Of a stretch of 64,000 nucleotides of DNA, positions 1 to 64,000 are shown one piece after another. Location: contig JAHRYP010000001.1 in NCBI GenBank assembly GCA_020622105.1, positions 63,194 through 127,193 of the forward strand, written 5' to 3'. The stretch comes from Methylotenera sp. (GTDB lineage: Bacteria; Pseudomonadota; Gammaproteobacteria; Burkholderiales; Methylophilaceae). The first letter of the stretch is position 1. Every line of letters starts with the position of its first letter. Both the position numbers and the translations under genes were made by a program. The notes under the pieces were generated by a model. That model worked only from the letters and a program-made list of their open reading frames with translations. It had not been told where the DNA came from and made no database searches.

Positions 1-1
1 T

Positions 2-55
2 ACTGGTGGCTTCCATGCTGCCTTTATACCAATGATGCCTATGCATGGGGTCTAG
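2..55 (+). CDS. C-terminal end of an unidentified upstream gene (partial)
   Basis: The frame starting at base 2 is open from the window edge and ends in GGFHAAFIPMMPMHGV followed by TAG at 53-55. The last base of the stop is the first base of the GTG that opens the next gene (TAGTG), a typical translational-coupling arrangement, which is the main reason to believe this frame. Only 17 residues are visible and the family is not recognisable. Confidence 0.45.
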   Translation, partial: TGGFHAAFIPMMPMHGV

Positions 56-807
56 TGACTCACTTGTATTTTGCACAGTCACTGCTTTGGGCAATGCCTT
101 TATTAGACCCGCGCTTGCAAAATGCTATCAAACGTTTCCCTGAATTAGTGATGGTTGGCGCCTGCCTGCCAGATCTCGCAATTATCAGCCATCGATTCCG
201 GCACACACACCTGTGGGAGAATGCGCATCAGTTGCTGCAACGTGCGCAAACGGATGAAGAAACCGCAATTGCAGTGGGATATGCCAGTCATTTATATATA
301 GATGTGATTGCGCACCATCACTTTGTGCCTGCGCATGAGGCGATGTGGCTAAAGAACACCATTGCTACACATATTGCTTCAGAGTGGGCCATGGATGCCT
401 ATTTGGCGCCGCTGATGAACACATCCCCACGGCAGCTGTTAAATAAACATCAGGCAATCATTTCAAAGTTTATTTCCCCGCACTTCAGGTGTAATGAGCG
501 CGTCACTAATATTGCATTGAGCAGGCTTGCCATGGGCGATGGTTTTTTACGATTAATTAAGCTACCGCATATCATTTATAAGCTAGCTCGGCTGGTTGAT
601 AAACGCATCAGCAAAAATTTCATTTACTATGTTGCAAAAACGCAGATTGCTATTGGAGATATTGCTGAAGTTTTGAATGGGAATAAACCATTATTTGAAC
701 CCGAGCAAAAGAATATCAGCGTAGAGCAGCTTGATCAATGGCGTGCCGAGTGCCTGAATCACTTAAACTTAATGCACCCGCGGCCGATTCAATACTTTGC
801 TGAATAA
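55..807 (+). CDS. zinc-dependent phospholipase C / S1-P1 nuclease-like protein
   Basis: The 250-residue protein has the ligand pattern of the zinc-dependent phospholipase C family: Asp40, His50 and His52, then GYASHLYIDVIAHHHF with His79, Asp83 and His87-89, then His106-Glu110-Asp114. Such proteins bind a tri-zinc centre and cleave phosphoesters, but the true substrate here is unknown. No signal peptide is evident. The GTG start is chosen because it overlaps the stop of the upstream frame by one base; the frame itself stays open to the window edge, so a longer protein cannot be excluded. The following 249 bases to the cupin hold no gene. Confidence 0.7.
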   Translation: MTHLYFAQSLLWAMPLLDPRLQNAIKRFPELVMVGACLPDLAIISHRFRHTHLWENAHQLLQRAQTDEETAIAVGYASHLYIDVIAHHHFVPAHEAMWLKNTIATHIASEWAMDAYLAPLMNTSPRQLLNKHQAIISKFISPHFRCNERVTNIALSRLAMGDGFLRLIKLPHIIYKLARLVDKRISKNFIYYVAKTQIAIGDIAEVLNGNKPLFEPEQKNISVEQLDQWRAECLNHLNLMHPRPIQYFAE

Positions 808-1056
808 AATGTAGCAATGCGCTACTAAAAACCTATGGTTTTAAAAAATCACTTACCGGCAATGCAGCGCAAATAAATAAGAAGTATTGTTGTTTTTACT
901 GGGTTTTATATGGAAAGCAGTCAGTGGGCAGTTTGATATTGGCTAAGCATTTTTGGTTATCCTTCTTAGAGAGTACCTCTTAGGTGTGATTGTAGGTTTC
1001 ATTCAGAAACGATTTAATACATACACTTTCAAGTGAACCCCCTAAGGAGAATTGCA

Positions 1057-1410
1057 ATGAGTACTAAACCTTTCTATTACAAAAAACAGGCTGTTAAAGA
1101 TGTACAACCATCAATGAATGTTCCTGGCGTTCCGGCATTTTTAGGTGATACTTTCGTTTCTCAAGACAAAGATAAAACTATTTGTGCTGGCTTCTTCCAT
1201 CTGGATAAAGGCAATTCACTGGTTTACGAGTATGACTATGAAGAAATGAAGATTGTTGTTGAAGGCACATTCATCATCTCTGACGAAACTGGTCAAAAAG
1301 TAACCGCTACAGTGGGTGATGTGCTTTATTTCCCATCAGGCTGCAAAATTACATTCAGCACACCTGACCGCGCAGTTGGTTTCTTCTGCGGTCAACGCGC
1401 ACCGTTGTAA
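1057..1410 (+). CDS. small cupin-domain protein (EutQ/DUF861-like)
   Basis: This 117-residue single-domain protein has the cupin beta-barrel pattern: YEEMKIVVEGTFIISDETG, then VGDVLYFPSGCKITFST, as in EutQ-like and DUF861 cupins. The usual two-histidine metal site is not obvious, so metal binding is doubtful. The start is set by a good ribosome site, AAGGAGA at 1044-1050, six bases before the ATG; an upstream in-frame GTG at 1033 lacks such support. It appears to be a single-gene unit, closed by the hairpin at 1439-1477. The substrate is unknown. Confidence 0.75.
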   Translation: MSTKPFYYKKQAVKDVQPSMNVPGVPAFLGDTFVSQDKDKTICAGFFHLDKGNSLVYEYDYEEMKIVVEGTFIISDETGQKVTATVGDVLYFPSGCKITFSTPDRAVGFFCGQRAPL

Positions 1411-1438
1411 ATTAAACTTTTTGTTTAAGCTTTAACAA

Positions 1439-1477
1439 ACATACTCTGCGTTTTACAGTAACGTAGAGTATGTTTTC
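1439..1477 (+). terminator. rho-independent terminator of the cupin gene
   Basis: ACATACTCTGCG (1439-1450) pairs with CGTAGAGTATGT (1462-1473) with one wobble, across an 11-base loop, and is followed by TTTTCATT. It lies 29 bases after the cupin stop and separates that gene from the structured leader further on. Confidence 0.7.
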
Positions 1478-1579
1478 ATTATATCTTTTGACCTGCATAT
1501 TAAAAAGTTAAGTGAGTCATGCTTAATTTCCATGAATTTTCTGTTGCTGTATTCCCTTCAAAAAAATCTGCTCAGCTAG

Positions 1580-1811
1580 TGCCCCCAACATTGATTTAAC
1601 TTTACATGGGCAATTGCCCATTCTATTAGTTGCTGTATTTAAAACAACTAATCCAAACGGAGTAATCCTTAGTGACGATTGTCACAGCTAGCCATAAGTT
1701 CGAGAATTCAGTTGTAAGTTTTGACAACACGTCATCTCCCAACTTACTACGAAGTTGAACTCCCTTGGGGGCATTGCAATATTGCATATTTTGTATTTGC
1801 CCCCTTTTTTT
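1580..1811 (+). promoter_or_regulatory. structured leader RNA with terminator switch upstream of folE2
   Basis: TGCCCCCAA (1580-1588) pairs perfectly with TTGGGGGCA (1765-1773) and closes a domain of several hairpins: ATGGGC/GCCCAT (1606-1621), ATTAGTTG/CAACTAAT (1625-1652), and a sub-domain closed by GGAGT/ACTCC (1659-1663 with 1759-1763). That sub-domain holds GTGAC/GTCAC (1672-1685), GTTGT/ACAAC (1711-1728) and AACTT/AAGTT (1741-1756). The 3' strand of the closing helix can instead pair with TGCCCCC (1798-1804), followed by seven T, to make an intrinsic terminator. The two pairings exclude each other, the logic of a riboswitch or other attenuator. It matches no riboswitch class I can recall; the ligand is unknown. 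Confidence 0.6.
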
Positions 1812-1899
1812 AAGTTATATAGAACTTCGTGCGTATTAACCAAAATTAAATTTAAAACCCTTTTGCTGTCAGTAAAGTTACTGAAAAGAGAAAATAATT

Positions 1900-2697
1900 A
1901 TGAATTCGCCAATAGGTTTTTCAATAGAAGATGTACAAAATTTGGTTGATATCCGTCAGCTTGCAATTGATAAAGTCGGCATTAAATCAATACGCCACCC
2001 TGTTAAGATCAAAGATAAAGCAGGAGAGGCCCAGCATACCGTTGCGACATTTAATATGTATGTACATTTGCCACAGCATTTAAAAGGTACGCACATGTCC
2101 AGATTCATTGAAATTCTGAATGGCAACGACCATGAGATTTCAATAGAGAATTTTTATAAAATGCTAAAACAAGTGGCGCTGAAACTCGAAGCAGATTCAG
2201 GCCACATAGAAATGTCATTTCCTTATTTTGTGAATAAATCAGCCCCGGTTTCCGGTGTAAAAAGCCTGCTTGATTATGAGGTCACATTTATCGGTGAGAT
2301 CACAAAAGCCTATCATGACGTCAAAGTAAAGGTTCTGATCCCAGTCACCAGCCTTTGCCCGTGTTCTAAAAAAATATCTGCTTATGGTGCGCATAATCAG
2401 CGCTCTCACGTTACGGTAACAGTCGCGCTAAAAGAGTTGATGTGGATAGAGGATATTATCAAGACGGTAGAAGCACAGGCTTCATCAGAGCTGTATGGCT
2501 TATTAAAACGCCCTGATGAAAAGTATGTAACTGAGCTTGCATACGACAACCCAAAATTTGTAGAAGACATGGTGCGTGATATCGCTGCTGCTTTTTATAA
2601 AGATGAGCGCATCAAGAACTTTACGGTTGAATGCGAAAACTTTGAATCCATACATAATCATTCAGCATACGCCTGCATAACAAGTAATAATTTATAA
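1900..2697 (+). CDS. folE2: GTP cyclohydrolase I type B
   Basis: This 265-residue protein converts GTP to 7,8-dihydroneopterin triphosphate, the first step to tetrahydrofolate, and is the metal-flexible alternative to FolE. The family signature [19 protein letters not shown] is present with Cys153 and Cys155, and length is normal for FolE2. The ATG has only a weak ribosome site (AAAGAGAAA). It lies 88 bases after the terminator of the structured leader, so its expression is probably controlled by attenuation. It is followed after ten bases by the riboflavin gene; both products start from GTP or ribulose phosphate, and methylotrophs use pterin C1 carriers and flavoenzymes heavily. Confidence 0.95.
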
Positions 2698-2707
2698 CGA
2701 GCACATC

Positions 2708-3865
2708 ATGAATAACTTCGTTAGCACCAACTTATTAGAGCAACAGAAACCCATTCCTGGAATGGATCTGTTTCTGAAGCGTAGCAAAGCCATCAGCCCG
2801 ATTACAGAAATAATCGAGGAAATACGCCAGGGTCGCATGGTGGTGTTACTGGATGATGAAGATCGCGAAAACGAAGGTGACCTGGTGATGGCGGCACAAT
2901 ATGTGACGCCTGAAGATATCAATTTTATGTCCAAACATGGACGTGGCTTGATATGCTTAACGCTCACGGAAGAGCGTGGAAAACAGTTGAATCTTAGCCC
3001 TATGGTAGCCCGTAACGGCACTAAAATGGGCACTAACTTCACGGCTTCCATTGAGGCCGCTGAAGGTGTTACTACCGGGATTTCAGCTGCTGACCGTGCG
3101 CATACAATCCAGACCGCTGTGCATGTGAATGCACGCCCTATGGATGTTGTCAGCCCGGGCCATGTATTTCCTTTAATTGCACAAAAGGGCGGCGTGTTAG
3201 TGCGTGCCGGCCATACTGAGGCTGGCTGTGATATCGCCAAGCTGGCGAAGCTGGATGCTTCAGCAGTGATTTGTGAAATTCTTAAAGATAACGGCGAAAT
3301 GGCGCGCCTGCCAGATTTGTTGGACTTTGCGGCCAAACATGATCTTAAAGTCGGTACGATTGCTGACCTGATTAATTACAGAAGCCAGACCGAGTCTCTG
3401 GTAAAGCGCGTTGCTGAACGATTGATTGAAACACCTTATGGCTCGTTTCAGTTAATTGCCTATCAAGAGTCTATTGCTAATCAAACGCATTTGGCGCTGG
3501 TTAAAGGCACTATCGCCGCAGATAAAAGCGTTCTGGTCCGTGTGCATGAACCTCTATCGGTACTGGATTTACTTGATGCCAGCAACAAGAGCCATAGTTG
3601 GAGCCTGCCAGATGCAATGCAAATGATCGGCCAAGCGGATGCAGGTGTAATTGTGATGTTAAGACGCGACGAGAAAAGTGAGGATGTCATCCATGCAATT
3701 AATTCAGCAAATTTCCCTGCTAACAATCAATACACGCTTAAAGATTACGGAATTGGTGCGCAAATACTACGAGATCTGGGAGTGGTGAAAATGCGCCTGA
3801 TGGCAGAGCCGCGCAAGATGCCTAGTATGGCCGGCTTTGGCTTGCAGGTTACAGAGTTTCTGTAG
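2708..3865 (+). CDS. ribB: 3,4-dihydroxy-2-butanone 4-phosphate synthase with degenerate RibA-like domain (RibBX type)
   Basis: The N-terminal half (about residues 25-225) is DHBP synthase, making the four-carbon unit of riboflavin from ribulose 5-phosphate; the acidic DDEDRENEGDLV loop and RAGHTEAGCD motif are intact. The C-terminal half follows GTP cyclohydrolase II but has lost the three zinc cysteines: where C-x10-C-x-C is expected there is VRVHEPLSVLDLLDASNKS. It therefore should not hydrolyse GTP, as in the RibBX proteins of many betaproteobacteria. It is probably co-transcribed with folE2. A separate true RibA must exist elsewhere if riboflavin is made. The gene ribH lies at 25.3 kb. 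Confidence 0.9.
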   Translation: MNNFVSTNLLEQQKPIPGMDLFLKRSKAISPITEIIEEIRQGRMVVLLDDEDRENEGDLVMAAQYVTPEDINFMSKHGRGLICLTLTEERGKQLNLSPMVARNGTKMGTNFTASIEAAEGVTTGISAADRAHTIQTAVHVNARPMDVVSPGHVFPLIAQKGGVLVRAGHTEAGCDIAKLAKLDASAVICEILKDNGEMARLPDLLDFAAKHDLKVGTIADLINYRSQTESLVKRVAERLIETPYGSFQLIAYQESIANQTHLALVKGTIAADKSVLVRVHEPLSVLDLLDASNKSHSWSLPDAMQMIGQADAGVIVMLRRDEKSEDVIHAINSANFPANNQYTLKDYGIGAQILRDLGVVKMRLMAEPRKMPSMAGFGLQVTEFL

Positions 3866-3917
3866 CAGCTTAGTCTCAACTAGACTTACTCTGATCTGAG
3901 CATGGGCTTGTAACAGT

Positions 3918-3991
3918 GAGCGTTATTTATCGGCTTTAGTTTGATATAACTATCGAAGTTGTAATCAAACTAAAGCCGATAAATAACGCTC
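3918..3991. repeat. perfect 28-bp inverted repeat with 18-base loop
   Basis: The left arm runs 3918-3945 (GAGCGTTATTTATCGGCTTT then AGTTTGAT) and the right arm, 3964-3991, is its exact reverse complement. The 18-base loop (3946-3963) can add a small AACT/AGTT stem. There is no T-run after the stem. It could act as a strong mRNA 3' end for ribB, a processing or protein-binding site, or the remnant of a small mobile element; the sequence does not decide. Confidence 0.8.
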
Positions 3992-4347
3992 TTGTTGTAT
4001 ACTTATATCAAAGTCATTAAATATAAAAGCAGGATTACTCGATCTTGCTTCCGCACTTAAAAACGCCTCGAAAGCCTGTAAGATTACGGGGGAGTCATGA
4101 GATACGTTTTATCGCTATTAAGAACTCATCAATCTTGGACGTATATGCCCAATGTAATGATTCGTGTTGATGAAGTTAAAGGGCAGGCATGATGTATGCT
4201 ACGTCGTTGATTTTTTAGCATATAGTCAGCATCTCTCGGTAAAATTACGGATATGGAATATTGAAAAAGATCTGAATGATTAGCTAAATTATTACAGTAA
4301 CTAAATATCAAGCAATTCAATTGAACACATTAAATAAGATCTCACAG
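3992..4347. other. intergenic region before the Crp-type gene
   Basis: About 355 bases with no convincing gene. It presumably holds the promoter of the Crp-family gene. A purine-rich GGGGGAGTCATGAG stretch at about 4089-4102 resembles a ribosome site, but the ATG after it opens only a short frame with no recognisable product. Confidence 0.5.
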
Positions 4348-5085
4348 ATGCCAGAATTAACTAAACCAACGCATGATCCTAAACAAAACAATATCCTTGC
4401 CGCGCTCGACAAGTCAGAGTACGACCGTATTTTTCCGGATCTTGAACTGGTGGAAATGCCGCTCGGATGGACGCTTTCTGAAGCCGGTGATCACGTACAA
4501 TTTATTCACTTTCCAATTAGCGGGATAGTCTCGCTGATTTATGAATTAGAAGACGGCTCATCAAGTGAAATCGCGATTGTTGGAAATGAGGGCATGATTG
4601 GTATATCGATCTATATGGGCGGTGAGAGTATGCCTAGCAGCACTGAAGTGCAATGTGCGGGGTATGCTTACCGACTCAGTAGAAAAATCCTGAAACGTGA
4701 ATTTGCCTTGGGTGGTCAACTACAGAAAATCGCTTTGCTTTACACGCAGGCATTGATTGCTCAGACCTCTCAAACTGCGGTATGTAATCAACACCATACA
4801 ATTGATCAGCAACTTTGCCGCTGGCTATTGATGAGTGTAGATAGATTACACGAAAATAAGGTGTTAATCACCCAGGAGTTAATCGCAAAATTACTTGGTG
4901 TACGCAGGGAAAGTGTGACCGATGTTGCAGGCAAATTGCAAAAAGATGGCATGATTGCTTATGCGCGTGGCCGCATTACAATATTGGATCGTCCCAAACT
5001 TGAAAAACGAGTATGCGAGTGTTATGCCGCGGTTACAGATGAATATGCGCGCTTGCTCCCTGTGCCTAAAAGTTTAAAAAACTGA
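4348..5085 (+). CDS. Crp/Fnr-family transcription regulator
   Basis: This protein of about 245 residues has a cyclic-nucleotide-binding-like N-terminal barrel (HFPISGIVSLIYELEDGSS, then IAIVGNEGMIGIS) and a winged helix-turn-helix near the C-terminus (ITQELIAKLLGVRRESVTDV). No Fe-S cysteines of the Fnr type are grouped at the N-terminus, so it is not a simple oxygen sensor of that class. The start is uncertain: ATG 4348 is preferred over an in-frame TTG at 4321 because neither has a clear ribosome site. It stands alone, upstream of the amine island, and its targets are unknown. Confidence 0.85.
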   Translation: MPELTKPTHDPKQNNILAALDKSEYDRIFPDLELVEMPLGWTLSEAGDHVQFIHFPISGIVSLIYELEDGSSSEIAIVGNEGMIGISIYMGGESMPSSTEVQCAGYAYRLSRKILKREFALGGQLQKIALLYTQALIAQTSQTAVCNQHHTIDQQLCRWLLMSVDRLHENKVLITQELIAKLLGVRRESVTDVAGKLQKDGMIAYARGRITILDRPKLEKRVCECYAAVTDEYARLLPVPKSLKN

Positions 5086-5194
5086 TGAGTACAACTAGTA
5101 TTAATCTGACCCCGTAGTGTCCTTGTAATTAGCATGAACCGGCGTTGGTCAGGTGCATGCAAATCTTACTCAAACTGGCATGGTGGGTTAGTGC

Positions 5195-5311
5195 TTACTC
5201 ACGAGTCGTATTCACAAATATTCTGGCACAGATCAGGCAAATAATGCTCGCGCCGCCAATCACTATAAATGCCAGTGCATCTGCTCCTGCATAACCCCAA
5301 AAATCACTCAT
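5195..5311 (-). CDS. 38-residue single-pass membrane protein
   Basis: This short frame is supported by a good ribosome site (AGGAGCAGCAG directly before the ATG) and by its place 67 bases downstream of, and in line with, the transporter and the broken gene. The product begins MSDFWGYAGADALAF and continues with one hydrophobic helix of about 20 residues rich in Ile, Gly, Ala and Cys, ending in a charged tail (NTTRE). It could be a small accessory subunit of the DMT-type transporter; that is inference from position only. Its length is below common gene-finding cut-offs. Confidence 0.6.
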   Translation of the reverse strand: MSDFWGYAGADALAFIVIGGASIICLICARIFVNTTRE

Positions 5312-5378
5312 CTGCTGCTCCTGATGTTCATTGATTTGATTGTATTTTTACTATTGTCTGCTGTAACAAGGGTAGGCT

Positions 5379-5665
5379 TTACCAGGGTAGCAGCAGTCCA
5401 GTATCTACCATTCTGGAAACACCAAAATCAGATAGTTTGTATTTAAAACGTAATTTCAATTGATCACCGACAGTTTCCAGTTTTTCTTCTATGCGGCTAA
5501 TGAGGCCGGCTGCAGCTAATTCATCAAGCGCGATGCTTAAGGTTTTTTCCCTGAATGCACCGGTCTCGTTGTATTCATGCAGTGTCTTTTTAATTAACTC
5601 ATAATCCCAGAAGTGCCTGACTTATTGAGCGCTAATAGCAGATAACCTTTTTGATGTACTTTCAT
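5379..5665 (-). pseudogene. frameshifted small winged-helix-like protein
   Basis: The ATG immediately follows the stop of the transporter (TAA ATG). The first frame reads MKVHQKGYLLLALNKSG and stops at codon 24 (TAA, 5594-5596). Around 5613-5620 the protein-like sequence moves to another frame and continues HFWDYELIKKTLHEYNETG, then FREKTLSIALDELAAAGL and IEEKLE, to a TAA at 5379. The span is 287 bases, one short of 96 codons, so a single missing base (probably a G) would restore a 95-residue protein. The helices look like a winged-helix DNA-binding or protein-interaction domain. True decay, sequencing error and frameshifting remain open. Confidence 0.65.
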
Positions 5666-6772
5666 TTAATAGGCTCCCGGAGCATCAACATCGCGCAGAT
5701 TAGCCACTGATTCGGCTGATTCACTAAACATGACAAAGCTGCCTAACACAGTGAATATGAGACCGAGCACAAAATACCATTGCGGAAACTGCAAGGTAAA
5801 AGCTGCAATAAAAATCAGCGCAAATACCGCATAGAGGTTGCCTATCGCCTCTCCGCGACCAACCCCGATCAGGCTGAAGCTCTTGTAGAATGCCGTGTAG
5901 CAATAGGCATGGCATGCCGCCGCCAGCACTATCCACAGCATAGCTTTGTCATGTGTGACGGTGTTAATAATCAGCTCGGCAATCGGTAACTCTGTAAATA
6001 AAGCCAGTGCCGGCAATATCAAGATACCCCAGAATAAAATTTCAAAAGAGAAGCGACAGTGTATGCCTACGTCCGGGTCAGACACATCCATTGCCCTGGC
6101 GGCAACGGCGCCTTCCGTTCCCCAGCCAATTGCTGACATAATGCCGCCCAGATAGCCGAGCCATGCATTCGGGTTAGATTCGTTCATTTCACCAAACAGG
6201 CCTGGACCGTAAATAATCATGCCGCCAAAAATAATGATGCACATGCCAATCGCCGCACGCCTGGATATCTTTTCCTTGTACCAAAGTCTGGCGATGACAG
6301 CGCCGATGACCGGATAGAACAAAGAAGAGATTGCGGCAAAAACCGGCCCGATGAAGCCCATTGCCATGTAAGAACCAAAAATTGCCAATGGCCCGCCGCA
6401 CAGAGAAGCAAGTGCATACCATTTTGATATGGTTTTGAACCTGACCATGGTTCGACCATAGTCTTTGACTTTACCAAGTACAGCATTCCACAGTAACAAA
6501 AACAGAAATACCGTGATTGCATGTATCCATGTCATTACTGCTGTGGCTGCCAAGCGTAAAGACTGCTGGTCCGCAGCGATATTTACGTAAGGAAACTCCG
6601 ACCAAAGTGCTGTTCCCGGCACATACCAAGCCCCCCATAATATTGCTGTCCATAATGCCCACATGAACCCCCAGCGCTGGTTGCGTAAGTAGTGTTTATG
6701 TAAAGCTGATTTTAGATTGGTATCCGGAGTGATTGCATCCGGAAATTTTGCAGTTGTGGATATATTAGCCAT
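5666..6772 (-). CDS. DMT/EamA-like membrane transporter
   Basis: The 368-residue protein has a soluble N-terminus of about 35 residues and then about ten hydrophobic helices in two related halves, as in the drug/metabolite transporter superfamily (for example PVFAAISSLFYPVIGAVIAR and GVGRGEAIGNLYAVFALIFI). The substrate cannot be read from the sequence; its neighbours suggest a methylated amine, an osmolyte or a by-product. It is the first gene of a minus-strand group with the frameshifted gene and the 38-residue membrane protein. The globin gene lies 32 bases upstream in the same direction, so all may be one transcript. Confidence 0.75.
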   Translation of the reverse strand: MANISTTAKFPDAITPDTNLKSALHKHYLRNQRWGFMWALWTAILWGAWYVPGTALWSEFPYVNIAADQQSLRLAATAVMTWIHAITVFLFLLLWNAVLGKVKDYGRTMVRFKTISKWYALASLCGGPLAIFGSYMAMGFIGPVFAAISSLFYPVIGAVIARLWYKEKISRRAAIGMCIIIFGGMIIYGPGLFGEMNESNPNAWLGYLGGIMSAIGWGTEGAVAARAMDVSDPDVGIHCRFSFEILFWGILILPALALFTELPIAELIINTVTHDKAMLWIVLAAACHAYCYTAFYKSFSLIGVGRGEAIGNLYAVFALIFIAAFTLQFPQWYFVLGLIFTVLGSFVMFSESAESVANLRDVDAPGAY

Positions 6773-6804
6773 ATGTGATTTCGGGGTTGTTAATGTATGG
6801 AAAC

Positions 6805-7227
6805 TTAATCAGTGCGATTGACTAGTAAATTGGCAATTGTCGTAAAGTTATTCATGAGCTTAACTTTCACTTCTGCCCCAACACCTATTTCATCAATCGC
6901 CATATCCATGCATTTAAGCCAGATGTCTTTTGCTTCGCTATTAATTTCGACGTGTTCATGCATGACTCTGACGTTTGAATGGCCATGTTTTTCAACATAG
7001 AGCTTAGGCCCACCCAGGAAACCCGACAAAAAATTGAATTGCTCTACACGAGAGTGCGCAATACCATTACCGCGCAGGTGCAGTAAATGCAGTTTGTGTC
7101 CTTCCGGATGTTGTTCAACCAGGTCATAAAAGACTTTAACCAGATTTTGAACGCCATGCTCGCCGCCGATTGCATCGTAGAGTGATTTTTTTTCTGCTGC
7201 ATGATGAGAACTTGTATTGTTTATCAT
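6805..7227 (-). CDS. group II truncated haemoglobin
   Basis: The 140-residue protein follows the two-over-two globins of group II (trHbO): FNFLSGFLGGPKLYVEKHGH followed by VRVMHEHVEI, with His90 the likely proximal haem ligand. Such globins bind O2 or NO and protect or feed oxidative enzymes. The ATG at 7227 has a GGAG ribosome site and starts just before the conserved SLYDAIGGEHGV; a longer frame reaching 7419 has no such support and a non-globin extension. It is divergent from permease 1, so both could share the 7446-7465 motif. A link with the O2-dependent demethylase is only a guess. Confidence 0.88.
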   Translation of the reverse strand: MINNTSSHHAAEKKSLYDAIGGEHGVQNLVKVFYDLVEQHPEGHKLHLLHLRGNGIAHSRVEQFNFLSGFLGGPKLYVEKHGHSNVRVMHEHVEINSEAKDIWLKCMDMAIDEIGVGAEVKVKLMNNFTTIANLLVNRTD

Positions 7228-7653
7228 GGGTTTACTCCAGAGTAGGGTTGGTTTAAAAAACGCTGGTACAACTGCCTGTTTATTCTCAGTTTGATTGTCT
7301 ATGGTTTGTTTATCTACTTTTAGATCAAGCACATAGTAAACAGTATGCAAGGCATTAAATATCCCCTTGAAGGTGTAACACAAAAGGAGTATCTGCGTAT
7401 TTCTGATGTGGTTGAACATACTATTAACCCGCTCAATTCATCAGCTACTACTTTTAGAGTAATCCATAGTGATGATTGTGTAGCAATAATGATTGCTATC
7501 AAATGACCTGGGAATTTAGGAGTTTTGTTGATATTCGGTTTATAAAATTTATTAAGTAAGTGGCAAGACTAAATTCTTTTGCTTTACCCGGTTGTATTGT
7601 GGTCATCACTATTTTGGCCTGGTGTTGGGAATTTTCTTAAAAGGGGACTTAAA
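7228..7653. other. divergent intergenic region, globin / permease 1
   Basis: About 425 bases between the divergent globin and permease genes with no supported gene. It carries the TACTAC-N7-GTA motif (7446-7465) and, overlapping its right half, a 23-base segment (7457-7479) matching 21 bases of the folE2 leader (1660-1682). Promoters for both directions are expected here. Confidence 0.55.
7446..7465. promoter_or_regulatory. candidate operator TACTAC-N7-GTAATCC before permease 1
   Basis: TACTAC (7446-7451), seven bases, then GTAATCC (7459-7465). The same half-sites and the same 7-base spacing occur before tmd, the dimethylamine operon and permease 2. It lies about 190 bases before the permease start and about 220 before the globin start. 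Confidence 0.45.
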
Positions 7654-9351
7654 TTGAGCTTAAATTCGTCAGTTGATGCAATTTCAGCTGATCTTTCCGA
7701 AAACGTCGTAGCGCAAAATGCGACGTTACATAGAAAGATTGGCTGGCAAGGTGCATTCTGGGTGGCAAGCGGCGTTCCAGCGCTTGTTCTGTTTTCAATC
7801 GGCGCAATTGCCGCCACTGTTGGTAAGCCTGCTTGGATGATATGGGCGATATCAATTACTTTTGGTTTTATACAAGCTTTCACTTATGCAGAAATTGCCG
7901 GATTGTTTCCGCATAAGTCAGGCGGTGCATCGATTTACGGTGCGGTTGCATGGGTCAAATATAGTAAGTTTATAGCGCCGGTTTCGGTATGGTGTAACTG
8001 GTTTGCCTGGTCGCCGGTACTCGCGATTGGCTCCGGGCTGGCGGCAGGCTATTTGCTGAGTGCACTGTTTGCACCCGATGCCGTCATTAATACCTGGCAG
8101 CTGACTTTGCTGGATTTGGGCATGATTAAATCCGGACTAGCGCTGAGAATTAACGCGACCTTTATCTTGGGTGCTTCAATTTTGTTGTCAGTATTCTTTA
8201 TTCAGCATGGCGGTATTTTACGTTCAGCAAAAACCACGATGGTACTTGGGTTGATTGCATTGATTCCATTGATGCTGATAGGTTTAGTACCCCTGATTAC
8301 CGGCGACACCTCGCAGGCAAATTTCTTTCCGTTAGCGCCGTTGGCACATGATGCTGCCGGCAACGTGATTGATGGGGTATGGGGAATAGAAGGCTGGAAG
8401 CTGATGGCTGGCGGTTTGTTTATTGCCGCATGGTCTACTTATGGCTTTGAAACCGCAGTATGTTACACACGTGAGTTCAAAAACCCGAAATCAGATACCT
8501 TCAAGGCGATCTTCTACTCTGGTTTACTTTGCGTGGCAGTATTTACGCTAGTACCTATCGCTTTCCAAAGTCATTTAGGTTTGGGTCAGATGGTAACCCC
8601 AGCAGTTGTTGATGCTGCCGGTGTTGTGGTAACGCCAGCAGTTTACAGTGGCATGCTGGAAGCTTCTATTTATAGTGGCATGGGTGTGGCTGCGGCATTC
8701 TCCGATATCGTAGGTGGCGGAAAATTTGTTGCTAACTTGATGATTATCATGATGGTACTGGCTTTATTGCTGGCGATCATGACTTCAATGGCAGGCTCTT
8801 CACGTACTTTGTATCAAGCATCAGTAGATGGCTGGCTGCCTAAGTATCTGTCCAGAGTGAATGAACATGGCGCACCTACCAGTGCAATGTGGACAGACCT
8901 TTGCTTTAACCTCGTACTGCTCATGATGTCTGATTATGTGTTTGTACTTGCAGCGTCAAATATCGGTTATATCATCTTTAACTTCCTTAACCTTAACTCA
9001 GGCTGGATTCACAGGCTTGACCGTCCAAACTGGGAGCGTCCATATAAAGCGCCTTTAATCCTGATTACTTTGGGCGGCATACTGGGTTATGTCAATCTGG
9101 CGATCATGGGCTTAGGTGCTGATGTATGGGGTACCGGTACGTTGATGACTGGCTTGATCTTTACATCATTGATCATACCGGTCTTTATCTATAGGCACTA
9201 CGTGCAGGATAAAGGCGTGTTCCCTAAACAAATGCTGGAAGACATGCATATTGCCGGGCATGAAGATGGGGTGGCTAATCGAGCAGGCATACTGCCTTAT
9301 CTGGCGATTGCTACTGGCGTCGCCCTGGTCTGGTATATGCATAGCTTGTAA
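7654..9351 (+). CDS. APC-superfamily permease, probable methylated-amine uptake (copy 1)
   Basis: A permease of about 565 residues with 12 or more hydrophobic helices and APC-family features such as GGASIYGAVAWVKYSKF and AGGLFIAAWSTYGFETAV. Uptake of tri- or dimethylamine is inferred from its place directly before tmd and from a second, very similar copy at 26.2 kb. The TTG start at 7654 is chosen because AAGGGGA (7641-7647) precedes it by six bases and because it matches the paralogue's start; an in-frame TTG at 7579 would add 25 unrelated residues. The terminator at 9403-9439 closes the unit, so tmd has its own promoter. Confidence 0.85.
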   Translation: MSLNSSVDAISADLSENVVAQNATLHRKIGWQGAFWVASGVPALVLFSIGAIAATVGKPAWMIWAISITFGFIQAFTYAEIAGLFPHKSGGASIYGAVAWVKYSKFIAPVSVWCNWFAWSPVLAIGSGLAAGYLLSALFAPDAVINTWQLTLLDLGMIKSGLALRINATFILGASILLSVFFIQHGGILRSAKTTMVLGLIALIPLMLIGLVPLITGDTSQANFFPLAPLAHDAAGNVIDGVWGIEGWKLMAGGLFIAAWSTYGFETAVCYTREFKNPKSDTFKAIFYSGLLCVAVFTLVPIAFQSHLGLGQMVTPAVVDAAGVVVTPAVYSGMLEASIYSGMGVAAAFSDIVGGGKFVANLMIIMMVLALLLAIMTSMAGSSRTLYQASVDGWLPKYLSRVNEHGAPTSAMWTDLCFNLVLLMMSDYVFVLAASNIGYIIFNFLNLNSGWIHRLDRPNWERPYKAPLILITLGGILGYVNLAIMGLGADVWGTGTLMTGLIFTSLIIPVFIYRHYVQDKGVFPKQMLEDMHIAGHEDGVANRAGILPYLAIATGVALVWYMHSL

Positions 9352-9402
9352 TTCAATGCATCAGTCCGCGCAGGTCTGGCGGGCTTGATAGCGTGTTAAA
9401 TA

Positions 9403-9439
9403 GAAAAAAGGAGGAGATGAAAGTCTCCTTCTTTTTTTA
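9403..9439 (+). terminator. rho-independent terminator after permease 1
   Basis: AAGGAG pairs with CTCCTT around an 11-base loop, flanked by an A-run and followed by CTTTTTTTAA. It lies about 50 bases after the permease stop and 130 before tmd. Confidence 0.8.
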
Positions 9440-9462
9440 ACATGGTTTAGCGCCAGATTCGC

Positions 9463-9482
9463 TAGTAACACCTTGGTAGTAA
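9463..9482. promoter_or_regulatory. candidate operator TAGTAA-N7-GTAGTAA before tmd
   Basis: TAGTAA (9463-9468), seven bases, GTAGTAA (9476-9482). Spacing equals that of the motifs before permease 1, the dimethylamine operon and permease 2; the left half differs at two positions. It is 85 bases before the tmd start, a plausible activator position. Confidence 0.4.
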
Positions 9483-9533
9483 GCCATGAGTGTAATTGTG
9501 TCTCCGCGTCATCGCTACGAGAATGGCAGGTAA

Positions 9534-11759
<2,226 letters not shown>

Positions 11760-11785
11760 TGTACAAGGTTTAAACCATGATTGAT

Positions 11786-11818
11786 GCATGGTCGCCGATG
11801 TTGGATCGGTGGCCATGC
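11786..11818 (+). other. strong hairpin after tmd
   Basis: GCATGGTCGCCGAT (11786-11799) pairs with ATCGGTGGCCATGC (11805-11818) with two imperfect pairs and a GTTGG loop. No T-run follows, so it is more likely a 3' stabiliser or partial attenuator that lets tmd message exceed the downstream genes than a full terminator. Confidence 0.6.
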
Positions 11819-11864
11819 TCAACAAGTACAGCATTTATCCAAGTTGGAAATATTAAGTTATATG

Positions 11865-11933
11865 TCTTAAGTGCAAGTGTTGAGTTGCAAGTCTTAAGTT
11901 ACAGATCTTGAGTTTCAAATCGTAAGTTTCAAA
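11865..11933 (+). repeat. five tandem degenerate 14-base repeats
   Basis: Units at 11865, 11879, 11892, 11906 and 11920 follow TCTTAAGTTTCAAA with one to six differences; the second unit is 13 bases. They fill the space between tmd and the Fe-S protein gene. The regular phase could be slippage, or several binding sites for one protein. Confidence 0.6.
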
Positions 11934-11983
11934 TTGCCTCAGGGCTATATGGATTTAATTAAATTAAAAAATGGGTGATACAT

Positions 11984-14110
11984 ATGAATGATCCTACACA
12001 AATCACTAGAATACTTTTCCAGGACTTTGACCCAAAGGCGATCTATTTATTTTATGCAATTGGCTACTTAGCCATTGCCGTGTTTATTTATGGTGTTTAT
12101 GTACAGATACGTAAATACCGCCGTGGTAAGTCTGACGGCTCATGGAATGAGTTATTTCAGCGCTTTGTTGAAATGGTTAAAACCATGGCAACACATCGCA
12201 CACTGGTGCGCCGTGATAAAAGTGCCGGTCGTGCCCATGGCCTGATTTTCTTCGGTTTTGTGCTGCTGTTTATCGGCACCGCAACCATCACTCTTGAATA
12301 TGACATTCTTGAGCCCTTGTTCGGCGTTAAGTTCTGGTACGGAAACTTCTACCTGATGTTTTCATTGGTGCTGGATTTGGCTGGTTTCGGTTTAATCGCT
12401 GGCCTTATTTACATGATGTATCGCCGCAAATGGCTTAATCTTCCTAAGCTTGATTACAAGCGTGTTGACAGACAGGAAGGAGACCCTGATTTTGACCGTA
12501 GCCAATATCGTCGTGAAGACTGGGCGTTCCTGTGGTCATTCATCCTGATTGGCATCACTGGTTTTATATTAGAAGCCACACGTCTGGTATGGCTGAGTGA
12601 TAGCCCTCATGTCTGGGATTACAGATTCTGGTCTCCAGTTGGCGCGATGCTGGCGCATATCATGCAGGCACTGGGTCTGACAGCTGATGGTGCGGGTTCA
12701 TTCCGCCCGGTATTGTGGTGGTTCCATGGCGTGCTGTCATTGACCTTTATTGCTTGCATTCCATTTACAAAAATCAAGCATATCTTCACTGCGGCAACCT
12801 CTTTGATGTTTAAAGACCCACTCGCCGGCAGAAGGCTACCACGTGTGCCGGATGACCAGAAGACTGCCGGTTATAAAAATATTACCGATTTAACTTGGAA
12901 GAACCTGTTACATCTGGATGCCTGCACTAAATGCGGCCGCTGTCAGGAAGCATGCCCGGCTAATGCGGTGGGTGCGCCTTTGTCACCACGTGATGTGATT
13001 CTGTCGCTACGTGAGTTTGCAAATAAAGCATTGAGTTCAAAAGAACTGCCAAAAGAAGCTGAGCTTGATATCCACGGTAAAGATGTTGGCCAGGTATTCA
13101 TGGAAACATTGTGGTCATGCAGAACTTGCCTGGCTTGTGTCGAAATTTGCCCGGTAGCTGTAGAGCATGTGCCTATCATCGTGCAGATGCGCCGTAATCT
13201 GGTTGAAGCTGGTGAGATGGAGCCTATCTTGGAGAAAACACTGCAGACGATTCATAAAACAGGTAACTCATTTGGTGAATCTAAACGTAAGAGAGCAGCT
13301 TGGGCTAAAGACCTGCCATTTGAAATCAAAGACGCAAGAACTGAACCGGTTGATATTCTCTGGTTTGTGGGTGACTACGCTTCATTTGATCCACGTAACC
13401 AGAAGGTGACCAGATCCTTTGCAAAACTGATGCATAACGCCGGTATTAACTTTGGCTTGCTGTTCGAGGCTGAGCTTAACTCTGGTAATGATTTGCGCCG
13501 CGTAGGAGAAGAGGGGCTGTATGAACTGCTGGCAACTTCTAATATCGGTACGCTACAGGCTTGTGATTTCAAATCGATTGTGACGACTGACCCGCACTCA
13601 TTCAACACGATTCGTAATGAGTACCCGGATTTTGGCGGCAAGTTTGAGATTAATCACTACACGACGCTGGTTAAACAGTTGATCGAGAATGGTCAGATTA
13701 AGCTCAAGAAGAAACTGGATTATCGCGTTACGTTCCATGATCCATGCCATCTGGGCCGTTACAACAAAGGCTTTGATGCACCGCGTGACGTGATCAAGCT
13801 GTTGGGTTGTGAGCTGGTTGAAATGGCACGTAACCGTGATAACTCGTTCTGCTGTGGTGCTGGCGGCGGCCGTATCTGGATTCCTGATCCGGTCGGTATT
13901 GAGAAACCATCAGCCAACCGTATGCGTGAAGCTGGGCAGATTGAAGGTTTGGATGTGTTCATCGTTTCATGTCCTAAAGACCTGACCATGTTCGAGGATG
14001 CGCTTAAAACCTCAGGATACGAAGGCAAATTTATTGTGCGTGAACTGATTGAGCTCATTGACGAGTGTGTTGAGTACGAAGTATGGGAAGAAGCTGCACT
14101 CCCTGAGTGA
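11984..14110 (+). CDS. membrane Fe-S oxidoreductase (DUF3483 / DgcB-like), probable ETF-to-quinone link
   Basis: About 708 residues. The N-terminal 270 or so form a DUF3483/NarI-like membrane domain with several helices. Then come two 4Fe-4S motifs, CTKCGRCQEACP (about residue 313) and CRTCLACVEICP (about 378), and a CCG-type domain with HDPCHLGRY (about 585) and CCGAGGGRIW (about 622), as in HdrD and GlpC. Pseudomonas DgcB, partner of the TMADH-like demethylase DgcA, has the same build. With etfBA downstream and no ETF-quinone oxidoreductase here, it probably moves electrons from ETF to the quinone pool. ATG 11984 is preferred over GTG 11975. Confidence 0.85.
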   Translation: MNDPTQITRILFQDFDPKAIYLFYAIGYLAIAVFIYGVYVQIRKYRRGKSDGSWNELFQRFVEMVKTMATHRTLVRRDKSAGRAHGLIFFGFVLLFIGTATITLEYDILEPLFGVKFWYGNFYLMFSLVLDLAGFGLIAGLIYMMYRRKWLNLPKLDYKRVDRQEGDPDFDRSQYRREDWAFLWSFILIGITGFILEATRLVWLSDSPHVWDYRFWSPVGAMLAHIMQALGLTADGAGSFRPVLWWFHGVLSLTFIACIPFTKIKHIFTAATSLMFKDPLAGRRLPRVPDDQKTAGYKNITDLTWKNLLHLDACTKCGRCQEACPANAVGAPLSPRDVILSLREFANKALSSKELPKEAELDIHGKDVGQVFMETLWSCRTCLACVEICPVAVEHVPIIVQMRRNLVEAGEMEPILEKTLQTIHKTGNSFGESKRKRAAWAKDLPFEIKDARTEPVDILWFVGDYASFDPRNQKVTRSFAKLMHNAGINFGLLFEAELNSGNDLRRVGEEGLYELLATSNIGTLQACDFKSIVTTDPHSFNTIRNEYPDFGGKFEINHYTTLVKQLIENGQIKLKKKLDYRVTFHDPCHLGRYNKGFDAPRDVIKLLGCELVEMARNRDNSFCCGAGGGRIWIPDPVGIEKPSANRMREAGQIEGLDVFIVSCPKDLTMFEDALKTSGYEGKFIVRELIELIDECVEYEVWEEAALPE

Positions 14111-14117
14111 GTTGAAT

Positions 14118-15551
14118 ATGTCGGATAGCGCTGATGCACTCGTTAAGTTAGCAATCAAGGCAGGTGATCCCTACGTGGCAGCCGCGGTTCATGAATTGGC
14201 AACAGGTGCTTTAAAACAGCAATTGGAGCAGCTGATTCTTGAATCAAGACGCACAGCATTATCACTTGCCCGCTGGGAGCATACGCCTGCATCAGTGCTG
14301 GCAGCATTGTCAGGTGTCGGGGACGATGCGGTTGATTTAAGGCTGGATAAAAACCCGAATACGGAAGCTGGTATTTTGTCGAATCTGTATGTCGATGCGA
14401 GCAATAAAGGTAATTTGAATTTAACCAGATTGATTGCGCAGCATCGCAATAGTGAAGTCGGTGTTTTAAAAAGCATAGCGCTGTTTGCAGAAGATGCAGA
14501 TAGCTTGCTGGCACTCAGCAAGAATCCATCGGCTACTGCCGAAGTGCTGGCTTCTTTATCAGCTCGAATGCTAGATGACGAACTGAGTGTGGCACTCAAT
14601 AAAAATATTGCTCAGAACAATTCGGCATCAGCTGAACTGCTAGAGCGTATTTATGAGAGATCTGATTTGCATACGCAGGCAGCCATTATTGGCCATGTGA
14701 ATTGCCCCGATGCGTTAATCGCACAAGCCATGACGAGTGACGATCTGCTCATTATGCGAACACTGGCAAGAGATGCTCGGATCAGCACTGATGTATTGCT
14801 GCAGTATGCAAAAAGTGATGATGCAGGTGTCAGGTGTGGAGTTGCTGCTAATGCCAAAACGCCAGTGTCAGTTATCGGTGAGTTGGTCAGTGACAAGAGT
14901 GAGATGGTGAGGCGGGAAATTGCATCGCGCAATGATCTGCTGCCAGTGCACATTGTGAGGCTGCTGGTTGACACTGATGTCTGGGTGCGGCAACGGCTGG
15001 CACGTAATGCGATTGCACCTTTGCCTGTACTGAGCGCGCTTGCCGGTGATACACATGCGGATGTCAGAAGGGCGGTGGCAAGAAATACGCAATGTCCGCT
15101 GGAGCTGCTGGAACTATTGGCAACAGATAGCAATGCGTGGGTACGTGCTGCTGTGGCTTATCAGCATCATTCACCGCTGGAGCTGCTGATTGAGTTGGCA
15201 GCGGACGAAGATGTGGATGTATTAAGCGGGGTAGCAAACAACCCGAATACACCGCAACAGATTTTAGAAAAATTAGTGGCATCAAGCGAAGCGGATGTGC
15301 GTAGAGGGGTGATTTTAAACAAGGCGGCAACACGTAAAACATTGTTGCCGCTGCTGGAAGACCCTTACTACCTGCATCGGGTATTGATGGTAGCTAACCC
15401 CAGTCTGCAAGAGCTGGATAAATGGAATTTACGTGAGGACCCAGACTATCAAGTCAGGTTCTCGGTATATCGGTGGGCAGTTAAAAATATTGCACCAATT
15501 AACGCGCGATACATTGTAGGTAACGAAGTGATAAGGAGACGGAGAGTATGA
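14118..15551 (+). CDS. leucine-rich-repeat-variant (LRV) protein of unknown function
   Basis: About 477 residues made almost wholly of 24-residue LRV helical repeats, clearest in the C-terminal two thirds: DVWVRQRLARNAIAPLPVL, ADVRRAVARNTQCPLELLEL, AWVRAAVAYQHHSPLELLI, DVLSGVANNPNTPQQILEKL. The Azotobacter LRV protein adds an N-terminal 4Fe-4S cluster; no such cysteine group is seen here. The gene starts eight bases after the Fe-S protein and overlaps etfB by four (ATGA), so it is made with the electron-transfer proteins. Assembly or scaffolding of the TMADH-ETF-membrane chain is a guess from position. An upstream in-frame start at 14049 would lie inside the previous gene. Confidence 0.85.
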   Translation: MSDSADALVKLAIKAGDPYVAAAVHELATGALKQQLEQLILESRRTALSLARWEHTPASVLAALSGVGDDAVDLRLDKNPNTEAGILSNLYVDASNKGNLNLTRLIAQHRNSEVGVLKSIALFAEDADSLLALSKNPSATAEVLASLSARMLDDELSVALNKNIAQNNSASAELLERIYERSDLHTQAAIIGHVNCPDALIAQAMTSDDLLIMRTLARDARISTDVLLQYAKSDDAGVRCGVAANAKTPVSVIGELVSDKSEMVRREIASRNDLLPVHIVRLLVDTDVWVRQRLARNAIAPLPVLSALAGDTHADVRRAVARNTQCPLELLELLATDSNAWVRAAVAYQHHSPLELLIELAADEDVDVLSGVANNPNTPQQILEKLVASSEADVRRGVILNKAATRKTLLPLLEDPYYLHRVLMVANPSLQELDKWNLREDPDYQVRFSVYRWAVKNIAPINARYIVGNEVIRRRRV

Positions 15552-16342
15552 AAATATTAGTAGCGGTTAAACAGGTAGCAGCATTGGAAGAAGATTTTGA
15601 AATACGCGCTGACGGTAAAGACGTTGACGAAGACTTCATGCTGTATGACTTAAACGAATGGGACGACTATTCACTTGAAGAAGCGATGAAAATCAAGGAA
15701 TCCAGTGATGTCGAAGTAGAAGTGGTTGTGGTTTCTGTAGGCCCGGACCGCGTGGATGAGAGCTTACGTAAGTGTCTTGCTAAAGGTGCTGACCGTGCAA
15801 TCCGAGTTTGGGATGATAGCGCAGAAGGCTCTGATGCAATCGTGGTCGGCCGCATTCTGACCGAAGTGATTAAAAAAGAAGCACCAGATATGGTGTTTGC
15901 AGGTGTGCAGTCATCTGACCAGGCGTATGCCTCAACCGGTATTTCAATTGCATCTTATTTGAATTGGCCGCATGCGGCTGTGGTTGCAGATCTGCAATAC
16001 AAACCAGGTGACAATAAAGCTGTAGTGCGTCGTGAACTTGAAGGCGGTCTGCTGCAGGAAGTTGAAATCAATTGCCCAGCAGTGCTGACGATTCAGTTAG
16101 GCATTAACAAACCACGTTACGCTTCGCTGCGCGGCATTAAACAGGCGGCAACCAAGCCGATTGAAGAGGTTTCATTGGGCGACCTTAGCCTAACGGCAAA
16201 TGATGTGGGTGCTGCTAACTCTATGTCACGCGTACGCCGTATGTATGTTCCGGAAAAAGGACGCGCAACAATGATTGAAGGCACGCTGGCTGAACAGGCA
16301 GCAAAAATCATTCAAATTATTAATGAATTCAAAGGAGCATAA
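15548..16342 (+). CDS. etfB: electron transfer flavoprotein beta subunit
   Basis: The 264-residue subunit binds AMP and, with EtfA, forms the ETF that takes electrons from trimethylamine dehydrogenase. It starts with the family's MKILVAVKQV and carries VVSVGPDRVDESLRKCLAKG and the DLNEWDDYSLEEA helix; the segment FAGVQSSDQAYASTGISIAS is the usual AMP-side loop. The ATG overlaps the LRV gene stop by four bases and has GGAGA just before it. The etfA gene follows after one base, so the pair is translationally coupled. Confidence 0.96.
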   Translation: MKILVAVKQVAALEEDFEIRADGKDVDEDFMLYDLNEWDDYSLEEAMKIKESSDVEVEVVVVSVGPDRVDESLRKCLAKGADRAIRVWDDSAEGSDAIVVGRILTEVIKKEAPDMVFAGVQSSDQAYASTGISIASYLNWPHAAVVADLQYKPGDNKAVVRRELEGGLLQEVEINCPAVLTIQLGINKPRYASLRGIKQAATKPIEEVSLGDLSLTANDVGAANSMSRVRRMYVPEKGRATMIEGTLAEQAAKIIQIINEFKGA

Positions 16343-16343
16343 T

Positions 16344-17309
16344 ATGAGCAAAATATTGGTAATTGCAGAACACCGCCGAAATGAGTTACGTCCAGTCACT
16401 TTTGAGCTTATCAGTGCTGCTAACGGATTGAAACAAAATGCGGATGATAAAGTTGTGGTCGCTGTGATCGGTAGCCAGGCTGATGGTTTTGTATCTGCCT
16501 TGTCCGTGAATGGTGTTGATGAAGTAGTTGTGGTTAAAGGTCCATCTGCAGATTTTGATCCGGATGTGTTTGAAACGGCAGTATCTGCGTTGATAGCAGC
16601 TAATAGTCCGTCAGTTGTGATGTTGCCACACTCAGTAGACTCACTTGGCTATGCATCTACTTTAGCAAGTAAAGCCGGTTATGGCTTTGCTACTGATGTG
16701 TTTATTGTTGAATATCAGGGCAGTGACCTGGTTGCAACACGCGGTGGCTATAACCAGAAAGTTAATGTTGAAGTAGATTTTCCTGGTAAGGCAACAGTGG
16801 TGTTAACCGTTCGCCCAAGCGTGTTCAAACCATTGGAAGGCAGTGCGAGCCCGGCTGTGACTAACTTTGATTTGCCAGCGGTGCAATCTCGTAGCCAGAA
16901 TAAAGACTACATTGAAGCTGGCGGCGGTAACGATATTGATATTACGACCGTTGATTTCATTATGTCGATTGGGCGCGGTATCGGTGAAGAAACCAACGTA
17001 GAGCAATTCCGCGAACTCGCTGAAACAGCAGGTGCTACATTGTGTTGCTCAAGACCGATTGCCGATGCGGGCTGGCTGCCTAAATCAAGACAAGTGGGGC
17101 AATCAGGTAAAGTGGTTGGTTCATGCAAGCTTTATGTTGCACTTGGTATTTCCGGTTCTATTCAGCATATGGCAGGCATGAAACACGTGCCGACCATTGT
17201 TGCCGTGAATACTGATCCAGGCGCATCAATATTTACCATTGCAAAATACGGCATCGTTGCTGATATTTTTGATATGGAAGAAGAGTTGAAAAACCAACTC
17301 GCAGCCTAG
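16344..17309 (+). CDS. etfA: electron transfer flavoprotein alpha subunit
   Basis: The 321-residue subunit carries the FAD. Its C-terminal domain has SRPIADAGWLPKSRQVGQSG, the YVALGISGSIQHMAGM loop and VNTDPGASIFTIAKYG, all typical of FAD-binding EtfA. The start is ATG 16344, 11 bases after AGGAG and giving MSKILVIAEHRR; a longer frame from 16275 runs inside etfB. It is the last gene of the electron-transfer group and is closed by a clear terminator. Confidence 0.96.
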   Translation: MSKILVIAEHRRNELRPVTFELISAANGLKQNADDKVVVAVIGSQADGFVSALSVNGVDEVVVVKGPSADFDPDVFETAVSALIAANSPSVVMLPHSVDSLGYASTLASKAGYGFATDVFIVEYQGSDLVATRGGYNQKVNVEVDFPGKATVVLTVRPSVFKPLEGSASPAVTNFDLPAVQSRSQNKDYIEAGGGNDIDITTVDFIMSIGRGIGEETNVEQFRELAETAGATLCCSRPIADAGWLPKSRQVGQSGKVVGSCKLYVALGISGSIQHMAGMKHVPTIVAVNTDPGASIFTIAKYGIVADIFDMEEELKNQLAA

Positions 17310-17330
17310 TATTGCATTGCAGTAAATGAC

Positions 17331-17366
17331 AAAAAGCAGGGCGCAGCGATGTGTCCTGCTTTTTTA
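17331..17366 (+). terminator. rho-independent terminator after etfA
   Basis: AAAAAGCAGG (17331-17340) pairs perfectly with CCTGCTTTTT around a 14-base loop and runs into TTTTTT. It ends the tmd-etf group and separates it from the dimethylamine operon. Confidence 0.85.
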
Positions 17367-17394
17367 TTGGAAGCAAACCACGTCAGCAATGCGG

Positions 17395-17415
17395 GTACTA
17401 CCCCTTTCGTAGTAC
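17395..17415. promoter_or_regulatory. candidate operator, perfect GTACTAC-N7-GTAGTAC palindrome
   Basis: GTACTAC (17395-17401), seven bases, GTAGTAC (17409-17415), a perfect inverted repeat. It is the best copy of the motif also seen before permease 1, tmd and permease 2, and lies 130 bases before the dimethylamine operon. The form suits a dimeric regulator such as the NarL-type protein encoded at 24531-25169. Confidence 0.55.
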
Positions 17416-17544
17416 AACTTCAAGGTAATTTTCCCTACCACACTATTCCTATAGTCTTGTGAACAGAATGTTACAAACAGATGAATTGATTGAGCGTAAC
17501 AGCAGCCTATTACAAGCAAATTTTATTTTTTAAAAGAGATCACT

Positions 17545-18147
17545 ATGGAACGCGGTTACTGGATTAAAAGTAAGCCTATCTATACCTCGCTGGTGTGGCA
17601 TGAAAAAGCAACCTCACATTTAGTGCTGGCCTCCGGTATCGGCGGTATGGCGGCACTGAAGTTGTTTCAGCAGATGCACCCTGCACAGCCGGTTACGGTG
17701 CTGTATGCGAGATATGCGCAGATGGAAGTTGATTACTCGGAGACATTGAAAAAAGTAGTGCCTGATAATTTGCATGTATTCAAGTTTGAAGAAGATCTTC
17801 TGACTGAATTAAAAAGCATCATGCCGCATATGCGCATGGGCTTGCGCATATATGTTGCCGGCTCCGAAGGCTTTATATGGGACGTAGCCAAAGCTGTGAA
17901 ACCGTTTGGTGTGGATGACGCACACATTATGAAAGAACAGACAGACACATTGGCACGCAACGTTTATTGCGTGCATTGCAAGGCAGTTACCAAGAGTGTC
18001 ACCACGAATATTGTGGCGTGTTGCGGCTGTGAACGCATGCTCTTTGTACGTGACCATTTTTCGAGAAATCTGGGCGCGTACATGGGCTTAATGGTTGATG
18101 CAGAGTCTCCAGGTGAGTTGCCTGCTATTGAGGAGATATATCCATGA
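17545..18147 (+). CDS. dmmA: dimethylamine monooxygenase (HODM) subunit, DmmA family
   Basis: A 200-residue protein. Its C-terminus has a zinc-ribbon-like group CVHCKAVTKSVTTNIVACCGC (Cys-x2-Cys and Cys-Cys-x-Cys), and its middle has a Rossmann-like segment (LRIYVAGSEGFIWDVAKAV) resembling reductase NAD domains. That pattern and the two genes after it fit the DmmA-like subunit of haem-dependent oxidative N-demethylases, which turn dimethylamine into methylamine and formaldehyde with O2 and NAD(P)H. Its exact role in electron transfer or assembly is not clear from sequence. AAGAGAT precedes the ATG. The next gene overlaps by four bases (ATGA). Confidence 0.8.
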   Translation: MERGYWIKSKPIYTSLVWHEKATSHLVLASGIGGMAALKLFQQMHPAQPVTVLYARYAQMEVDYSETLKKVVPDNLHVFKFEEDLLTELKSIMPHMRMGLRIYVAGSEGFIWDVAKAVKPFGVDDAHIMKEQTDTLARNVYCVHCKAVTKSVTTNIVACCGCERMLFVRDHFSRNLGAYMGLMVDAESPGELPAIEEIYP

Positions 18148-19097
18148 ATATGATAGACGTAAGAGTAGCAGCGATTGAGCAAGTGACTCCGCTGATTAAA
18201 CATTTTAAATTTGTAAAAGAAGACGGATCAAAGTTACCACCTTTTTCCGGTGGCAGCCACATTGTGGTAGCGCTGGATGCGGAAGGCAGAACTTACCGCA
18301 ACCCATATTCGCTGATGGGCTCACCCACGGAAACTGATGCTTACCATATTTCGGTAAGGCGTCAGGAGAATTCCCGAGGTGGCTCTGCGTACATGCATGA
18401 AAATATCAGCGTCGGTATGACATTGAAAATTACACATCCGGTCAATCTGTTTACACTGGCAAAAATGGCGCACAAGCATGTTCTGATTGCTGGCGGTATC
18501 GGCATTACGCCTTTTATGTCACAAATTGAGGATCTCAACCGACTCGGTGCCGAATATGAACTGCATTATGCGTTCCGCTCATACAAGCAGGCCGCTTTTG
18601 TTGAAGAGCTACAAAAAGCCTGTGGCAATAAGCTGCACTGTTACAGCGATAGTGATGGCAAGCGTCTGGATATGGATGCTTTGCTAAGCAATCAGCCATT
18701 AGGCACGCATGTTTATGTATGCGGGCCATCGCCTATGGTCGTCGGTGTGCTGGAAACAGCTAAAAATCTGGGTTGGCCAGATAGCAATGTGCATAACGAG
18801 CAATTCCTTGCGCCACCGGTCGGCGAATCATTCAAAGTTCAACTGGCAAAATCCAATCTGGAAGTGCAAGTCCCAGCTGAAATGAGCATGCTGGAGGCGA
18901 TTGAAGCTGCCGGTGTGCAGCCTGAGTATTTATGCCGCGGCGGCGTATGCGGGCGCTGTGAGTTGAGCGTGCTGGAGAGTGATGGCGGCCTTGAACACAA
19001 TGATCACTTTCTGACCGAATCAGAAAAAGCCTCATGCAAGAAAATTATGCCGTGCGTATCGCGTACAAAAGGCAAACGCCTGGTGCTGGATTTATAG
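18144..19097 (+). CDS. PDR/VanB-type reductase subunit of the dimethylamine demethylase
   Basis: The 317-residue protein has a flavin domain with RNPYSLMGSP (about residue 52), an NAD domain with VLIAGGIGITPFMSQI and YVCGPSPMVV, and a C-terminal plant-type 2Fe-2S domain with CRGGVCGRC (about 263-271) and the fourth Cys in MPCVSR. This order is that of phthalate dioxygenase reductase and VanB. It should carry electrons from NAD(P)H to the haem subunit encoded next. It overlaps the DmmA-type gene by four bases, so the two are translationally coupled. Confidence 0.9.
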   Translation: MNMIDVRVAAIEQVTPLIKHFKFVKEDGSKLPPFSGGSHIVVALDAEGRTYRNPYSLMGSPTETDAYHISVRRQENSRGGSAYMHENISVGMTLKITHPVNLFTLAKMAHKHVLIAGGIGITPFMSQIEDLNRLGAEYELHYAFRSYKQAAFVEELQKACGNKLHCYSDSDGKRLDMDALLSNQPLGTHVYVCGPSPMVVGVLETAKNLGWPDSNVHNEQFLAPPVGESFKVQLAKSNLEVQVPAEMSMLEAIEAAGVQPEYLCRGGVCGRCELSVLESDGGLEHNDHFLTESEKASCKKIMPCVSRTKGKRLVLDL

Positions 19098-19159
19098 CCG
19101 CGCGTATTGGTTATTTTCTCAATATTAATCAATTTTAAAATAGCTGGATAAGGCAAAAA

Positions 19160-20200
19160 ATGGCACTCAATTTTAAGCAAGAGTCGTTTAGAGACGACTA
19201 TACCTACAAAAATTCGCCGGAAGCGATCAAGCGATTTCCGTTTCCGTTTCCTGAAGATCAGTACATGTATTCGGTAAATATTGAGCCACATACAAAAGGC
19301 AAGCCGGGCTCGGTATATGAGTTTCCGTTCGATATCGATGAACATTACGTGGCAGAGTGCCACGATCGGGCAATCACACTAGCCGAAGACGCCGGCAGGT
19401 ATCAGGCTTTGCCGCACATGATGGATGCGCAGTGGGATTTTCTCGAGCTGGCGATGGAGTCACTCTCAAGCGATTATCCTGAACATTTCACCTTAACTAA
19501 AAACGGATCAATCTGGACTTGGGAAAACAAGCCACTAGGTATTCATGACACGTTTACTTTCGGCGACAGTACAACCTTGCCCAGAGAGCCGTTTGATTAC
19601 ATGGGACGGCAGGTTCAGGGCGACTTTGTGCTGCTTGACCAGCGTGATGAAACTTTATACGCCGATGCCGGAATGGTGACCTGTCAGGCTGACTGGTCAT
19701 TGGCATTTAATGTCGGCATGTCTTGGCGGGAATGGCATGGTCCGGTGCCAAAAGCGACCGAACTCGGCGTGATGGATAGAGCCCTTAAATATTTGATGAA
19801 TTTGCAGCTCGCTAACCCGGTGCGCAGACTTAACTGGACCATGACCGTGAATCCGCGGCTGGATACCTCTCCGGAAAACTACCCGCATTGGGGCGGAGAT
19901 AGAAATAAAGTGAATGCGGACAATGTCAGTGAGCTGATCCATTTGCGCGTTGAGTTGCAGAGCCTGTTCCGGCTGCCGCGCAGCAATGGCATCGTATTCA
20001 GTATTCGCTGTTATCTGATGAGCCTCAAAGATATTGCGACTTATCCTCGATGGGCAAAACGCCTGCACCGCGTTCAGAAAACCATGCATCCAGACCTGAT
20101 TGAATACAAAGGTATGACCAAGTTTCATCCACTCGTTGTGGAGTGGCTATCCCAGTTTGATGATGGCGCGGATATAGGTGTCGGAACGCAGCCTGAATAA
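19160..20200 (+). CDS. haem-dependent oxidative N-demethylase alpha subunit (DUF3445)
   Basis: The 346-residue protein matches the DUF3445 family, whose Pseudomonas member binds haem in a PAS-like fold and oxidatively demethylates dimethylamine. Visible family segments are RFPFPFPEDQYMYSVNI, LPHMMDAQWDFLELA, VQGDFVLLDQRDETLYADAG and LFRLPRSNGIVFSIRCYLMS. It is the catalytic subunit of the operon, 62 bases after the reductase gene. A fourth subunit reported in some such operons is not seen next to it. It supplies methylamine from the dimethylamine that trimethylamine dehydrogenase makes. Confidence 0.88.
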   Translation: MALNFKQESFRDDYTYKNSPEAIKRFPFPFPEDQYMYSVNIEPHTKGKPGSVYEFPFDIDEHYVAECHDRAITLAEDAGRYQALPHMMDAQWDFLELAMESLSSDYPEHFTLTKNGSIWTWENKPLGIHDTFTFGDSTTLPREPFDYMGRQVQGDFVLLDQRDETLYADAGMVTCQADWSLAFNVGMSWREWHGPVPKATELGVMDRALKYLMNLQLANPVRRLNWTMTVNPRLDTSPENYPHWGGDRNKVNADNVSELIHLRVELQSLFRLPRSNGIVFSIRCYLMSLKDIATYPRWAKRLHRVQKTMHPDLIEYKGMTKFHPLVVEWLSQFDDGADIGVGTQPE

Positions 20201-20335
20201 AGCCAGGGATCAAGAAAATCTACATATGCAATATAAGTTGAGCGAATTTCATACAACTTGAATTGCATAGTGGTGACGTTGTTTTACTGCATTAACTTTA
20301 TTGAACTATTTTTACTTAAGTAACTAAGGGGTGTT

Positions 20336-21157
20336 ATGAAAAACTTATCTAAGTCAGCCATGCTGACAGCTTTACTGGCTACCGCTTTTGGCGCGATGCC
20401 AGCAGCTTATGCAGAAGATGCCGCCGCACCAGCCGCAGCTCCAGCATCACCGCATACCTTATCAACCAACATTGGTTTCTTTACTGACTACACATTCCGC
20501 GGTATTTCCTATACCAGAGAACGCGGCGCAGTGCAGGGCGGTATTGACTACTCCCATAGCAGCGGACTCTACCTGGGCGTATGGGGCACCAACGTTCACA
20601 ATGCAGCCCTCTACGGCAACACAGTAGAAGTCGATGTTTACGGCGGCTACCTGCGTCCGTTAACTGACAACCTGAGTATGAATGTAGGCTTCCTGCAATT
20701 CTTCTACCCGGACAGCAACCACCCAGGTGCCGGCACTGCCAGCAAAGGCGGCTCACCTAACACCACCGAACTCAATGCTGCGCTGACCTACAAATACTTC
20801 ACCTTGAAACACTCTTACGCCATTACCAACTTCTTCGGCATCAATGACCGCTTTGGCGGCGATGGCAACACCCGTGGTTCAGGCTACACTGAACTCAACT
20901 TCAACTACAAACTACCGGTGGCTGACCTTAACCTGGCACTGCATGTAGGCCGTCAGACCGTACGTAACTACTCACAGGCCAACTACACTGACTGGCTGGT
21001 AGGCATCAATAAAGACTTCTCAATGGCAGGTACTACAGGCTGGAACGCAGGCTTGAACTACACCACCACAGATGCGGATGACAGCTGGTATGTAGATGCC
21101 AAAGGCTGGGAAACCGGTAATGACCGTGTGATTGGTTATATCAAACGTACTTTCTAG
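20336..21157 (+). CDS. TorF-family putative outer-membrane porin
   Basis: The 273-residue protein starts with a signal peptide (MKNLSKSAMLTALLATAFGA, cleavage after AYA) and an Ala/Pro-rich linker. The rest is a beta-barrel-like sequence with alternating aromatic and polar residues, opening with GFFTDYTFRGISYTRERGAV, which is typical of the TIGR02001/TorF group, and ending in a C-terminal Phe (IGYIKRTF) as outer-membrane barrels do. It follows the demethylase operon by 135 bases, so it probably has its own promoter and lets amines or related small solutes cross the outer membrane; that use is inferred. Confidence 0.85.
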   Translation: MKNLSKSAMLTALLATAFGAMPAAYAEDAAAPAAAPASPHTLSTNIGFFTDYTFRGISYTRERGAVQGGIDYSHSSGLYLGVWGTNVHNAALYGNTVEVDVYGGYLRPLTDNLSMNVGFLQFFYPDSNHPGAGTASKGGSPNTTELNAALTYKYFTLKHSYAITNFFGINDRFGGDGNTRGSGYTELNFNYKLPVADLNLALHVGRQTVRNYSQANYTDWLVGINKDFSMAGTTGWNAGLNYTTTDADDSWYVDAKGWETGNDRVIGYIKRTF

Positions 21158-21183
21158 TTTTATTGATTAATATAAAGTTCTGC

Positions 21184-21217
21184 AAAAAGATAGGTACCTT
21201 AGAGTACCTATCTTTTT
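21184..21217. terminator. bidirectional terminator between the porin and PAS genes
   Basis: AAAAAGATAGGTAC (21184-21197) and GTACCTATCTTTTT (21204-21217) form a perfect 14-bp stem with a six-base loop and T-runs on both strands. It serves the convergent porin gene (+) and PAS gene (-). Confidence 0.9.
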
Positions 21218-21250
21218 ATATGTGACTGACCGCTTGTCGTACCGTTTGCA

Positions 21251-22612
21251 TTAATGAACGGAGATGGTGACGTTATGGTGTTTTTCAGGGATTTCAGTGA
21301 TGAAGCCTTCAAGTGCCAGCAGCTCCCCGGTACTTGAGAAAATGCCGCGGCCATGTTCCTGAACGAATTTAATATCGCCTTTACGTGTAATAATTCTGTA
21401 AATGATATTAAATTTCTCGTCTTGGATAACTTGTTGATTGATGGATTCCCAGACCGCATTTCTATCGCTGGGGTGAATAATTAGATTGTAGGTAAGGCTT
21501 GCGTCATGCAGTAGCTCGAGGGAGTCATACCCGGTAACGTCAATACAGCCTTCGCTGACGAACTCAAAGGTCCATGACCGGTCGTGTCTGCAGCGATAGA
21601 CCATACCTGGAATATGACTTAACAGTGCATTTGCAGCACGTTTGTTAGCTGCACTCAATGCCTCAGCTTCTTTTATATCCTGTATGTCAGTAATGGTGCC
21701 GATAACGCTGGCTCTTTCACCCACAACATTTGAGGATGATTTAGCGCGAATCCGGAACCAGTTGGAGGCACCTTGCAATGAGATCAGGCGTAAATCAATA
21801 GTGAAACTGGGTTTTCTGCCATATGCAACAGAGTCAAGTCTGGATTCGATCATGAGCTTATCTTCAGGATGCGCATAAGTCGATATTGTTTGATGAAGGC
21901 TGTCTTTAATTTTAAACTCCAGAAAATGCTCCCATGCAGGGTTCAGGAAAATAATTTTGCCTTCGGTATCAAGCTGAAAAACAATTTGTTCAAGTTTGTC
22001 TATAATAAAATGATAGTTAAATTGCGGTTCAAAATTACTGCTGAGAGTATGCTCTCCCGATAGCGGCGTAAACTGGAACAGTGTTAAATTGCCATCACCA
22101 TGATCGCGCATTTTAGTGAGGCTTACATTTGATGGTATCGCAGAACCATCAATTCCAAGCAGGCGAATTCTGGTGGCTTCATTTTTTGTTTTTCCGGTAA
22201 TGGCTTCTGCGTTCAGTTCAGCAAATATCTTGTGATCTGCGGGGTGAATGATGTTGGTTAAAGGCATGTCTTTAATCTGGTCTTCTAGACCGACCAAGCC
22301 TAATGTCTGTAAGAATGGCGTATTGACGAACTTTACTGTTAAATCATCCAGTACAACTGCCGGTGAGGATAGTGCGTTTGATGCTTCCCTTAACCAGGAT
22401 GCCTGTTGAGGTGATTCGTTTTTATGTTGAGGATTTCTTTTGGTAAGTAATGGTTGAATGATAAAAACGAGTGCAGCTGAAAATATTGCAACCACGACTG
22501 AGATTAAAATGACAACATGCGATAAAAAAGGACCTTCAATGCTGTACCATGAGCTAAGTATTAATAAAAAGATAATACTTATGATCAGCATTGCAAAGAT
22601 AAACACACTCAT
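21251..22612 (-). CDS. membrane protein with three PAS domains and no output domain
   Basis: The 453-residue protein has two membrane helices in the first 55 residues and then three PAS-type segments (roughly 75-190, 205-315 and 325-445), with PAC-type motifs such as RASVIGTITDIQDIKEAEAL after the second. It stops after the third PAS domain: no kinase, GGDEF, EAL or methyl-accepting part is present. It is divergent from the NarX-type kinase gene with 53 bases between the starts, which suggests it could sense a signal and act on that kinase by contact. The signal is unknown. The ATG has no strong ribosome site. Confidence 0.8.
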   Translation of the reverse strand: MSVFIFAMLIISIIFLLILSSWYSIEGPFLSHVVILISVVVAIFSAALVFIIQPLLTKRNPQHKNESPQQASWLREASNALSSPAVVLDDLTVKFVNTPFLQTLGLVGLEDQIKDMPLTNIIHPADHKIFAELNAEAITGKTKNEATRIRLLGIDGSAIPSNVSLTKMRDHGDGNLTLFQFTPLSGEHTLSSNFEPQFNYHFIIDKLEQIVFQLDTEGKIIFLNPAWEHFLEFKIKDSLHQTISTYAHPEDKLMIESRLDSVAYGRKPSFTIDLRLISLQGASNWFRIRAKSSSNVVGERASVIGTITDIQDIKEAEALSAANKRAANALLSHIPGMVYRCRHDRSWTFEFVSEGCIDVTGYDSLELLHDASLTYNLIIHPSDRNAVWESINQQVIQDEKFNIIYRIITRKGDIKFVQEHGRGIFSSTGELLALEGFITEIPEKHHNVTISVH

Positions 22613-22665
22613 GACGATGAGCCCTGATTTGATAAAATATGAGTATAAGAAGAACTAGTTAAAAT

Positions 22666-24507
22666 ATGCAAAATATTTTAAATATCTTTAAGACATTACC
22701 TAGTTACATCATAAACCATAAGCTTTATGCAAACTTGCATTTGCTGGTAGTTTCATTGGTTTTGACGGTGATTATGATCCAGGCGAGTTCTCTGTTTCTG
22801 TATGATTACATTCCCAATCATCTGGCTACGATTAACCAGGCATACAAAGACCAGTCGCTATGGAAGCTGGAACTTCATAAACTGGAAAAAAGCGCTGAAC
22901 TGAGCAGTGCAGACTTTATTCATTTAAATGATAGTTTAAGTAATTTTAATGACCGTACCTATGTATGGAGCAAAAATCAGCACGATACAAGTCTGGCAAA
23001 TGCATATAACAAACTATCTCAGGCACATCATCAGTTTTCTGCAGCACGTGTGCATGGCGTTGCAAAAAAACAGCTATTGGAAAACGCTAGAAACGTCATT
23101 ACAGCTTATGATGAATTCATCGAAGCCTCACAAAACGACGTTATCATCAAGCAGTCTGTAGTTCAGCTCATGCAATTAGTATGTGTTTTTATCACAATAT
23201 CCATCGGTGCATGCATTATGTTTATCTCATGGAGAATATTGATAACGCGGCTAGGCAAGATTTATGAACTGATACCGGAAGATCTGCTTTTAGAAGATAA
23301 AAATTATCAGTATGAAGATGAATTGGAGCGGCTGGAAAAGCTAACTGCAGAAATGTCTGCCAGGCTCGAAGGTTATCAGGTCGAAAGCACGTGGACCAAT
23401 AAAAACAGTATGGAAAGAATGCGAAAAATGCTTATTTCGCAAGACTTTCTATTCAAACTCGCAAAGCTGGTAGCAAAGTCAGATTTAAGCGAAATGACCA
23501 TAAAAAAAATACTCTATTCTATGGAGAGTACGCTGGCCGTTAAGAATGTGGCATTAGTTTTTAGTGAAAATGGCACACGCATCACCACACAGCGCGCACT
23601 TTACTCAAGTAGCTGGCCATTAACTTTTGATGAGAATATGTTTGATAAAAGCTTGCATATCCTTGCTGTGAATCATGAAACCAAGCTTATAAAAGGCGAA
23701 TGCATACAATGTGTGACGATTCCGCTGCCTGGACCAAGTGGCTGGTTAGGAATATTGCTGATAGAAACTGAAGCGAATCATTATTTTGAGGATACTGAAA
23801 TTCAGCTGATTGAGGTAACTTCGCAGATGCTGGCGCTATCGATGGGCTTTCAAGCCAGAGAGCAGGAGGGGCGTCGCGTTGCGTTACTTGAAGAGCGTGC
23901 GGTAATCGCAAGGGAGTTGCATGACTCCCTAGCGCAGTCTTTATCGTATATGAAATTTCAGTTAGCGCGTTTGCAAACGAATTATGGTCCCGGGCTGCTT
24001 GAGTCAGGCGCTTCTGTCATTGTCGACGATATGCGCGAGGGATTGGATAATGCATACCGTGAATTGAGAGAGCTATTAACAACGTTCAGGGTGCAGATGG
24101 ATGTGCGTGGGCTCGACCATGTACTGGAGGAAACCATCAATGAGTTTTCCAATCGTTCAAATTTATCTATTACACTAGATAACAGGCTGCAGGAGTGCAG
24201 ACTTACGGTGAATGAGGAATTCCATTTGCTGCATGTGATACGTGAAGCCTTATCAAATATCGTGCGGCATTCAGGTGCTGATAAAGTAACGATTTCTCTT
24301 GTATTACAATCTACAGGAGATGTTGTGGTGACCGTTGATGATAACGGTATAGGTTCTGCTTTTGATGAATCGAAGCCACACCATTATGGACTGGCGATCA
24401 TGACAGAACGTGCCCATTGTCTGGGTGGCAGTATTGAAATTAGACCTCGCCGTCTCGGTGGAACGCGCGTCCGTTTGCAGTTCCGCCCAAAGAGTGATGG
24501 TATTTAG
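22666..24507 (+). CDS. NarX/DegS-type sensor histidine kinase
   Basis: The 613-residue protein has two membrane helices (about 28-52 and 165-188) around a periplasmic segment of about 110 residues, a HAMP-like and GAF-like middle part, a HisKA_3 box ERAVIARELHDSLAQSLSYM with phospho-acceptor His419, and an HATPase_c domain (REALSNIVRHSGADKV, then DDNGIG). The following response regulator starts 23 bases later, so they are partners. Its place among amine genes suggests it senses a methylated amine or the energy state; the input domain itself does not show the ligand. Confidence 0.92.
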   Translation: MQNILNIFKTLPSYIINHKLYANLHLLVVSLVLTVIMIQASSLFLYDYIPNHLATINQAYKDQSLWKLELHKLEKSAELSSADFIHLNDSLSNFNDRTYVWSKNQHDTSLANAYNKLSQAHHQFSAARVHGVAKKQLLENARNVITAYDEFIEASQNDVIIKQSVVQLMQLVCVFITISIGACIMFISWRILITRLGKIYELIPEDLLLEDKNYQYEDELERLEKLTAEMSARLEGYQVESTWTNKNSMERMRKMLISQDFLFKLAKLVAKSDLSEMTIKKILYSMESTLAVKNVALVFSENGTRITTQRALYSSSWPLTFDENMFDKSLHILAVNHETKLIKGECIQCVTIPLPGPSGWLGILLIETEANHYFEDTEIQLIEVTSQMLALSMGFQAREQEGRRVALLEERAVIARELHDSLAQSLSYMKFQLARLQTNYGPGLLESGASVIVDDMREGLDNAYRELRELLTTFRVQMDVRGLDHVLEETINEFSNRSNLSITLDNRLQECRLTVNEEFHLLHVIREALSNIVRHSGADKVTISLVLQSTGDVVVTVDDNGIGSAFDESKPHHYGLAIMTERAHCLGGSIEIRPRRLGGTRVRLQFRPKSDGI

Positions 24508-24530
24508 TTAAGCAGGCGTAGGAGGCCAAG

Positions 24531-25169
24531 ATGCAAACGACAACGACAGTAGTAATTATTGATGATCATGCGCTGTTCCGCAGAGGGGTCAGGCAGATGA
24601 TCTCGTCTGACCCTGAATTTACCGTTGTAGGCGAGGCAGCATCAGGTATGGAGGGCTTCGCTCTGGTTGAAGAGCTTAAGCCGGGCCTGGTCCTGATAGA
24701 TTTGAATATGAAAGGCATGAACGGCATTGAAACAGTGGCTCGCATTAAGGAAGCCAAGCTTGAATCAAAATGTATAGTGCTTACCGTGTCTGATGCTGAG
24801 GATGATTTGCTGGAAGCATTACGTGCGGGTGCAGACGGCTATCTGCTGAAGGATATGGAGCCTGAGGATTTATGTGCCAGTCTCAAAAAAGCCATGTCCG
24901 GCATGACGGTTCTACATGAGAGCCTGACCGAAATACTTAAGAATGCGCTGATTCATCCTACCTTGAACAAAAAAGATGACGATGTTTCGCTTACCGAGCG
25001 CGAGCGGGAAATTCTTGAATGCCTGGCAAAAGGCTTGAATAATAAAACCATTGCCAGAGCTTTAGGTATCAGCGACACCACAGTAAAAGTACATATCAAG
25101 CATCTGCTAAGCAAGCTGAAGCTGACAAGCCGCCTCGAAGCAGCCGTCTGGGCGCACAGCAAAAAATAG
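24531..25169 (+). CDS. NarL/FixJ-type response regulator
   Basis: The 212-residue protein has a receiver domain with acidic pair Asp11-Asp12, phospho-acceptor Asp57 and the conserved Lys of GYLLKDMEP, then a LuxR-type helix-turn-helix (LTEREREILECLAKGLNNKT, then VKVHIKHLLSKL). AGGAGG precedes the ATG. It is the obvious partner of the kinase just upstream. It is the best local candidate to bind the TACTAC-N7-GTA repeats in front of four amine genes, since NarL-type dimers use short inverted half-sites; that is inference. Confidence 0.93.
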   Translation: MQTTTTVVIIDDHALFRRGVRQMISSDPEFTVVGEAASGMEGFALVEELKPGLVLIDLNMKGMNGIETVARIKEAKLESKCIVLTVSDAEDDLLEALRAGADGYLLKDMEPEDLCASLKKAMSGMTVLHESLTEILKNALIHPTLNKKDDDVSLTEREREILECLAKGLNNKTIARALGISDTTVKVHIKHLLSKLKLTSRLEAAVWAHSKK

Positions 25170-25201
25170 TTTTCTGATCTACTGCGATAATAAGGTAAAT
25201 C

Positions 25202-25235
25202 AACCCCAGCCCACATTGAATAAAGGGCTGGGTTT
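25202..25235 (+). terminator. probable terminator after the response regulator
   Basis: AACCCCAGCCC pairs with GGGCTGGGTT with one bulged C across a 12-base loop, followed by the short run TTTGCAT. It lies about 30 bases after the regulator stop. Confidence 0.55.
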
Positions 25236-25336
25236 GCATGAAAATGCCCCAAGCTTTGACAGGCAGATTCACTTGTCAGCCTGAGTCTTGCAGATGTGAT
25301 GCAGACTAGCTATAAGCTATTCTGGTGTTAAAGCTT

Positions 25337-25786
25337 TTATAATGACCTGATCAAATTGCACATTTCAACAGCGACTTGTGCAGCTTCTGCCCCTTTGATA
25401 TGCATACGCGCAATTGCCTGATCATCATCTTCAGTCGTTAATACTGCATTGGCAACCGGCACGCCGGTGTTGAGCTGCACTTCTGAAATACCGCGTGCAG
25501 ATTCATTGGAAACCACTTCGAAATGGTAAGTCTCGCCGCGGATAATAGCGCCAAGTGCAATCAAGGCATCGTATTTTTCGCTCAAGGCCATATGCTGCAA
25601 TATCAGCGGGGCTTCCAGTGCGCCAGGTACTGTGGCAATCGTAATATAGTTGCTATCGACCCCCAGTTTGATTAATTCATTTTTACAGGCACTGAGTAAG
25701 CCATCGCCGATATTGCTATTAAATCTGCATAGCACAATACCAATTTGCATACCTTTGCCATTTAGTTTTTTTTCAATTTCTCTCAT
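25337..25786 (-). CDS. ribH: 6,7-dimethyl-8-ribityllumazine synthase
   Basis: The 149-residue enzyme joins the RibB product with the pyrimidine intermediate to form the direct precursor of riboflavin. Family motifs are present: [40 protein letters not shown] with the catalytic His, and LTTEDDDQA. It stands alone rather than beside nusB or ribE, and may be a second copy serving the high flavin demand of TMADH, ETF and the reductase. The ATG at 25786 is used; Met13 is a possible alternative start. Confidence 0.93.
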
Positions 25787-26212
25787 GTTTTCAACTTTCT
25801 CAAATATTTAAATTTTAGCGATACACTTAGGAATACATTCTAAACAGCGTGGCTGACTTTTATTAACTCAGCATCTGGGTCACAATTTTAATTTCGCATT
25901 GAGCCAATAGGCGAATATGGTTTACTAGCTTTGCGATTTATCATCATAGGTGAATTTCGTTATTTTTATCATTGCCATCAAGTACTACTACCTATGTGGT
26001 AAGACCAAGTGGTAATAGTAAGTAAATTATGGTGTGGTTATGATTCATTACGATGTGACGGGTGAGATTCGATTTACTTTCCCTCACCCAATCGATTAGG
26101 GTATTTCTTTATAACTATATAGCATGTAAGTTGGTTTGCACTGCCGTAACGCCTTACGTAAGTAAAAGGTGTTGTGGTTGAAATAAAGGCATTCCATCTA
26201 GAGGAGGTTGAA
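25787..26212. other. divergent intergenic region, ribH / permease 2
   Basis: About 425 bases without a supported gene. It holds the TACTAC-N7-GTA motif (25986-26005), a GGGTGAG/CTCACCC hairpin with a 16-base loop (26060-26089) and presumably the promoters of both genes. Confidence 0.5.
25986..26005. promoter_or_regulatory. candidate operator TACTAC-N7-GTAAGAC before permease 2
   Basis: TACTAC (25986-25991), seven bases, GTAAGAC (25999-26005). The left half-site is identical to those before permease 1 and the dimethylamine operon. It is about 210 bases before the permease start and about 200 before ribH. Confidence 0.45.
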
Positions 26213-27919
26213 GTGAAAAAAAACGAAGAAGTATTGGACGCCGTCACCGCAGATATGTGTGACGATGTGGTAGCAGGCAATGCCTCACTGCATCGTACTA
26301 TTAACTGGACTGGGGCGTTTTGGGTAGCCAGTGGTGTGCCGGCTTTAGTATTGTTTTCTATGGGAGCAATTGCTGCTACCGTAGGTAAACCGGCTTGGCT
26401 GGTGTGGATGATCTCTATCGGATTTGGCTTTATACAGGCATTTACTTATGCTGAAATCGCCGGTTTATTCCCGCACAAAACAGGTGGCGCGTCAGTATAT
26501 GGTGCCGTAGCATGGGTAAGATACAGCAAGTTTGTGGCACCACTTTCAATCTGGTGTAACTGGGTTGCCTGGTCGCCGGTACTTTCCATCGGCTCAGGGC
26601 TGGCCGCTGGTTATATTCTAACTGCGATGTTTGCCCCGGATGCTGCCATCAACACCTGGCAACTGACATTGCTGGATTTGGGCATGCTGAAAGAAGGCTT
26701 AACGCTGCGTATTAATGCGACCTTTGTTATTGGTGCTGCATTACTGCTGCTGGTCTATTTTATTCAAAACGGCGGTATTCTGCGCTCTGCCAAAACAACC
26801 ATGGTACTTGGTTTGGCAGCACTGATTCCTTTAATACTGATTGGCTTAGTGCCTTTGGTAACTGGTGATATGCCTGTTGATTATTTCTTCCCTTTATCAC
26901 CATTAGCTTATGACAGTGTAGGTAATGTTATAGACGGGCTATGGGACCTGAATGGATGGGTTTTAATGGCAGGCGGCTTGTTTATTGCAGCTTGGTCTAC
27001 TTACGGTTTTGAAACTGCAGTTTGCTATACACGTGAATTTAAAGATCCTAAAAAAGATACTTTTAAAGCAATCTTTTACTCAGGCTTACTTTGCGTTGCA
27101 GTATTCACGTTAGTACCGTTAGCATTCCAGGGTCATCTTGGTTTAGGCCAAATGGTTACGCCTGCCGTGACTGATGCATCTGGTGCAGTGACTAGCGCTG
27201 CTGTGTACAACGGCATGCTCGCTCCTGATATTTACAGTGGTATGGGTGTTGCAAAAGCATTGTCAGACATTCTTGGTACCAGTTCTTTTATTGCTAATCT
27301 GGTGGTGGTGATGCTGGTGTTGGCACTGTTGTTGGCCATCATGACAACGATGTCTGGCGCTTCACGTACGCTTTACCAGGGTTCAGCAGATGGTTTGTTG
27401 CCTAAGTTCCTGTCAAAAGTGAACGAGAACGGCGCACCGACCAGCGCAATGTGGGCTAATATGGGTGTTAACCTGGTGTTGTTAATGATGTCTGACTATA
27501 TGTTCCTGCTTGCAGCGGCAAACGTCAGCTATATCATTTTCAACTTCCTGAATCTGAATGCCGGCTGGATTCACCGTATGGATCGCCCAGACTGGGAAAG
27601 ACCATACAAAGCACCAACGATTCTGATTGTACTAGGCACGTTCTTGGCATTCGTTAATATCACAGTGATGGGCTTAGGTGCCAATATCTGGGGTGCAGGT
27701 ACCTTGATGAGCGGCCTGGTGATGGCTGGTGCAGTTATTCCAATCTTCATGTGGCGCCATTATGTCGTAGATAAAGGCGTATTCCCTAAAGAAATGTTAG
27801 AGGATATGTTCTTGGCTACTGATGATAATGGAAAATCATCAAAAGCAGGTGTGCTGCCTTACCTGGCATTAGGTGCAGCTGTGGTGATCGTATACGTTAC
27901 CAGTCAAATAGCCTCATAA
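26213..27919 (+). CDS. APC-superfamily permease, probable methylated-amine uptake (copy 2)
   Basis: A 568-residue paralogue of the permease at 7.6 kb; long stretches are identical or nearly so, for example AGGLFIAAWSTYGFETAVCY and NTWQLTLLDLGM. The copies differ most at the N-terminus and near 390-400 of the alignment. The GTG start at 26213 is fixed by GAGGAGG five bases before it. The substrate is inferred from the island: one copy next to tmd and one beyond the dimethylamine genes may mean trimethylamine and dimethylamine specialists, or low- and high-affinity uptake. Confidence 0.85.
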   Translation: MKKNEEVLDAVTADMCDDVVAGNASLHRTINWTGAFWVASGVPALVLFSMGAIAATVGKPAWLVWMISIGFGFIQAFTYAEIAGLFPHKTGGASVYGAVAWVRYSKFVAPLSIWCNWVAWSPVLSIGSGLAAGYILTAMFAPDAAINTWQLTLLDLGMLKEGLTLRINATFVIGAALLLLVYFIQNGGILRSAKTTMVLGLAALIPLILIGLVPLVTGDMPVDYFFPLSPLAYDSVGNVIDGLWDLNGWVLMAGGLFIAAWSTYGFETAVCYTREFKDPKKDTFKAIFYSGLLCVAVFTLVPLAFQGHLGLGQMVTPAVTDASGAVTSAAVYNGMLAPDIYSGMGVAKALSDILGTSSFIANLVVVMLVLALLLAIMTTMSGASRTLYQGSADGLLPKFLSKVNENGAPTSAMWANMGVNLVLLMMSDYMFLLAAANVSYIIFNFLNLNAGWIHRMDRPDWERPYKAPTILIVLGTFLAFVNITVMGLGANIWGAGTLMSGLVMAGAVIPIFMWRHYVVDKGVFPKEMLEDMFLATDDNGKSSKAGVLPYLALGAAVVIVYVTSQIAS

Positions 27920-27965
27920 GGGTGATTGAAATACTCTAGGGTAAACCGCCCAAGAGTAAAGGGTG

Positions 27966-27997
27966 CGGGTGGCTTATTAGCCACCCGTTTTTATTTA
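27966..27997 (+). terminator. rho-independent terminator after permease 2
   Basis: CGGGTGGCT (27966-27974) and AGCCACCCG (27979-27987) form a perfect stem with a TATT loop, followed by TTTTTATTTA. Confidence 0.9.
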
Positions 27998-28088
27998 TGC
28001 ACTATTCAATAGCCATGCATTTCAAAGTAAGATATCAGACAAAATATACTATCTAGTCAGATTAGCTTAACTTAACTTGGAGTGATCA

Positions 28089-28589
28089 ATGAGCACCTCT
28101 ATTAATTCCCCTGTTATCGAATTGCTGCAGCGCGAAAGTATTGCTTATGATTTGATAGAAATTCCATTAACTGAAGATAAAAAGCCTGTCAGAAATCTGG
28201 AGGAGTTACTTTTAAAGCAAGGGATAGACCCGCAGTCAATAGTAAGAAGTGTAGTGTTCAAAACAGCCTCGGATAAATTTGTTTTATTAGCGGTAGCGGG
28301 AGGCGGTCGAGCCGACTGGGCCGTATTGCGCAAACATTTAAATGAGCGTAAGTGCCGTATGGCCGAGTTTGATGAAGTGCCGGAAGCTACAGGTTATGTT
28401 GTAGGTGCCGTGCCACCTATTGCGCTCCCGGAGCACATTCAAGTGCTGGTCGATATCAGTGTCAAACACTATGAAACCGTAGTGATCGGCAGTGGCGTTT
28501 TAGGCTTCGCGATCTCGCTTAAAGGTGCGGATTTACTTAAACTGCTTGGTAATGCCGACCAAGGGGTATTTGTAAGTGGCGGCAGTTAA
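28089..28589 (+). CDS. YbaK/ProX-type aminoacyl-tRNA deacylase domain protein
   Basis: The 166-residue single-domain protein matches the YbaK/EbsC editing fold: SIVRSVVFKTASDKFVLLAV, then GYVVGAVPPIALP and VVIGSGVLGFAISLKGADLL. Such free-standing proteins remove wrong amino acids from tRNA. Which charged tRNA it edits cannot be read here. A TTGGAGTGA ribosome site precedes the ATG. It is convergent with the thioredoxin-like gene and the two stops overlap by four bases. Confidence 0.85.
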   Translation: MSTSINSPVIELLQRESIAYDLIEIPLTEDKKPVRNLEELLLKQGIDPQSIVRSVVFKTASDKFVLLAVAGGGRADWAVLRKHLNERKCRMAEFDEVPEATGYVVGAVPPIALPEHIQVLVDISVKHYETVVIGSGVLGFAISLKGADLLKLLGNADQGVFVSGGS

Positions 28590-28897
28590 GATGTCAACTC
28601 ATCTAAAGCGTTTGCAATCGAGGCAGTATCAGTCGGGCGCATCAAGCGGCTTATCTCAACGCCGCCTTTTAGAAAAATCAGTGTAGGCCACAGTTTTATT
28701 GCATAGGTGCGGCCAAGGCGCTGACCTCTGCCATCTTCAATTTTGATGTGGTTGATGTTTGGATATTGAATCAATGCAGCCGCAATAATCGGCTGGGCTG
28801 CTTGGCAGTATCCGCACCAACTTGCGCCAAACTCAACGACTGTCGGCTCTTTTAATATATCGAGGTCTGCCCGTTCTAACTTATTATCTGCGTCCAT
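28586..28897 (-). CDS. thioredoxin-like protein
   Basis: The 103-residue protein has the thioredoxin fold with the active site WCGYC (in VVEFGASWCGYCQAAQPII) and the cis-proline segment LWPTLIFLKGG. There is no signal peptide, so it works in the cytoplasm as a disulfide reductase. The CGYC dipeptide differs from the usual CGPC, which should change its redox potential. It stands alone and overlaps the YbaK-like gene tail to tail. Confidence 0.88.
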   Translation of the reverse strand: MDADNKLERADLDILKEPTVVEFGASWCGYCQAAQPIIAAALIQYPNINHIKIEDGRGQRLGRTYAIKLWPTLIFLKGGVEISRLMRPTDTASIANALDELTS

Positions 28898-29250
28898 GCT
28901 GCTTAATACTCCTAAACGTTGGTATTCCGGATTGTGCTTAATGTTTCTACGATAGGGATTTGCCTAGGCATGCCAGCCACTTAGCGCTTATATCCCCATG
29001 CAGTACACAACGTTATCCACAGAAATTGTGGAGTCAACTGGCGCTACTGTTCAATTTAACAAATGTTGGACGGCTGATGATGGTCTTTGATCAGTGTCTT
29101 GGTAGGTACTGGTTATTCGACAAAATGTAAAAAATTAAGCTTTTCAAGTTCAATTTTTAAGTAACTGAAATACAATTCGGCATTTATTTCATAACAGCAG
29201 TTAATTTACAGCATAATTATAAAGAATTAAAAAAGGAAACAGGTTTCAGG
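28898..29250. other. intergenic region, thioredoxin-like / DUF4202
   Basis: About 350 bases with no supported gene between divergent genes. A single DnaA-box-like TTATCCACA (29013-29021) forms part of a small CCACA/TGTGG hairpin. Nothing else structured is visible. Confidence 0.5.
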
Positions 29251-29868
29251 ATGATATTAGATGCAGTGCGTTTCGATCAGGCTATAGCAAGCTTTGATGC
29301 TTTGAACAGTCAAGATCCAAGTGTGGAAAATGGTGAAGGTAAAACTTACCCGAAGGAGCTTCTTTATTCCGAACGCATGAGTGCCATGCTCAAACGTTAT
29401 GCGCCCGATGCCTCTGAGGCACTGCAGTTAGCGGCTAGATGCCAGCATATCCAACGCTGGAAGATTGCCCGTACCAGTTACCCGATGACTAAAGCTGGTT
29501 ATTACCAATGGCGAACCGAGCTGAAATCTTTTCATGCCGATATTGCGCGTCAGGTACTTGTAGAGGCTGGCTATGACACAACCACAGTAGAGCGCGTATG
29601 CGCGCTCGTCATGAAGGCGCTTCCAACCGCCGATACCGAAGCGCAAATTCTGGAAGATGTTGTAGTACTGGTATTTCTGGAGAGTTATCTTGAGCAGTTT
29701 GTTGTCAGCCATGCCGATTACGACGCCGCGAAATTTACAGATATTTTGAATAAAACGTTGAGAAAAACCTCACCCAAAGCCCGTAGTGCTGCGCAGACCA
29801 TGATCACATTGCCGGCAGGTTTGCGGCCGTTGGTTGTCACACTGTTAATGGAATTCGATAAGCCCTGA
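29251..29868 (+). CDS. DUF4202 family protein
   Basis: The 205-residue protein agrees with DUF4202: YPKELLYSERMSAMLKRYAP, the ARCQHIQRWKIARTSYPMTK segment, and a C-terminal LEDVVVLVFLESYLEQF. The His and Arg residues of CQHIQRW suggest a metal or phosphate site and the family has been compared with HD-type folds, but no function is known. It has a AAAAGGAAAC ribosome site and is convergent with the sensor-kinase operon, stopping six bases from it. Confidence 0.8.
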   Translation: MILDAVRFDQAIASFDALNSQDPSVENGEGKTYPKELLYSERMSAMLKRYAPDASEALQLAARCQHIQRWKIARTSYPMTKAGYYQWRTELKSFHADIARQVLVEAGYDTTTVERVCALVMKALPTADTEAQILEDVVVLVFLESYLEQFVVSHADYDAAKFTDILNKTLRKTSPKARSAAQTMITLPAGLRPLVVTLLMEFDKP

Positions 29869-29874
29869 TATTTT

Positions 29875-31197
29875 CTATGGCTTAAACTGCACTTCTACAC
29901 GTAAACCACCTAACGCGGCTGATCTGCCAAATGTCAGGTTTGCGCCGTAACTGCTGACAATGTCATATACGATCGCGAGGCCGAGCCCGCTGCCAGGTTT
30001 GGATTCATCGGCACGGAATCCACGGCGGGTGAGTAAGTTCAGCTCGGATTCAGCGCAGCCCGGGCCATCATCTTCAACAATAAACACTACAGAATCTGCG
30101 CCGCTGGCGGTAAGCGATACATTGCGGCGGCACCATTTGCAGGCGTTATCCAGCAGGTTGCCCAGCATTTCCAGCAGGTCCTCCTGATCTCCATGAAACT
30201 GTGCGTTTCCAGTAATTTCCCAGGAAATATTCACGGCTTTATCCGCGTACATCTGGCGCAGTGTGTGTGTAAGTTGGGCTATTTCCGTTTTTAAATCCAC
30301 TTTGTGCATCGGGTGTGCGTCGCCGATTAAGCGTGCGCGTTTCAGTTCGCGTTCGATACTCTGGCTGATGGCGTCTGTTGCGGCATAGATATTGCGGCGG
30401 ATTTCAGGTTCTGTATTAAGTTCCGGACGTTCCGCAGCCTGGTTAAGCAAGGTCAGCTTGGTTTTAAGCGCATGCGCCAGATTGCCGAGTGATTCACGGG
30501 AGCGGCGCGATTTATCCTGCATCGCAACTAATAGTCGGTTCAGCTCTTCAATGAGTGGCGCCACTTCAGCAGGGCCGTTACTTTCAATCCGGCTGATTTC
30601 TCCTCGTCCCAGTTTTACAATGCTTTCCTGTATGCTGCGTAACGGCCGTAGTGCATTAGTGACAATCAGCCGCTGTATGATCAGCAGCGCAATCAGGCCC
30701 GCCAAAGAAACTAATGCGTAGATGATTTGAAAGCGCGTCATGCTATTGTGCAGTGAGGTAAGGTTCTCGCCGATGGCGATCGTGATGGATCTCTGCTGCT
30801 TTTGATAACCATGGGCCACGACCAGTAAGGGCTGCTGTTCCGGGCCTTGCAGGTAAAGAGCGGTTTTTTTACCGGCTTTTAAAACTTCAATATTAAGATT
30901 GGTATCCCACAGTGAACGGGATATCTGTCGTTGTTGATCCGAGATGATGACATAGTAGTGTCCGGAGAACGGTCGCTGATAGATTGCACTGAGGCGTCTG
31001 GCATCTAGCGTCAGTTGACCGTTGCCGTCAAAGTGAGTGCCTGCTAACAGCGTTTCTCCTTCACGTTGCAGGCGCTGTATGAGCTGGGTTTCGGTAAGTT
31101 TGTTAATCGCATAGGTGACAACCGCCCACTGTAATGTGAGTAAAACAACCAGACTTAACATCAGTCCCCAAGTCAGGCGTCTTTTGAGTGATGTCAT
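29875..31197 (-). CDS. PhoQ/QseC-like sensor histidine kinase
   Basis: The 440-residue kinase has membrane helices at about 10-30 and 157-178 around a periplasmic sensor of about 125 residues, a HAMP linker, an H-box GNLAHALKTKLTLLNQA with His242, and an ATPase domain with N-box NLLDNACKWCRR and G-box VEDDGPG, then GSGLGLAI. It shares base 31197 with the stop of its response regulator, so the pair is coupled. The PepSY protein heads the operon. The ligand is unknown; PhoQ-like layouts often answer to cations or envelope stress. Confidence 0.9.
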   Translation of the reverse strand: MTSLKRRLTWGLMLSLVVLLTLQWAVVTYAINKLTETQLIQRLQREGETLLAGTHFDGNGQLTLDARRLSAIYQRPFSGHYYVIISDQQRQISRSLWDTNLNIEVLKAGKKTALYLQGPEQQPLLVVAHGYQKQQRSITIAIGENLTSLHNSMTRFQIIYALVSLAGLIALLIIQRLIVTNALRPLRSIQESIVKLGRGEISRIESNGPAEVAPLIEELNRLLVAMQDKSRRSRESLGNLAHALKTKLTLLNQAAERPELNTEPEIRRNIYAATDAISQSIERELKRARLIGDAHPMHKVDLKTEIAQLTHTLRQMYADKAVNISWEITGNAQFHGDQEDLLEMLGNLLDNACKWCRRNVSLTASGADSVVFIVEDDGPGCAESELNLLTRRGFRADESKPGSGLGLAIVYDIVSSYGANLTFGRSAALGGLRVEVQFKP

Positions 31198-31862
31198 TAC
31201 TGATCGGCTCCGAACACATAGCCTTGGCCACGCCGGGTCTGAATCAAATCGGCACCAATTTTCTGACGCAATCGATTCACATACACCTCGATTACATTGC
31301 TGTCTTTATCTTCATCGTATTCGTAAATGTGCTCGGTTAACACGGTTTTAGAGAGCACGTGACCAGGATGCAGCATAAAATAACGCAGTAAGCGGAACTC
31401 GGTGCCGGTTAAGTCATGATGCTCGCCATTGTTGAGGATAATACTTTGCGTCTGTTCATCCAGCTTGAAATGCGAGGTCTGTAGTTCACCGATCACATTC
31501 GCTGCACTGCGTTTTAATACTGCATTGATGCGGACCAGCAATTCTTCAATCTGAAATGGTTTGCCTATGTAATCATCTGCACCGGCATTAAACCCGGCTA
31601 CTTTTTCCTGCCATCCTGCACGCGCGGTGAGAATGATCACTGGTGTGTGAATGTGTTTATTACGCCAGTTGCTCAGCACTTCAAGGCCAGAGCGTTTGGG
31701 TAAGCCCAGATCCAGTACGATTAAATCATAAGGCTCTACGTTACCTGCGGCCTCAGCTTCTATGCCATCAGTCGCTAAATCAGCTGCATAGCCGGCTCGT
31801 TGCAGCGCCACTTGCAACTGAGGGCCTAGTTCGGCGTCATCTTCTACCAGCAATAAACGCAT
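31197..31862 (-). CDS. OmpR/PhoP-type response regulator
   Basis: The 221-residue protein has a receiver domain (MRLLLVEDDAELG, phospho-acceptor Asp51, PVIILTAR, the Lys in GADDYIGKPF) and an OmpR-type winged helix (LTGTEFRLLRYFMLHPGHVL, then SNVIEVYVNRLRQKIGA and RGQGYVF). It lies between the PepSY gene (two bases away) and the kinase (one-base overlap), so the three form one operon. Confidence 0.93.
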   Translation of the reverse strand: MRLLLVEDDAELGPQLQVALQRAGYAADLATDGIEAEAAGNVEPYDLIVLDLGLPKRSGLEVLSNWRNKHIHTPVIILTARAGWQEKVAGFNAGADDYIGKPFQIEELLVRINAVLKRSAANVIGELQTSHFKLDEQTQSIILNNGEHHDLTGTEFRLLRYFMLHPGHVLSKTVLTEHIYEYDEDKDSNVIEVYVNRLRQKIGADLIQTRRGQGYVFGADQ

Positions 31863-31864
31863 AA

Positions 31865-32203
31865 TTAATCTTCAAGCTCCAGTTTGATCAGCTTGCCGGT
31901 TTTGGCATCCAGATTAAGTTCCCAAACCTGGCTTTTATTATCCAGAATCTCTATTTCGTAAATATAGACACCCTTTTTAAGCTCAAGCTCGGTCTCCAGA
32001 ATTTCACCTGCTTTGATGTTTTTTGCTGCTTTGTTGATTTTTTCCAATGGTAGTATCAGTCCGGCTTCAGATAATTTTCGCGCAGTTAACTGACTTTCGT
32101 CAGCATTGACAAAAGAGGTTGCTACTACATAAAGTAATACTAGTGCGGTAGCCAGCAAGACGGCAGCAGGAGACAGTTTTAGGCTATTGGATTTGAGCGT
32201 CAT
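31865..32203 (-). CDS. PepSY-domain periplasmic protein
   Basis: The 112-residue protein has an N-terminal membrane helix or signal (AAVLLATALVLLYVVATSF) and one PepSY domain: GLILPLEKINKAAKNIKAG, then YIYEIEILDNKSQVWELNLD and AKTGKLIKLELED. PepSY proteins of this size often sit in front of OmpR-type two-component genes and probably modulate the sensor in the periplasm. The regulator follows after one base. Confidence 0.85.
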   Translation of the reverse strand: MTLKSNSLKLSPAAVLLATALVLLYVVATSFVNADESQLTARKLSEAGLILPLEKINKAAKNIKAGEILETELELKKGVYIYEIEILDNKSQVWELNLDAKTGKLIKLELED

Positions 32204-32380
32204 TGTGATATCAATTCAAGCTGTTAATGGCATCATGGTTGATGATGTTTAACTCATTCTAGAATAGAAAACTTAACTCAAGCTGAAAATTAATTAAAGA
32301 GTTAATAGCTTAAGCTTACTATCAGGTTTTTAGAAATCAATAAACTTAATCAGATATGAGCTGTGCTCAATACAATGCTA

Positions 32381-33301
32381 TTAACTGATTTTAATGGCGC
32401 CGATGGCGCGCGTGACAGCCAGATATGAACCTACCCAGCCGATGGTGATAGCAAGGCCGATTATTGTGAGATACAGGTCGATGTTTAGAAGGTTTAAACT
32501 GAAGTCGCTACTATAAAGATTTGATATTTCCATCACGGAGTAGTTGAAAGTCTGAATAATGCCGGTAATCATCAGTACTGAAAGTAGGCCGCCAAGTAAT
32601 CCATAAAAAACACCTGCATATAGAAAAGGCATTCTGATAAAGCTATTAGTTGCGCCTATCAGGTAACTTACTTGGATTTCATCTTTTTGAGAGAGTATCT
32701 GCATACGTACAGTATTGCCAATAATCACCAGCAGTACGATCGCAAGTAACGCGGTAATAAAAAATATCAACTTTTTACCAATGCTGAGTAATGTTGCAAG
32801 GCGTTTTGCCCAGTCTGCATTCAGTACGGCCTGCTCCACTCCTGGAATGCTCTGCAATGTATTTCTTAAGGTCTCTAATGTTTCAGGATCTGTGGATTTA
32901 GCCTGAATAAAGAAGGCGTCCGGCAGCGGATTTTTGCCCAGTTGCTCAATAGCGCTACTAATATTCTGATTATCTTTGGACTTTGCCTGTAATTGCTGCC
33001 AGGCGTCGTCTTTTGTGACTAGATGATATTGGCTGATCGCTATGTTTTTGGCTAATATCGAATCAATTTTCGCGATGTTGTCAGAAGTTACGTCTAATTT
33101 AAGAAACAGGCTGATTTCCGTTTCACTCTTCATATGGTTCGTCAGTTTAGATAAGTTATCCACACCAAGGTAAAATAGGCTTGGCAAACACATCGCAACT
33201 GCGATTACCAGGCAAATCATGAATGTTGACAGCAAGTTAGCGTTCATACGCGACAGTACGAGTTTAATTGCCTGCAAATGATGATTCAGCCAGGTACTCA
33301 T
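32381..33301 (-). CDS. ftsX: cell division protein FtsX
   Basis: The 306-residue inner-membrane protein has the FtsX layout: a cytoplasmic N-terminus, one helix (about 23-45), a periplasmic domain that in other bacteria activates murein hydrolases, and three more helices in the C-terminal half. With FtsE it forms the ABC-type complex at the septum. Its ATG overlaps the ftsE stop by four bases (33298-33301). Confidence 0.93.
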   Translation of the reverse strand: MSTWLNHHLQAIKLVLSRMNANLLSTFMICLVIAVAMCLPSLFYLGVDNLSKLTNHMKSETEISLFLKLDVTSDNIAKIDSILAKNIAISQYHLVTKDDAWQQLQAKSKDNQNISSAIEQLGKNPLPDAFFIQAKSTDPETLETLRNTLQSIPGVEQAVLNADWAKRLATLLSIGKKLIFFITALLAIVLLVIIGNTVRMQILSQKDEIQVSYLIGATNSFIRMPFLYAGVFYGLLGGLLSVLMITGIIQTFNYSVMEISNLYSSDFSLNLLNIDLYLTIIGLAITIGWVGSYLAVTRAIGAIKIS

Positions 33302-34011
33302 GATGAAAATGATCCTGTTGGCGCTGTGTTCAAATTTAAAGTTTTTTGCATGAATGGGTTTTCTGTGAGTTCGCCATGATCCAAGTGTAATACCCGGTTC
33401 TGGTCTACGCTCATGCCCAGGGCATCGTGTGTGGACATGATGACAGTGACACCCACCTGATGGAATGCCTGAAAAATTGCCATGATTTCTGCGGCGTAGC
33501 TTGCGTCCAGATTGCCGGTTGGCTCATCTGCAAGCAGTATCGACGGACGGCTTACTACTGCGCGCGCAATTGCCAGGCGTTGCTGTTCGCCGCCAGAGAG
33601 GGTGATCGGCATTACTTTTTCTTTATTGAGTAAGCCAACTTTATCCAGCGCAGCGCGTACGCGCTTGGCGGCTTCCTGTTCAGAAACACCGTTAATACGT
33701 AAAGGTAATATTACATTTTCAAAGCAGTTGCGGTCATAGAGTAGCTTATGGTCCTGAAAAATAAGCCCGAAGCGGCGACGTAAAAATGGGATTGCGGAAG
33801 GTTTAAGTTTGCTGACGTTTTGGTGGGCAATCAGTACCGTACCGCTGGTAGGCAGTTCAGTCGCCGCAATCAATTTTAGCAGAGTACTTTTACCGGCACC
33901 GGAATGGCCGGTGATATAAACAAACTCGCCCGCATTGATGCTGAAGCTGACATTTCTTAATATCTGGTCACTACCCGGGTAGCGTTTACTGACTTGGTCA
34001 AATTGAATCAT
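33298..34011 (-). CDS. ftsE: cell division ATP-binding protein FtsE
   Basis: The 237-residue ATPase has Walker A GHSGAGKST (35-43), the ABC signature LSGGEQQ (138-144) and Walker B ILLADEPTG (158-166). The C-terminal tail past residue 220 is slightly longer than in E. coli. It powers FtsX at the septum. It lies 56 bases after ftsY in the usual ftsY-ftsE-ftsX order. Confidence 0.95.
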   Translation of the reverse strand: MIQFDQVSKRYPGSDQILRNVSFSINAGEFVYITGHSGAGKSTLLKLIAATELPTSGTVLIAHQNVSKLKPSAIPFLRRRFGLIFQDHKLLYDRNCFENVILPLRINGVSEQEAAKRVRAALDKVGLLNKEKVMPITLSGGEQQRLAIARAVVSRPSILLADEPTGNLDASYAAEIMAIFQAFHQVGVTVIMSTHDALGMSVDQNRVLHLDHGELTENPFMQKTLNLNTAPTGSFSS

Positions 34012-34067
34012 GTCATTATTGTAGCGCTAATGTTGGTTATTATTCTAAATGGGTGCTATAAATGCAC

Positions 34068-35066
34068 TTAATCTATCATTGCGTCTATGAATTCTGCCGC
34101 ATTGAATGGTCTAAGATCATCAATCGCTTCACCAATACCAATATAACGTATCGGAATTGGCCGAGCTTGTGCAATCGCCGCGATGACGCCGCCTTTAGCT
34201 GTGCCATCCAGTTTGCTGAGTACCAGACCGGTGACACCAAGTGCATCGTCAAAAATTCTGACTTGATTTACCGCATTCTGCCCGGTGTTAGAGTCCAGCA
34301 CCAGTAGCACTTCATGTGGCGCGCCGGGCAGGGCTTTGTCCATTACGCGCTTTACTTTGGCAATCTCTTCCATCAGGTGCAATTGCGTTGGCAAACGACC
34401 CGCAGTATCCGCCAGAACGATATCGATATTTTTGGCAAGCGCTGAATTAATCGCGTCGAACATGACCGCAGCCGGGTCGCCGCTGGTTTGGGCAACAACG
34501 TGCACATTGTTGCGTTCACCCCATATCTGTAGCTGTTCACGCGCAGCGGCTCTGAATGTATCGCCAGCTGCAATCAGCACGCTTTTTCCTTGTGATTGGA
34601 AGTGTTTTGCCAGCTTACCGATAGTGGTGGTTTTGCCCGCGCCATTCACGCCGGCCAGCATGATGATGAAAGGTTTGTGTGTAGATGTTTCCAGAGGTTT
34701 CTGTAATGGCAGCAGCAGATCAGAGAGCGCCTCTTTCAGTGCTGTTTTGAGCTGCGCAGTATCATCAAGGCTCTGGCGTTTTACACGATTTTTGATGTCG
34801 TCCAACAGAAATTCAGTGGCGCTGATGCCAACGTCTGCAGTCAGAAGAATGCTTTCCAGTTCTTCATAAACTTCAGCATCGATTTTACCGCCGCCAAAAA
34901 TCCCTGCTAATTGACTTCCCAATTGGTTGCGAGTTTTGGCTAGGCCCTGCTTTAGGCGCTCAGTCCAGCTTATGCTTGTTTCAGCCGCAGGGGCAGCTTC
35001 AGCAGGTTTGAGTTTGCTTTCTTCTGCGCTTGGCTCGGCTTTATCTTTTTTGAAAAAATTGAACAT
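34068..35066 (-). CDS. ftsY: signal recognition particle receptor FtsY
   Basis: The 332-residue GTPase docks ribosome-SRP complexes at the membrane. It has a short acidic Ala/Glu/Pro-rich N-terminus (residues 8-30), an NG domain with P-loop GVNGAGKTTT (139-148), ADTAGRLPTQ, and LSKLDGTAKGG near the C-terminus. The acidic A domain is much shorter than in E. coli FtsY, as is common in betaproteobacteria. It heads the ftsYEX group. Confidence 0.96.
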   Translation of the reverse strand: MFNFFKKDKAEPSAEESKLKPAEAAPAAETSISWTERLKQGLAKTRNQLGSQLAGIFGGGKIDAEVYEELESILLTADVGISATEFLLDDIKNRVKRQSLDDTAQLKTALKEALSDLLLPLQKPLETSTHKPFIIMLAGVNGAGKTTTIGKLAKHFQSQGKSVLIAAGDTFRAAAREQLQIWGERNNVHVVAQTSGDPAAVMFDAINSALAKNIDIVLADTAGRLPTQLHLMEEIAKVKRVMDKALPGAPHEVLLVLDSNTGQNAVNQVRIFDDALGVTGLVLSKLDGTAKGGVIAAIAQARPIPIRYIGIGEAIDDLRPFNAAEFIDAMID

Positions 35067-35134
35067 AGAAATTCAGCTAATTAAGTTAAGCTATTTTAGC
35101 TTAATTCTGTAGCATACAATGTATCAGTTGCTGT

Positions 35135-35587
35135 TTACTTGTTACTTGATTTTGCACAGCTTTCTAGCAATTCGTAAATGCCCATGCCGATTACCATGGC
35201 AATTACAAAAATGATGCCTTTGCTGCTGCCTACGCCTAGTAAAACAAAAGCAGGGGCAGGGCATATGCCTACAAGACCCCAGCCAATACCAAAAGCCATG
35301 CTGCCTAGCACCAGGCGTTTGTCGATGACACGATTGGTAGGTAACTGGATTGAGAAACCGAGATAACTGAGCTTACGTCTTTTTGCGATAGCGAATGCGA
35401 TCAGGCCGATGCCGATTGCGCCAGCCATGACCAGGCCTAAAGAGGGGTCCCATAAGCCGGCGATATCAAGAAATGCGAGTACTTTCGCCGGATTGGCCAT
35501 GCCGGCCAGAATCAGGCCGAGGCCAAATATGAGGCCGGAAAGTAATGAGAATGTCAGGGCGGCAGTATTGCTGATATGGTTTTTCAT
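35135..35587 (-). CDS. YeeE/YedE sulfur-transport half (DUF6691-like)
   Basis: About 150 residues with four or five membrane helices and the family motif GIGWGLVGICPAPAFVLLG, whose Cys is thought to relay a thiosulfate-type sulfur compound. It is the second half of a two-gene split YeeE/YedE transporter; the other half starts upstream and ends four bases before it. The ATG at 35587 is chosen because GGGAG lies upstream of it at a workable distance; a longer frame would overlap the partner. Confidence 0.85.
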   Translation of the reverse strand: MKNHISNTAALTFSLLSGLIFGLGLILAGMANPAKVLAFLDIAGLWDPSLGLVMAGAIGIGLIAFAIAKRRKLSYLGFSIQLPTNRVIDKRLVLGSMAFGIGWGLVGICPAPAFVLLGVGSSKGIIFVIAMVIGMGIYELLESCAKSSNK

Positions 35588-35591
35588 GGAC

Positions 35592-36026
35592 TTATGCTCC
35601 CAACAGATGACGCACAACATAAACGGTAATCACTCCGGTAGTCATAAAAGCTACAGTGGCAATGATAGAGCGTGGGGATAAGCGTGAAATGCCGCAAACG
35701 CCGTGGCCACTGGTGCAGCCGGAACCGTAGCGGGTGCCGATGCCAACAATAAGCCCGGCAACAGCAAGTAATGTATTGCTGGCATCAATTTGAATGGCTG
35801 GCAATGGAGCAAACAGTAGCCATGTAAATGGCGCTACGATGAGTCCGATGATAAATGCCAGTCTCCAGCCGATATCGCGGAGTTTTGGTCTGAGCAAGCC
35901 ACCCAAAATACCGGTTATGCCGGCGATGCGGCCATTAAAAAGCACAAAAATTGCTGAAGCTACGCCGATAAGTGCGCCGCCAGCAAGTGCTGTCCATGGG
36001 GTAAAGTTATTCCAGTCGATTAACAT
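35592..36026 (-). CDS. YeeE/YedE sulfur-transport half
   Basis: A 144-residue membrane protein with about four helices. It has [20 protein letters not shown] and the signature [20 protein letters not shown] with two Cys, as in YeeE/YedE (DUF395) proteins that import thiosulfate or related sulfur. Together with the next gene it rebuilds one full-length transporter. The pair may be used for sulfur assimilation; nothing nearby ties it to a specific pathway. Confidence 0.88.
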
Positions 36027-36053
36027 AGGATCAATTCAGCTATAAATGAAAAT

Positions 36054-36079
36054 AGGCCGCGTACATGCGTACGCGACCT
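36054..36079 (-). terminator. rho-independent terminator of the FadL-type gene
   Basis: On the minus strand GGTCGCGTAC pairs with GTACGCGGCC around GCAT with one wobble, followed by TATTTTCATTT. It lies about 25 bases after the porin stop. Confidence 0.8.
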
Positions 36080-36102
36080 TTAGGAGTAAATTATATCTTA
36101 AA

Positions 36103-37353
36103 TTACAGTTTCCAGCCGTAGGCAACACCCAGTGAATCTTCGTACATTTTCAGGTTGGCTTCACCACCGCCAAACATCGCAGGGATTGATCCAGAACCAT
36201 TTACTTTTTCTTCAAACGCATGCATGTAAGAGAAAGAGAGTTCTGATTGGTTTGCTAATATATAGGTTGCACCTAAAGTTACATGATCTTGTACAACGCC
36301 AGGTGCCAGAATATTAAACAAGGTTTCGCTATTGCGAATAGGCTGTGATGAATGGTTGTAACCTGCGCGTACAGTTAACTTCTCGTTCCATGCATAGCTT
36401 GCGCCAACTTTTAATGCTGTGACATCTTTCCATGCAAAGCCCGGACCGTTTTTTGAACCAAGTTGCTGACCATTTACAAAAAGGTTGTTAATCGAGTTAC
36501 CGACAGAATCTACATCACTATAGTTGATGCGTTGTATATCAGCAGCCAGAGTCAGTGCCGGCGTTGCTTTAACTGCAAGACCCAAACCGTAGGTTTCAGG
36601 AATATCAAAATCGCCACTTTCTGCAAATAAGCCTTTGTATTTATCAAATTTGCTCATGTAGGTTTTACTTTGGTAAGTTGCGCCTAATGTAATAACATCA
36701 TTTACCTGACCGATCCAGCCAATATGCACACCTGCACCATAGGATGAGTCGTAACCTTTATTGGTAACATTGTCCGGGTGCGCTGAAGCAGGGCTTGCAA
36801 AATTTTGCAGACCTTTCATTTCAAAGCGCTGGTAAGCTAGGTTAACTGCAACACCGACAGTATTTGATTCATTGATTTTCCAGGTGGCGGTTGGCGCCAC
36901 AAAAAGTTGAATTAAATCCATACGCGGTGCCGTGTTGCCAAATAGAGGGATAGCCCTTTTGTAATCGGTGTTCATGCCGCCGTTACCATAAACACTGACG
37001 CCTAAAGTGAGATCTTGATTAATCACACGGTTATAGCCAAACTCCGGAATGATGAAGTTTTCAGTATCGTTAGCGTCGTATTTTCCATCAGAAAATCCAA
37101 AAGGGGTACCTGTAATTTCAGCTGCACGCTGCGGTCTGAACCAGGTGACGCCGAAATCTATACGGTCACCGATTAAACCCATGCCGGCAGGGTTGGCTGC
37201 TGCCGCAAGTGCGTCCTGTGGCAAGGCAATACCAACACCGCCCATCCCTTGAGATTTTACGCCATAGCCATGTGCAAAATAGCCGTCGGTAGCATTTGCA
37301 TTAGTAGCTGCTAGAACAGCAAGTAAGGGTAAAAGTTTGCGTGTTAATTTCAT
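36103..37353 (-). CDS. OmpP1/FadL-type outer-membrane transporter
   Basis: The 416-residue protein has a signal peptide cleaved after NANA, then the FadL N-terminal plug pattern TDGYFAHGYGVKSQGMGGVG and ALAAAANPAGMGLIGDRIDF, and a long beta-barrel ending in a C-terminal aromatic-basic tail (AYGWKL). The family takes long-chain fatty acids or hydrophobic compounds across the outer membrane. No degradation genes lie beside it, so the substrate is open. It is transcribed alone. Confidence 0.9.
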   Translation of the reverse strand: MKLTRKLLPLLAVLAATNANATDGYFAHGYGVKSQGMGGVGIALPQDALAAAANPAGMGLIGDRIDFGVTWFRPQRAAEITGTPFGFSDGKYDANDTENFIIPEFGYNRVINQDLTLGVSVYGNGGMNTDYKRAIPLFGNTAPRMDLIQLFVAPTATWKINESNTVGVAVNLAYQRFEMKGLQNFASPASAHPDNVTNKGYDSSYGAGVHIGWIGQVNDVITLGATYQSKTYMSKFDKYKGLFAESGDFDIPETYGLGLAVKATPALTLAADIQRINYSDVDSVGNSINNLFVNGQQLGSKNGPGFAWKDVTALKVGASYAWNEKLTVRAGYNHSSQPIRNSETLFNILAPGVVQDHVTLGATYILANQSELSFSYMHAFEEKVNGSGSIPAMFGGGEANLKMYEDSLGVAYGWKL

Positions 37354-37659
37354 CTGTGTGGCTTTCTGATAGCGATAATTTAAAAACTTGCGGCATTCTA
37401 GCTAATTGTTTTAATTTATAAAAATAATTAATCAATATATCGATATAGATTTTTGGAATAATGTTTTTCAGGCAGGAGAATTGATTGACAGGTAATCGAG
37501 ATGAACTAACAAAGTGTTATCCTTGTCTGAAATGCCAGTTCGGATATGTAAAGATGCAAATCATATACAGCGCAAATCCCAAGTACTTTTAACCAAGTGC
37601 TATTAAGTAAAGTGCTTTCAAATGTAAGAACCTAGCTAAAAATAAAAGGAGATTGGTAC
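37354..37659. other. divergent intergenic region, FadL-type / M16 peptidases
   Basis: About 305 AT-rich bases between divergent genes. Apart from runs of A/T suited to promoters and the GGAG ribosome site at the right edge, no structure or small gene stands out. Confidence 0.5.
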
Positions 37660-39021
37660 GTGCGTACAAAAAGCTTTTTGATTCTTTTGTTAATGATGCC
37701 ATTAACAGCGTTTGCTAATGCAGCGATACAGGAATTTAAACTGGATAACGGTTTAAAACTGATTGTGCAGGAAGACCATCGCTCACCGGTTGTGGTGTCT
37801 CAGGTCTGGTACCGAGCTGGTAGCCTGGATGAGGTGAATGGTAAAACCGGCGTGGCTCATGTGCTTGAGCACATGATGTTTAAAGGAACCAAACAAGTCA
37901 AGTCCGGACAGTTTTCGCGTCTCATTGCAGCAGCCGGCGGTAAGGAAAATGCATTTACCAGCACTGACTACACCTGTTATTTTCAGCAGCTAGAAAAATC
38001 ACATTTACCTTTATCATTCAAGCTGGAAGCAGACCGTATGGCCAACTTGCAGTTAACCGATGAAGAGTTCGCTAAAGAAATCAAGGTGGTGATGGAAGAG
38101 CGCCGCTGGCGCACTGACGATAAACCGCAATCTAAAGTGAATGAAGCATTTCAAGGTGTGGTATATCGTGCGCACCCATATTCACGGCCAGTCATTGGTT
38201 TTATGAACGATCTTGAGAACATGACGGCTGCCGATGCGCGTGAGTGGTACAACAACTGGTATGCACCTAATAATGCAACGCTAGTAGTAGTTGGCGACGT
38301 GAAAGCTGAAGAGGTTTACAAGCTGGCAAAGCAACACTTCGGTAAATTAAAACCTAAAGTGTTGCCAGTGCGTAAACCACAGGTAGAGCCGGAGCAGATC
38401 GGTGAGCGCCGCATAGTTGTTAAAGCACCAGCTAAACTGCCATATCTATTGATGGGCTACCATGTGCCTGCATTAACGAATCCTGATACAGATTGGGAGC
38501 CGTATGCGCTGGAAGTGCTCGCCGGTGTGTTAAGTGGTAATCCGGCTGCGAGGTTGAATCAGCGCTTGGTGAGGGAATCCAAATTGGCGATAGATGCCAG
38601 TGCCGGTTATGACCTGATGTCGCGAGGCCGCCAAAGTCTATTTGCAATGGATGCAACGCCAAGTGAAGGCAAAACTGTTGCTGATGTAGAGGCGGCATTG
38701 ATCGAGCAGATAGAACATATCAAAAAATCAGGTGTTACGGTAGAAGAACTGGAGCGTGTAAAAGCAGGCGTAATTGCGGCTGATGTGTACAAACGTGATT
38801 CCATGTTCTATCAGGGGATGCAAATAGGTACGATTGAAACGATTGGTTTTTCATGGAAAATTCTTGAAGACTACCCTAAAAAGCTACGTGCTGTAACGCC
38901 GGAGCAGGTACAGTCAGTTGCCAAAAAATATTTGCTTAAAGATAATCTGACGATCGCAACATTAGACCCGCAGCCGATTGACCCGAATGCAAAACCACAG
39001 GGTAAGCCACACGTACATTAG
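37660..39021 (+). CDS. M16 zinc metallopeptidase, catalytic member
   Basis: The 453-residue protein has a signal peptide (MRTKSFLILLLMMPLTAFA) and the inverse zinc motif HVLEH (His67, Glu70, His71) in GVAHVLEHMMFKGT, with ENAFTSTDYTCYF and later RPVIGFMNDLENMTAADARE typical of the pitrilysin/processing-peptidase family. It acts in the periplasm. The GTG start is supported by AAAAGGAG eight bases before it. It is paired with the next gene, which lacks the zinc motif, as in two-subunit M16B peptidases. Confidence 0.92.
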   Translation: MRTKSFLILLLMMPLTAFANAAIQEFKLDNGLKLIVQEDHRSPVVVSQVWYRAGSLDEVNGKTGVAHVLEHMMFKGTKQVKSGQFSRLIAAAGGKENAFTSTDYTCYFQQLEKSHLPLSFKLEADRMANLQLTDEEFAKEIKVVMEERRWRTDDKPQSKVNEAFQGVVYRAHPYSRPVIGFMNDLENMTAADAREWYNNWYAPNNATLVVVGDVKAEEVYKLAKQHFGKLKPKVLPVRKPQVEPEQIGERRIVVKAPAKLPYLLMGYHVPALTNPDTDWEPYALEVLAGVLSGNPAARLNQRLVRESKLAIDASAGYDLMSRGRQSLFAMDATPSEGKTVADVEAALIEQIEHIKKSGVTVEELERVKAGVIAADVYKRDSMFYQGMQIGTIETIGFSWKILEDYPKKLRAVTPEQVQSVAKKYLLKDNLTIATLDPQPIDPNAKPQGKPHVH

Positions 39022-39077
39022 GTAAAACTTTTAATTCTCTAAGATGATGTCTCTAAATTTTATTAGGGTAAAAAATA

Positions 39078-40418
39078 ATGCATATGCAATACATAAGAAA
39101 AACATTCACAGCAGGGCTAGCATTGCTGGCAGTAGGGTTTATGGTGCTCAGCAGCACTGTTCAGGCGGGTGTCAAAATTCAGCAATGGCAAACAGCATCT
39201 GGATCTGAAGTTTATTTCGTAGAGAATCATGATCTGCCAATCGTGGATATCAGCGTCAATTTTGCCGCTGGTAGTGCACGTGATAGTGCCGAAAAATCAG
39301 GCCTTGCAGGTATTGCCAGATATATGATGACACTAGGTGCTGCTGGTATGTCCGACGAAAAAATTGCCAATAAAATGGCTGATATAGGCGCTATTTTAGG
39401 TGGGGATTTTGATGCTGACCGCGCCGGATTCAAGTTGCGCACACTGAGCAGTGAGCGCGAAAAAATGCAGGCATTAGATGTTTTTACTAAAATCTTGCAG
39501 CAACCGGATTTTCCTGAAGATGTGCTGACGCGTGAAAAAGCGCGCATTATTTCTGGTTTGCAGGAATCCGCAACGCAGCCTGAAAGCATTTCCAATAAAG
39601 AATTTATGAAGGCATTATATGGAAGCCACCCTTACAGTCTGGACGAGTCCGGTGAGGTGGATACAGTAGCAAAGATCACGCGCGACGACCTGCAAAGCTT
39701 CTATAAACAATACTACGGAGCGAAAGGTGCGGTAGTTGCGATTATTGGTGACTTGACCCGAGAGCAGGCAGGCGTTATTGCCGAGACTGTTACTGGTGGC
39801 TTGCCTAAGTCTGTTGCAGTAAGTGCGATTCCAGCCGTTAAATTACCAACGCAATCGATAGAAAAGCGCATCGCACACCCAGCCTCGCAATCGCATATTT
39901 TGCTTGGTTATCCCGGCATTAAACGCGGTGATCCGGATTTGTTTCCACTTTATGTCGGTAACTATGTTTTAGGTGGCGGTGGTTTTGTTTCAAGACTAAC
40001 TGAAGAAGTGCGCGAGAAACGTGGTCTGGTTTACAGTGTATACAGTTATTTTATGCCGATGGCAGAGCCTGGGCCATTCCAGCTTGGCTTGCAAACCAAA
40101 AAGGATCAAGCCGAGGATGCGCTCAAGCTGGTTAAAGAAACCTTGGATAATTTCATCAAAAACGGCATTACTGAAGCCGAGTTGAAAGCTGCTAAAGCCA
40201 ATATCATCGGCGGTTTCCCGATGCGCATTGACAGCAACAGCAAAATTCTGGATTACCTGGCGGTGATCGGCTTCTACAAGCTGCCACTCAATTATCTGGA
40301 TGAATATAACAGCAACGTAGAAAAAGTAACTGTGGCGCAGATCAAGGATGCGTTCAGCCGCCGCCTTAAAACCGAAAATTTTGTAACGATTATCGTGGGT
40401 GACCCTGGCGCAAAATAG
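39078..40418 (+). CDS. M16 peptidase-like protein, non-catalytic partner
   Basis: The 446-residue protein has a signal peptide ending in VQA and the M16 fold. The zinc motif is lost: where HxxEH is expected there is SGLAGIARYMM. It keeps the C-terminal substrate-side pattern VSRLTEEVREKRGLVYSVYS. It probably forms a heterodimer with the catalytic protein encoded 56 bases upstream, as the alpha and beta subunits of processing peptidases do. Confidence 0.9.
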   Translation: MHMQYIRKTFTAGLALLAVGFMVLSSTVQAGVKIQQWQTASGSEVYFVENHDLPIVDISVNFAAGSARDSAEKSGLAGIARYMMTLGAAGMSDEKIANKMADIGAILGGDFDADRAGFKLRTLSSEREKMQALDVFTKILQQPDFPEDVLTREKARIISGLQESATQPESISNKEFMKALYGSHPYSLDESGEVDTVAKITRDDLQSFYKQYYGAKGAVVAIIGDLTREQAGVIAETVTGGLPKSVAVSAIPAVKLPTQSIEKRIAHPASQSHILLGYPGIKRGDPDLFPLYVGNYVLGGGGFVSRLTEEVREKRGLVYSVYSYFMPMAEPGPFQLGLQTKKDQAEDALKLVKETLDNFIKNGITEAELKAAKANIIGGFPMRIDSNSKILDYLAVIGFYKLPLNYLDEYNSNVEKVTVAQIKDAFSRRLKTENFVTIIVGDPGAK

Positions 40419-40502
40419 TTTACATAAGTATAAATTTGTATTGCGATACGAGTGTTAGCGTGGCAATCTACGCGCTTGATTGAATTTAATTGAGATGACA
40501 GA

Positions 40503-41072
40503 TTGCCTCGCAATACAAGTAATAGCAAAAAACAGAATGTGGTACGCATCAATGCAGGTGAGTGGCGTAGCCGACTGCTGAAGTTTCCGGATGCAGAAGG
40601 CTTGCGGCCTACACCTGAGCGTGTACGCCAGACCGTGTTTAACTGGCTAGGGCAAGATCTGACCGGACTGCGTTGTCTTGATCTTTTTGCAGGTACCGGC
40701 GTGATGGGGTTTGAAGCACTATCCCGTAATGCCAAAATGGCTGTGCTGGTAGAAAAAACATCTGCGGTATTTAAAGCGATTCTAGAGAATAAGGCTACCC
40801 TCAAGGCTGATGCTGCAGAGGTGTTCAATACCGATGCTTTAAGTTTTTTGGGTAAGAACCGTCAGTTGTTTGATGTAATTTTTCTTGATCCTCCTTACAA
40901 TCAGGGCCTGCTAGCTAAAGTCCTGCCGTTGTTACCTGCACACTTGAACCCTGATGGTTTCGTGTATGCTGAAGCTGAGTATGCTATTGAGCCAGATGAC
41001 GTCTGGCAGGTAGTCAAACAAAGCAAAGCGGGTAATGTTTTTTATCATCTGTTAAAATTACACCAGAATTGA
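40503..41072 (+). CDS. rsmD: 16S rRNA (guanine966-N2)-methyltransferase
   Basis: The 189-residue enzyme methylates G966 of 16S rRNA. It has RINAGEWRSRLLKFPDAEGL, RPTPERVRQTVFNWL, the SAM-binding LDLFAGTGVMGFEALSR and the catalytic DPPY (129-132). The start is a TTG at 40503 with GAG eight bases upstream; no earlier ATG exists and a later GTG (40539) would cut the conserved N-terminus close. coaD follows after nine bases, the common rsmD-coaD pairing. Confidence 0.93.
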   Translation: MPRNTSNSKKQNVVRINAGEWRSRLLKFPDAEGLRPTPERVRQTVFNWLGQDLTGLRCLDLFAGTGVMGFEALSRNAKMAVLVEKTSAVFKAILENKATLKADAAEVFNTDALSFLGKNRQLFDVIFLDPPYNQGLLAKVLPLLPAHLNPDGFVYAEAEYAIEPDDVWQVVKQSKAGNVFYHLLKLHQN

Positions 41073-41081
41073 GACTAAAAC

Positions 41082-41576
41082 ATGACCGAAGCTAAAAAAC
41101 GCATCGCTGTTTACCCTGGTACATTTGACCCTATCACGCTCGGTCATGAAGACCTCGTGCGTCGTGCTGCACATCTGTTTGATGAAGTGATCGTTGCGGT
41201 TGCCGGCAGCACAAGTAAAGCTACTTTATTTAGCCTTGATGAGCGAGTGGAACTAGCACAGCAAGTTTTTGGCAATTACGATAATGTTAAGGTAGTAGGT
41301 TTTGGCGGCTTGCTCATGCAGTTTGTACAGGAGCAGCAAGCGCAGATCGTTATTCGTGGTTTACGTGCTGCCTCAGATTTTGAATATGAATTTCAGCTGG
41401 CCGGCATGAATCGCAAACTTTATCCCAAGCTTGAAACGATGTTTTTAACCCCTTCTGACGAGTATATGTTTGTATCGTCCAGTTTAGTGCGTGAAGTGGC
41501 TAAGCTTGGTGGTGAGGTTGAACAGTTTGTGTCCAAGCCAGTTGAGGCTGCGATTAAAAAGAAATTAAAAGTGTGA
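41082..41576 (+). CDS. coaD: phosphopantetheine adenylyltransferase
   Basis: The 164-residue enzyme transfers AMP to 4'-phosphopantetheine in coenzyme A synthesis. It has PGTFDPITLGHEDL with the nucleotidyl-transferase TxGH (19-22), VIRGLRAASDFEYEFQLAGM and the FVSSSLVREVAKLGG loop. It follows rsmD closely. The 145 bases after it up to the ferredoxin hold no gene. Confidence 0.96.
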   Translation: MTEAKKRIAVYPGTFDPITLGHEDLVRRAAHLFDEVIVAVAGSTSKATLFSLDERVELAQQVFGNYDNVKVVGFGGLLMQFVQEQQAQIVIRGLRAASDFEYEFQLAGMNRKLYPKLETMFLTPSDEYMFVSSSLVREVAKLGGEVEQFVSKPVEAAIKKKLKV

Positions 41577-41712
41577 TTTTTCGTTTCAGAAATTCATTTA
41601 ATAAGATGAAGTGCAAGCAAACCCGCAGCGAACGACGCAGGCATATCGCATTGATAGACCAGGAGTGAGCGAGGACGTTGCGCGGAAATTCGCTTATAAA
41701 ATGGATTTATAA

Positions 41713-41973
<261 letters not shown>

Positions 41974-41995
41974 ACCAAATTTAAGGAATCTCAAA

Positions 41996-42385
41996 ATGCG
42001 AATGTTACATACCATGCTCCGTGTTGGAAATCTGGAGCGTTCAATCAAGTTTTACACCGAAATTCTAGGCATGAAATTATTGCGTCAGCATGATTTTCCT
42101 GATGGAAAATTCAGTTTGGCGTTCGTAGGTTATGGTGCCGAGAGTGACCATACCGTGCTGGAACTAACCTATAACTATGGCGTTGAAAGCTACGATATGG
42201 GTAAAGCTTACGGCCACATCGCGATTGAAGTTGACGACCCATATAAGGCGTGTGATGCCGTGCGTAATGCTGGCGGTAAAGTAATCCGTGAGGCTGGTCC
42301 GATGATGCATGGCACGACAGTGATTGCATTTATCGAAGACCCGGATGGCTATAAAGTGGAATTCATTCAGGCTGGAACCTATTAA
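41996..42385 (+). CDS. gloA: lactoylglutathione lyase (glyoxalase I)
   Basis: The 129-residue enzyme turns the glutathione hemithioacetal of methylglyoxal into S-lactoylglutathione. Metal ligands His5, Glu56, His74 and Glu122 lie exactly as in the nickel-type E. coli enzyme, and [19 protein letters not shown] and [12 protein letters not shown] are typical. The start follows AAGGAATC; it sits 22 bases after the ferredoxin. Confidence 0.96.
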
Positions 42386-42493
42386 TTTCACCTCTGAATC
42401 AAGCGTAACTTTGTTGCATCGCTTGCCATAGAGATCGCACTCTCCGCGTACAGGCATGTTGTTCACCCTTGATTGCCTAAAGGAATGATTACT

Positions 42494-42736
42494 ATGGACT
42501 GGGTCTTATACCTGCTGGAATGTAAAAATGGCGCTTTTTACGCAGGTATTACCAATAATCTTGAGCAGCGCTATACCGCACATGCATCCGGTAAAGGTGC
42601 ACGTTATACCCGCGCCAACCCGCCGGTAAAAATTCTGGCATCGAAACTATATGCAGATCGCTCGGCTGCCAGTGTTGCAGAGGCGCAATTAAAACAGCTG
42701 CCGCGACATAAAAAGCTTAACTTTTTTGATGAGTGA
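42494..42736 (+). CDS. GIY-YIG nuclease-domain protein
   Basis: A small protein of about 80 residues with a GIY-YIG fold: [20 protein letters not shown] (variant of the GIY...YIG pair), then [19 protein letters not shown] and [17 protein letters not shown]. It matches UPF0213/YhbQ-type proteins, which may act on branched or damaged DNA; the cellular role is poorly known. ATG 42494 is preferred, with AAAGGA upstream; in-frame starts at 42473 (TTG) and 42485 (ATG) are possible. Confidence 0.85.
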
Positions 42737-42753
42737 TCTTCTGAAAATAAATC

Positions 42754-42996
42754 ATGAATAAAGATGCTCTAATGAATGCTGTGAATCTGGCGTTAGATGG
42801 TGATTGGGATGCATCGCATAAGATTGCACAGGATTACAGTGACACTACTGCGAACTGGATACATGCAGTTTTACATAAGATTGAAGGCGATGTGTGGAAC
42901 AGCAAGTACTGGTATGCGCGTACGGCCGGTAGCCGTTATGAGGATTTTACTGATGTTAGAGAAGAGTTGTTGGAAATTCAACGTATTTTGAAATAG
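42754..42996 (+). CDS. conserved small hypothetical protein
   Basis: An 80-residue acidic protein, probably all helical, with WDASHKIAQDYSDTTANWI and a YWYARTAG segment. Similar short proteins occur in many proteobacteria beside unrelated genes, and I know no function. It starts 17 bases after the GIY-YIG gene and the two probably share a transcript ended by the hairpin at 43034-43075. Confidence 0.7.
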   Translation: MNKDALMNAVNLALDGDWDASHKIAQDYSDTTANWIHAVLHKIEGDVWNSKYWYARTAGSRYEDFTDVREELLEIQRILK

Positions 42997-43033
42997 ATTC
43001 TTTAATAATAAATTGGTCTAAACAGATAATCTT

Positions 43034-43075
43034 AGACAATAAAAAAGCTCGCAGATGCGAGCTTTTTTATTGTCT
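43034..43075. terminator. bidirectional rho-independent terminator
   Basis: A perfect 19-bp stem, AGACAATAAAAAAGCTCGC and its complement, around AGAT, with A- and T-runs on both sides. It ends the plus-strand hypothetical gene and the minus-strand dnaJ. Confidence 0.95.
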
Positions 43076-43085
43076 TAAACTTGGT

Positions 43086-44222
43086 TTATCCAAAAAAGTC
43101 TTTGGCTTTATCTACCCAGCTTTTGTTTTTGGGGCTGTGTTTACCGGCATCTGCCTGTGTGCTTTCTTCAAACTCGCGTAGCAGTTCTTTCTGGCGTGAT
43201 GTTAGTTTCACCGGAGTTTCCACTACTACATGCACCATCAGGTCGCCATGCTCGCTTGAGCGTAAAGGTTTGATCCCTTTGCCGCGTAACCTGAACACGC
43301 CGCCGGTTTGTGTTTCAGCCGGTATTTTCATTTTGGCTGAACCATCCAATGTCGGCACTTCAATTTCACCGCCTAAAGCGGCTGTGCTAAAGCTGATCGG
43401 CATTTCACAGTGCAGATTGCCGCCGTCGCGCTGGAAGATCTGGTGCGGTTTCTAGTGCACAACAACACACAAATCACCGGTTGGGCCGCCATTTACGCCA
43501 GCTTCACCTTCACCTGTCAGGCGAATGCGATCGCCTTCATCCACACCCGCAGGAATTTTGACTGAAAGAGTCTTGTTTTGCTTGGTGCGGCCAGCGCCAT
43601 GACAGTCCGGGCACTTATCTTCATCTTTAATCATCTTGCCAGCGCCATGACATTTCGGACATGTCTGCTGTACAGAGAAGAAGCCTTGCTGCATGCGTAC
43701 CTGACCATGACCGCCGCAGGTTGTACAGGTAACAGGGGATTTCCCTGATTTAGCCCCCGTGCCATTACATGGTTCACACTTGGCCTGTACGGGAATACGG
43801 ATCTTGGTTTCAGTGCCTTTGGCTGCGTCTTCCAATGAAACTTCCATGTTATAGCGCAAGTCTGCGCCACGGTATACATTGCTGCGCTGGCCGCGTGCGC
43901 CACCACCGCCGAAAATATCACCAAAGATGTCGCCGAATGCATCTGCAAAGCCTGCGCCGCCAAAGCCAGCACCGCCACCACCCATGCTTGGGTCTACGCC
44001 AGCATGGCCGTATTGGTCATAAGCCGCACGTTTCTGGCTGTCTGACAGCATCTCGTAAGCTTCTTTTGCTTCTTTGAATTGCTCTTCAGCTTTTGGGTTA
44101 TCCGGGTTGCGGTCAGGGTGATACTTCATCGCAAGTTTGCGATAAGCCTTTTTAATTTCCTCTTCTGAGGCATCCTTATTAACACCAAGGACTTCGTAGT
44201 AATCTTTTTTGCTTGTTGCCAT
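43086..44222 (-). pseudogene. dnaJ: chaperone DnaJ interrupted by an in-frame TAG
   Basis: Read through, the frame is about 377 residues, normal for DnaJ: J domain with HPD ([11 protein letters not shown]), a Gly/Phe-rich linker, four zinc-finger repeats ([32 protein letters not shown]) and the C-terminal substrate domains. Codon 257 is TAG (43452-43454), just after GDLCVVVH, where intact DnaJ continues VKPH. The frame then resumes with [20 protein letters not shown] and [13 protein letters not shown], unchanged to the normal end. A truncated product would keep the J and zinc domains but lose the last 120 residues. Nonsense mutation, readthrough and sequencing error are all possible. Confidence 0.9.
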
Positions 44223-44272
44223 ATTTTTTAAGTCTAACAGCTTGAGTTTTATGGGTTAATTTAAAGACTAAA

Positions 44273-44305
44273 GGCTGAGTGCAGGTTTTAGTCCTGTGCT
44301 CAGCC
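44273..44305 (-). terminator. hairpin between dnaK and dnaJ
   Basis: On the minus strand GGCTGAG-CA-CAGG pairs with CCTG-CA-CTCAGCC around a seven-base loop, followed by TTTAG. It can trim the transcript so that dnaK message exceeds dnaJ message. Confidence 0.6.
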
Positions 44306-44324
44306 TTGTGCCTCTAATACGTTT

Positions 44325-46241
44325 TTAGTCTTTCTTCACTTCTTCAAACTCGGCATCCACTACGTCGCCATCTACAGTTTTTTCACCTTGAGGCTGAGCG
44401 CTCTCGGTGTTGGCTTCAGCTTGCTGGGCAGCGTACACTTTTTCACCCAGTTTTTGTGAAGCGGTAGTCAAGGCTTCTGTTTTAGCTTCAATGGTTGCTT
44501 TGTCGTCAGATTTCAGCGCTTCCTCAACGTCTTTAATTGCAGTTTCAATCGATTCTTTCTCGGCAGCGTCCAGTTTGTCGCCGTGTTCTGTGAGTGATTT
44601 CTTCACAGAGTGCATCATGCCGTCAGCTGCATTGCGTGCATCTACTAATTCACGCAATTTGCGGTCTTCATCGGCGTACTTGATTGCATCTTCTTCCATC
44701 TTCTTGATTTCTTCTTCAGAAAGACCAGAGTTTGCCTTGATGGTGATTTTGTTTTCTTTGTTAGTTGCTTTATCTTTTGCAGATACATGCAAGATACCGT
44801 TAGCATCGATGTCAAAAGTCACTTCAATTTGTGGCATGCCACGTGGTGCCGGTGGAATGTCGCTCAGGTTAAATTGGCCGAGTGATTTGTTGGCAGAAGC
44901 CATTTCACGCTCACCTTGCAGCACTTGAATCGTTACCGCATTCTGGTTGTCTTCAGCGGTTGAGAACACTTGTGATGCTTTGGTAGGAATCGTGGTGTTT
45001 TTCTTGATGAGTTTAGTCATCACGCCACCCAGTGTTTCAATACCTAATGACAATGGTGTTACGTCTAGTAACAGCACGTCTTTCACGTTACCTTGCAATA
45101 CACCACCTTGAATTGCAGCACCAACAGCGACAGCCTCATCAGGGTTTACGTCTTTACGTGGCTCTTTACCGAAGATTTCTTTTACTTTTTCCTGCACTTT
45201 TGGCATGCGGCTTTGACCGCCAACCAAAATCACGTCAGTAATATCATCAATTGAAACGCCGGCATCTTTAATTGCAGTACGGCAAGGTGCAATCGTGCGC
45301 TCAATCAAGTCATCCACTAATGATTCCAGTTTTGCACGTGTGATTTTTACCACCAAGTGTTTAGGGCCTGTTGCATCAGCTGTGATATAAGGCAGGTTCA
45401 CTTCAGTTTGCTGCGCGCCTGATAATTCGATTTTGGCTTTTTCAGCGGCTTCTTTCAGGCGTTGTTTAGCCAGTAAGTCATTACGCAGGTCCAAGCCGTT
45501 TTCTTTCTTGAATTCATCAGCCAAGAAGTCGATCAAACGATTATCGAAGTCTTCACCACCCAAGAATGTGTCGCCGTTGGTTGAAAGCACTTCAAACTGA
45601 TGTTCGCCATCAATACTTGAAATCTCAATGATAGAAACGTCGAATGTACCGCCGCCCAAGTCATACACCGCAATTTTGCGGTCGCCTTCTTGTTTATCCA
45701 AACCGAAAGCCAATGCCGCAGCTGTAGGTTCGTTGATGATACGTTTAACTTCCAGACCAGCGATACGGCCCGCATCTTTGGTAGCTTGACGTTGGCTGTC
45801 GTTAAAGTAAGCAGGCACTGTAATCACCGCTTCTGTCACTTCTTCGCCCAAGTAGTCTTCCGCAGTTTTTTTCATCTTGCGTAAAACTTCAGCAGAAATT
45901 TGTGGTGGTGCCATTTTTTGACCGCGCACTTCAACCCATGCGTCGCCATTGTCGGCTTTGGCAATGGTGTAAGGCATCAGGTTGATGTCTTTTTGTACTT
46001 CTTTTTCATCAAAACGACGACCGATCAAGCGTTTAACGGCATAAAGTGTGTTTTTCGGGTTGGTTACAGCCTGGCGTTTTGCCGGTGCGCCAGCCAAGAT
46101 TTCGCCATCTTCCTGATAAGCGATGATAGAAGGTGTAGTACGTGCGCCTTCAGCGTTTTCAATCACGCGCGGTTTGCCGCCTTCCATCACTGCAACGCAA
46201 GAGTTAGTAGTACCTAAGTCAATACCGATAATTTTACCCAT
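44325..46241 (-). CDS. dnaK: chaperone DnaK (Hsp70)
   Basis: The 638-residue Hsp70 has [48 protein letters not shown] in the ATPase domain, the linker [14 protein letters not shown] at the start of the peptide-binding domain, and a lid ending in an acidic EEVKKD tail. It folds and protects proteins with GrpE and DnaJ. AAGGAAA precedes the ATG. The order grpE-dnaK-dnaJ is standard; an upstream sigma-32-type promoter was not clearly identified. Confidence 0.98.
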
Positions 46242-46413
46242 GTTTTAATTTCCTTATATATATCTAATTTTTTTCCGCCGATAAACGCTGATCAATATAT
46301 TGATTCATTTGCGCTATATTACGGGGTTGTAATTCTTAACCTTGTTACCTAAATGGGGATGGCTTTTTCAAATTCAAGAGCTTAATTTTATTCGCTGTTG
46401 TGCGCGTCAAAAG

Positions 46414-46941
46414 TTATTTAGCCACCATGACCAAAGCCGGGCGCAACACGCGATCATTCAAGGTGTAGCCTTTTTGTAGTACGTTGATGACAGTGTTAGG
46501 TTCGCCGCTGTTTTCCAGCATTGAAATTGCCTGATGTTTGTTCGGGTCAAATTTTTCGCCTGCCGGATTAATCTCGGCAATGTTAAATTTGTCGAATACA
46601 CTCGACAGTTGTTTAGCAGTGAGTTCTACGCCGTCTTTGTAGCTTTTTACATCGGCTGCTTCAATTAGCAGGGCAGCATCTAGACTATCTTTAACCGCTA
46701 ACAGTTCGTTTGAAAATTTTTCCAAAGCAAATTTGCGCGCTTTATCAATGTCATCCATGGCGCGGCGGCGAATATTTTCACCTTCTGCTTTGACATAAAG
46801 CACACTTGCTTTTGCTTCTTCCAAGGCGGCTTCAAGTTCTGCGATTCTGGCTTCTGGTGTTGCTGGTGCATTTTGTTCTGCCGTTACTTCTACATCTTCC
46901 GCTGCCAGTTCTGGTTGCTGGTTTTCTTGATCTTGCTGCAT
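46414..46941 (-). CDS. grpE: nucleotide exchange factor GrpE
   Basis: The 175-residue protein has the long N-terminal helix ([20 protein letters not shown], then [18 protein letters not shown]) and the C-terminal beta domain motif [17 protein letters not shown], ending with [18 protein letters not shown]. It releases ADP from DnaK. A Gln/Glu-rich disordered N-terminus precedes the helix. It is the first gene of the chaperone group, 172 bases before dnaK. Confidence 0.96.
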
Positions 46942-47077
46942 AACTATCCTTTGAATTTTCTAGTAGTCAGGTAATTTAATTTCGAGATGAAGGATTAATG
47001 GGGGTGAGGCCGCATTTTTTCAATACTGGCGATAGAAAAAAGTTTTAAAAAATATTAAATATTAGATTTTACGACTT

Positions 47078-48058
47078 TCAGCTGTTGGCTTGTTCCCATG
47101 CCCAGGCATGCTCAATGATTTGATTCAGATCGGTGTATTTAGGCTGCCATCCTAGTGTCTTTTTGGCGAGTGACGCATCGGCAACAAGACTGGCGGGGTC
47201 ACCTGGTCGTCTTGGCGCATAAGTTAGCGGCACATCTTTACCTGTAACTCTAGCTGCGGTTTGAATGACTTCATTGACGCTGTAACCGTGGTTGCTGCCT
47301 AGATTAAAAATACCTGACGCACCGCCATTATTCAGGTGATGAATAGCGAGTATGTGCGCACTTGCCAAGTCGTCAACGTGAATGTAGTCGCGGATACAGG
47401 TGCCGTCTGGCGTAGCGTAATCCTGCCCGAATAGTTGCAGTGGTGGTCGCTTGCCTGAAATTGCCTGCAATGCCAGCGGGATTAAATGTGTTTCCGGATC
47501 GTGACTTTCGCCGATACGTGCTTGCGGATCTGCACCGGCAGCATTGAAGTAGCGCAGTGCGATATATTTCTGGTTGTAAGCGCTGGCAAAGTCTGCCAGC
47601 ATATGTTCAACCATGAGCTTGCTGCGACCATAGGGGTTTAGTGGGTTAGTAGGGTGCTGTTCATCAATAGGTGTATATAGCGGTTCACCGTAAACCGCAG
47701 CGGTCGATGAAAACACCAAAGGCCCTACTTTGTGGTCACGCATCGCTTCCAGCAGAGTGAGCGTGGCGGCGGTATTTGCACGATAGTATTTGCCAGGGTC
47801 TTTTACCGATTCGCTGACTACAATTTGTGAAGCGAAGTGGAAAACACCGTCGAAGTGCTTGCTGCTGAATAAGTTGTCTAAAAATTCGCGATCATCGAAG
47901 TCGTGAACGATCAGTTCGCCACCAAGCACGGCAGATGCTGATCCTGCCGATAAATTATCAATGATGACGACCTGTTCTTGCTGTTCTATAAGTGCTTTTA
48001 CCAGATGCGATCCAATGTATCCGGCGCCGCCGATGACTAAAAATGTGGATTTTTTCAT
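47078..48058 (-). CDS. galE: UDP-glucose 4-epimerase
   Basis: The 326-residue short-chain dehydrogenase/reductase has the NAD-binding GGAGYIGSHLVKAL, the catalytic Ser-Tyr-Lys set in FSSTAAVYGEP and NPYGRSKLMVEH, and CIRDYIHVDDLASAHILAI. It interconverts UDP-glucose and UDP-galactose for LPS sugars. It overlaps the heptosyltransferase gene by four bases, so it belongs to the LPS core operon. Confidence 0.95.
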   Translation of the reverse strand: MKKSTFLVIGGAGYIGSHLVKALIEQQEQVVIIDNLSAGSASAVLGGELIVHDFDDREFLDNLFSSKHFDGVFHFASQIVVSESVKDPGKYYRANTAATLTLLEAMRDHKVGPLVFSSTAAVYGEPLYTPIDEQHPTNPLNPYGRSKLMVEHMLADFASAYNQKYIALRYFNAAGADPQARIGESHDPETHLIPLALQAISGKRPPLQLFGQDYATPDGTCIRDYIHVDDLASAHILAIHHLNNGGASGIFNLGSNHGYSVNEVIQTAARVTGKDVPLTYAPRRPGDPASLVADASLAKKTLGWQPKYTDLNQIIEHAWAWEQANS

Positions 48059-49035
48059 AGATTATCTTTCCGTATAAAACCTGATGCCAGCTGGAAAACA
48101 TCATCTGCACTCGGAATCTGCGCTTTGCCGCCGATGTTAATGGCCAGATTCTCTATGCTTGGGACTACGCCGGTGAATTCCGGATTGGTATCAGTATAAA
48201 TAGCAATACTGGGCTTATTCAGTGCGGTAGAAAGGTGCATCAGCCCGGTATCAACGCCGATATTCAGTTTAGAGTCGGCTAAAATGCCGGCAAGTGCTGT
48301 TAATTTGAGTTTGGGTAATAGCTGTACATTACTGCTTCGAGCTGCAATGTCTTTTGCGCGACTTTCTTCACTGGGGTTAGACCAAGGTAGTAAAACTTCC
48401 AGATTAAACTGTTTAAGTTTCTCTGCCAGTGCTACCCAATGTGAAACCGGCCATAGTTTTGAGTCACGGCTGGTGCCGTGCAGAAATACAACGTAATCAC
48501 GTGGCAATTCAAGATTATTTTGCTGGGAGCTTAACTTACCTAAGCCATAATCAGGGAGTGACTGCGGAATTGCATACTTTAAAGCCTGCGCTGCAAGTGC
48601 GCGATTACGCTGCACGGCATGCTGGTTACGAGCAACCAAATATTTATGGTGGTAAAAAAAACTGGCGACAGGTTCGCGGGCGGAGTCGTAATCCATACCG
48701 TGGATTACGCCTTGTGCAAAGTTCGCCACAATTGCGCTTTTTAACAAACCCTGTGTGTCAATGATCGCATCATAATATGTATGTTTAAGGCGGGTTTTTA
48801 GATCACTTATCTCACGCCAGGTCTTGCGGCTGAATATAGACTTGCGCCAGCGTCTGACTGCAACTGGAATGATGTCTCTGACCTGCGGGTGCAGTTTTGG
48901 GATTTCGGCAAAACTTTCTTCAACTACCCAGTCAAATTGCGCGTCTGGATAATGGGCAAGTATATCGGCGATAACCGGCAGGTTATGGATGACATCACCC
49001 ATGGATGATGTTTTAACAAGTAGAATTTGCAGCAT
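48055..49035 (-). CDS. waaC: LPS heptosyltransferase I
   Basis: This GT9 enzyme of about 326 residues adds the first heptose to Kdo of the LPS inner core. It has VKTSSMGDVIHNLPVIADI, FLHGTSRDSKLWPVSHWVAL and NIGVDTGLMHLSTALNKPSI. The ATG at 49035 gives the normal N-terminus MLQILLVKTSS; in-frame starts at 49044 and 49056 are possible. It is divergent from waaG and heads the unit with galE. Confidence 0.92.
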   Translation of the reverse strand: MLQILLVKTSSMGDVIHNLPVIADILAHYPDAQFDWVVEESFAEIPKLHPQVRDIIPVAVRRWRKSIFSRKTWREISDLKTRLKHTYYDAIIDTQGLLKSAIVANFAQGVIHGMDYDSAREPVASFFYHHKYLVARNQHAVQRNRALAAQALKYAIPQSLPDYGLGKLSSQQNNLELPRDYVVFLHGTSRDSKLWPVSHWVALAEKLKQFNLEVLLPWSNPSEESRAKDIAARSSNVQLLPKLKLTALAGILADSKLNIGVDTGLMHLSTALNKPSIAIYTDTNPEFTGVVPSIENLAINIGGKAQIPSADDVFQLASGFIRKDNL

Positions 49036-49084
49036 AAGCCGCATTTTCGCATACAATTAACTTTTTTTGGCCAGATCGCATTCT

Positions 49085-50218
49085 GTGAAATTTGCATTTA
49101 TTATTTTTAAGTATTTCCCTTATGGCGGCATGCAGCGTGATATGCTGCGTACTGCGAATGAACTGCTTAAGCGCGGGCATCAGGTAGAAGTATTTACAAT
49201 GTCATGGGATGGTGATTTCGCGCCAGATATTAAAGTACATGTTTTGCCGCAAAGCGGGATGTTCAATTATTTTCGTTATCAAAAGTTTATTGATGTGGTG
49301 TTTGCACACATCAATAGTCAGCATTTTGATTATGTATTTGGCTATAACCGCATGGCAGGGCTAGATGCGCATTTTGCAGCGGACCCTTGTTTTATCGAGC
49401 GCGCGCACAAGCAACGCAGCTTTCTGTATCGCTTCTTGCCAAGATCTAAATGGTTTGCTGCCTGTGAAAAGGCTATTTTTTCACATGACAGTAAAACCGA
49501 GATACTGGCGGTTTCGCTGACGGAGAAAGAGCACTTTCAAAAATGGTACGGCACGCAAAACGAGCGTTTCCATTACATTCCACCGTTTTTATCGCCTGAA
49601 CGTTTTGTGCTGCAGGATAAGCAGGCAATGCGCGCGCATTTGCGTAAAGCGTTTGGCTTTGCCGAAAATGACTTCGTATTTTTGCTGACCGGTTCCGGTT
49701 TTGCCATGAAAGGCTTGGATCGCGCCATTCTGGCTGTTGCTGCGCTGCCGGAAAGTCTACGTGTTAATGTCAGGCTGGTAGCCGTTGGGCAGGATAATCC
49801 GAAAATCTTTAGCAAGATGGCGAAAAAATTGGGTCTGGAAAACAATGTTTTGATTTCAAAAGGGCGGCCAGACATTCCACAATTAATGCAGGGGGCTGAT
49901 GTTTGTATTCACCCGGCCTACCGTGAAAATACCGGTTTGGTAATTTTAGAGGCGATGGCCTGCGGTGCACCGATTTTGGTGACTGCGAGCTGCGGTTATG
50001 CACACCATGTCGCAGATGCTAATGCGGGTATTGTGAGTGATCTGCCGTTTGACCAGCAACGCTTTAATGCGCAGTTTTTGACCATGCTGCAATCAGAGCA
50101 AAAAGCACAATGGTCGGCAAATGGTTTGAAATATGTGCAAACGATCATGCAGGCAAATGACGGCAGCGCTGAAGCAAACATCTTGATTGATCTTGCGCAA
50201 AGAAAACTGCAATCATGA
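49085..50218 (+). CDS. waaG: LPS core glycosyltransferase WaaG-type
   Basis: A GT4 enzyme of about 377 residues. The N-terminus FAFIIFKYFPYGGMQRDMLR and later IHPAYRENTGLVILEAMACG, with the donor-site EX7E, match WaaG, which adds the first outer-core glucose to heptose II. The GTG at 49085 gives a start equivalent to E. coli WaaG; an in-frame TTG at 49067 is an alternative. It overlaps waaP by four bases. Confidence 0.92.
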   Translation: MKFAFIIFKYFPYGGMQRDMLRTANELLKRGHQVEVFTMSWDGDFAPDIKVHVLPQSGMFNYFRYQKFIDVVFAHINSQHFDYVFGYNRMAGLDAHFAADPCFIERAHKQRSFLYRFLPRSKWFAACEKAIFSHDSKTEILAVSLTEKEHFQKWYGTQNERFHYIPPFLSPERFVLQDKQAMRAHLRKAFGFAENDFVFLLTGSGFAMKGLDRAILAVAALPESLRVNVRLVAVGQDNPKIFSKMAKKLGLENNVLISKGRPDIPQLMQGADVCIHPAYRENTGLVILEAMACGAPILVTASCGYAHHVADANAGIVSDLPFDQQRFNAQFLTMLQSEQKAQWSANGLKYVQTIMQANDGSAEANILIDLAQRKLQS

Positions 50219-51030
50219 ACTGCAAAAATATTCTAGTTGTGCCTGATGTTATTAAGCAATCACTGAGCAGTGCCAATACGTTTGATGCACTCATGCAATT
50301 AGAGGGTAAAGCGTTTCGCGATGTTAAGGGGCGCAAAACCATACAGGTGCAGTTGGCCGGTAAAAGTTACTTCCTTAAACAGCATTTTGGCGTAGGCTGG
50401 CGCGAAATTATTAAGAATTTGCTGTCCTTTAAAAAGCCGATTCTTGGCGCGATGACCGAGGTACGCGCCATAGAAAAGCTGGATAATCTGGGTATTGCCA
50501 CGACGCCGCTAGTCGCTTATGGGCAGCAGGGCAGTAATCCCGCAAATCTGCAGTCATTTGTGCTAACTCAGGATCTGGGTGACATCACCTCGCTTGAGGA
50601 TTTATGTACAGATTGGAAAAAATCGCCACCAGATGCGAAATTCAAACGCCGGCTGATTATGCAGGTTGCGGGGATTGCAAAGAAGCTGCATGAAAATGGT
50701 GTCAACCACCGAGATTTCTATATCTGCCATTTTTGTCTGGATAACACGGAATTGCCGGCAATCAAGCTTTACCTGATTGATCTGCACCGTGTGCTGATTC
50801 ACGCAGGCCCTTCATTTAGCGCTAATGTTAAAGATATTGCTGCTTTATATTTTTCCAGCATGGATATCGGTTTGACGCCGCGTGATTATTTGCGCTTTAA
50901 GCGACATTACCAACAGCAGGATTCAGGTTTCTGGCAGCAGGTCGAAACGCGTGCACAAAAACTTTATGCCAAATTTAATAGCGCAAAGTTTCAGGATAGA
51001 TTGGCTAAAGAAAAGTCGCTTATTCAGTAG
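50215..51030 (+). CDS. waaP: LPS core heptose kinase WaaP
   Basis: The 271-residue kinase phosphorylates heptose I of the LPS inner core. It has the ATP-side Lys in GKSYFLKQHFGVGW, the catalytic HENGVNHRDFYICHFCLD and the metal-binding LYLIDLHRV. WaaP is the one clearly catalytic kinase here; in Pseudomonas it is essential for LPS export. Its ATG overlaps waaG, and its end overlaps the convergent acyltransferase gene by 11 bases. Confidence 0.92.
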   Translation: MNCKNILVVPDVIKQSLSSANTFDALMQLEGKAFRDVKGRKTIQVQLAGKSYFLKQHFGVGWREIIKNLLSFKKPILGAMTEVRAIEKLDNLGIATTPLVAYGQQGSNPANLQSFVLTQDLGDITSLEDLCTDWKKSPPDAKFKRRLIMQVAGIAKKLHENGVNHRDFYICHFCLDNTELPAIKLYLIDLHRVLIHAGPSFSANVKDIAALYFSSMDIGLTPRDYLRFKRHYQQQDSGFWQQVETRAQKLYAKFNSAKFQDRLAKEKSLIQ

Positions 51031-51895
51031 CCGATGACTGCGGCTTTGCCTTGCGGCTTACTTTGTAGCGATGGTAGCTCCAGTAATATTGTGACGGGCA
51101 TTGCTTGATTTGCGCTTCAATTGCATGGTTGAGCAGTGCCGGGGTGGCGATAGCATGGTCTTCCAGTTTTGAGAAATGCACAATGTAGCCTTTACCGTTA
51201 GCCAGACGTTCGCCAAATACCATGATGACTGTGGCGCCTGTTTTTTCAGCAAGTTTACTCGCTAGTGACATGGTGTAAGCTGGTTTGCCAAAAAAGGGTG
51301 CCCATTCCCCTTCGCCCGCAGCTGGGTTCTGGTCTGGCAAAATGCCGATAGCTTCATTGTTTTTGAGTGCCTGCATCAGCAAACGCACGCCGGCAGTGTT
51401 TGCGGGCGCAAGTTTAACTTTGCCTTTAGTACGTCCGGCGCTGATCATTGGCGCGATCCAGGATTTCTTGGGCGGGCGAAACAATACTGTCACCGGGTGG
51501 TGTTGTCCGTAATAAATAGAAGTGATTTCGAAACAGCCGAGATGCGGGGTTAAAAAAATCAGCCCTTTGCCGCGCGCTAGCGCCTCATCAATCAGATGCC
51601 AGTTACGAACAGAGTGTACTTTACTGATTGCTTCCTGTTCTGACCACTCCCAGATTGCCAGTGTTTCCAGGATTGCCTTGCCTGTTTCAGCGATATTTTC
51701 CTTAATCACCCGCTCGAACTCAGCTTCACTATTGCATAGCCCACTTTGGCGAAGATTCTCGCGCTGTATGCGCGCGGTGTTGGGTGTGAGTAAGTGTAAA
51801 AGCGATCCTAATATCTTTCCCATGCGGTGAATGGCGGGTAAGGATAAGCGTGACAGTAGTTTAGATAGAATTTTTAGCATCATTATATTTAACAT
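51020..51895 (-). CDS. lysophospholipid/lipid A acyltransferase, LpxL/HtrB family
   Basis: The 291-residue protein has a membrane-anchoring N-terminus (LSRLSLPAIHRMGKILGSLL), the HX4E motif in FLTPHLGCFEITSIY, and AIGILPDQNPAAGEGEWAPF and PFFGKPAYTMSLASKLAEKT. It should add a secondary acyl chain to lipid A, completing the envelope theme of this region. The start is uncertain: ATG 51895, 51883 and 51880 all lack a good ribosome site. It is convergent with waaP. Confidence 0.9.
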   Translation of the reverse strand: MLNIMMLKILSKLLSRLSLPAIHRMGKILGSLLHLLTPNTARIQRENLRQSGLCNSEAEFERVIKENIAETGKAILETLAIWEWSEQEAISKVHSVRNWHLIDEALARGKGLIFLTPHLGCFEITSIYYGQHHPVTVLFRPPKKSWIAPMISAGRTKGKVKLAPANTAGVRLLMQALKNNEAIGILPDQNPAAGEGEWAPFFGKPAYTMSLASKLAEKTGATVIMVFGERLANGKGYIVHFSKLEDHAIATPALLNHAIEAQIKQCPSQYYWSYHRYKVSRKAKPQSSATE

Positions 51896-52012
51896 TTTAT
51901 ATTGTAACGGCGTTTAATTGATGCTGAAATTTGTGAATTTATTATTCTGCAAATTAAATATTTAAAGCCTGATAAAATGCTGATGATAAAAATTACAACG
52001 ATGGGGTAAGTT

Positions 52013-52783
52013 TTGCTTACTTATATTTCTGCAAAACATGCACAGGCTTTAAGGGAATGTGGGCTGCATACTTTTGAGCAGGTATGGCAGCATCCAATAG
52101 CGTGGTTTGAAGCGCCGAATGAAAGCCGCGGCGGTTGGAGCGGTGTGGGCCGGTTGCAATTGGAATTGCCGAGTGGCGGCACGTTGTGCCTGTTTGTTAA
52201 AAAGCAGCAGAATCATGGTCGATTGACATCGCTGCACCCCATAAAAGGTGAGCCAACTTTCAGGCGCGAATATCAGCGCTTGCAGTATTTGGAAGCTAGA
52301 GGCATTGCGGCGCCACAAGTTGTTTTTTATGCTGAACAGCTTATTGAGAACCAGACTTGCGCAATTCTGGTGACTGAGGAGCTGAGTGGTTATGCGTCTT
52401 TGGAAAGTCTCGCAGAATCCTTATTCATCAAAAGAAAATTTACACGCGGGCAAAAGCAGCAGTTGTTTAAAGTAATTGCTTCGTCTCTGCGCAGCTTCCA
52501 TCAGCTGGGTTTAGTGCATCGTGCGTTATACCCTAAACACATCTTTGTAAAAGATGCCGAAACCCATCCGCAAGTGGCTCTGATTGACTTGGAAAAAGCG
52601 CGATTCACGCCATTGTTCTGGTATCGCGCCTATTATGACCTTGCGTCACTTAATCGTCACGCTGAACATTGGCAACGCGCAGATTGCCTCTATTTGTTTA
52701 TGCAGTATTGCCAGATCAAACGGCTAGGTACGCTAAGTAAATGGCTTTGCCGTCAGATCATTAAGCGCTCCCAGCGTAAATAA
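52013..52783 (+). CDS. InaA-type lipopolysaccharide kinase-like protein (WapP-like)
   Basis: The 256-residue protein is a Kdo/WaaP-like kinase of the InaA type: FRREYQRLQYLEARGIAAPQ, the variant catalytic loop LVHRALYPKHIFV and VALIDLEKARF. The loop lacks the catalytic Asp of WaaP, as is usual in InaA. By analogy with the Pseudomonas core locus it may modify a heptose, but activity is uncertain. It starts with TTG at 52013. It begins a run of co-directional LPS genes that continues to 57810. Confidence 0.8.
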   Translation: MLTYISAKHAQALRECGLHTFEQVWQHPIAWFEAPNESRGGWSGVGRLQLELPSGGTLCLFVKKQQNHGRLTSLHPIKGEPTFRREYQRLQYLEARGIAAPQVVFYAEQLIENQTCAILVTEELSGYASLESLAESLFIKRKFTRGQKQQLFKVIASSLRSFHQLGLVHRALYPKHIFVKDAETHPQVALIDLEKARFTPLFWYRAYYDLASLNRHAEHWQRADCLYLFMQYCQIKRLGTLSKWLCRQIIKRSQRK

Positions 52784-52810
52784 AATAATTTTAATTATTA
52801 GAAAAATACC

Positions 52811-54520
52811 TTGATATTTACATCAAAACAAAAATTATCAAATAACAGTTCAAATATAGACTGGAAAGCCGTTTTTAGTTTATATCTGTTCTTTGCATAT
52901 TTCTCGGTTTTACCGCAGTTGGTGCTGTATGTGACAGATAACACGATCTTTGTCGGCTTGAGGCAAGCGATTGTGATGAGTATTTTATGGTTTATCCCTG
53001 TGTTACTGTTTCCGCGTTTTTCCAGGCCGATCACCGCAGCTATTGGCTTGCTGCTCTGGCTGACTTCACTGGTAAGCATTGCTTATTTCTGCATATATGG
53101 CCAAGAGTTCTCTCAAAGTGTCATTTTTACGATTTTTGAATCCAATCCAGCAGAAAGCCAGGAGTTTATCGCCCAGTATTTTGTGTGGTGGATGATCCCG
53201 GTATTTCTGGCACACACCCTGGCTGGCTGGTTACTATGGCGCAATGTAAAAGTATTTGAGATGCCGGCTAAAAAAGCGCTGTGGGTGAGTGGTCTTATTA
53301 TCATGGCTTTGATTATTTATCCGCTGTTGAAATATAAGTTCATTGATCATGACCCTGTAGATCTGGTTGTTGAAAAGTTGCAGGTAAGATTTGAACCTGC
53401 AGTGCCTTGGCAACTGGTGATTGGTTATGTGCAGTATCGGGAACAGCTTACTAATATGCAGGCGCTGTTAAAGGGTAATGCGCAGATTCCGCCACTACAG
53501 AACCTGCAAGATAAAAATGCAGATTTGCCTGCAACGTTGGTATTGATTATTGGCGAGTCCACCAATCGCCAGCATATGAGCCTGTATGGCTATCCGCGCA
53601 AAACTACGCCGCTGCTGGATGCAATGAAAGATGAAATGCTGGTGTTTAAGCAGGTGATTGGACCTAGGCCATATACTATAGAGGCCTTGCAACAGGTACT
53701 AACGTTTGCCGATCAGCAGCATCCGGATTTATACCTGACTAAACCATCCATCATGAACATGATGAGGCAGGCCGGATACAAATCATTCTGGATCACTAAT
53801 CAGCAAACCATGACCAAACGCAACACGATGCTGACGACGTTTTCCAAATATACTGACAAGCAGGTTTATTTGAATAATACACGGCTGCAAAACTCGCGGC
53901 AGTACGATGGTGATGTGCTGGCGCCATTTGCGGAAGCCCTGCAGGATCCGGCACCACGCAAACTGATCGTGCTGCATCTGCTCGGTACACACATGAAATA
54001 TAAATATCGATATCCCGAAGAGTATATTCATTTTAAAGACAGTACAAACCTGGCTCCGGTACTGAGTAAAAATAAGGTTGAGGTCATTAATTCCTACGAT
54101 AATGCTGTTTTGTATAATGATTTTGTCGTTTCAAATATAATCAAGATATATGAGAAAAGTCGGCAGAATGGCTTTCTGGTCTACTTCTCTGATCATGGAG
54201 AAGATGTCTACGAAGCTCCTGGCTATGATGTGCTTGGTCGTAATGAAGCAAGCCCGACTCTGCCGATGTATGCGGTTCCATTTTTGTTATGGATGACACC
54301 GGATTGGCGTGCAAAAATGCCTGAAATAAATAACGATGTGCTTGAGCGTCCATACAGCATGTCACATTTTATTCATACCTGGGCTGATCTGGCTGGATTG
54401 CAGTTTAGCGATTATGAGCCGCATAAAAGCTTGATTAATAAAGAATTTGAGGCGTTGCCATTGCTGGTCGGCGACCCAGGGAATCCTAAGTCACTTAAAA
54501 TCCTGCCTAAGGCAAAGTAA
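52811..54520 (+). CDS. phosphoethanolamine transferase (EptC/CptA type)
   Basis: The 569-residue inner-membrane enzyme has about five N-terminal helices (to about 190) and a periplasmic sulfatase-like domain. The nucleophile motif LVLIIGESTNRQHMSLYGYP closely follows CptA/EptC, and FSDHGEDVYEAPGYD carries the zinc ligands. It transfers phosphoethanolamine to LPS core heptose or lipid A. The TTG at 52811 is used for lack of an early ATG. The next gene starts eight bases after its stop. Confidence 0.88.
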   Translation: MIFTSKQKLSNNSSNIDWKAVFSLYLFFAYFSVLPQLVLYVTDNTIFVGLRQAIVMSILWFIPVLLFPRFSRPITAAIGLLLWLTSLVSIAYFCIYGQEFSQSVIFTIFESNPAESQEFIAQYFVWWMIPVFLAHTLAGWLLWRNVKVFEMPAKKALWVSGLIIMALIIYPLLKYKFIDHDPVDLVVEKLQVRFEPAVPWQLVIGYVQYREQLTNMQALLKGNAQIPPLQNLQDKNADLPATLVLIIGESTNRQHMSLYGYPRKTTPLLDAMKDEMLVFKQVIGPRPYTIEALQQVLTFADQQHPDLYLTKPSIMNMMRQAGYKSFWITNQQTMTKRNTMLTTFSKYTDKQVYLNNTRLQNSRQYDGDVLAPFAEALQDPAPRKLIVLHLLGTHMKYKYRYPEEYIHFKDSTNLAPVLSKNKVEVINSYDNAVLYNDFVVSNIIKIYEKSRQNGFLVYFSDHGEDVYEAPGYDVLGRNEASPTLPMYAVPFLLWMTPDWRAKMPEINNDVLERPYSMSHFIHTWADLAGLQFSDYEPHKSLINKEFEALPLLVGDPGNPKSLKILPKAK

Positions 54521-54527
54521 TCTCGGA

Positions 54528-56048
54528 ATGCAAAAACCATTCGAAACCTCAGTGTTAAATCAGCAGAATGCAGCTTCTGGGAAACCCCCGACTGTGTTTA
54601 CTGCTGCTGTAGACGTTTTGCTGCTTAATGATGAATCAGCTTTAACTGATCTGAGACTGGTACGTCAGGTGCCGGATAAGCGTTATGTGTATCGGGGGCA
54701 CTGGCAAGGCCAGCAGGTTTATGCCAAATTTTTCATTGGAAAAAACAATGCCTATTATGCAAGTCGCGATTTGACTGGGGTGCAGCATTTGATGCAAGCG
54801 GGAATCACAACGCCGCCTTTATTGTTTCAAGGTCAAACGCAGGATAAGCAGGCAGAAGTTTTGGTTTTTGTGGCGATCGAACATGCAAAAAATGCGGAAG
54901 AAGTCTGGCGCGGCAGTAACGTTAAGCAACGTTTTGAGCTGGCGCAGCGTCTGGTGCGGACGTTAGCGCAGCATCACCAGGCAGGGCTGATCCAGACAGA
55001 TTTGTATTTTAAAAATTTCCTGATACAAGAGGAAAACGTCTACACGCTCGATGGTGATGGCATACGCCGTTTATCTCGCGTATTTCAGAAGCGCCAAACA
55101 CTGCGCAATCTTGCAACGCTGTTTTCCAAGATGGATGTGCTAAATGATGGATGGATTCCGGTGCTATACCAGCATTATTGCCAGCAATTAAATGCTGTAT
55201 ATACAATCGCTGATGAAGCTGCAGTACAGACCCAGACACGAAAAATCCGCAGCCGGATGGCGGGTGCTTATGCTGATAAAAAAGTTTTCAGAAGCTGTAC
55301 TGACGTAAGAGTAAGCAAGCTATTCGATAGCTTTTTAGCCGTGTCACGTGATTTTGATATGAGCTCAGTCACGCCGCAGTTGTTGGATTCTGCGCTTGTT
55401 GATAAAAAAGCCAATCTCAAAAACGGCAATACCTGCACTATCGCCAAAGCGCTAATTGCTGATAGGCAGGTAGTGATTAAACGCTACAACATTAAAAATG
55501 CATGGCATGGTTTGAATCGCGCATTTCGGGTGAGTCGCGCAGCACTTTCATGGGCGAATGCACATCGTTTGATGATTTCAGATATTGCTACGCCCAAACC
55601 GCTGGCGTTACTTGAAGAGCGTTTTGGTTGCTTGCGCAGACGCGCTTATTTTTTAAGTGAATATATAGAAGCACCTGATGCGATACAGTTTTTTTCGCAA
55701 CCTGCCCCACCAGAAGATAAAGAAAAAGTGGCATGCAATATCGCCACACTGTTTCACCGGCTTTATTTGTTTGGGTACTCGCATGGCGATTTTAAAGCGA
55801 CGAATATAAAAATCGTTAACTTGGCGCCGGTCTTGATTGATTTGGATGGTATGCAGGCGCACCGACATGGCTGTTATTCTGATTGGTGGTTTCAGCGCAA
55901 GCATATCAAAGATCTGAAGCGGCTCATGAAAAACTGGGAGCATGATGTGGAAATTACGCGACTGTTAAAACAGGCTTTACGTTCAGAATATGCATCTCAG
56001 GATATAAATAAAGCTGACAATATCTTAATTCGCGCAGGCATCGCTTAA
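54528..56048 (+). CDS. tandem fusion of two lipopolysaccharide-kinase-like domains
   Basis: About 506 residues in two kinase-like halves. Residues 30-240: YVYRGHWQGQQVYAKFFIGK, a changed catalytic loop GLIQTDLYFKNFLI and YTLDGDGIRRL. Residues 285-505: VVIKRYNIKNAWHGL, an intact loop YSHGDFKATNIKI and VLIDLDGM. The second half should be active; the first may be regulatory or bind LPS. In Pseudomonas similar functions are on separate wap genes. The ATG at 54528 lies eight bases after the phosphoethanolamine transferase stop; an earlier in-frame start would sit inside that gene. Confidence 0.82.
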   Translation: MQKPFETSVLNQQNAASGKPPTVFTAAVDVLLLNDESALTDLRLVRQVPDKRYVYRGHWQGQQVYAKFFIGKNNAYYASRDLTGVQHLMQAGITTPPLLFQGQTQDKQAEVLVFVAIEHAKNAEEVWRGSNVKQRFELAQRLVRTLAQHHQAGLIQTDLYFKNFLIQEENVYTLDGDGIRRLSRVFQKRQTLRNLATLFSKMDVLNDGWIPVLYQHYCQQLNAVYTIADEAAVQTQTRKIRSRMAGAYADKKVFRSCTDVRVSKLFDSFLAVSRDFDMSSVTPQLLDSALVDKKANLKNGNTCTIAKALIADRQVVIKRYNIKNAWHGLNRAFRVSRAALSWANAHRLMISDIATPKPLALLEERFGCLRRRAYFLSEYIEAPDAIQFFSQPAPPEDKEKVACNIATLFHRLYLFGYSHGDFKATNIKIVNLAPVLIDLDGMQAHRHGCYSDWWFQRKHIKDLKRLMKNWEHDVEITRLLKQALRSEYASQDINKADNILIRAGIA

Positions 56049-56091
56049 AAACAGTAAAATAACGAAAAATGAATTGATTGAGAGTACAGGC

Positions 56092-57810
56092 ATGATAGTT
56101 TTAGGTTTATCAGGTGCGTTAGGTCACGATGCGTCGGCAGCAATTCTGGTCGATGGAAAAATCATTGCAGCGGCTGAAGAAGAGCGTTTTATCCGTGATA
56201 AACACGCTAAAAATCAGTTCCCTTACGAGGCGGCCAAGTTCTGCATGCAGCAGGCGGGTGTTAAGCCAGAAGATGTAGATATCGTGGCTTTCCCGTATGC
56301 GGAAATTCCATTAAGCTCGAATGCACGCTGGCATTATGCCAAGCGCCATTGGTATGCGCCTGACCGTGCATTGGATGCGATATTCAACGGCAACCGCCGC
56401 TTCCGTCGCAACCGCGATAAATCATTGAAGCTGATGGCTGACTTGGGATTAAGCAAAGCTGAATTTGTGCCGGTTGAGCACCATCTGGCGCATGCATCCA
56501 GTGCATATCATCTGAGCGGTTTCAAAGAAAAAACTGCCATTGTCGGTATCGACGGTAAAGGCGAATACGCAACCACATTCTTTGGTTATGGCGAAAACGG
56601 CAAAATCCATAAAATCAAAGAATTTTATGATCCGGATTCTTTGGGCGGCATGTACGGTGCCATTACTGAATACCTGGGTTTTGAAATGCTGGATGGTGAA
56701 TTTAAGGTCATGGGCATGGCACCTTACGGTGATGCCAGCAAATATGATTTATCCAGACTGGTCACATTTGAAGATGGCGAACTGCGTATTAATACCAAGC
56801 TAGTGAATGTTGTGGGTTTACGTCGCTACAAAGAGAACGGCAAAGGTTACTATTTCACGCCGGAGCTAATTGAGTGGCTAGGCCCTAAACGCCATGGTGA
56901 TGAAATTGACGATCCGTATATTCATTATGCCGCTTCAGTACAGCAGTTGCTGGAAGATGTCGCGCTAAAGATGATTGATTATTATCTGGGCGATATCATC
57001 AAGGAAACTGGGCGTATTGCAATGGCCGGAGGCGTTGCGTTGAACGTCAAGCTGAATCAGCGCATTATTGCGATGCCGCATGTTAAAGAGTTGTTTGTAC
57101 AGCCCGCCTCAGGTGATAACGGCACCTCACTGGGCGCTGCAACTTATGCTGCACATCTGGCGGGTGACACAATTCATAAAATGGAGCATGCCTATCTGGG
57201 GCCTGCATTCACAAGCGAACAATGTATCGCCGCCTGTGAAGCGCATCCGAAAAAACCAATATTTACGCGTGTGGAAAATGCCGCGCAAAAAGGTGCTGAA
57301 TTGCTTGCAAGCGGTAATCCGCTTGCATGGCTGCAAGGACGTATGGAGTTTGGTCCAAGGTCTCTAGGCTGTCGCAGTATTCTGGGTGACCCCAGCTATC
57401 CGGGTGTGGCTGACCGTATTAACGCGCAAATCAAATACCGTGAGCGCTGGCGTCCGTTCTGCCCGAGTATGCTCGATCGGGTTGCAGTAGATATCCTGCA
57501 GACTGAGCATCCGGCGCCATACATGACATTTACGTTTGATGTTGCCGAACATTGGAAATCAAAAATTCCTGAAGTGGTGCACGAAGATGGTACCGCGCGT
57601 GCGCAAGTGGTCACACGTGAAACTAACCCGCGCTATTACGAGCTGATCGAGCATCTTGAGCAGCTGCGCGGTGTGCCGGTAGTGTTGAATACATCATTAA
57701 ACAGAAGGGGAGAGCCGATGATTTGCTCACCTAAAGACGCGCTTGATATGTTCTATGGTTGCGATCTGGAATATTTGATGATGGAAGACGTGCTGGTGAC
57801 TAAGAAATAA
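56092..57810 (+). CDS. carbamoyltransferase, NodU/TobZ family (WapO-like)
   Basis: The 572-residue enzyme starts with the family's VLGLSGALGHDASAAILVDG, has VPVEHHLAHASSAYHLSGF with metal-binding His residues and AMAGGVALNVKLNQRI, and ends with the C-terminal domain WLQGRMEFGPRSLGCRSILG and YRERWRPFCPSML. Such enzymes make carbamoyl-AMP from carbamoyl phosphate and move the carbamoyl group to a sugar hydroxyl. Among LPS core genes, the likely acceptor is a core heptose, as for Pseudomonas WapO. ATG 56092 is preferred over a TTG 18 bases earlier. Confidence 0.9.
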   Translation: MIVLGLSGALGHDASAAILVDGKIIAAAEEERFIRDKHAKNQFPYEAAKFCMQQAGVKPEDVDIVAFPYAEIPLSSNARWHYAKRHWYAPDRALDAIFNGNRRFRRNRDKSLKLMADLGLSKAEFVPVEHHLAHASSAYHLSGFKEKTAIVGIDGKGEYATTFFGYGENGKIHKIKEFYDPDSLGGMYGAITEYLGFEMLDGEFKVMGMAPYGDASKYDLSRLVTFEDGELRINTKLVNVVGLRRYKENGKGYYFTPELIEWLGPKRHGDEIDDPYIHYAASVQQLLEDVALKMIDYYLGDIIKETGRIAMAGGVALNVKLNQRIIAMPHVKELFVQPASGDNGTSLGAATYAAHLAGDTIHKMEHAYLGPAFTSEQCIAACEAHPKKPIFTRVENAAQKGAELLASGNPLAWLQGRMEFGPRSLGCRSILGDPSYPGVADRINAQIKYRERWRPFCPSMLDRVAVDILQTEHPAPYMTFTFDVAEHWKSKIPEVVHEDGTARAQVVTRETNPRYYELIEHLEQLRGVPVVLNTSLNRRGEPMICSPKDALDMFYGCDLEYLMMEDVLVTKK

Positions 57811-57856
57811 ATCAGGAAGTAAATTGATCTAGATTAATTACCTGTCTGTTTTCACT

Positions 57857-57889
57857 AAACAAAAGCCGCTTTATAAGCGGCTTTTGTTT
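57857..57889 (+). terminator. rho-independent terminator after the carbamoyltransferase gene
   Basis: AAACAAAAGCCGCTT (57857-57871) pairs perfectly with AAGCGGCTTTTGTTT (57875-57889) around TAT, with T-rich sequence at the 3' side. It ends the LPS unit that begins at 52013. Confidence 0.9.
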
Positions 57890-58030
57890 GACGATAAGGC
57901 CGACTTTAGCGATAATCGGGGTTAGTGTTTTTTTCTTAACTAAGTAAGAAACATCATGTAATAAACATTGTGTGATGTCATATTATTTGGTTCCGCTATT
58001 GAGTCAGTTATCTGAATAGAGTATCTAATT

Positions 58031-59845
58031 ATGAAACAATCCCATATAGAAGTTACTGAACGTATCATAGAAAAAAGCCGCCCGACGCGTGCGGCCTATC
58101 TACAGCGTATCGATGATATTGTGAATCGCCCAAGAGGTGCTGATCGTCTGGGCTGTGCTAACGTAGCACACGCGTTCGCCGCAATGCCTGCCAACGACAA
58201 GCTGCGTGTTGTAGTAGAAAAAGCGCCAAATATCGGGATTATTACTGCATACAACGATATGCTTTCAGCGCATCAGCCTTATGTGAACTATCCGGATATT
58301 ATTCGTGATGAAGCACACAAGCATGGCGCTACGGTACAGGTTGCCGGCGGTGTGCCGGCCATGTGTGATGGCATTACACAGGGTGAGCCTGGTATGGAGC
58401 TGTCATTGTTCAGCCGTGACACCATTGCCATGGGTACTGCGATTGGTTTATCTCATGACGTGTTTGATGCTGCGCTGCTATTAGGCGTATGTGACAAAAT
58501 TGTGCCGGGTCTGTTAATCGGTGCTTTAAAATTTGGCCATCTGCCAGTCGTATTTGTGCCGGCAGGTCCAATGAGTACCGGTATCGACAATACAACCAAA
58601 TCAAAAGTGCGTGAACAATATGCGCAGGGCAAGGTCGGTCGTCAGGAGCTGCTGGAATCAGAGTCAGCAGCCTATCACGGTGCAGGTACCTGTACATTCT
58701 ATGGTACTGCCAACAGTAACCAGATGCTGATGGAAGCCATGGGCTTGCATGTGCCAGGCGCTGCATTCGTGCATCCGCACGATGGTTTGCGTGAACTACT
58801 CACGCGTGAAGCCGTGAAGATGGTGCTGGCGAATGTAAAAAGCAAGAACTTTACACCAATCGGCCGCATGGTCGATGAGCATGTGATTGTGAATGCGATG
58901 GTGGCATTATTGGCTACCGGCGGTTCAACCAACCACTTAATCCACTGGGTTGCAATTGCGCGCGCAGCGGGCATTATCATCGATTGGACTGATTTTTATC
59001 ACCTGGCTAAAACCACGCCGCTATTGGCCAGCGTTTATCCGAACGGCAAGGCCGATGTGAATGAGTTCCAGGCTGCGGGTGGCCCGGCTTTTGTAATTCG
59101 CGAGTTGATCGAAGCCGGTTATATGTTCCCGGATGTGCTGACAGTGGCACATGGCGGCTTGCGTGAATACGGTAAGTTACCGGTAAAAGAAGATAACAAG
59201 CTGGTATGGAAAGACCTGCCGAAAGAAAGCAGCGATGAAACTATTGTGCGTACCGCACAGTTCCCATTCAACGAGTCTGGTGGTTTGCGCCTACTTAAAG
59301 GCAACCTTGGCCGTAGCGTGATCAAGATTTCAGCGGTGCCGGAAGACCGTCACATCATTGAAGCCCCTGCAATCATATTTGATGCACAGGAGGAGTTGCT
59401 AGCTGCATTTGACCGCGGTGAACTGGAAAAAGATTTTATTGCAGTTGTGCGTTTCCAGGGCCCTAAAGCCAATGGTATGCCGGAGCTGCATAAATTAACG
59501 CCACCAATGGCAGTGCTGCAGAATAAAGGTTTCAAAGTTGCTATCGTAACGGATGGCCGTATGAGTGGTGCCTCCGGTAAGATTCCGGCTGCTATCCATT
59601 TAACACCGGAAGCTTCAGCGGGTGGCCCAATTGCCAAGGTGCGTGATGGCGATATTATTCGCCTGAATGCAACCGTTGGCATGGTCAACGTGCTGGTAGA
59701 CGAAGATGAATGGGCAGAGCGTGAAGTTGCAGAATTGCCAGACACCAAGCGTAACAGCAATGCACATGGCTTTGGTCGTGAGTTGTTCGGTGGTATGCGT
59801 AAGAACGTTCTATCTGCCGAAGAAGGCGCAGTAACCTGGCTGTAG
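58031..59845 (+). CDS. edd: 6-phosphogluconate dehydratase
   Basis: The 604-residue Fe-S enzyme turns 6-phosphogluconate into 2-keto-3-deoxy-6-phosphogluconate, the first Entner-Doudoroff step. It has NIGIITAYNDMLSAHQPYV, GGVPAMCDGITQGEPGMELS, GVCDKIVPGLLIGAL and ATGGSTNHLIHWVAIARAAG, all of the IlvD/Edd family with the Edd-type length. With eda it forms the cleavage branch of the ribulose monophosphate cycle in methylotrophs. A separate promoter is likely because the preceding unit is terminated. Confidence 0.97.
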   Translation: MKQSHIEVTERIIEKSRPTRAAYLQRIDDIVNRPRGADRLGCANVAHAFAAMPANDKLRVVVEKAPNIGIITAYNDMLSAHQPYVNYPDIIRDEAHKHGATVQVAGGVPAMCDGITQGEPGMELSLFSRDTIAMGTAIGLSHDVFDAALLLGVCDKIVPGLLIGALKFGHLPVVFVPAGPMSTGIDNTTKSKVREQYAQGKVGRQELLESESAAYHGAGTCTFYGTANSNQMLMEAMGLHVPGAAFVHPHDGLRELLTREAVKMVLANVKSKNFTPIGRMVDEHVIVNAMVALLATGGSTNHLIHWVAIARAAGIIIDWTDFYHLAKTTPLLASVYPNGKADVNEFQAAGGPAFVIRELIEAGYMFPDVLTVAHGGLREYGKLPVKEDNKLVWKDLPKESSDETIVRTAQFPFNESGGLRLLKGNLGRSVIKISAVPEDRHIIEAPAIIFDAQEELLAAFDRGELEKDFIAVVRFQGPKANGMPELHKLTPPMAVLQNKGFKVAIVTDGRMSGASGKIPAAIHLTPEASAGGPIAKVRDGDIIRLNATVGMVNVLVDEDEWAEREVAELPDTKRNSNAHGFGRELFGGMRKNVLSAEEGAVTWL

Positions 59846-59947
59846 TTCGGTTTGAAAACAGCATTTATGCTGCGTTATTTAACCTCGCCGTACTAAGTGT
59901 ACTGTCTTCGGTTAAATGCCTTGCCTAAATGTGTTTTGAAACCGAAC
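59845..59947. repeat. spaced 16-base inverted repeat with nested stems between edd and eda
   Basis: GTTCGGTTTGAAAACA (59845-59860) pairs with TGTTTTGAAACCGAAC (59932-59947) with one mismatch. Inside lie a TTTAACC/GGTTAAA stem, a GTACTAAGTGTAC stem and GCATTTATGC. The left arm begins at the last base of the edd stop. It could be a transcript-end structure, or a small dispersed repeat. Confidence 0.55.
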
Positions 59948-60012
59948 AGGTTCGACTATAAAAATTACGAACCTTACAAAAAACTTAAAAATTTATTATA
60001 TAGGTAGAAAAA

Positions 60013-60639
60013 ATGAGTACATTAGATTTAGCCAACCATGGCCCGGTAATTCCAGTAATCGTGATCAATAGAGTAGAAGATGCTGTGCCTATGGCTGAAG
60101 CATTGCTTGAAGGCGGTATCCGTGTGTTGGAAGTCACTTTGCGTACTTCATGTGCTTTGGCTGGTATGGAAGAAATCGCTAAACGTGTTCCAGATGCAAT
60201 TTTGGGTTCAGGCACTGTGCGTAACCTGAAAGATGCACAAGCTTCTAAAGATGTAGGTTGTCAGTTTGCGGTTAGCCCAGGTTACACCAGTGAATTGGGT
60301 AGATTTGCGCGTCAAATCGGTTTGCCTTTATTACCGGGCGTTTCAACCGGTTCTGAAATAATGATGGCGAATGCTGATGATTATTACTTCTTGAAACTGT
60401 TCCCGGCTGTGGCTGTGGGCGGTATTAATTTATTAAAAGGTTTTGCTGGCCCATTTGGTGATGTGAAGTTCTGTCCTACCGGCGGTGTAACTGTTGAAAG
60501 TGCTCCGCAGTTCTTGGCATTGCCAAACGTAGTAGTTTGCGGCGGTACCTGGTTAACCCCAGCCGATGCAGTAGCACGTAAAGACTGGGCACATATTACT
60601 AAATTAGCTAAAGAGGCGAGTGCTATTAAGGCTGCTTAA
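60013..60639 (+). CDS. eda: 2-dehydro-3-deoxyphosphogluconate aldolase
   Basis: The 208-residue class I aldolase cleaves KDPG to pyruvate and glyceraldehyde 3-phosphate. The catalytic Glu40 (VLEVTLRT) and the Schiff-base Lys128 (YYFLKLFPA) are present, with GSGTVRNLKDA and the phosphate loop FCPTGGVTVESAPQFL. GTAGAAAAA precedes the ATG; the synonymous codon use is A/T-rich and suggests high expression. It follows edd after 167 bases. Confidence 0.97.
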   Translation: MSTLDLANHGPVIPVIVINRVEDAVPMAEALLEGGIRVLEVTLRTSCALAGMEEIAKRVPDAILGSGTVRNLKDAQASKDVGCQFAVSPGYTSELGRFARQIGLPLLPGVSTGSEIMMANADDYYFLKLFPAVAVGGINLLKGFAGPFGDVKFCPTGGVTVESAPQFLALPNVVVCGGTWLTPADAVARKDWAHITKLAKEASAIKAA

Positions 60640-60670
60640 TTACAAGCGCATTTAAGGTACAAGTTATAAT

Positions 60671-60713
60671 AAGGCTTTGCTTGCTAGAGTTTATCTAGAG
60701 GCAAGGCCTTTTT
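60671..60713 (+). terminator. rho-independent terminator after eda
   Basis: AAGGCTTTGC (60671-60680) pairs with GCAAGGCCTT (60701-60710) with one wobble; an inner CTAGA/TCTAG stem tops it, and TTTTTC follows. It lies about 15 bases before the next gene. Confidence 0.75.
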
Positions 60714-60729
60714 CGTTATAAGGATGGTT

Positions 60730-61389
60730 GTGAATATTGATCTGACACAATATAAAACATTGGTGCTTGATTGTGATGGTGTTGTATTAAATAGCAATAA
60801 AACCAAGGTGAATGCCTATTTTGAAGTTGCCAAGCGTAATGGCGGTACTGATGCGCAGGCACAGGCTTTGGTTGATCATCATGTACAAAAAGGCAGCTTT
60901 CCTCGCAACGGCAAAATCGAGTATTACCTCAAAGAAATACTCAAACAGGAAGTGACAGATGAGGTGATGCAACAATATATGCATACCTTTGAAGAATTTC
61001 TTGATAAAGCGCTAATGGAATGTGAAGTTTCACAAGGTTTGATACCGTTGAGAAATGCAAGTCTTCACACTAAATGGATGATGTTATCAGGCGGAGATCA
61101 GCGGGAATTGCGCACAATATTTTCCAGACGTAATTTAGCAGATTTATTTGATGCTGGGATTTTTGGAGGACCGGATACTAAAGACCTAGTGCTGGCGCGC
61201 GAGAAAGCCAATGGTAATTTGCAGTTGCCCGCCTTATTTATAGGTGACAGTAAATATGATTTTGAAGCGGCAACACGTGCAGGTCTCGACTTTGTGTTTC
61301 TGAGTGATTGGACTGAAGTCGCAGACTGGCAGGACTTTTGCCAGACTAATAAGATTACAGTAGCTAAAAATTTACTGGAATTATTATGA
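60730..61389 (+). CDS. HAD-superfamily hydrolase
   Basis: About 219 residues with the HAD motifs: nucleophile DCDGVVLNSN (motif I), SGGDQ near residue 117 (motif II), a Lys in GGPDTKD, and IGDSKYDFEAATRAG (motif IV). A helical cap lies between motifs I and II. It is a phosphatase or phosphosugar hydrolase; the cluster suggests a sugar phosphate of LPS synthesis. GTG 60730 is chosen because AAGGA lies five bases upstream; ATG 60724 sits on that ribosome site. It overlaps the next gene by four bases. Confidence 0.82.
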   Translation: MNIDLTQYKTLVLDCDGVVLNSNKTKVNAYFEVAKRNGGTDAQAQALVDHHVQKGSFPRNGKIEYYLKEILKQEVTDEVMQQYMHTFEEFLDKALMECEVSQGLIPLRNASLHTKWMMLSGGDQRELRTIFSRRNLADLFDAGIFGGPDTKDLVLAREKANGNLQLPALFIGDSKYDFEAATRAGLDFVFLSDWTEVADWQDFCQTNKITVAKNLLELL

Positions 61390-62084
61390 TTGTTTGCTTA
61401 GGTAAATGGATACGTCCTAGCGCGTTATTAAGTGTTGAAGCACTAAACAGCATGCTTTCAGGCGGTGAAGTTCTGGAGCAGGATGAGCGCGGTTATAAAG
61501 TGGTCAGGTTGCAAACCGGTGATATCCTGAAGATATTCAGGGTCAGGCACAAAATCAGCGGTGCACGCATTTATTCACATGCGCGCCGATTTATGAGAAA
61601 TGCGGAAAGACTGCAAAAGCTTGGCGTGAGTACCATGGTATGCAAGCAGCTGTACCATTTTAACAATTCATCTGATACAGCAGTACTTTATTCACCTCTG
61701 GTTGGCTATACCGTAAAAAAACTGCTCGATGGGCATCTGCTGAATCAGGAAATGGCAATGGCTTTAGGGGTATATATTGCCAGATTGCATCAACTAGGTA
61801 TTCACTTCCGGTCTCTGCACATGGGGAATATTGTTGTGATGCCTGATGGGCAATACGGATTGATTGATATATCTGATATGAGTATTTATCCATGGCCGTT
61901 ATTTTGTAATACCAGAGTGCGTAATTTCAGGCACTTAAGCCGCTACCCGGAAGATATAAAACGTTTAGGCAAGTTAAGCTGGGAAAGTCTGCAAGAAGGT
62001 TATTTCTCTGCTGCACAGCTAGGTAACGCATGTGAGTCTAAACTTCGCAGCGAACTGACAGCAGCTGTGGCTTTTGATGGTTAA
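61386..62084 (+). CDS. lipopolysaccharide kinase-like (WaaP/toluene-tolerance family) protein
   Basis: The 232-residue protein has a kinase-like fold: GYKVVRLQTGDILKIFRVRH, the changed catalytic loop LGIHFRSLHMGNIVVMPDG (HxD replaced by FRS, Asn kept) and GLIDISDM. It resembles the short kinases of Pseudomonas core loci such as WapQ. Loss of the catalytic Asp makes phosphotransfer uncertain. The ATG overlaps the HAD gene stop (ATGA) and the next gene starts 27 bases later. Confidence 0.75.
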   Translation: MIVCLGKWIRPSALLSVEALNSMLSGGEVLEQDERGYKVVRLQTGDILKIFRVRHKISGARIYSHARRFMRNAERLQKLGVSTMVCKQLYHFNNSSDTAVLYSPLVGYTVKKLLDGHLLNQEMAMALGVYIARLHQLGIHFRSLHMGNIVVMPDGQYGLIDISDMSIYPWPLFCNTRVRNFRHLSRYPEDIKRLGKLSWESLQEGYFSAAQLGNACESKLRSELTAAVAFDG

Positions 62085-62111
62085 AATGGCAGTGCGTTAA
62101 GGAGAGAAATT

Positions 62112-63215
62112 TTGCAAGTATTACAGATCTGTCATAGTTACTATCCGCCATTTCTTGATTGTGCACGGCAGTATTCCAAGCTTTTTTCAGATACAGAATA
62201 TAAAGTGATTACGGTTTATCTGACCGGTGAAGCCAGTGAAGAAGTAGCACAGGCGACATGTTCTGATGAAGTGATTTTTCTGGGCTACAAAAGCAGCCAA
62301 GTACGTGGCTTAAAATTAAAAGCGATTGCCGAAGTTAGAAAAATACTGGCACGCGGAACGTTCAAGTTCTGTATTGCACATAGATCCAAACCAACTTATG
62401 TGGCTTTACTTGCCAGTCAGCTACCGGTCATCAGCATACACCACAATTATGATGACTTTGGCAGATTTACACGGCGTTTGATGGTTAACCTGTTTCGTAA
62501 AAGGTTATTATTACTTGGCGTGTCTGACTCCGTGCGCGATGAAATGCGAGCGAGTTTGCCTCATTGGCCGAGCAACCAAATTGAAACTTTATATAACCGC
62601 ATCGATGTTGCAGCAGTACAGTCACAATTTTTCTCTCGAGAAGCAGCAAGAGAATTTCTAGGATTACCGGCAGGCAGTTGGGTTGTCGGTAATGTCGGCA
62701 GGCTGCATCATGATAAAGATCAGGCAACGTTATTGCGCGGCTTTAAAAAAGCTTTACCCAGCTTACCTGCCAATAGTTTACTTGTTATCATGGGTAAAGG
62801 TCCGCTTGAAAAAGACCTGAAACAGTTGACGCTTGATTTAGGCATTGCAGAGTCCGTCGTGTTTACCGGCAATGTTCCAGATGGTAAAAAGTACTTCAAA
62901 GCCTTTGATGTGTTCGCGCTGACATCTGATCATGAACCGTTTGGCATGGTGTTGCTGGAGGCAATGGCTGCCAATATTCCGCTGATTTGTTCTGATTGTG
63001 GCGGCGGTGCTGAGGTAGTACGCGGAGTTGGTCAGCTATTTAAATTGGGCGATGCGGAAATGCTCTCAAATTGCTTTGTGAACGAATTTACAGGCAATGC
63101 TGGCATAGAAAGCACAGCAATGCTAACCAAATTAAATGATGTTTTCTCTGATGAAGCAGTAAAAAGACGTTTCTGGAATTTAGATTATGTTAAGCATTTA
63201 TTGAATAATAAATAA
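62112..63215 (+). CDS. GT4-family glycosyltransferase
   Basis: The 367-residue enzyme has two Rossmann halves. The C-terminal half shows VVGNVGRLHHDKDQATLLRG, VIMGKGPLEKDLKQL and the donor-site EPFGMVLLEAMA with SDCGGGAEVVRG, typical of GT4 retaining transferases. It probably adds an outer-core sugar. The TTG start is supported by AAGGAGAG six bases upstream. It is co-directional with the kinase-like gene and with the partial transferase that follows. Confidence 0.88.
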   Translation: MQVLQICHSYYPPFLDCARQYSKLFSDTEYKVITVYLTGEASEEVAQATCSDEVIFLGYKSSQVRGLKLKAIAEVRKILARGTFKFCIAHRSKPTYVALLASQLPVISIHHNYDDFGRFTRRLMVNLFRKRLLLLGVSDSVRDEMRASLPHWPSNQIETLYNRIDVAAVQSQFFSREAAREFLGLPAGSWVVGNVGRLHHDKDQATLLRGFKKALPSLPANSLLVIMGKGPLEKDLKQLTLDLGIAESVVFTGNVPDGKKYFKAFDVFALTSDHEPFGMVLLEAMAANIPLICSDCGGGAEVVRGVGQLFKLGDAEMLSNCFVNEFTGNAGIESTAMLTKLNDVFSDEAVKRRFWNLDYVKHLLNNK

Positions 63216-63313
63216 TAAATTTTGTGCGTACGATGCTGTATCAATAAGCATATGCAATTCATGTGCGTATTCATAGCTGGAAAATTATAATCATAAAGTG
63301 ATAGGGCAATGGA

Positions 63314-64000
63314 ATGAGCAAGGTGTTAATACTTGATGGAATAAGCGGGGTGCCTCTGGGGGAGGAGTTATGCGAAGCTTTTGCCAATATTGGCACAACA
63401 GTCAGCTATGCCGATTTACGTAAATTCAAGCCTTTGATGTTTTATGGGTTGAAGTCTGCTTTCCGCAAGGCGTTGAATAAACGCGAAAATGCAGATGGTT
63501 TTTACCATCTTCCAAAATTAAATGAAGCAAGTTTCGAGGCTTACATCAGGCAGCAGGCGCCGTCGGTAATTCTGGTGATAGGCTTTGTTTATAAATATTT
63601 AACGCCGGCTTTTCTGGTAAAAATTAAGCAGGAATACAACATCAAGTTATTTCTATATGACACCGACAGTTGCAATCTTTATTCCAAACGTCGTGAATTT
63701 GTTTTTTTTATTGAAGAAGAATTACCCATTTATGATGAGATTTTTTCATTTTCTAAAATTACAACCCGGTTCTTTAAAGATACGAGAAAGTTGAATGCAA
63801 GTTTCCTGCCTTTTGGGGCAAAGCCACTGGCTCTTCCTGAACATTCTAACCAGGAGGTCGATGTACTTTTTATAGGCAGCGGCGACCTGCGCAGAATATT
63901 TATACTTGAAACTATACGTAGCCATGTCACCGTGTATGGGGATCGATGGTCAAGAAACTATCCTCTAATGTCTGATGAATTGAAAGCAAGAGTCATTGAT
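63314..64000 (+). CDS. CgeB-like glycosyltransferase (partial, cut by window end)
   Basis: A frame opens at ATG 63314 and stays open for 229 codons to the window edge. The start MSKVLILDGISGVPLGEELC is a Rossmann-type beginning; EVDVLFIGSGDLRRIFIL followed by HVTVYGDRWSRNYPLMSD is the pattern of CgeB-type (Glyco_trans_1_2) transferases. It continues the LPS or glycan theme. The ribosome site is weak (AGGGCAATGG). The C-terminal part lies outside the window. Confidence 0.75.
   Translation, partial: MSKVLILDGISGVPLGEELCEAFANIGTTVSYADLRKFKPLMFYGLKSAFRKALNKRENADGFYHLPKLNEASFEAYIRQQAPSVILVIGFVYKYLTPAFLVKIKQEYNIKLFLYDTDSCNLYSKRREFVFFIEEELPIYDEIFSFSKITTRFFKDTRKLNASFLPFGAKPLALPEHSNQEVDVLFIGSGDLRRIFILETIRSHVTVYGDRWSRNYPLMSDELKARVID

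Follow-up and report, generated by a model that had tools for sequence, protein, structure and literature searches.

Transcription attenuators rely on a terminator 5' arm that pairs either with the terminator strand or with an upstream strand, to the exclusion of the other, and the folate riboswitches THF and THF-II lie upstream of folE genes. The leader described here, upstream of folE2-ribBX in a Methylotenera genome, resembles the general attenuator class in that an upstream strand is predicted to compete for the 5' arm of its terminator, but we identified in it neither a leader peptide nor a tRNA-binding element nor a known protein site. It shares with the THF and THF-II riboswitches its position upstream of a GTP cyclohydrolase gene, and differs from them in that no Rfam family matches the folE2 leaders studied here. 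The DNA preceding the leader invites comparison with the NarX/NarQ-NarL system of Escherichia coli. The regulator encoded in the window (the whole stretch of DNA analysed, 64,000 nucleotides) exceeds the NarL equivalog cut-off and has a similar recognition helix, and its candidate operators are, like those of NarL, inverted heptamers with a 2-bp gap; an engineered E. coli NarL site printed in PMC4549865 as TACCCCTAAAGGGGTA is almost the consensus found here. Unlike in E. coli, the targets belong to trimethylamine/trimethylamine N-oxide (TMAO) catabolism and folE2-ribBX rather than to nitrate respiration, and the window kinase falls under both the NarX and the NarQ cut-offs. In Ruegeria pomeroyi, TmaR/TmoR regulate trimethylamine catabolism and bind promoters (PMC13390433), which likewise places one master regulator over a methylated-amine pathway. 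That system, however, belongs to different organisms, its genes are tmm and tdm rather than tmd and dmm, and the abstract of that paper mentions no sensor kinase. Amine genes have been listed in Methylophilus (PMC8399692); in the main text of that article the terms 'two-component', 'riboswitch' and 'NarL' are absent. Searches of open-access full texts, judged by title and abstract, listed no paper describing two-component control of trimethylamine dehydrogenase, and a search of titles and abstracts for a folE2 riboswitch or a Methylophilaceae riboswitch returned no paper on this system.

Our reading of the sequence is that the region upstream of this folE2-ribBX copy, which belongs to a methylated-amine regulon, is probably a control region with two layers, a DNA operator/promoter followed by an RNA attenuator. 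In the first layer, the NarL-like response regulator, whose gene lies in this cluster, would bind as a dimer to the 7-2-7 dyad, which is centred near -57 from the predicted transcript start, and would activate a sigma-70 promoter with a poor -10 hexamer; the same operator would drive the permease, tmd and gcvT/dmm genes. In the second layer, the transcript starting near position 1714 would carry an intrinsic terminator. A C-rich strand located after a first hairpin (S1) would pair with the 5' arm of that terminator, enclosing a second hairpin (S2) and forming an antiterminator, and the balance between the two structures would set the share of transcripts reaching folE2-ribBX. This reading predicts a regulator, an operator and a gene set for trimethylamine catabolism in Methylophilaceae, together with an attenuator specific to folE2. 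The features on which it draws are collected in Table 1. The permease start given there was chosen within an open reading frame that opens at 7579, and the cluster also encodes a haem-dependent N-demethylase subunit. The genes for the NarQ/NarX-like kinase and the NarL-like regulator (22666-25169) sit inside the trimethylamine cluster.

Table 1. Features of the folE2-ribBX control region and of the surrounding cluster, in window coordinates; regulatory features are predictions.
Feature	Position	Strand	Basis or remark
Upstream arm of the helix proposed in the earlier note	1580-1588	+	judged not part of the RNA; 1 of 25 leaders
NarL-type 7-2-7 operator dyad, TAATCCA-AA-CGGAGTA	1649-1664	+	left half degenerate in the window copy
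Conserved spacer, consensus about ATCCNTANNGNGAA	1665-1678	+	from dyad to -35; gapless 29-row alignment A5
-35 hexamer, TTGTCA	1679-1684	+	TT at fixed offset; sigma-70 pattern scan
-10 hexamer, GAGAAT	1702-1707	+	17-nt spacer; predicted start about 1714
S1 hairpin, UGAC-AACAC-GUCA	1722-1734	+	weak in the window, z -0.78; mean z -2.05 over 20 leaders
C-rich strand, CUCCCAA, putative antiterminator strand	1736-1742	+	pairs with 1765-1771
S2 hairpin, CAACUU-ACUACG-AAGUUG, between the two strands	1740-1757	+	predicted structure
Intrinsic terminator, GGGGGCA/TGCCCCC and seven T	1767-1811	+	predicted pairing probability 0.99 at full length
folE2, GTP cyclohydrolase FolE2 (copy under the operator)	1900-2697	+	PF02649, 328.3 bits; NF010200, 302.8 bits (cut-off 215)
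ribBX (DHBP synthase and GTP cyclohydrolase II-like domain)	2708-3865	+	PF00926, PF00925; NF010626, 586.6 bits (cut-off 513)
Second operator and promoter copy, before the permease gene	7446-7504	+	dyad 7446-7461; -35 TTGTGT 7476-7481; -10 TCAAAT 7499-7504
Permease (NCBIfam trimethylamine N-oxide permease)	7663-9351	+	NF053774, 838 bits (cut-off 690)
tmd, trimethylamine dehydrogenase	9567-11759	+	PDB 1djn, 1653 bits over residues 2-730
Third, weaker operator dyad, before dmmA	17399-17414	+	block-model E 0.00385, match 17397-17434
dmmA	17545-18147	+	NF041259, 118 bits (cut-off 60); PF22290, PF22289
Sensor histidine kinase, NarQ/NarX-like	22666-24507	+	233.7 and 229.7 bits, under curated cut-offs 553 and 578
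NarL-like response regulator, candidate operator binder	24531-25169	+	NF007935 NarL, 279.8 bits (cut-off 250); PDB 1a04, 224.3 bits

Across 34 copies, the block upstream of the leader reads roughly TACYCCT-NN-GGGAGTA, followed by ATCCNTANNGNGAA, a -35 hexamer (mostly TTGTNN, TTTAGN in some copies) and a -10-like hexamer. The dyad consists of two inverted heptamers separated by 2 bp, as in NarL operators: 25 distinct dyads, representing the 34 copies, deviate from the heptamer consensus TACYYMT-NN-AKRRGTA by a mean of 2.08 of 14 positions, versus 8.80 when shuffled. All 34 copies, near-duplicates included, have TT at offset 18 from the AGTA anchor, and a hexamer matching TATAAT in at least 4 of 6 positions follows the -35 at a spacing of 17 nt in 25 copies and 18 nt in 6, so that 31 of the 34 have the arrangement of a sigma-70 promoter (-35 and -10 separated by 16-18 nt). 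At the other offsets between 5 and 39 such a hexamer occurs in at most six copies each, with the exception of offset 22, where 14 copies have one in the bases directly after the -10. Two gcvT copies have their best hexamer at a spacing of 15 nt, and one further copy has no good hexamer. The window dyad is among the weaker ones, and its -10 matches TATAAT at 4 of 6 positions; its promoter scores 9 of 12 in the sigma-70 scan, which found three sites in total where 2.4 are expected by chance. A loose dyad scan of the window alone was uninformative as well (40 found versus 32.87 expected). The block pattern derived from the family has zero-mismatch matches in the window at 1660 and 7457, for a chance expectation of 0.00. 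The start of dmmA lies 149 nt downstream of the start of the third, weaker match (17397). The 14-bp spacer between dyad and -35 is about as conserved as the dyad itself across different genes, which hints at a second protein contact. A further NarL-type dyad (25986-26001) precedes a second amino-acid-permease-family gene and is not among the block-model matches at E<=0.01.

An early reading of this block as the 5' domain of a riboswitch common to the amine regulon was dropped because of the NarL-type dyad, the -35/-10 spacing and the location of the block about 90-120 nt, counted from its first base, before the start codons of gcvT and tmd. A GGA-GUAA-UCC hairpin was likewise rejected as a conserved RNA element: the two-sided change came from one clade, and by eye the pairing fails in other genera (alignment A4, which omits L130, L143, L144 and the permease copy of L137 from the 34 copies; A5 omits L041 in addition). 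As this case shows, the stem of a riboswitch and a conserved dyad in a promoter can be mistaken for one another.

When the leader was modelled from sequence alone (R1), weaker copies turned up before other genes. A second sequence-only model, restricted to the block (R2, 67 columns), matched 44 of the 187 genomes of the family at a cut-off of E<=0.01 and 36 at E<=1e-4; among 300 genomes drawn from the order, five had matches at the stricter cut-off, including one that lies outside the family and has its match near a permease gene. We read 66 R2 matches for downstream genes, and among those that were classified the genes behind the block are the permease, folE2-ribBX, gcvT/dmmA and tmd, while a few blocks are followed by a gene for a Gcw_chp-family protein, by one for a distantly related permease (25% identity) or by no gene that was recognised. 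By eye, 10 of the 35 loci from a pattern scan of the genome contigs appeared real; the 11 loci from the same kind of scan of viral contigs looked unlike the block family and were set aside.

The NarL-like regulator (E<=1e-60) is encoded in 37 of the 187 genomes and co-occurs with the block. Of these 37 genomes, 36 have a block at E<=0.01 and 35 at E<=1e-4, the lone exception being a genome that is 79% complete, and in 34 a block and the regulator gene share a contig and are no more than 18 kb apart. Conversely, the NarL-like regulator is present in 36 of the 44 genomes with a block. The association has a Fisher p of 1e-29, a value uncorrected for kinship among relatives that are not independent. 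Eight genomes have blocks and no regulator; seven of these matches have E values from 2.5e-4 to 9e-3, and that in G122 is at 2.2e-8. Two of the regulator-less genomes, G205 (99% complete, site before gcvT) and G206 (78% complete, site before folE2 with an attenuator), have what look like true sites, and the match between block and regulator is therefore close and not perfect. These data suggest that the regulator binds the block and activates transcription from it.

FolE2 is present in all 52 genomes of the genus that were searched, and several carry extra copies. When 19 FolE2 copies were read upstream, 13 showed the same conserved stretch as the window, from about 1641 to the terminator; by eye the other six (the second copy of L035, L045, L048, L050, L051 and L052) were without it. 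The combination of operator and attenuator was found before five of five second folE2 copies versus none of 21 presumed housekeeping copies, one of which has an isolated dyad-like match upstream. The host genome itself encodes three FolE2 copies (C39:65093, C41:81287 and C39:202798); the three block-model matches in this genome lie near neither of the other two, and the C41 copy (L048) is directly behind a gene with a class-I glutamine amidotransferase domain.

The region had been singled out in an earlier note as one large metabolite riboswitch spanning 1580-1811, in which a multi-branched aptamer closed by pairing of 1580-1588 with 1765-1773 would, on ligand binding, block the terminator. 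Much of what was described is present in the DNA. TGCCCCCAA at 1580-1588 and TTGGGGGCA at 1765-1773 are exact reverse complements of each other, and a 9-nt complement of the terminator arm would seldom arise by chance, 2 of 711 segments of 90 nt from the window having one; GGGGGCA (1767-1773) does pair with TGCCCCC (1798-1804) ahead of TTTTTTT (1805-1811); and the predicted fold of 1560-1815 (-66.3 kcal/mol, z -3.81) beats 200 of 200 dinucleotide shuffles, bearing out the statement that the stretch is more ordered than chance. The absence of a known riboswitch consensus was also confirmed by the Rfam search that had been proposed: no family reached its gathering score anywhere in the window or in 15 homologous loci, and permissive scans gave four sub-threshold matches in 1400-1920 at E<=10, none of them a riboswitch, and no riboswitch family in the homologous leaders. 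The closing helix, however, is not a conserved RNA element. Its upstream arm occurs in one of 25 related leaders, that of the window, and in the other 24 the region before the operator offers only 0 to 6 nt of complementarity to the terminator arm; in the closest homologue, whose FolE2 is 93% identical, the DNA match to the window starts only at about 1640. The conserved part of the supposed domain, about 1649-1707, is better explained as a promoter with a NarL-type operator. This promoter block is shared with genes whose leaders yielded no terminator. The note had named the absence of a transcript start upstream of 1580 as grounds for refutation, and the prediction points that way: the predicted start lies near 1714 and would leave the 1580-1588 arm upstream of the transcript, 126-134 nt before its start. 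The inverted repeats at 1606-1621 and 1628-1653 are likewise upstream of the predicted start. We consequently regard a single large riboswitch as highly improbable; more likely, the finding was real but mis-drawn, and what was taken for one structure comprises an operator/promoter and a short attenuator.

The predicted leader runs from near 1714 to the end of the T run, a length of about 98 nt. Its terminator has too long a loop for a simple terminator scan, which does not list it. Of the operator-driven leaders that we examined, those of folE2 alone have a terminator: one lies between the promoter and the start codon in seven of seven folE2 leaders, whereas none was found in the 48 leaders examined from the regulon's other genes (permease, gcvT, dmm and tmd). 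The earlier note was right that a strand competing for the terminator 5' arm exists before folE2-ribBX, but misplaced it: judged by conservation, the competitor is CUCCCAA (1736-1742) and not 1580-1588. With terminator arms taken from a terminator finder or set by eye, all 25 folE2 leaders that carry the operator have UCUCC or UUCCCC 29-36 nt upstream of the 5' arm. The leader thus combines a terminator with a competing pairing, as an expression platform does, though with weak thermodynamic support in the window. Taken as a sequence prediction, it looks like a folE2-specific attenuator with no match in Rfam.

Whether the C-rich strand acts on the terminator can be weighed against the alternative that the terminator is constitutive and only holds folE2-ribBX expression at a fixed ratio to that of the other amine-regulon genes, pairing by the C-rich strand being incidental. 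The fold predictions favour this alternative. At full length, the terminator is the prevailing structure of 20 of 21 leaders, and the per-leader antiterminator statistics are weak: in the fold model the antiterminator reaches a probability of only 0.12 in the nascent window RNA and stays below 0.5 in 11 of 21 leaders; its segment folds slightly better than chance (mean z -0.87 over 25 leaders); complementarity within a single leader is mostly no better than in shuffles, 15 to 454 of 500 reaching it; and the terminator arm forms its best ungapped helix with a different stretch in 5 of 21 leaders. Against it stands the retention of the C-rich strand at nearly constant distance while the intervening sequence has been randomised, identity among eight representatives being 0.65 in the strand and 0.27, about random, in the mid region. 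The pairing between strand and terminator arm also has 14 cells changed on both sides, a count that none of 500 shuffles attains and that is the highest of seven registers. Other measures of the same alignment are less decisive: the covariation score of the proposed register (0.174) is reached by 6 of 500 shuffles and is closely followed by a register two columns off (0.167), the paired-cell share of 69.5% is reached by 47 of 500, and the pair types by 217 of 500. On balance a purely constitutive terminator is possible but unlikely, and antitermination by the C-rich strand is inferred, as is any signal that would control it.

If the leader does switch, the switch could be operated in more than one way, each a refinement of the second layer. 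An RNA-binding antiterminator protein or a translated leader peptide might set the choice, and the predicted order of a hairpin followed by an antiterminator hairpin overlapping the terminator is the general layout of attenuators of this kind. The window leader, however, has no open reading frame behind a Shine-Dalgarno-like motif, and in 21 folE2 leaders short open reading frames preceded by such motifs are scattered, shared at most by a closely related pair, such that we give control by a protein or the ribosome only a small chance. Alternatively, the leader from about 1714 to 1811 could be a small riboswitch whose balance between antiterminator and terminator responds to a pterin, folate, flavin or GTP-related compound, a refinement that is compatible with the two-layer reading. 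The target genes make pterin and flavin precursors, the terminator with its nearly constantly spaced competing strand is confined to folE2, and in six longer leaders (G201, G175, G181, G191, G127 and G126) the S1 hairpin is far more stable than in shuffles (z -2.9 to -6.0) and is followed in the predicted nascent fold by UCUCC(U), S2 and the G-rich arm. A conserved aptamer core was nevertheless not found: in 24 leaders aligned from the C-rich strand to the terminator arm (A6, with L043 omitted as identical to L040 there and S1 unaligned across genera), the invariant and near-invariant columns lie in the two pairing strands, with hardly any other position conserved across genera. S1 itself differs greatly between leaders, both in sequence and in length, and the window has a weak version of it; Rfam offers no match. 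We found no pointer to the small-molecule ligand that the earlier note had guessed at, the leader RNA conserving mainly two pairing strands across genera, and consider a small riboswitch fairly unlikely. The fuller version of this idea makes 1714-1811 a new small riboswitch-like attenuator responding to a pterin, folate, flavin or one-carbon metabolite and subordinate to a NarL-type two-component system that has been redirected to trimethylamine. It seems to us rather doubtful; if true, a riboswitch-like leader would set the supply of pterin and flavin precursors during growth on methylated amines. The two-layer reading, with an operator-driven promoter and a folE2-specific attenuator, accommodates these refinements and remains the one we prefer.

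Copies of the block near dmmC in Methylophilus have no gene in their direction. In three Methylophilus-type genomes such an extra operator/promoter copy lies downstream of dmmC (L129:5451-5539, L130:5141-5229 and L131:5327-5455, all on the minus strand) and is followed by a conserved stretch containing the inverted repeat GGGAGGC...GCCTCCC. No gene follows this stretch in that direction, the next one being a convergent PAS gene, and the stretch is a candidate small RNA.
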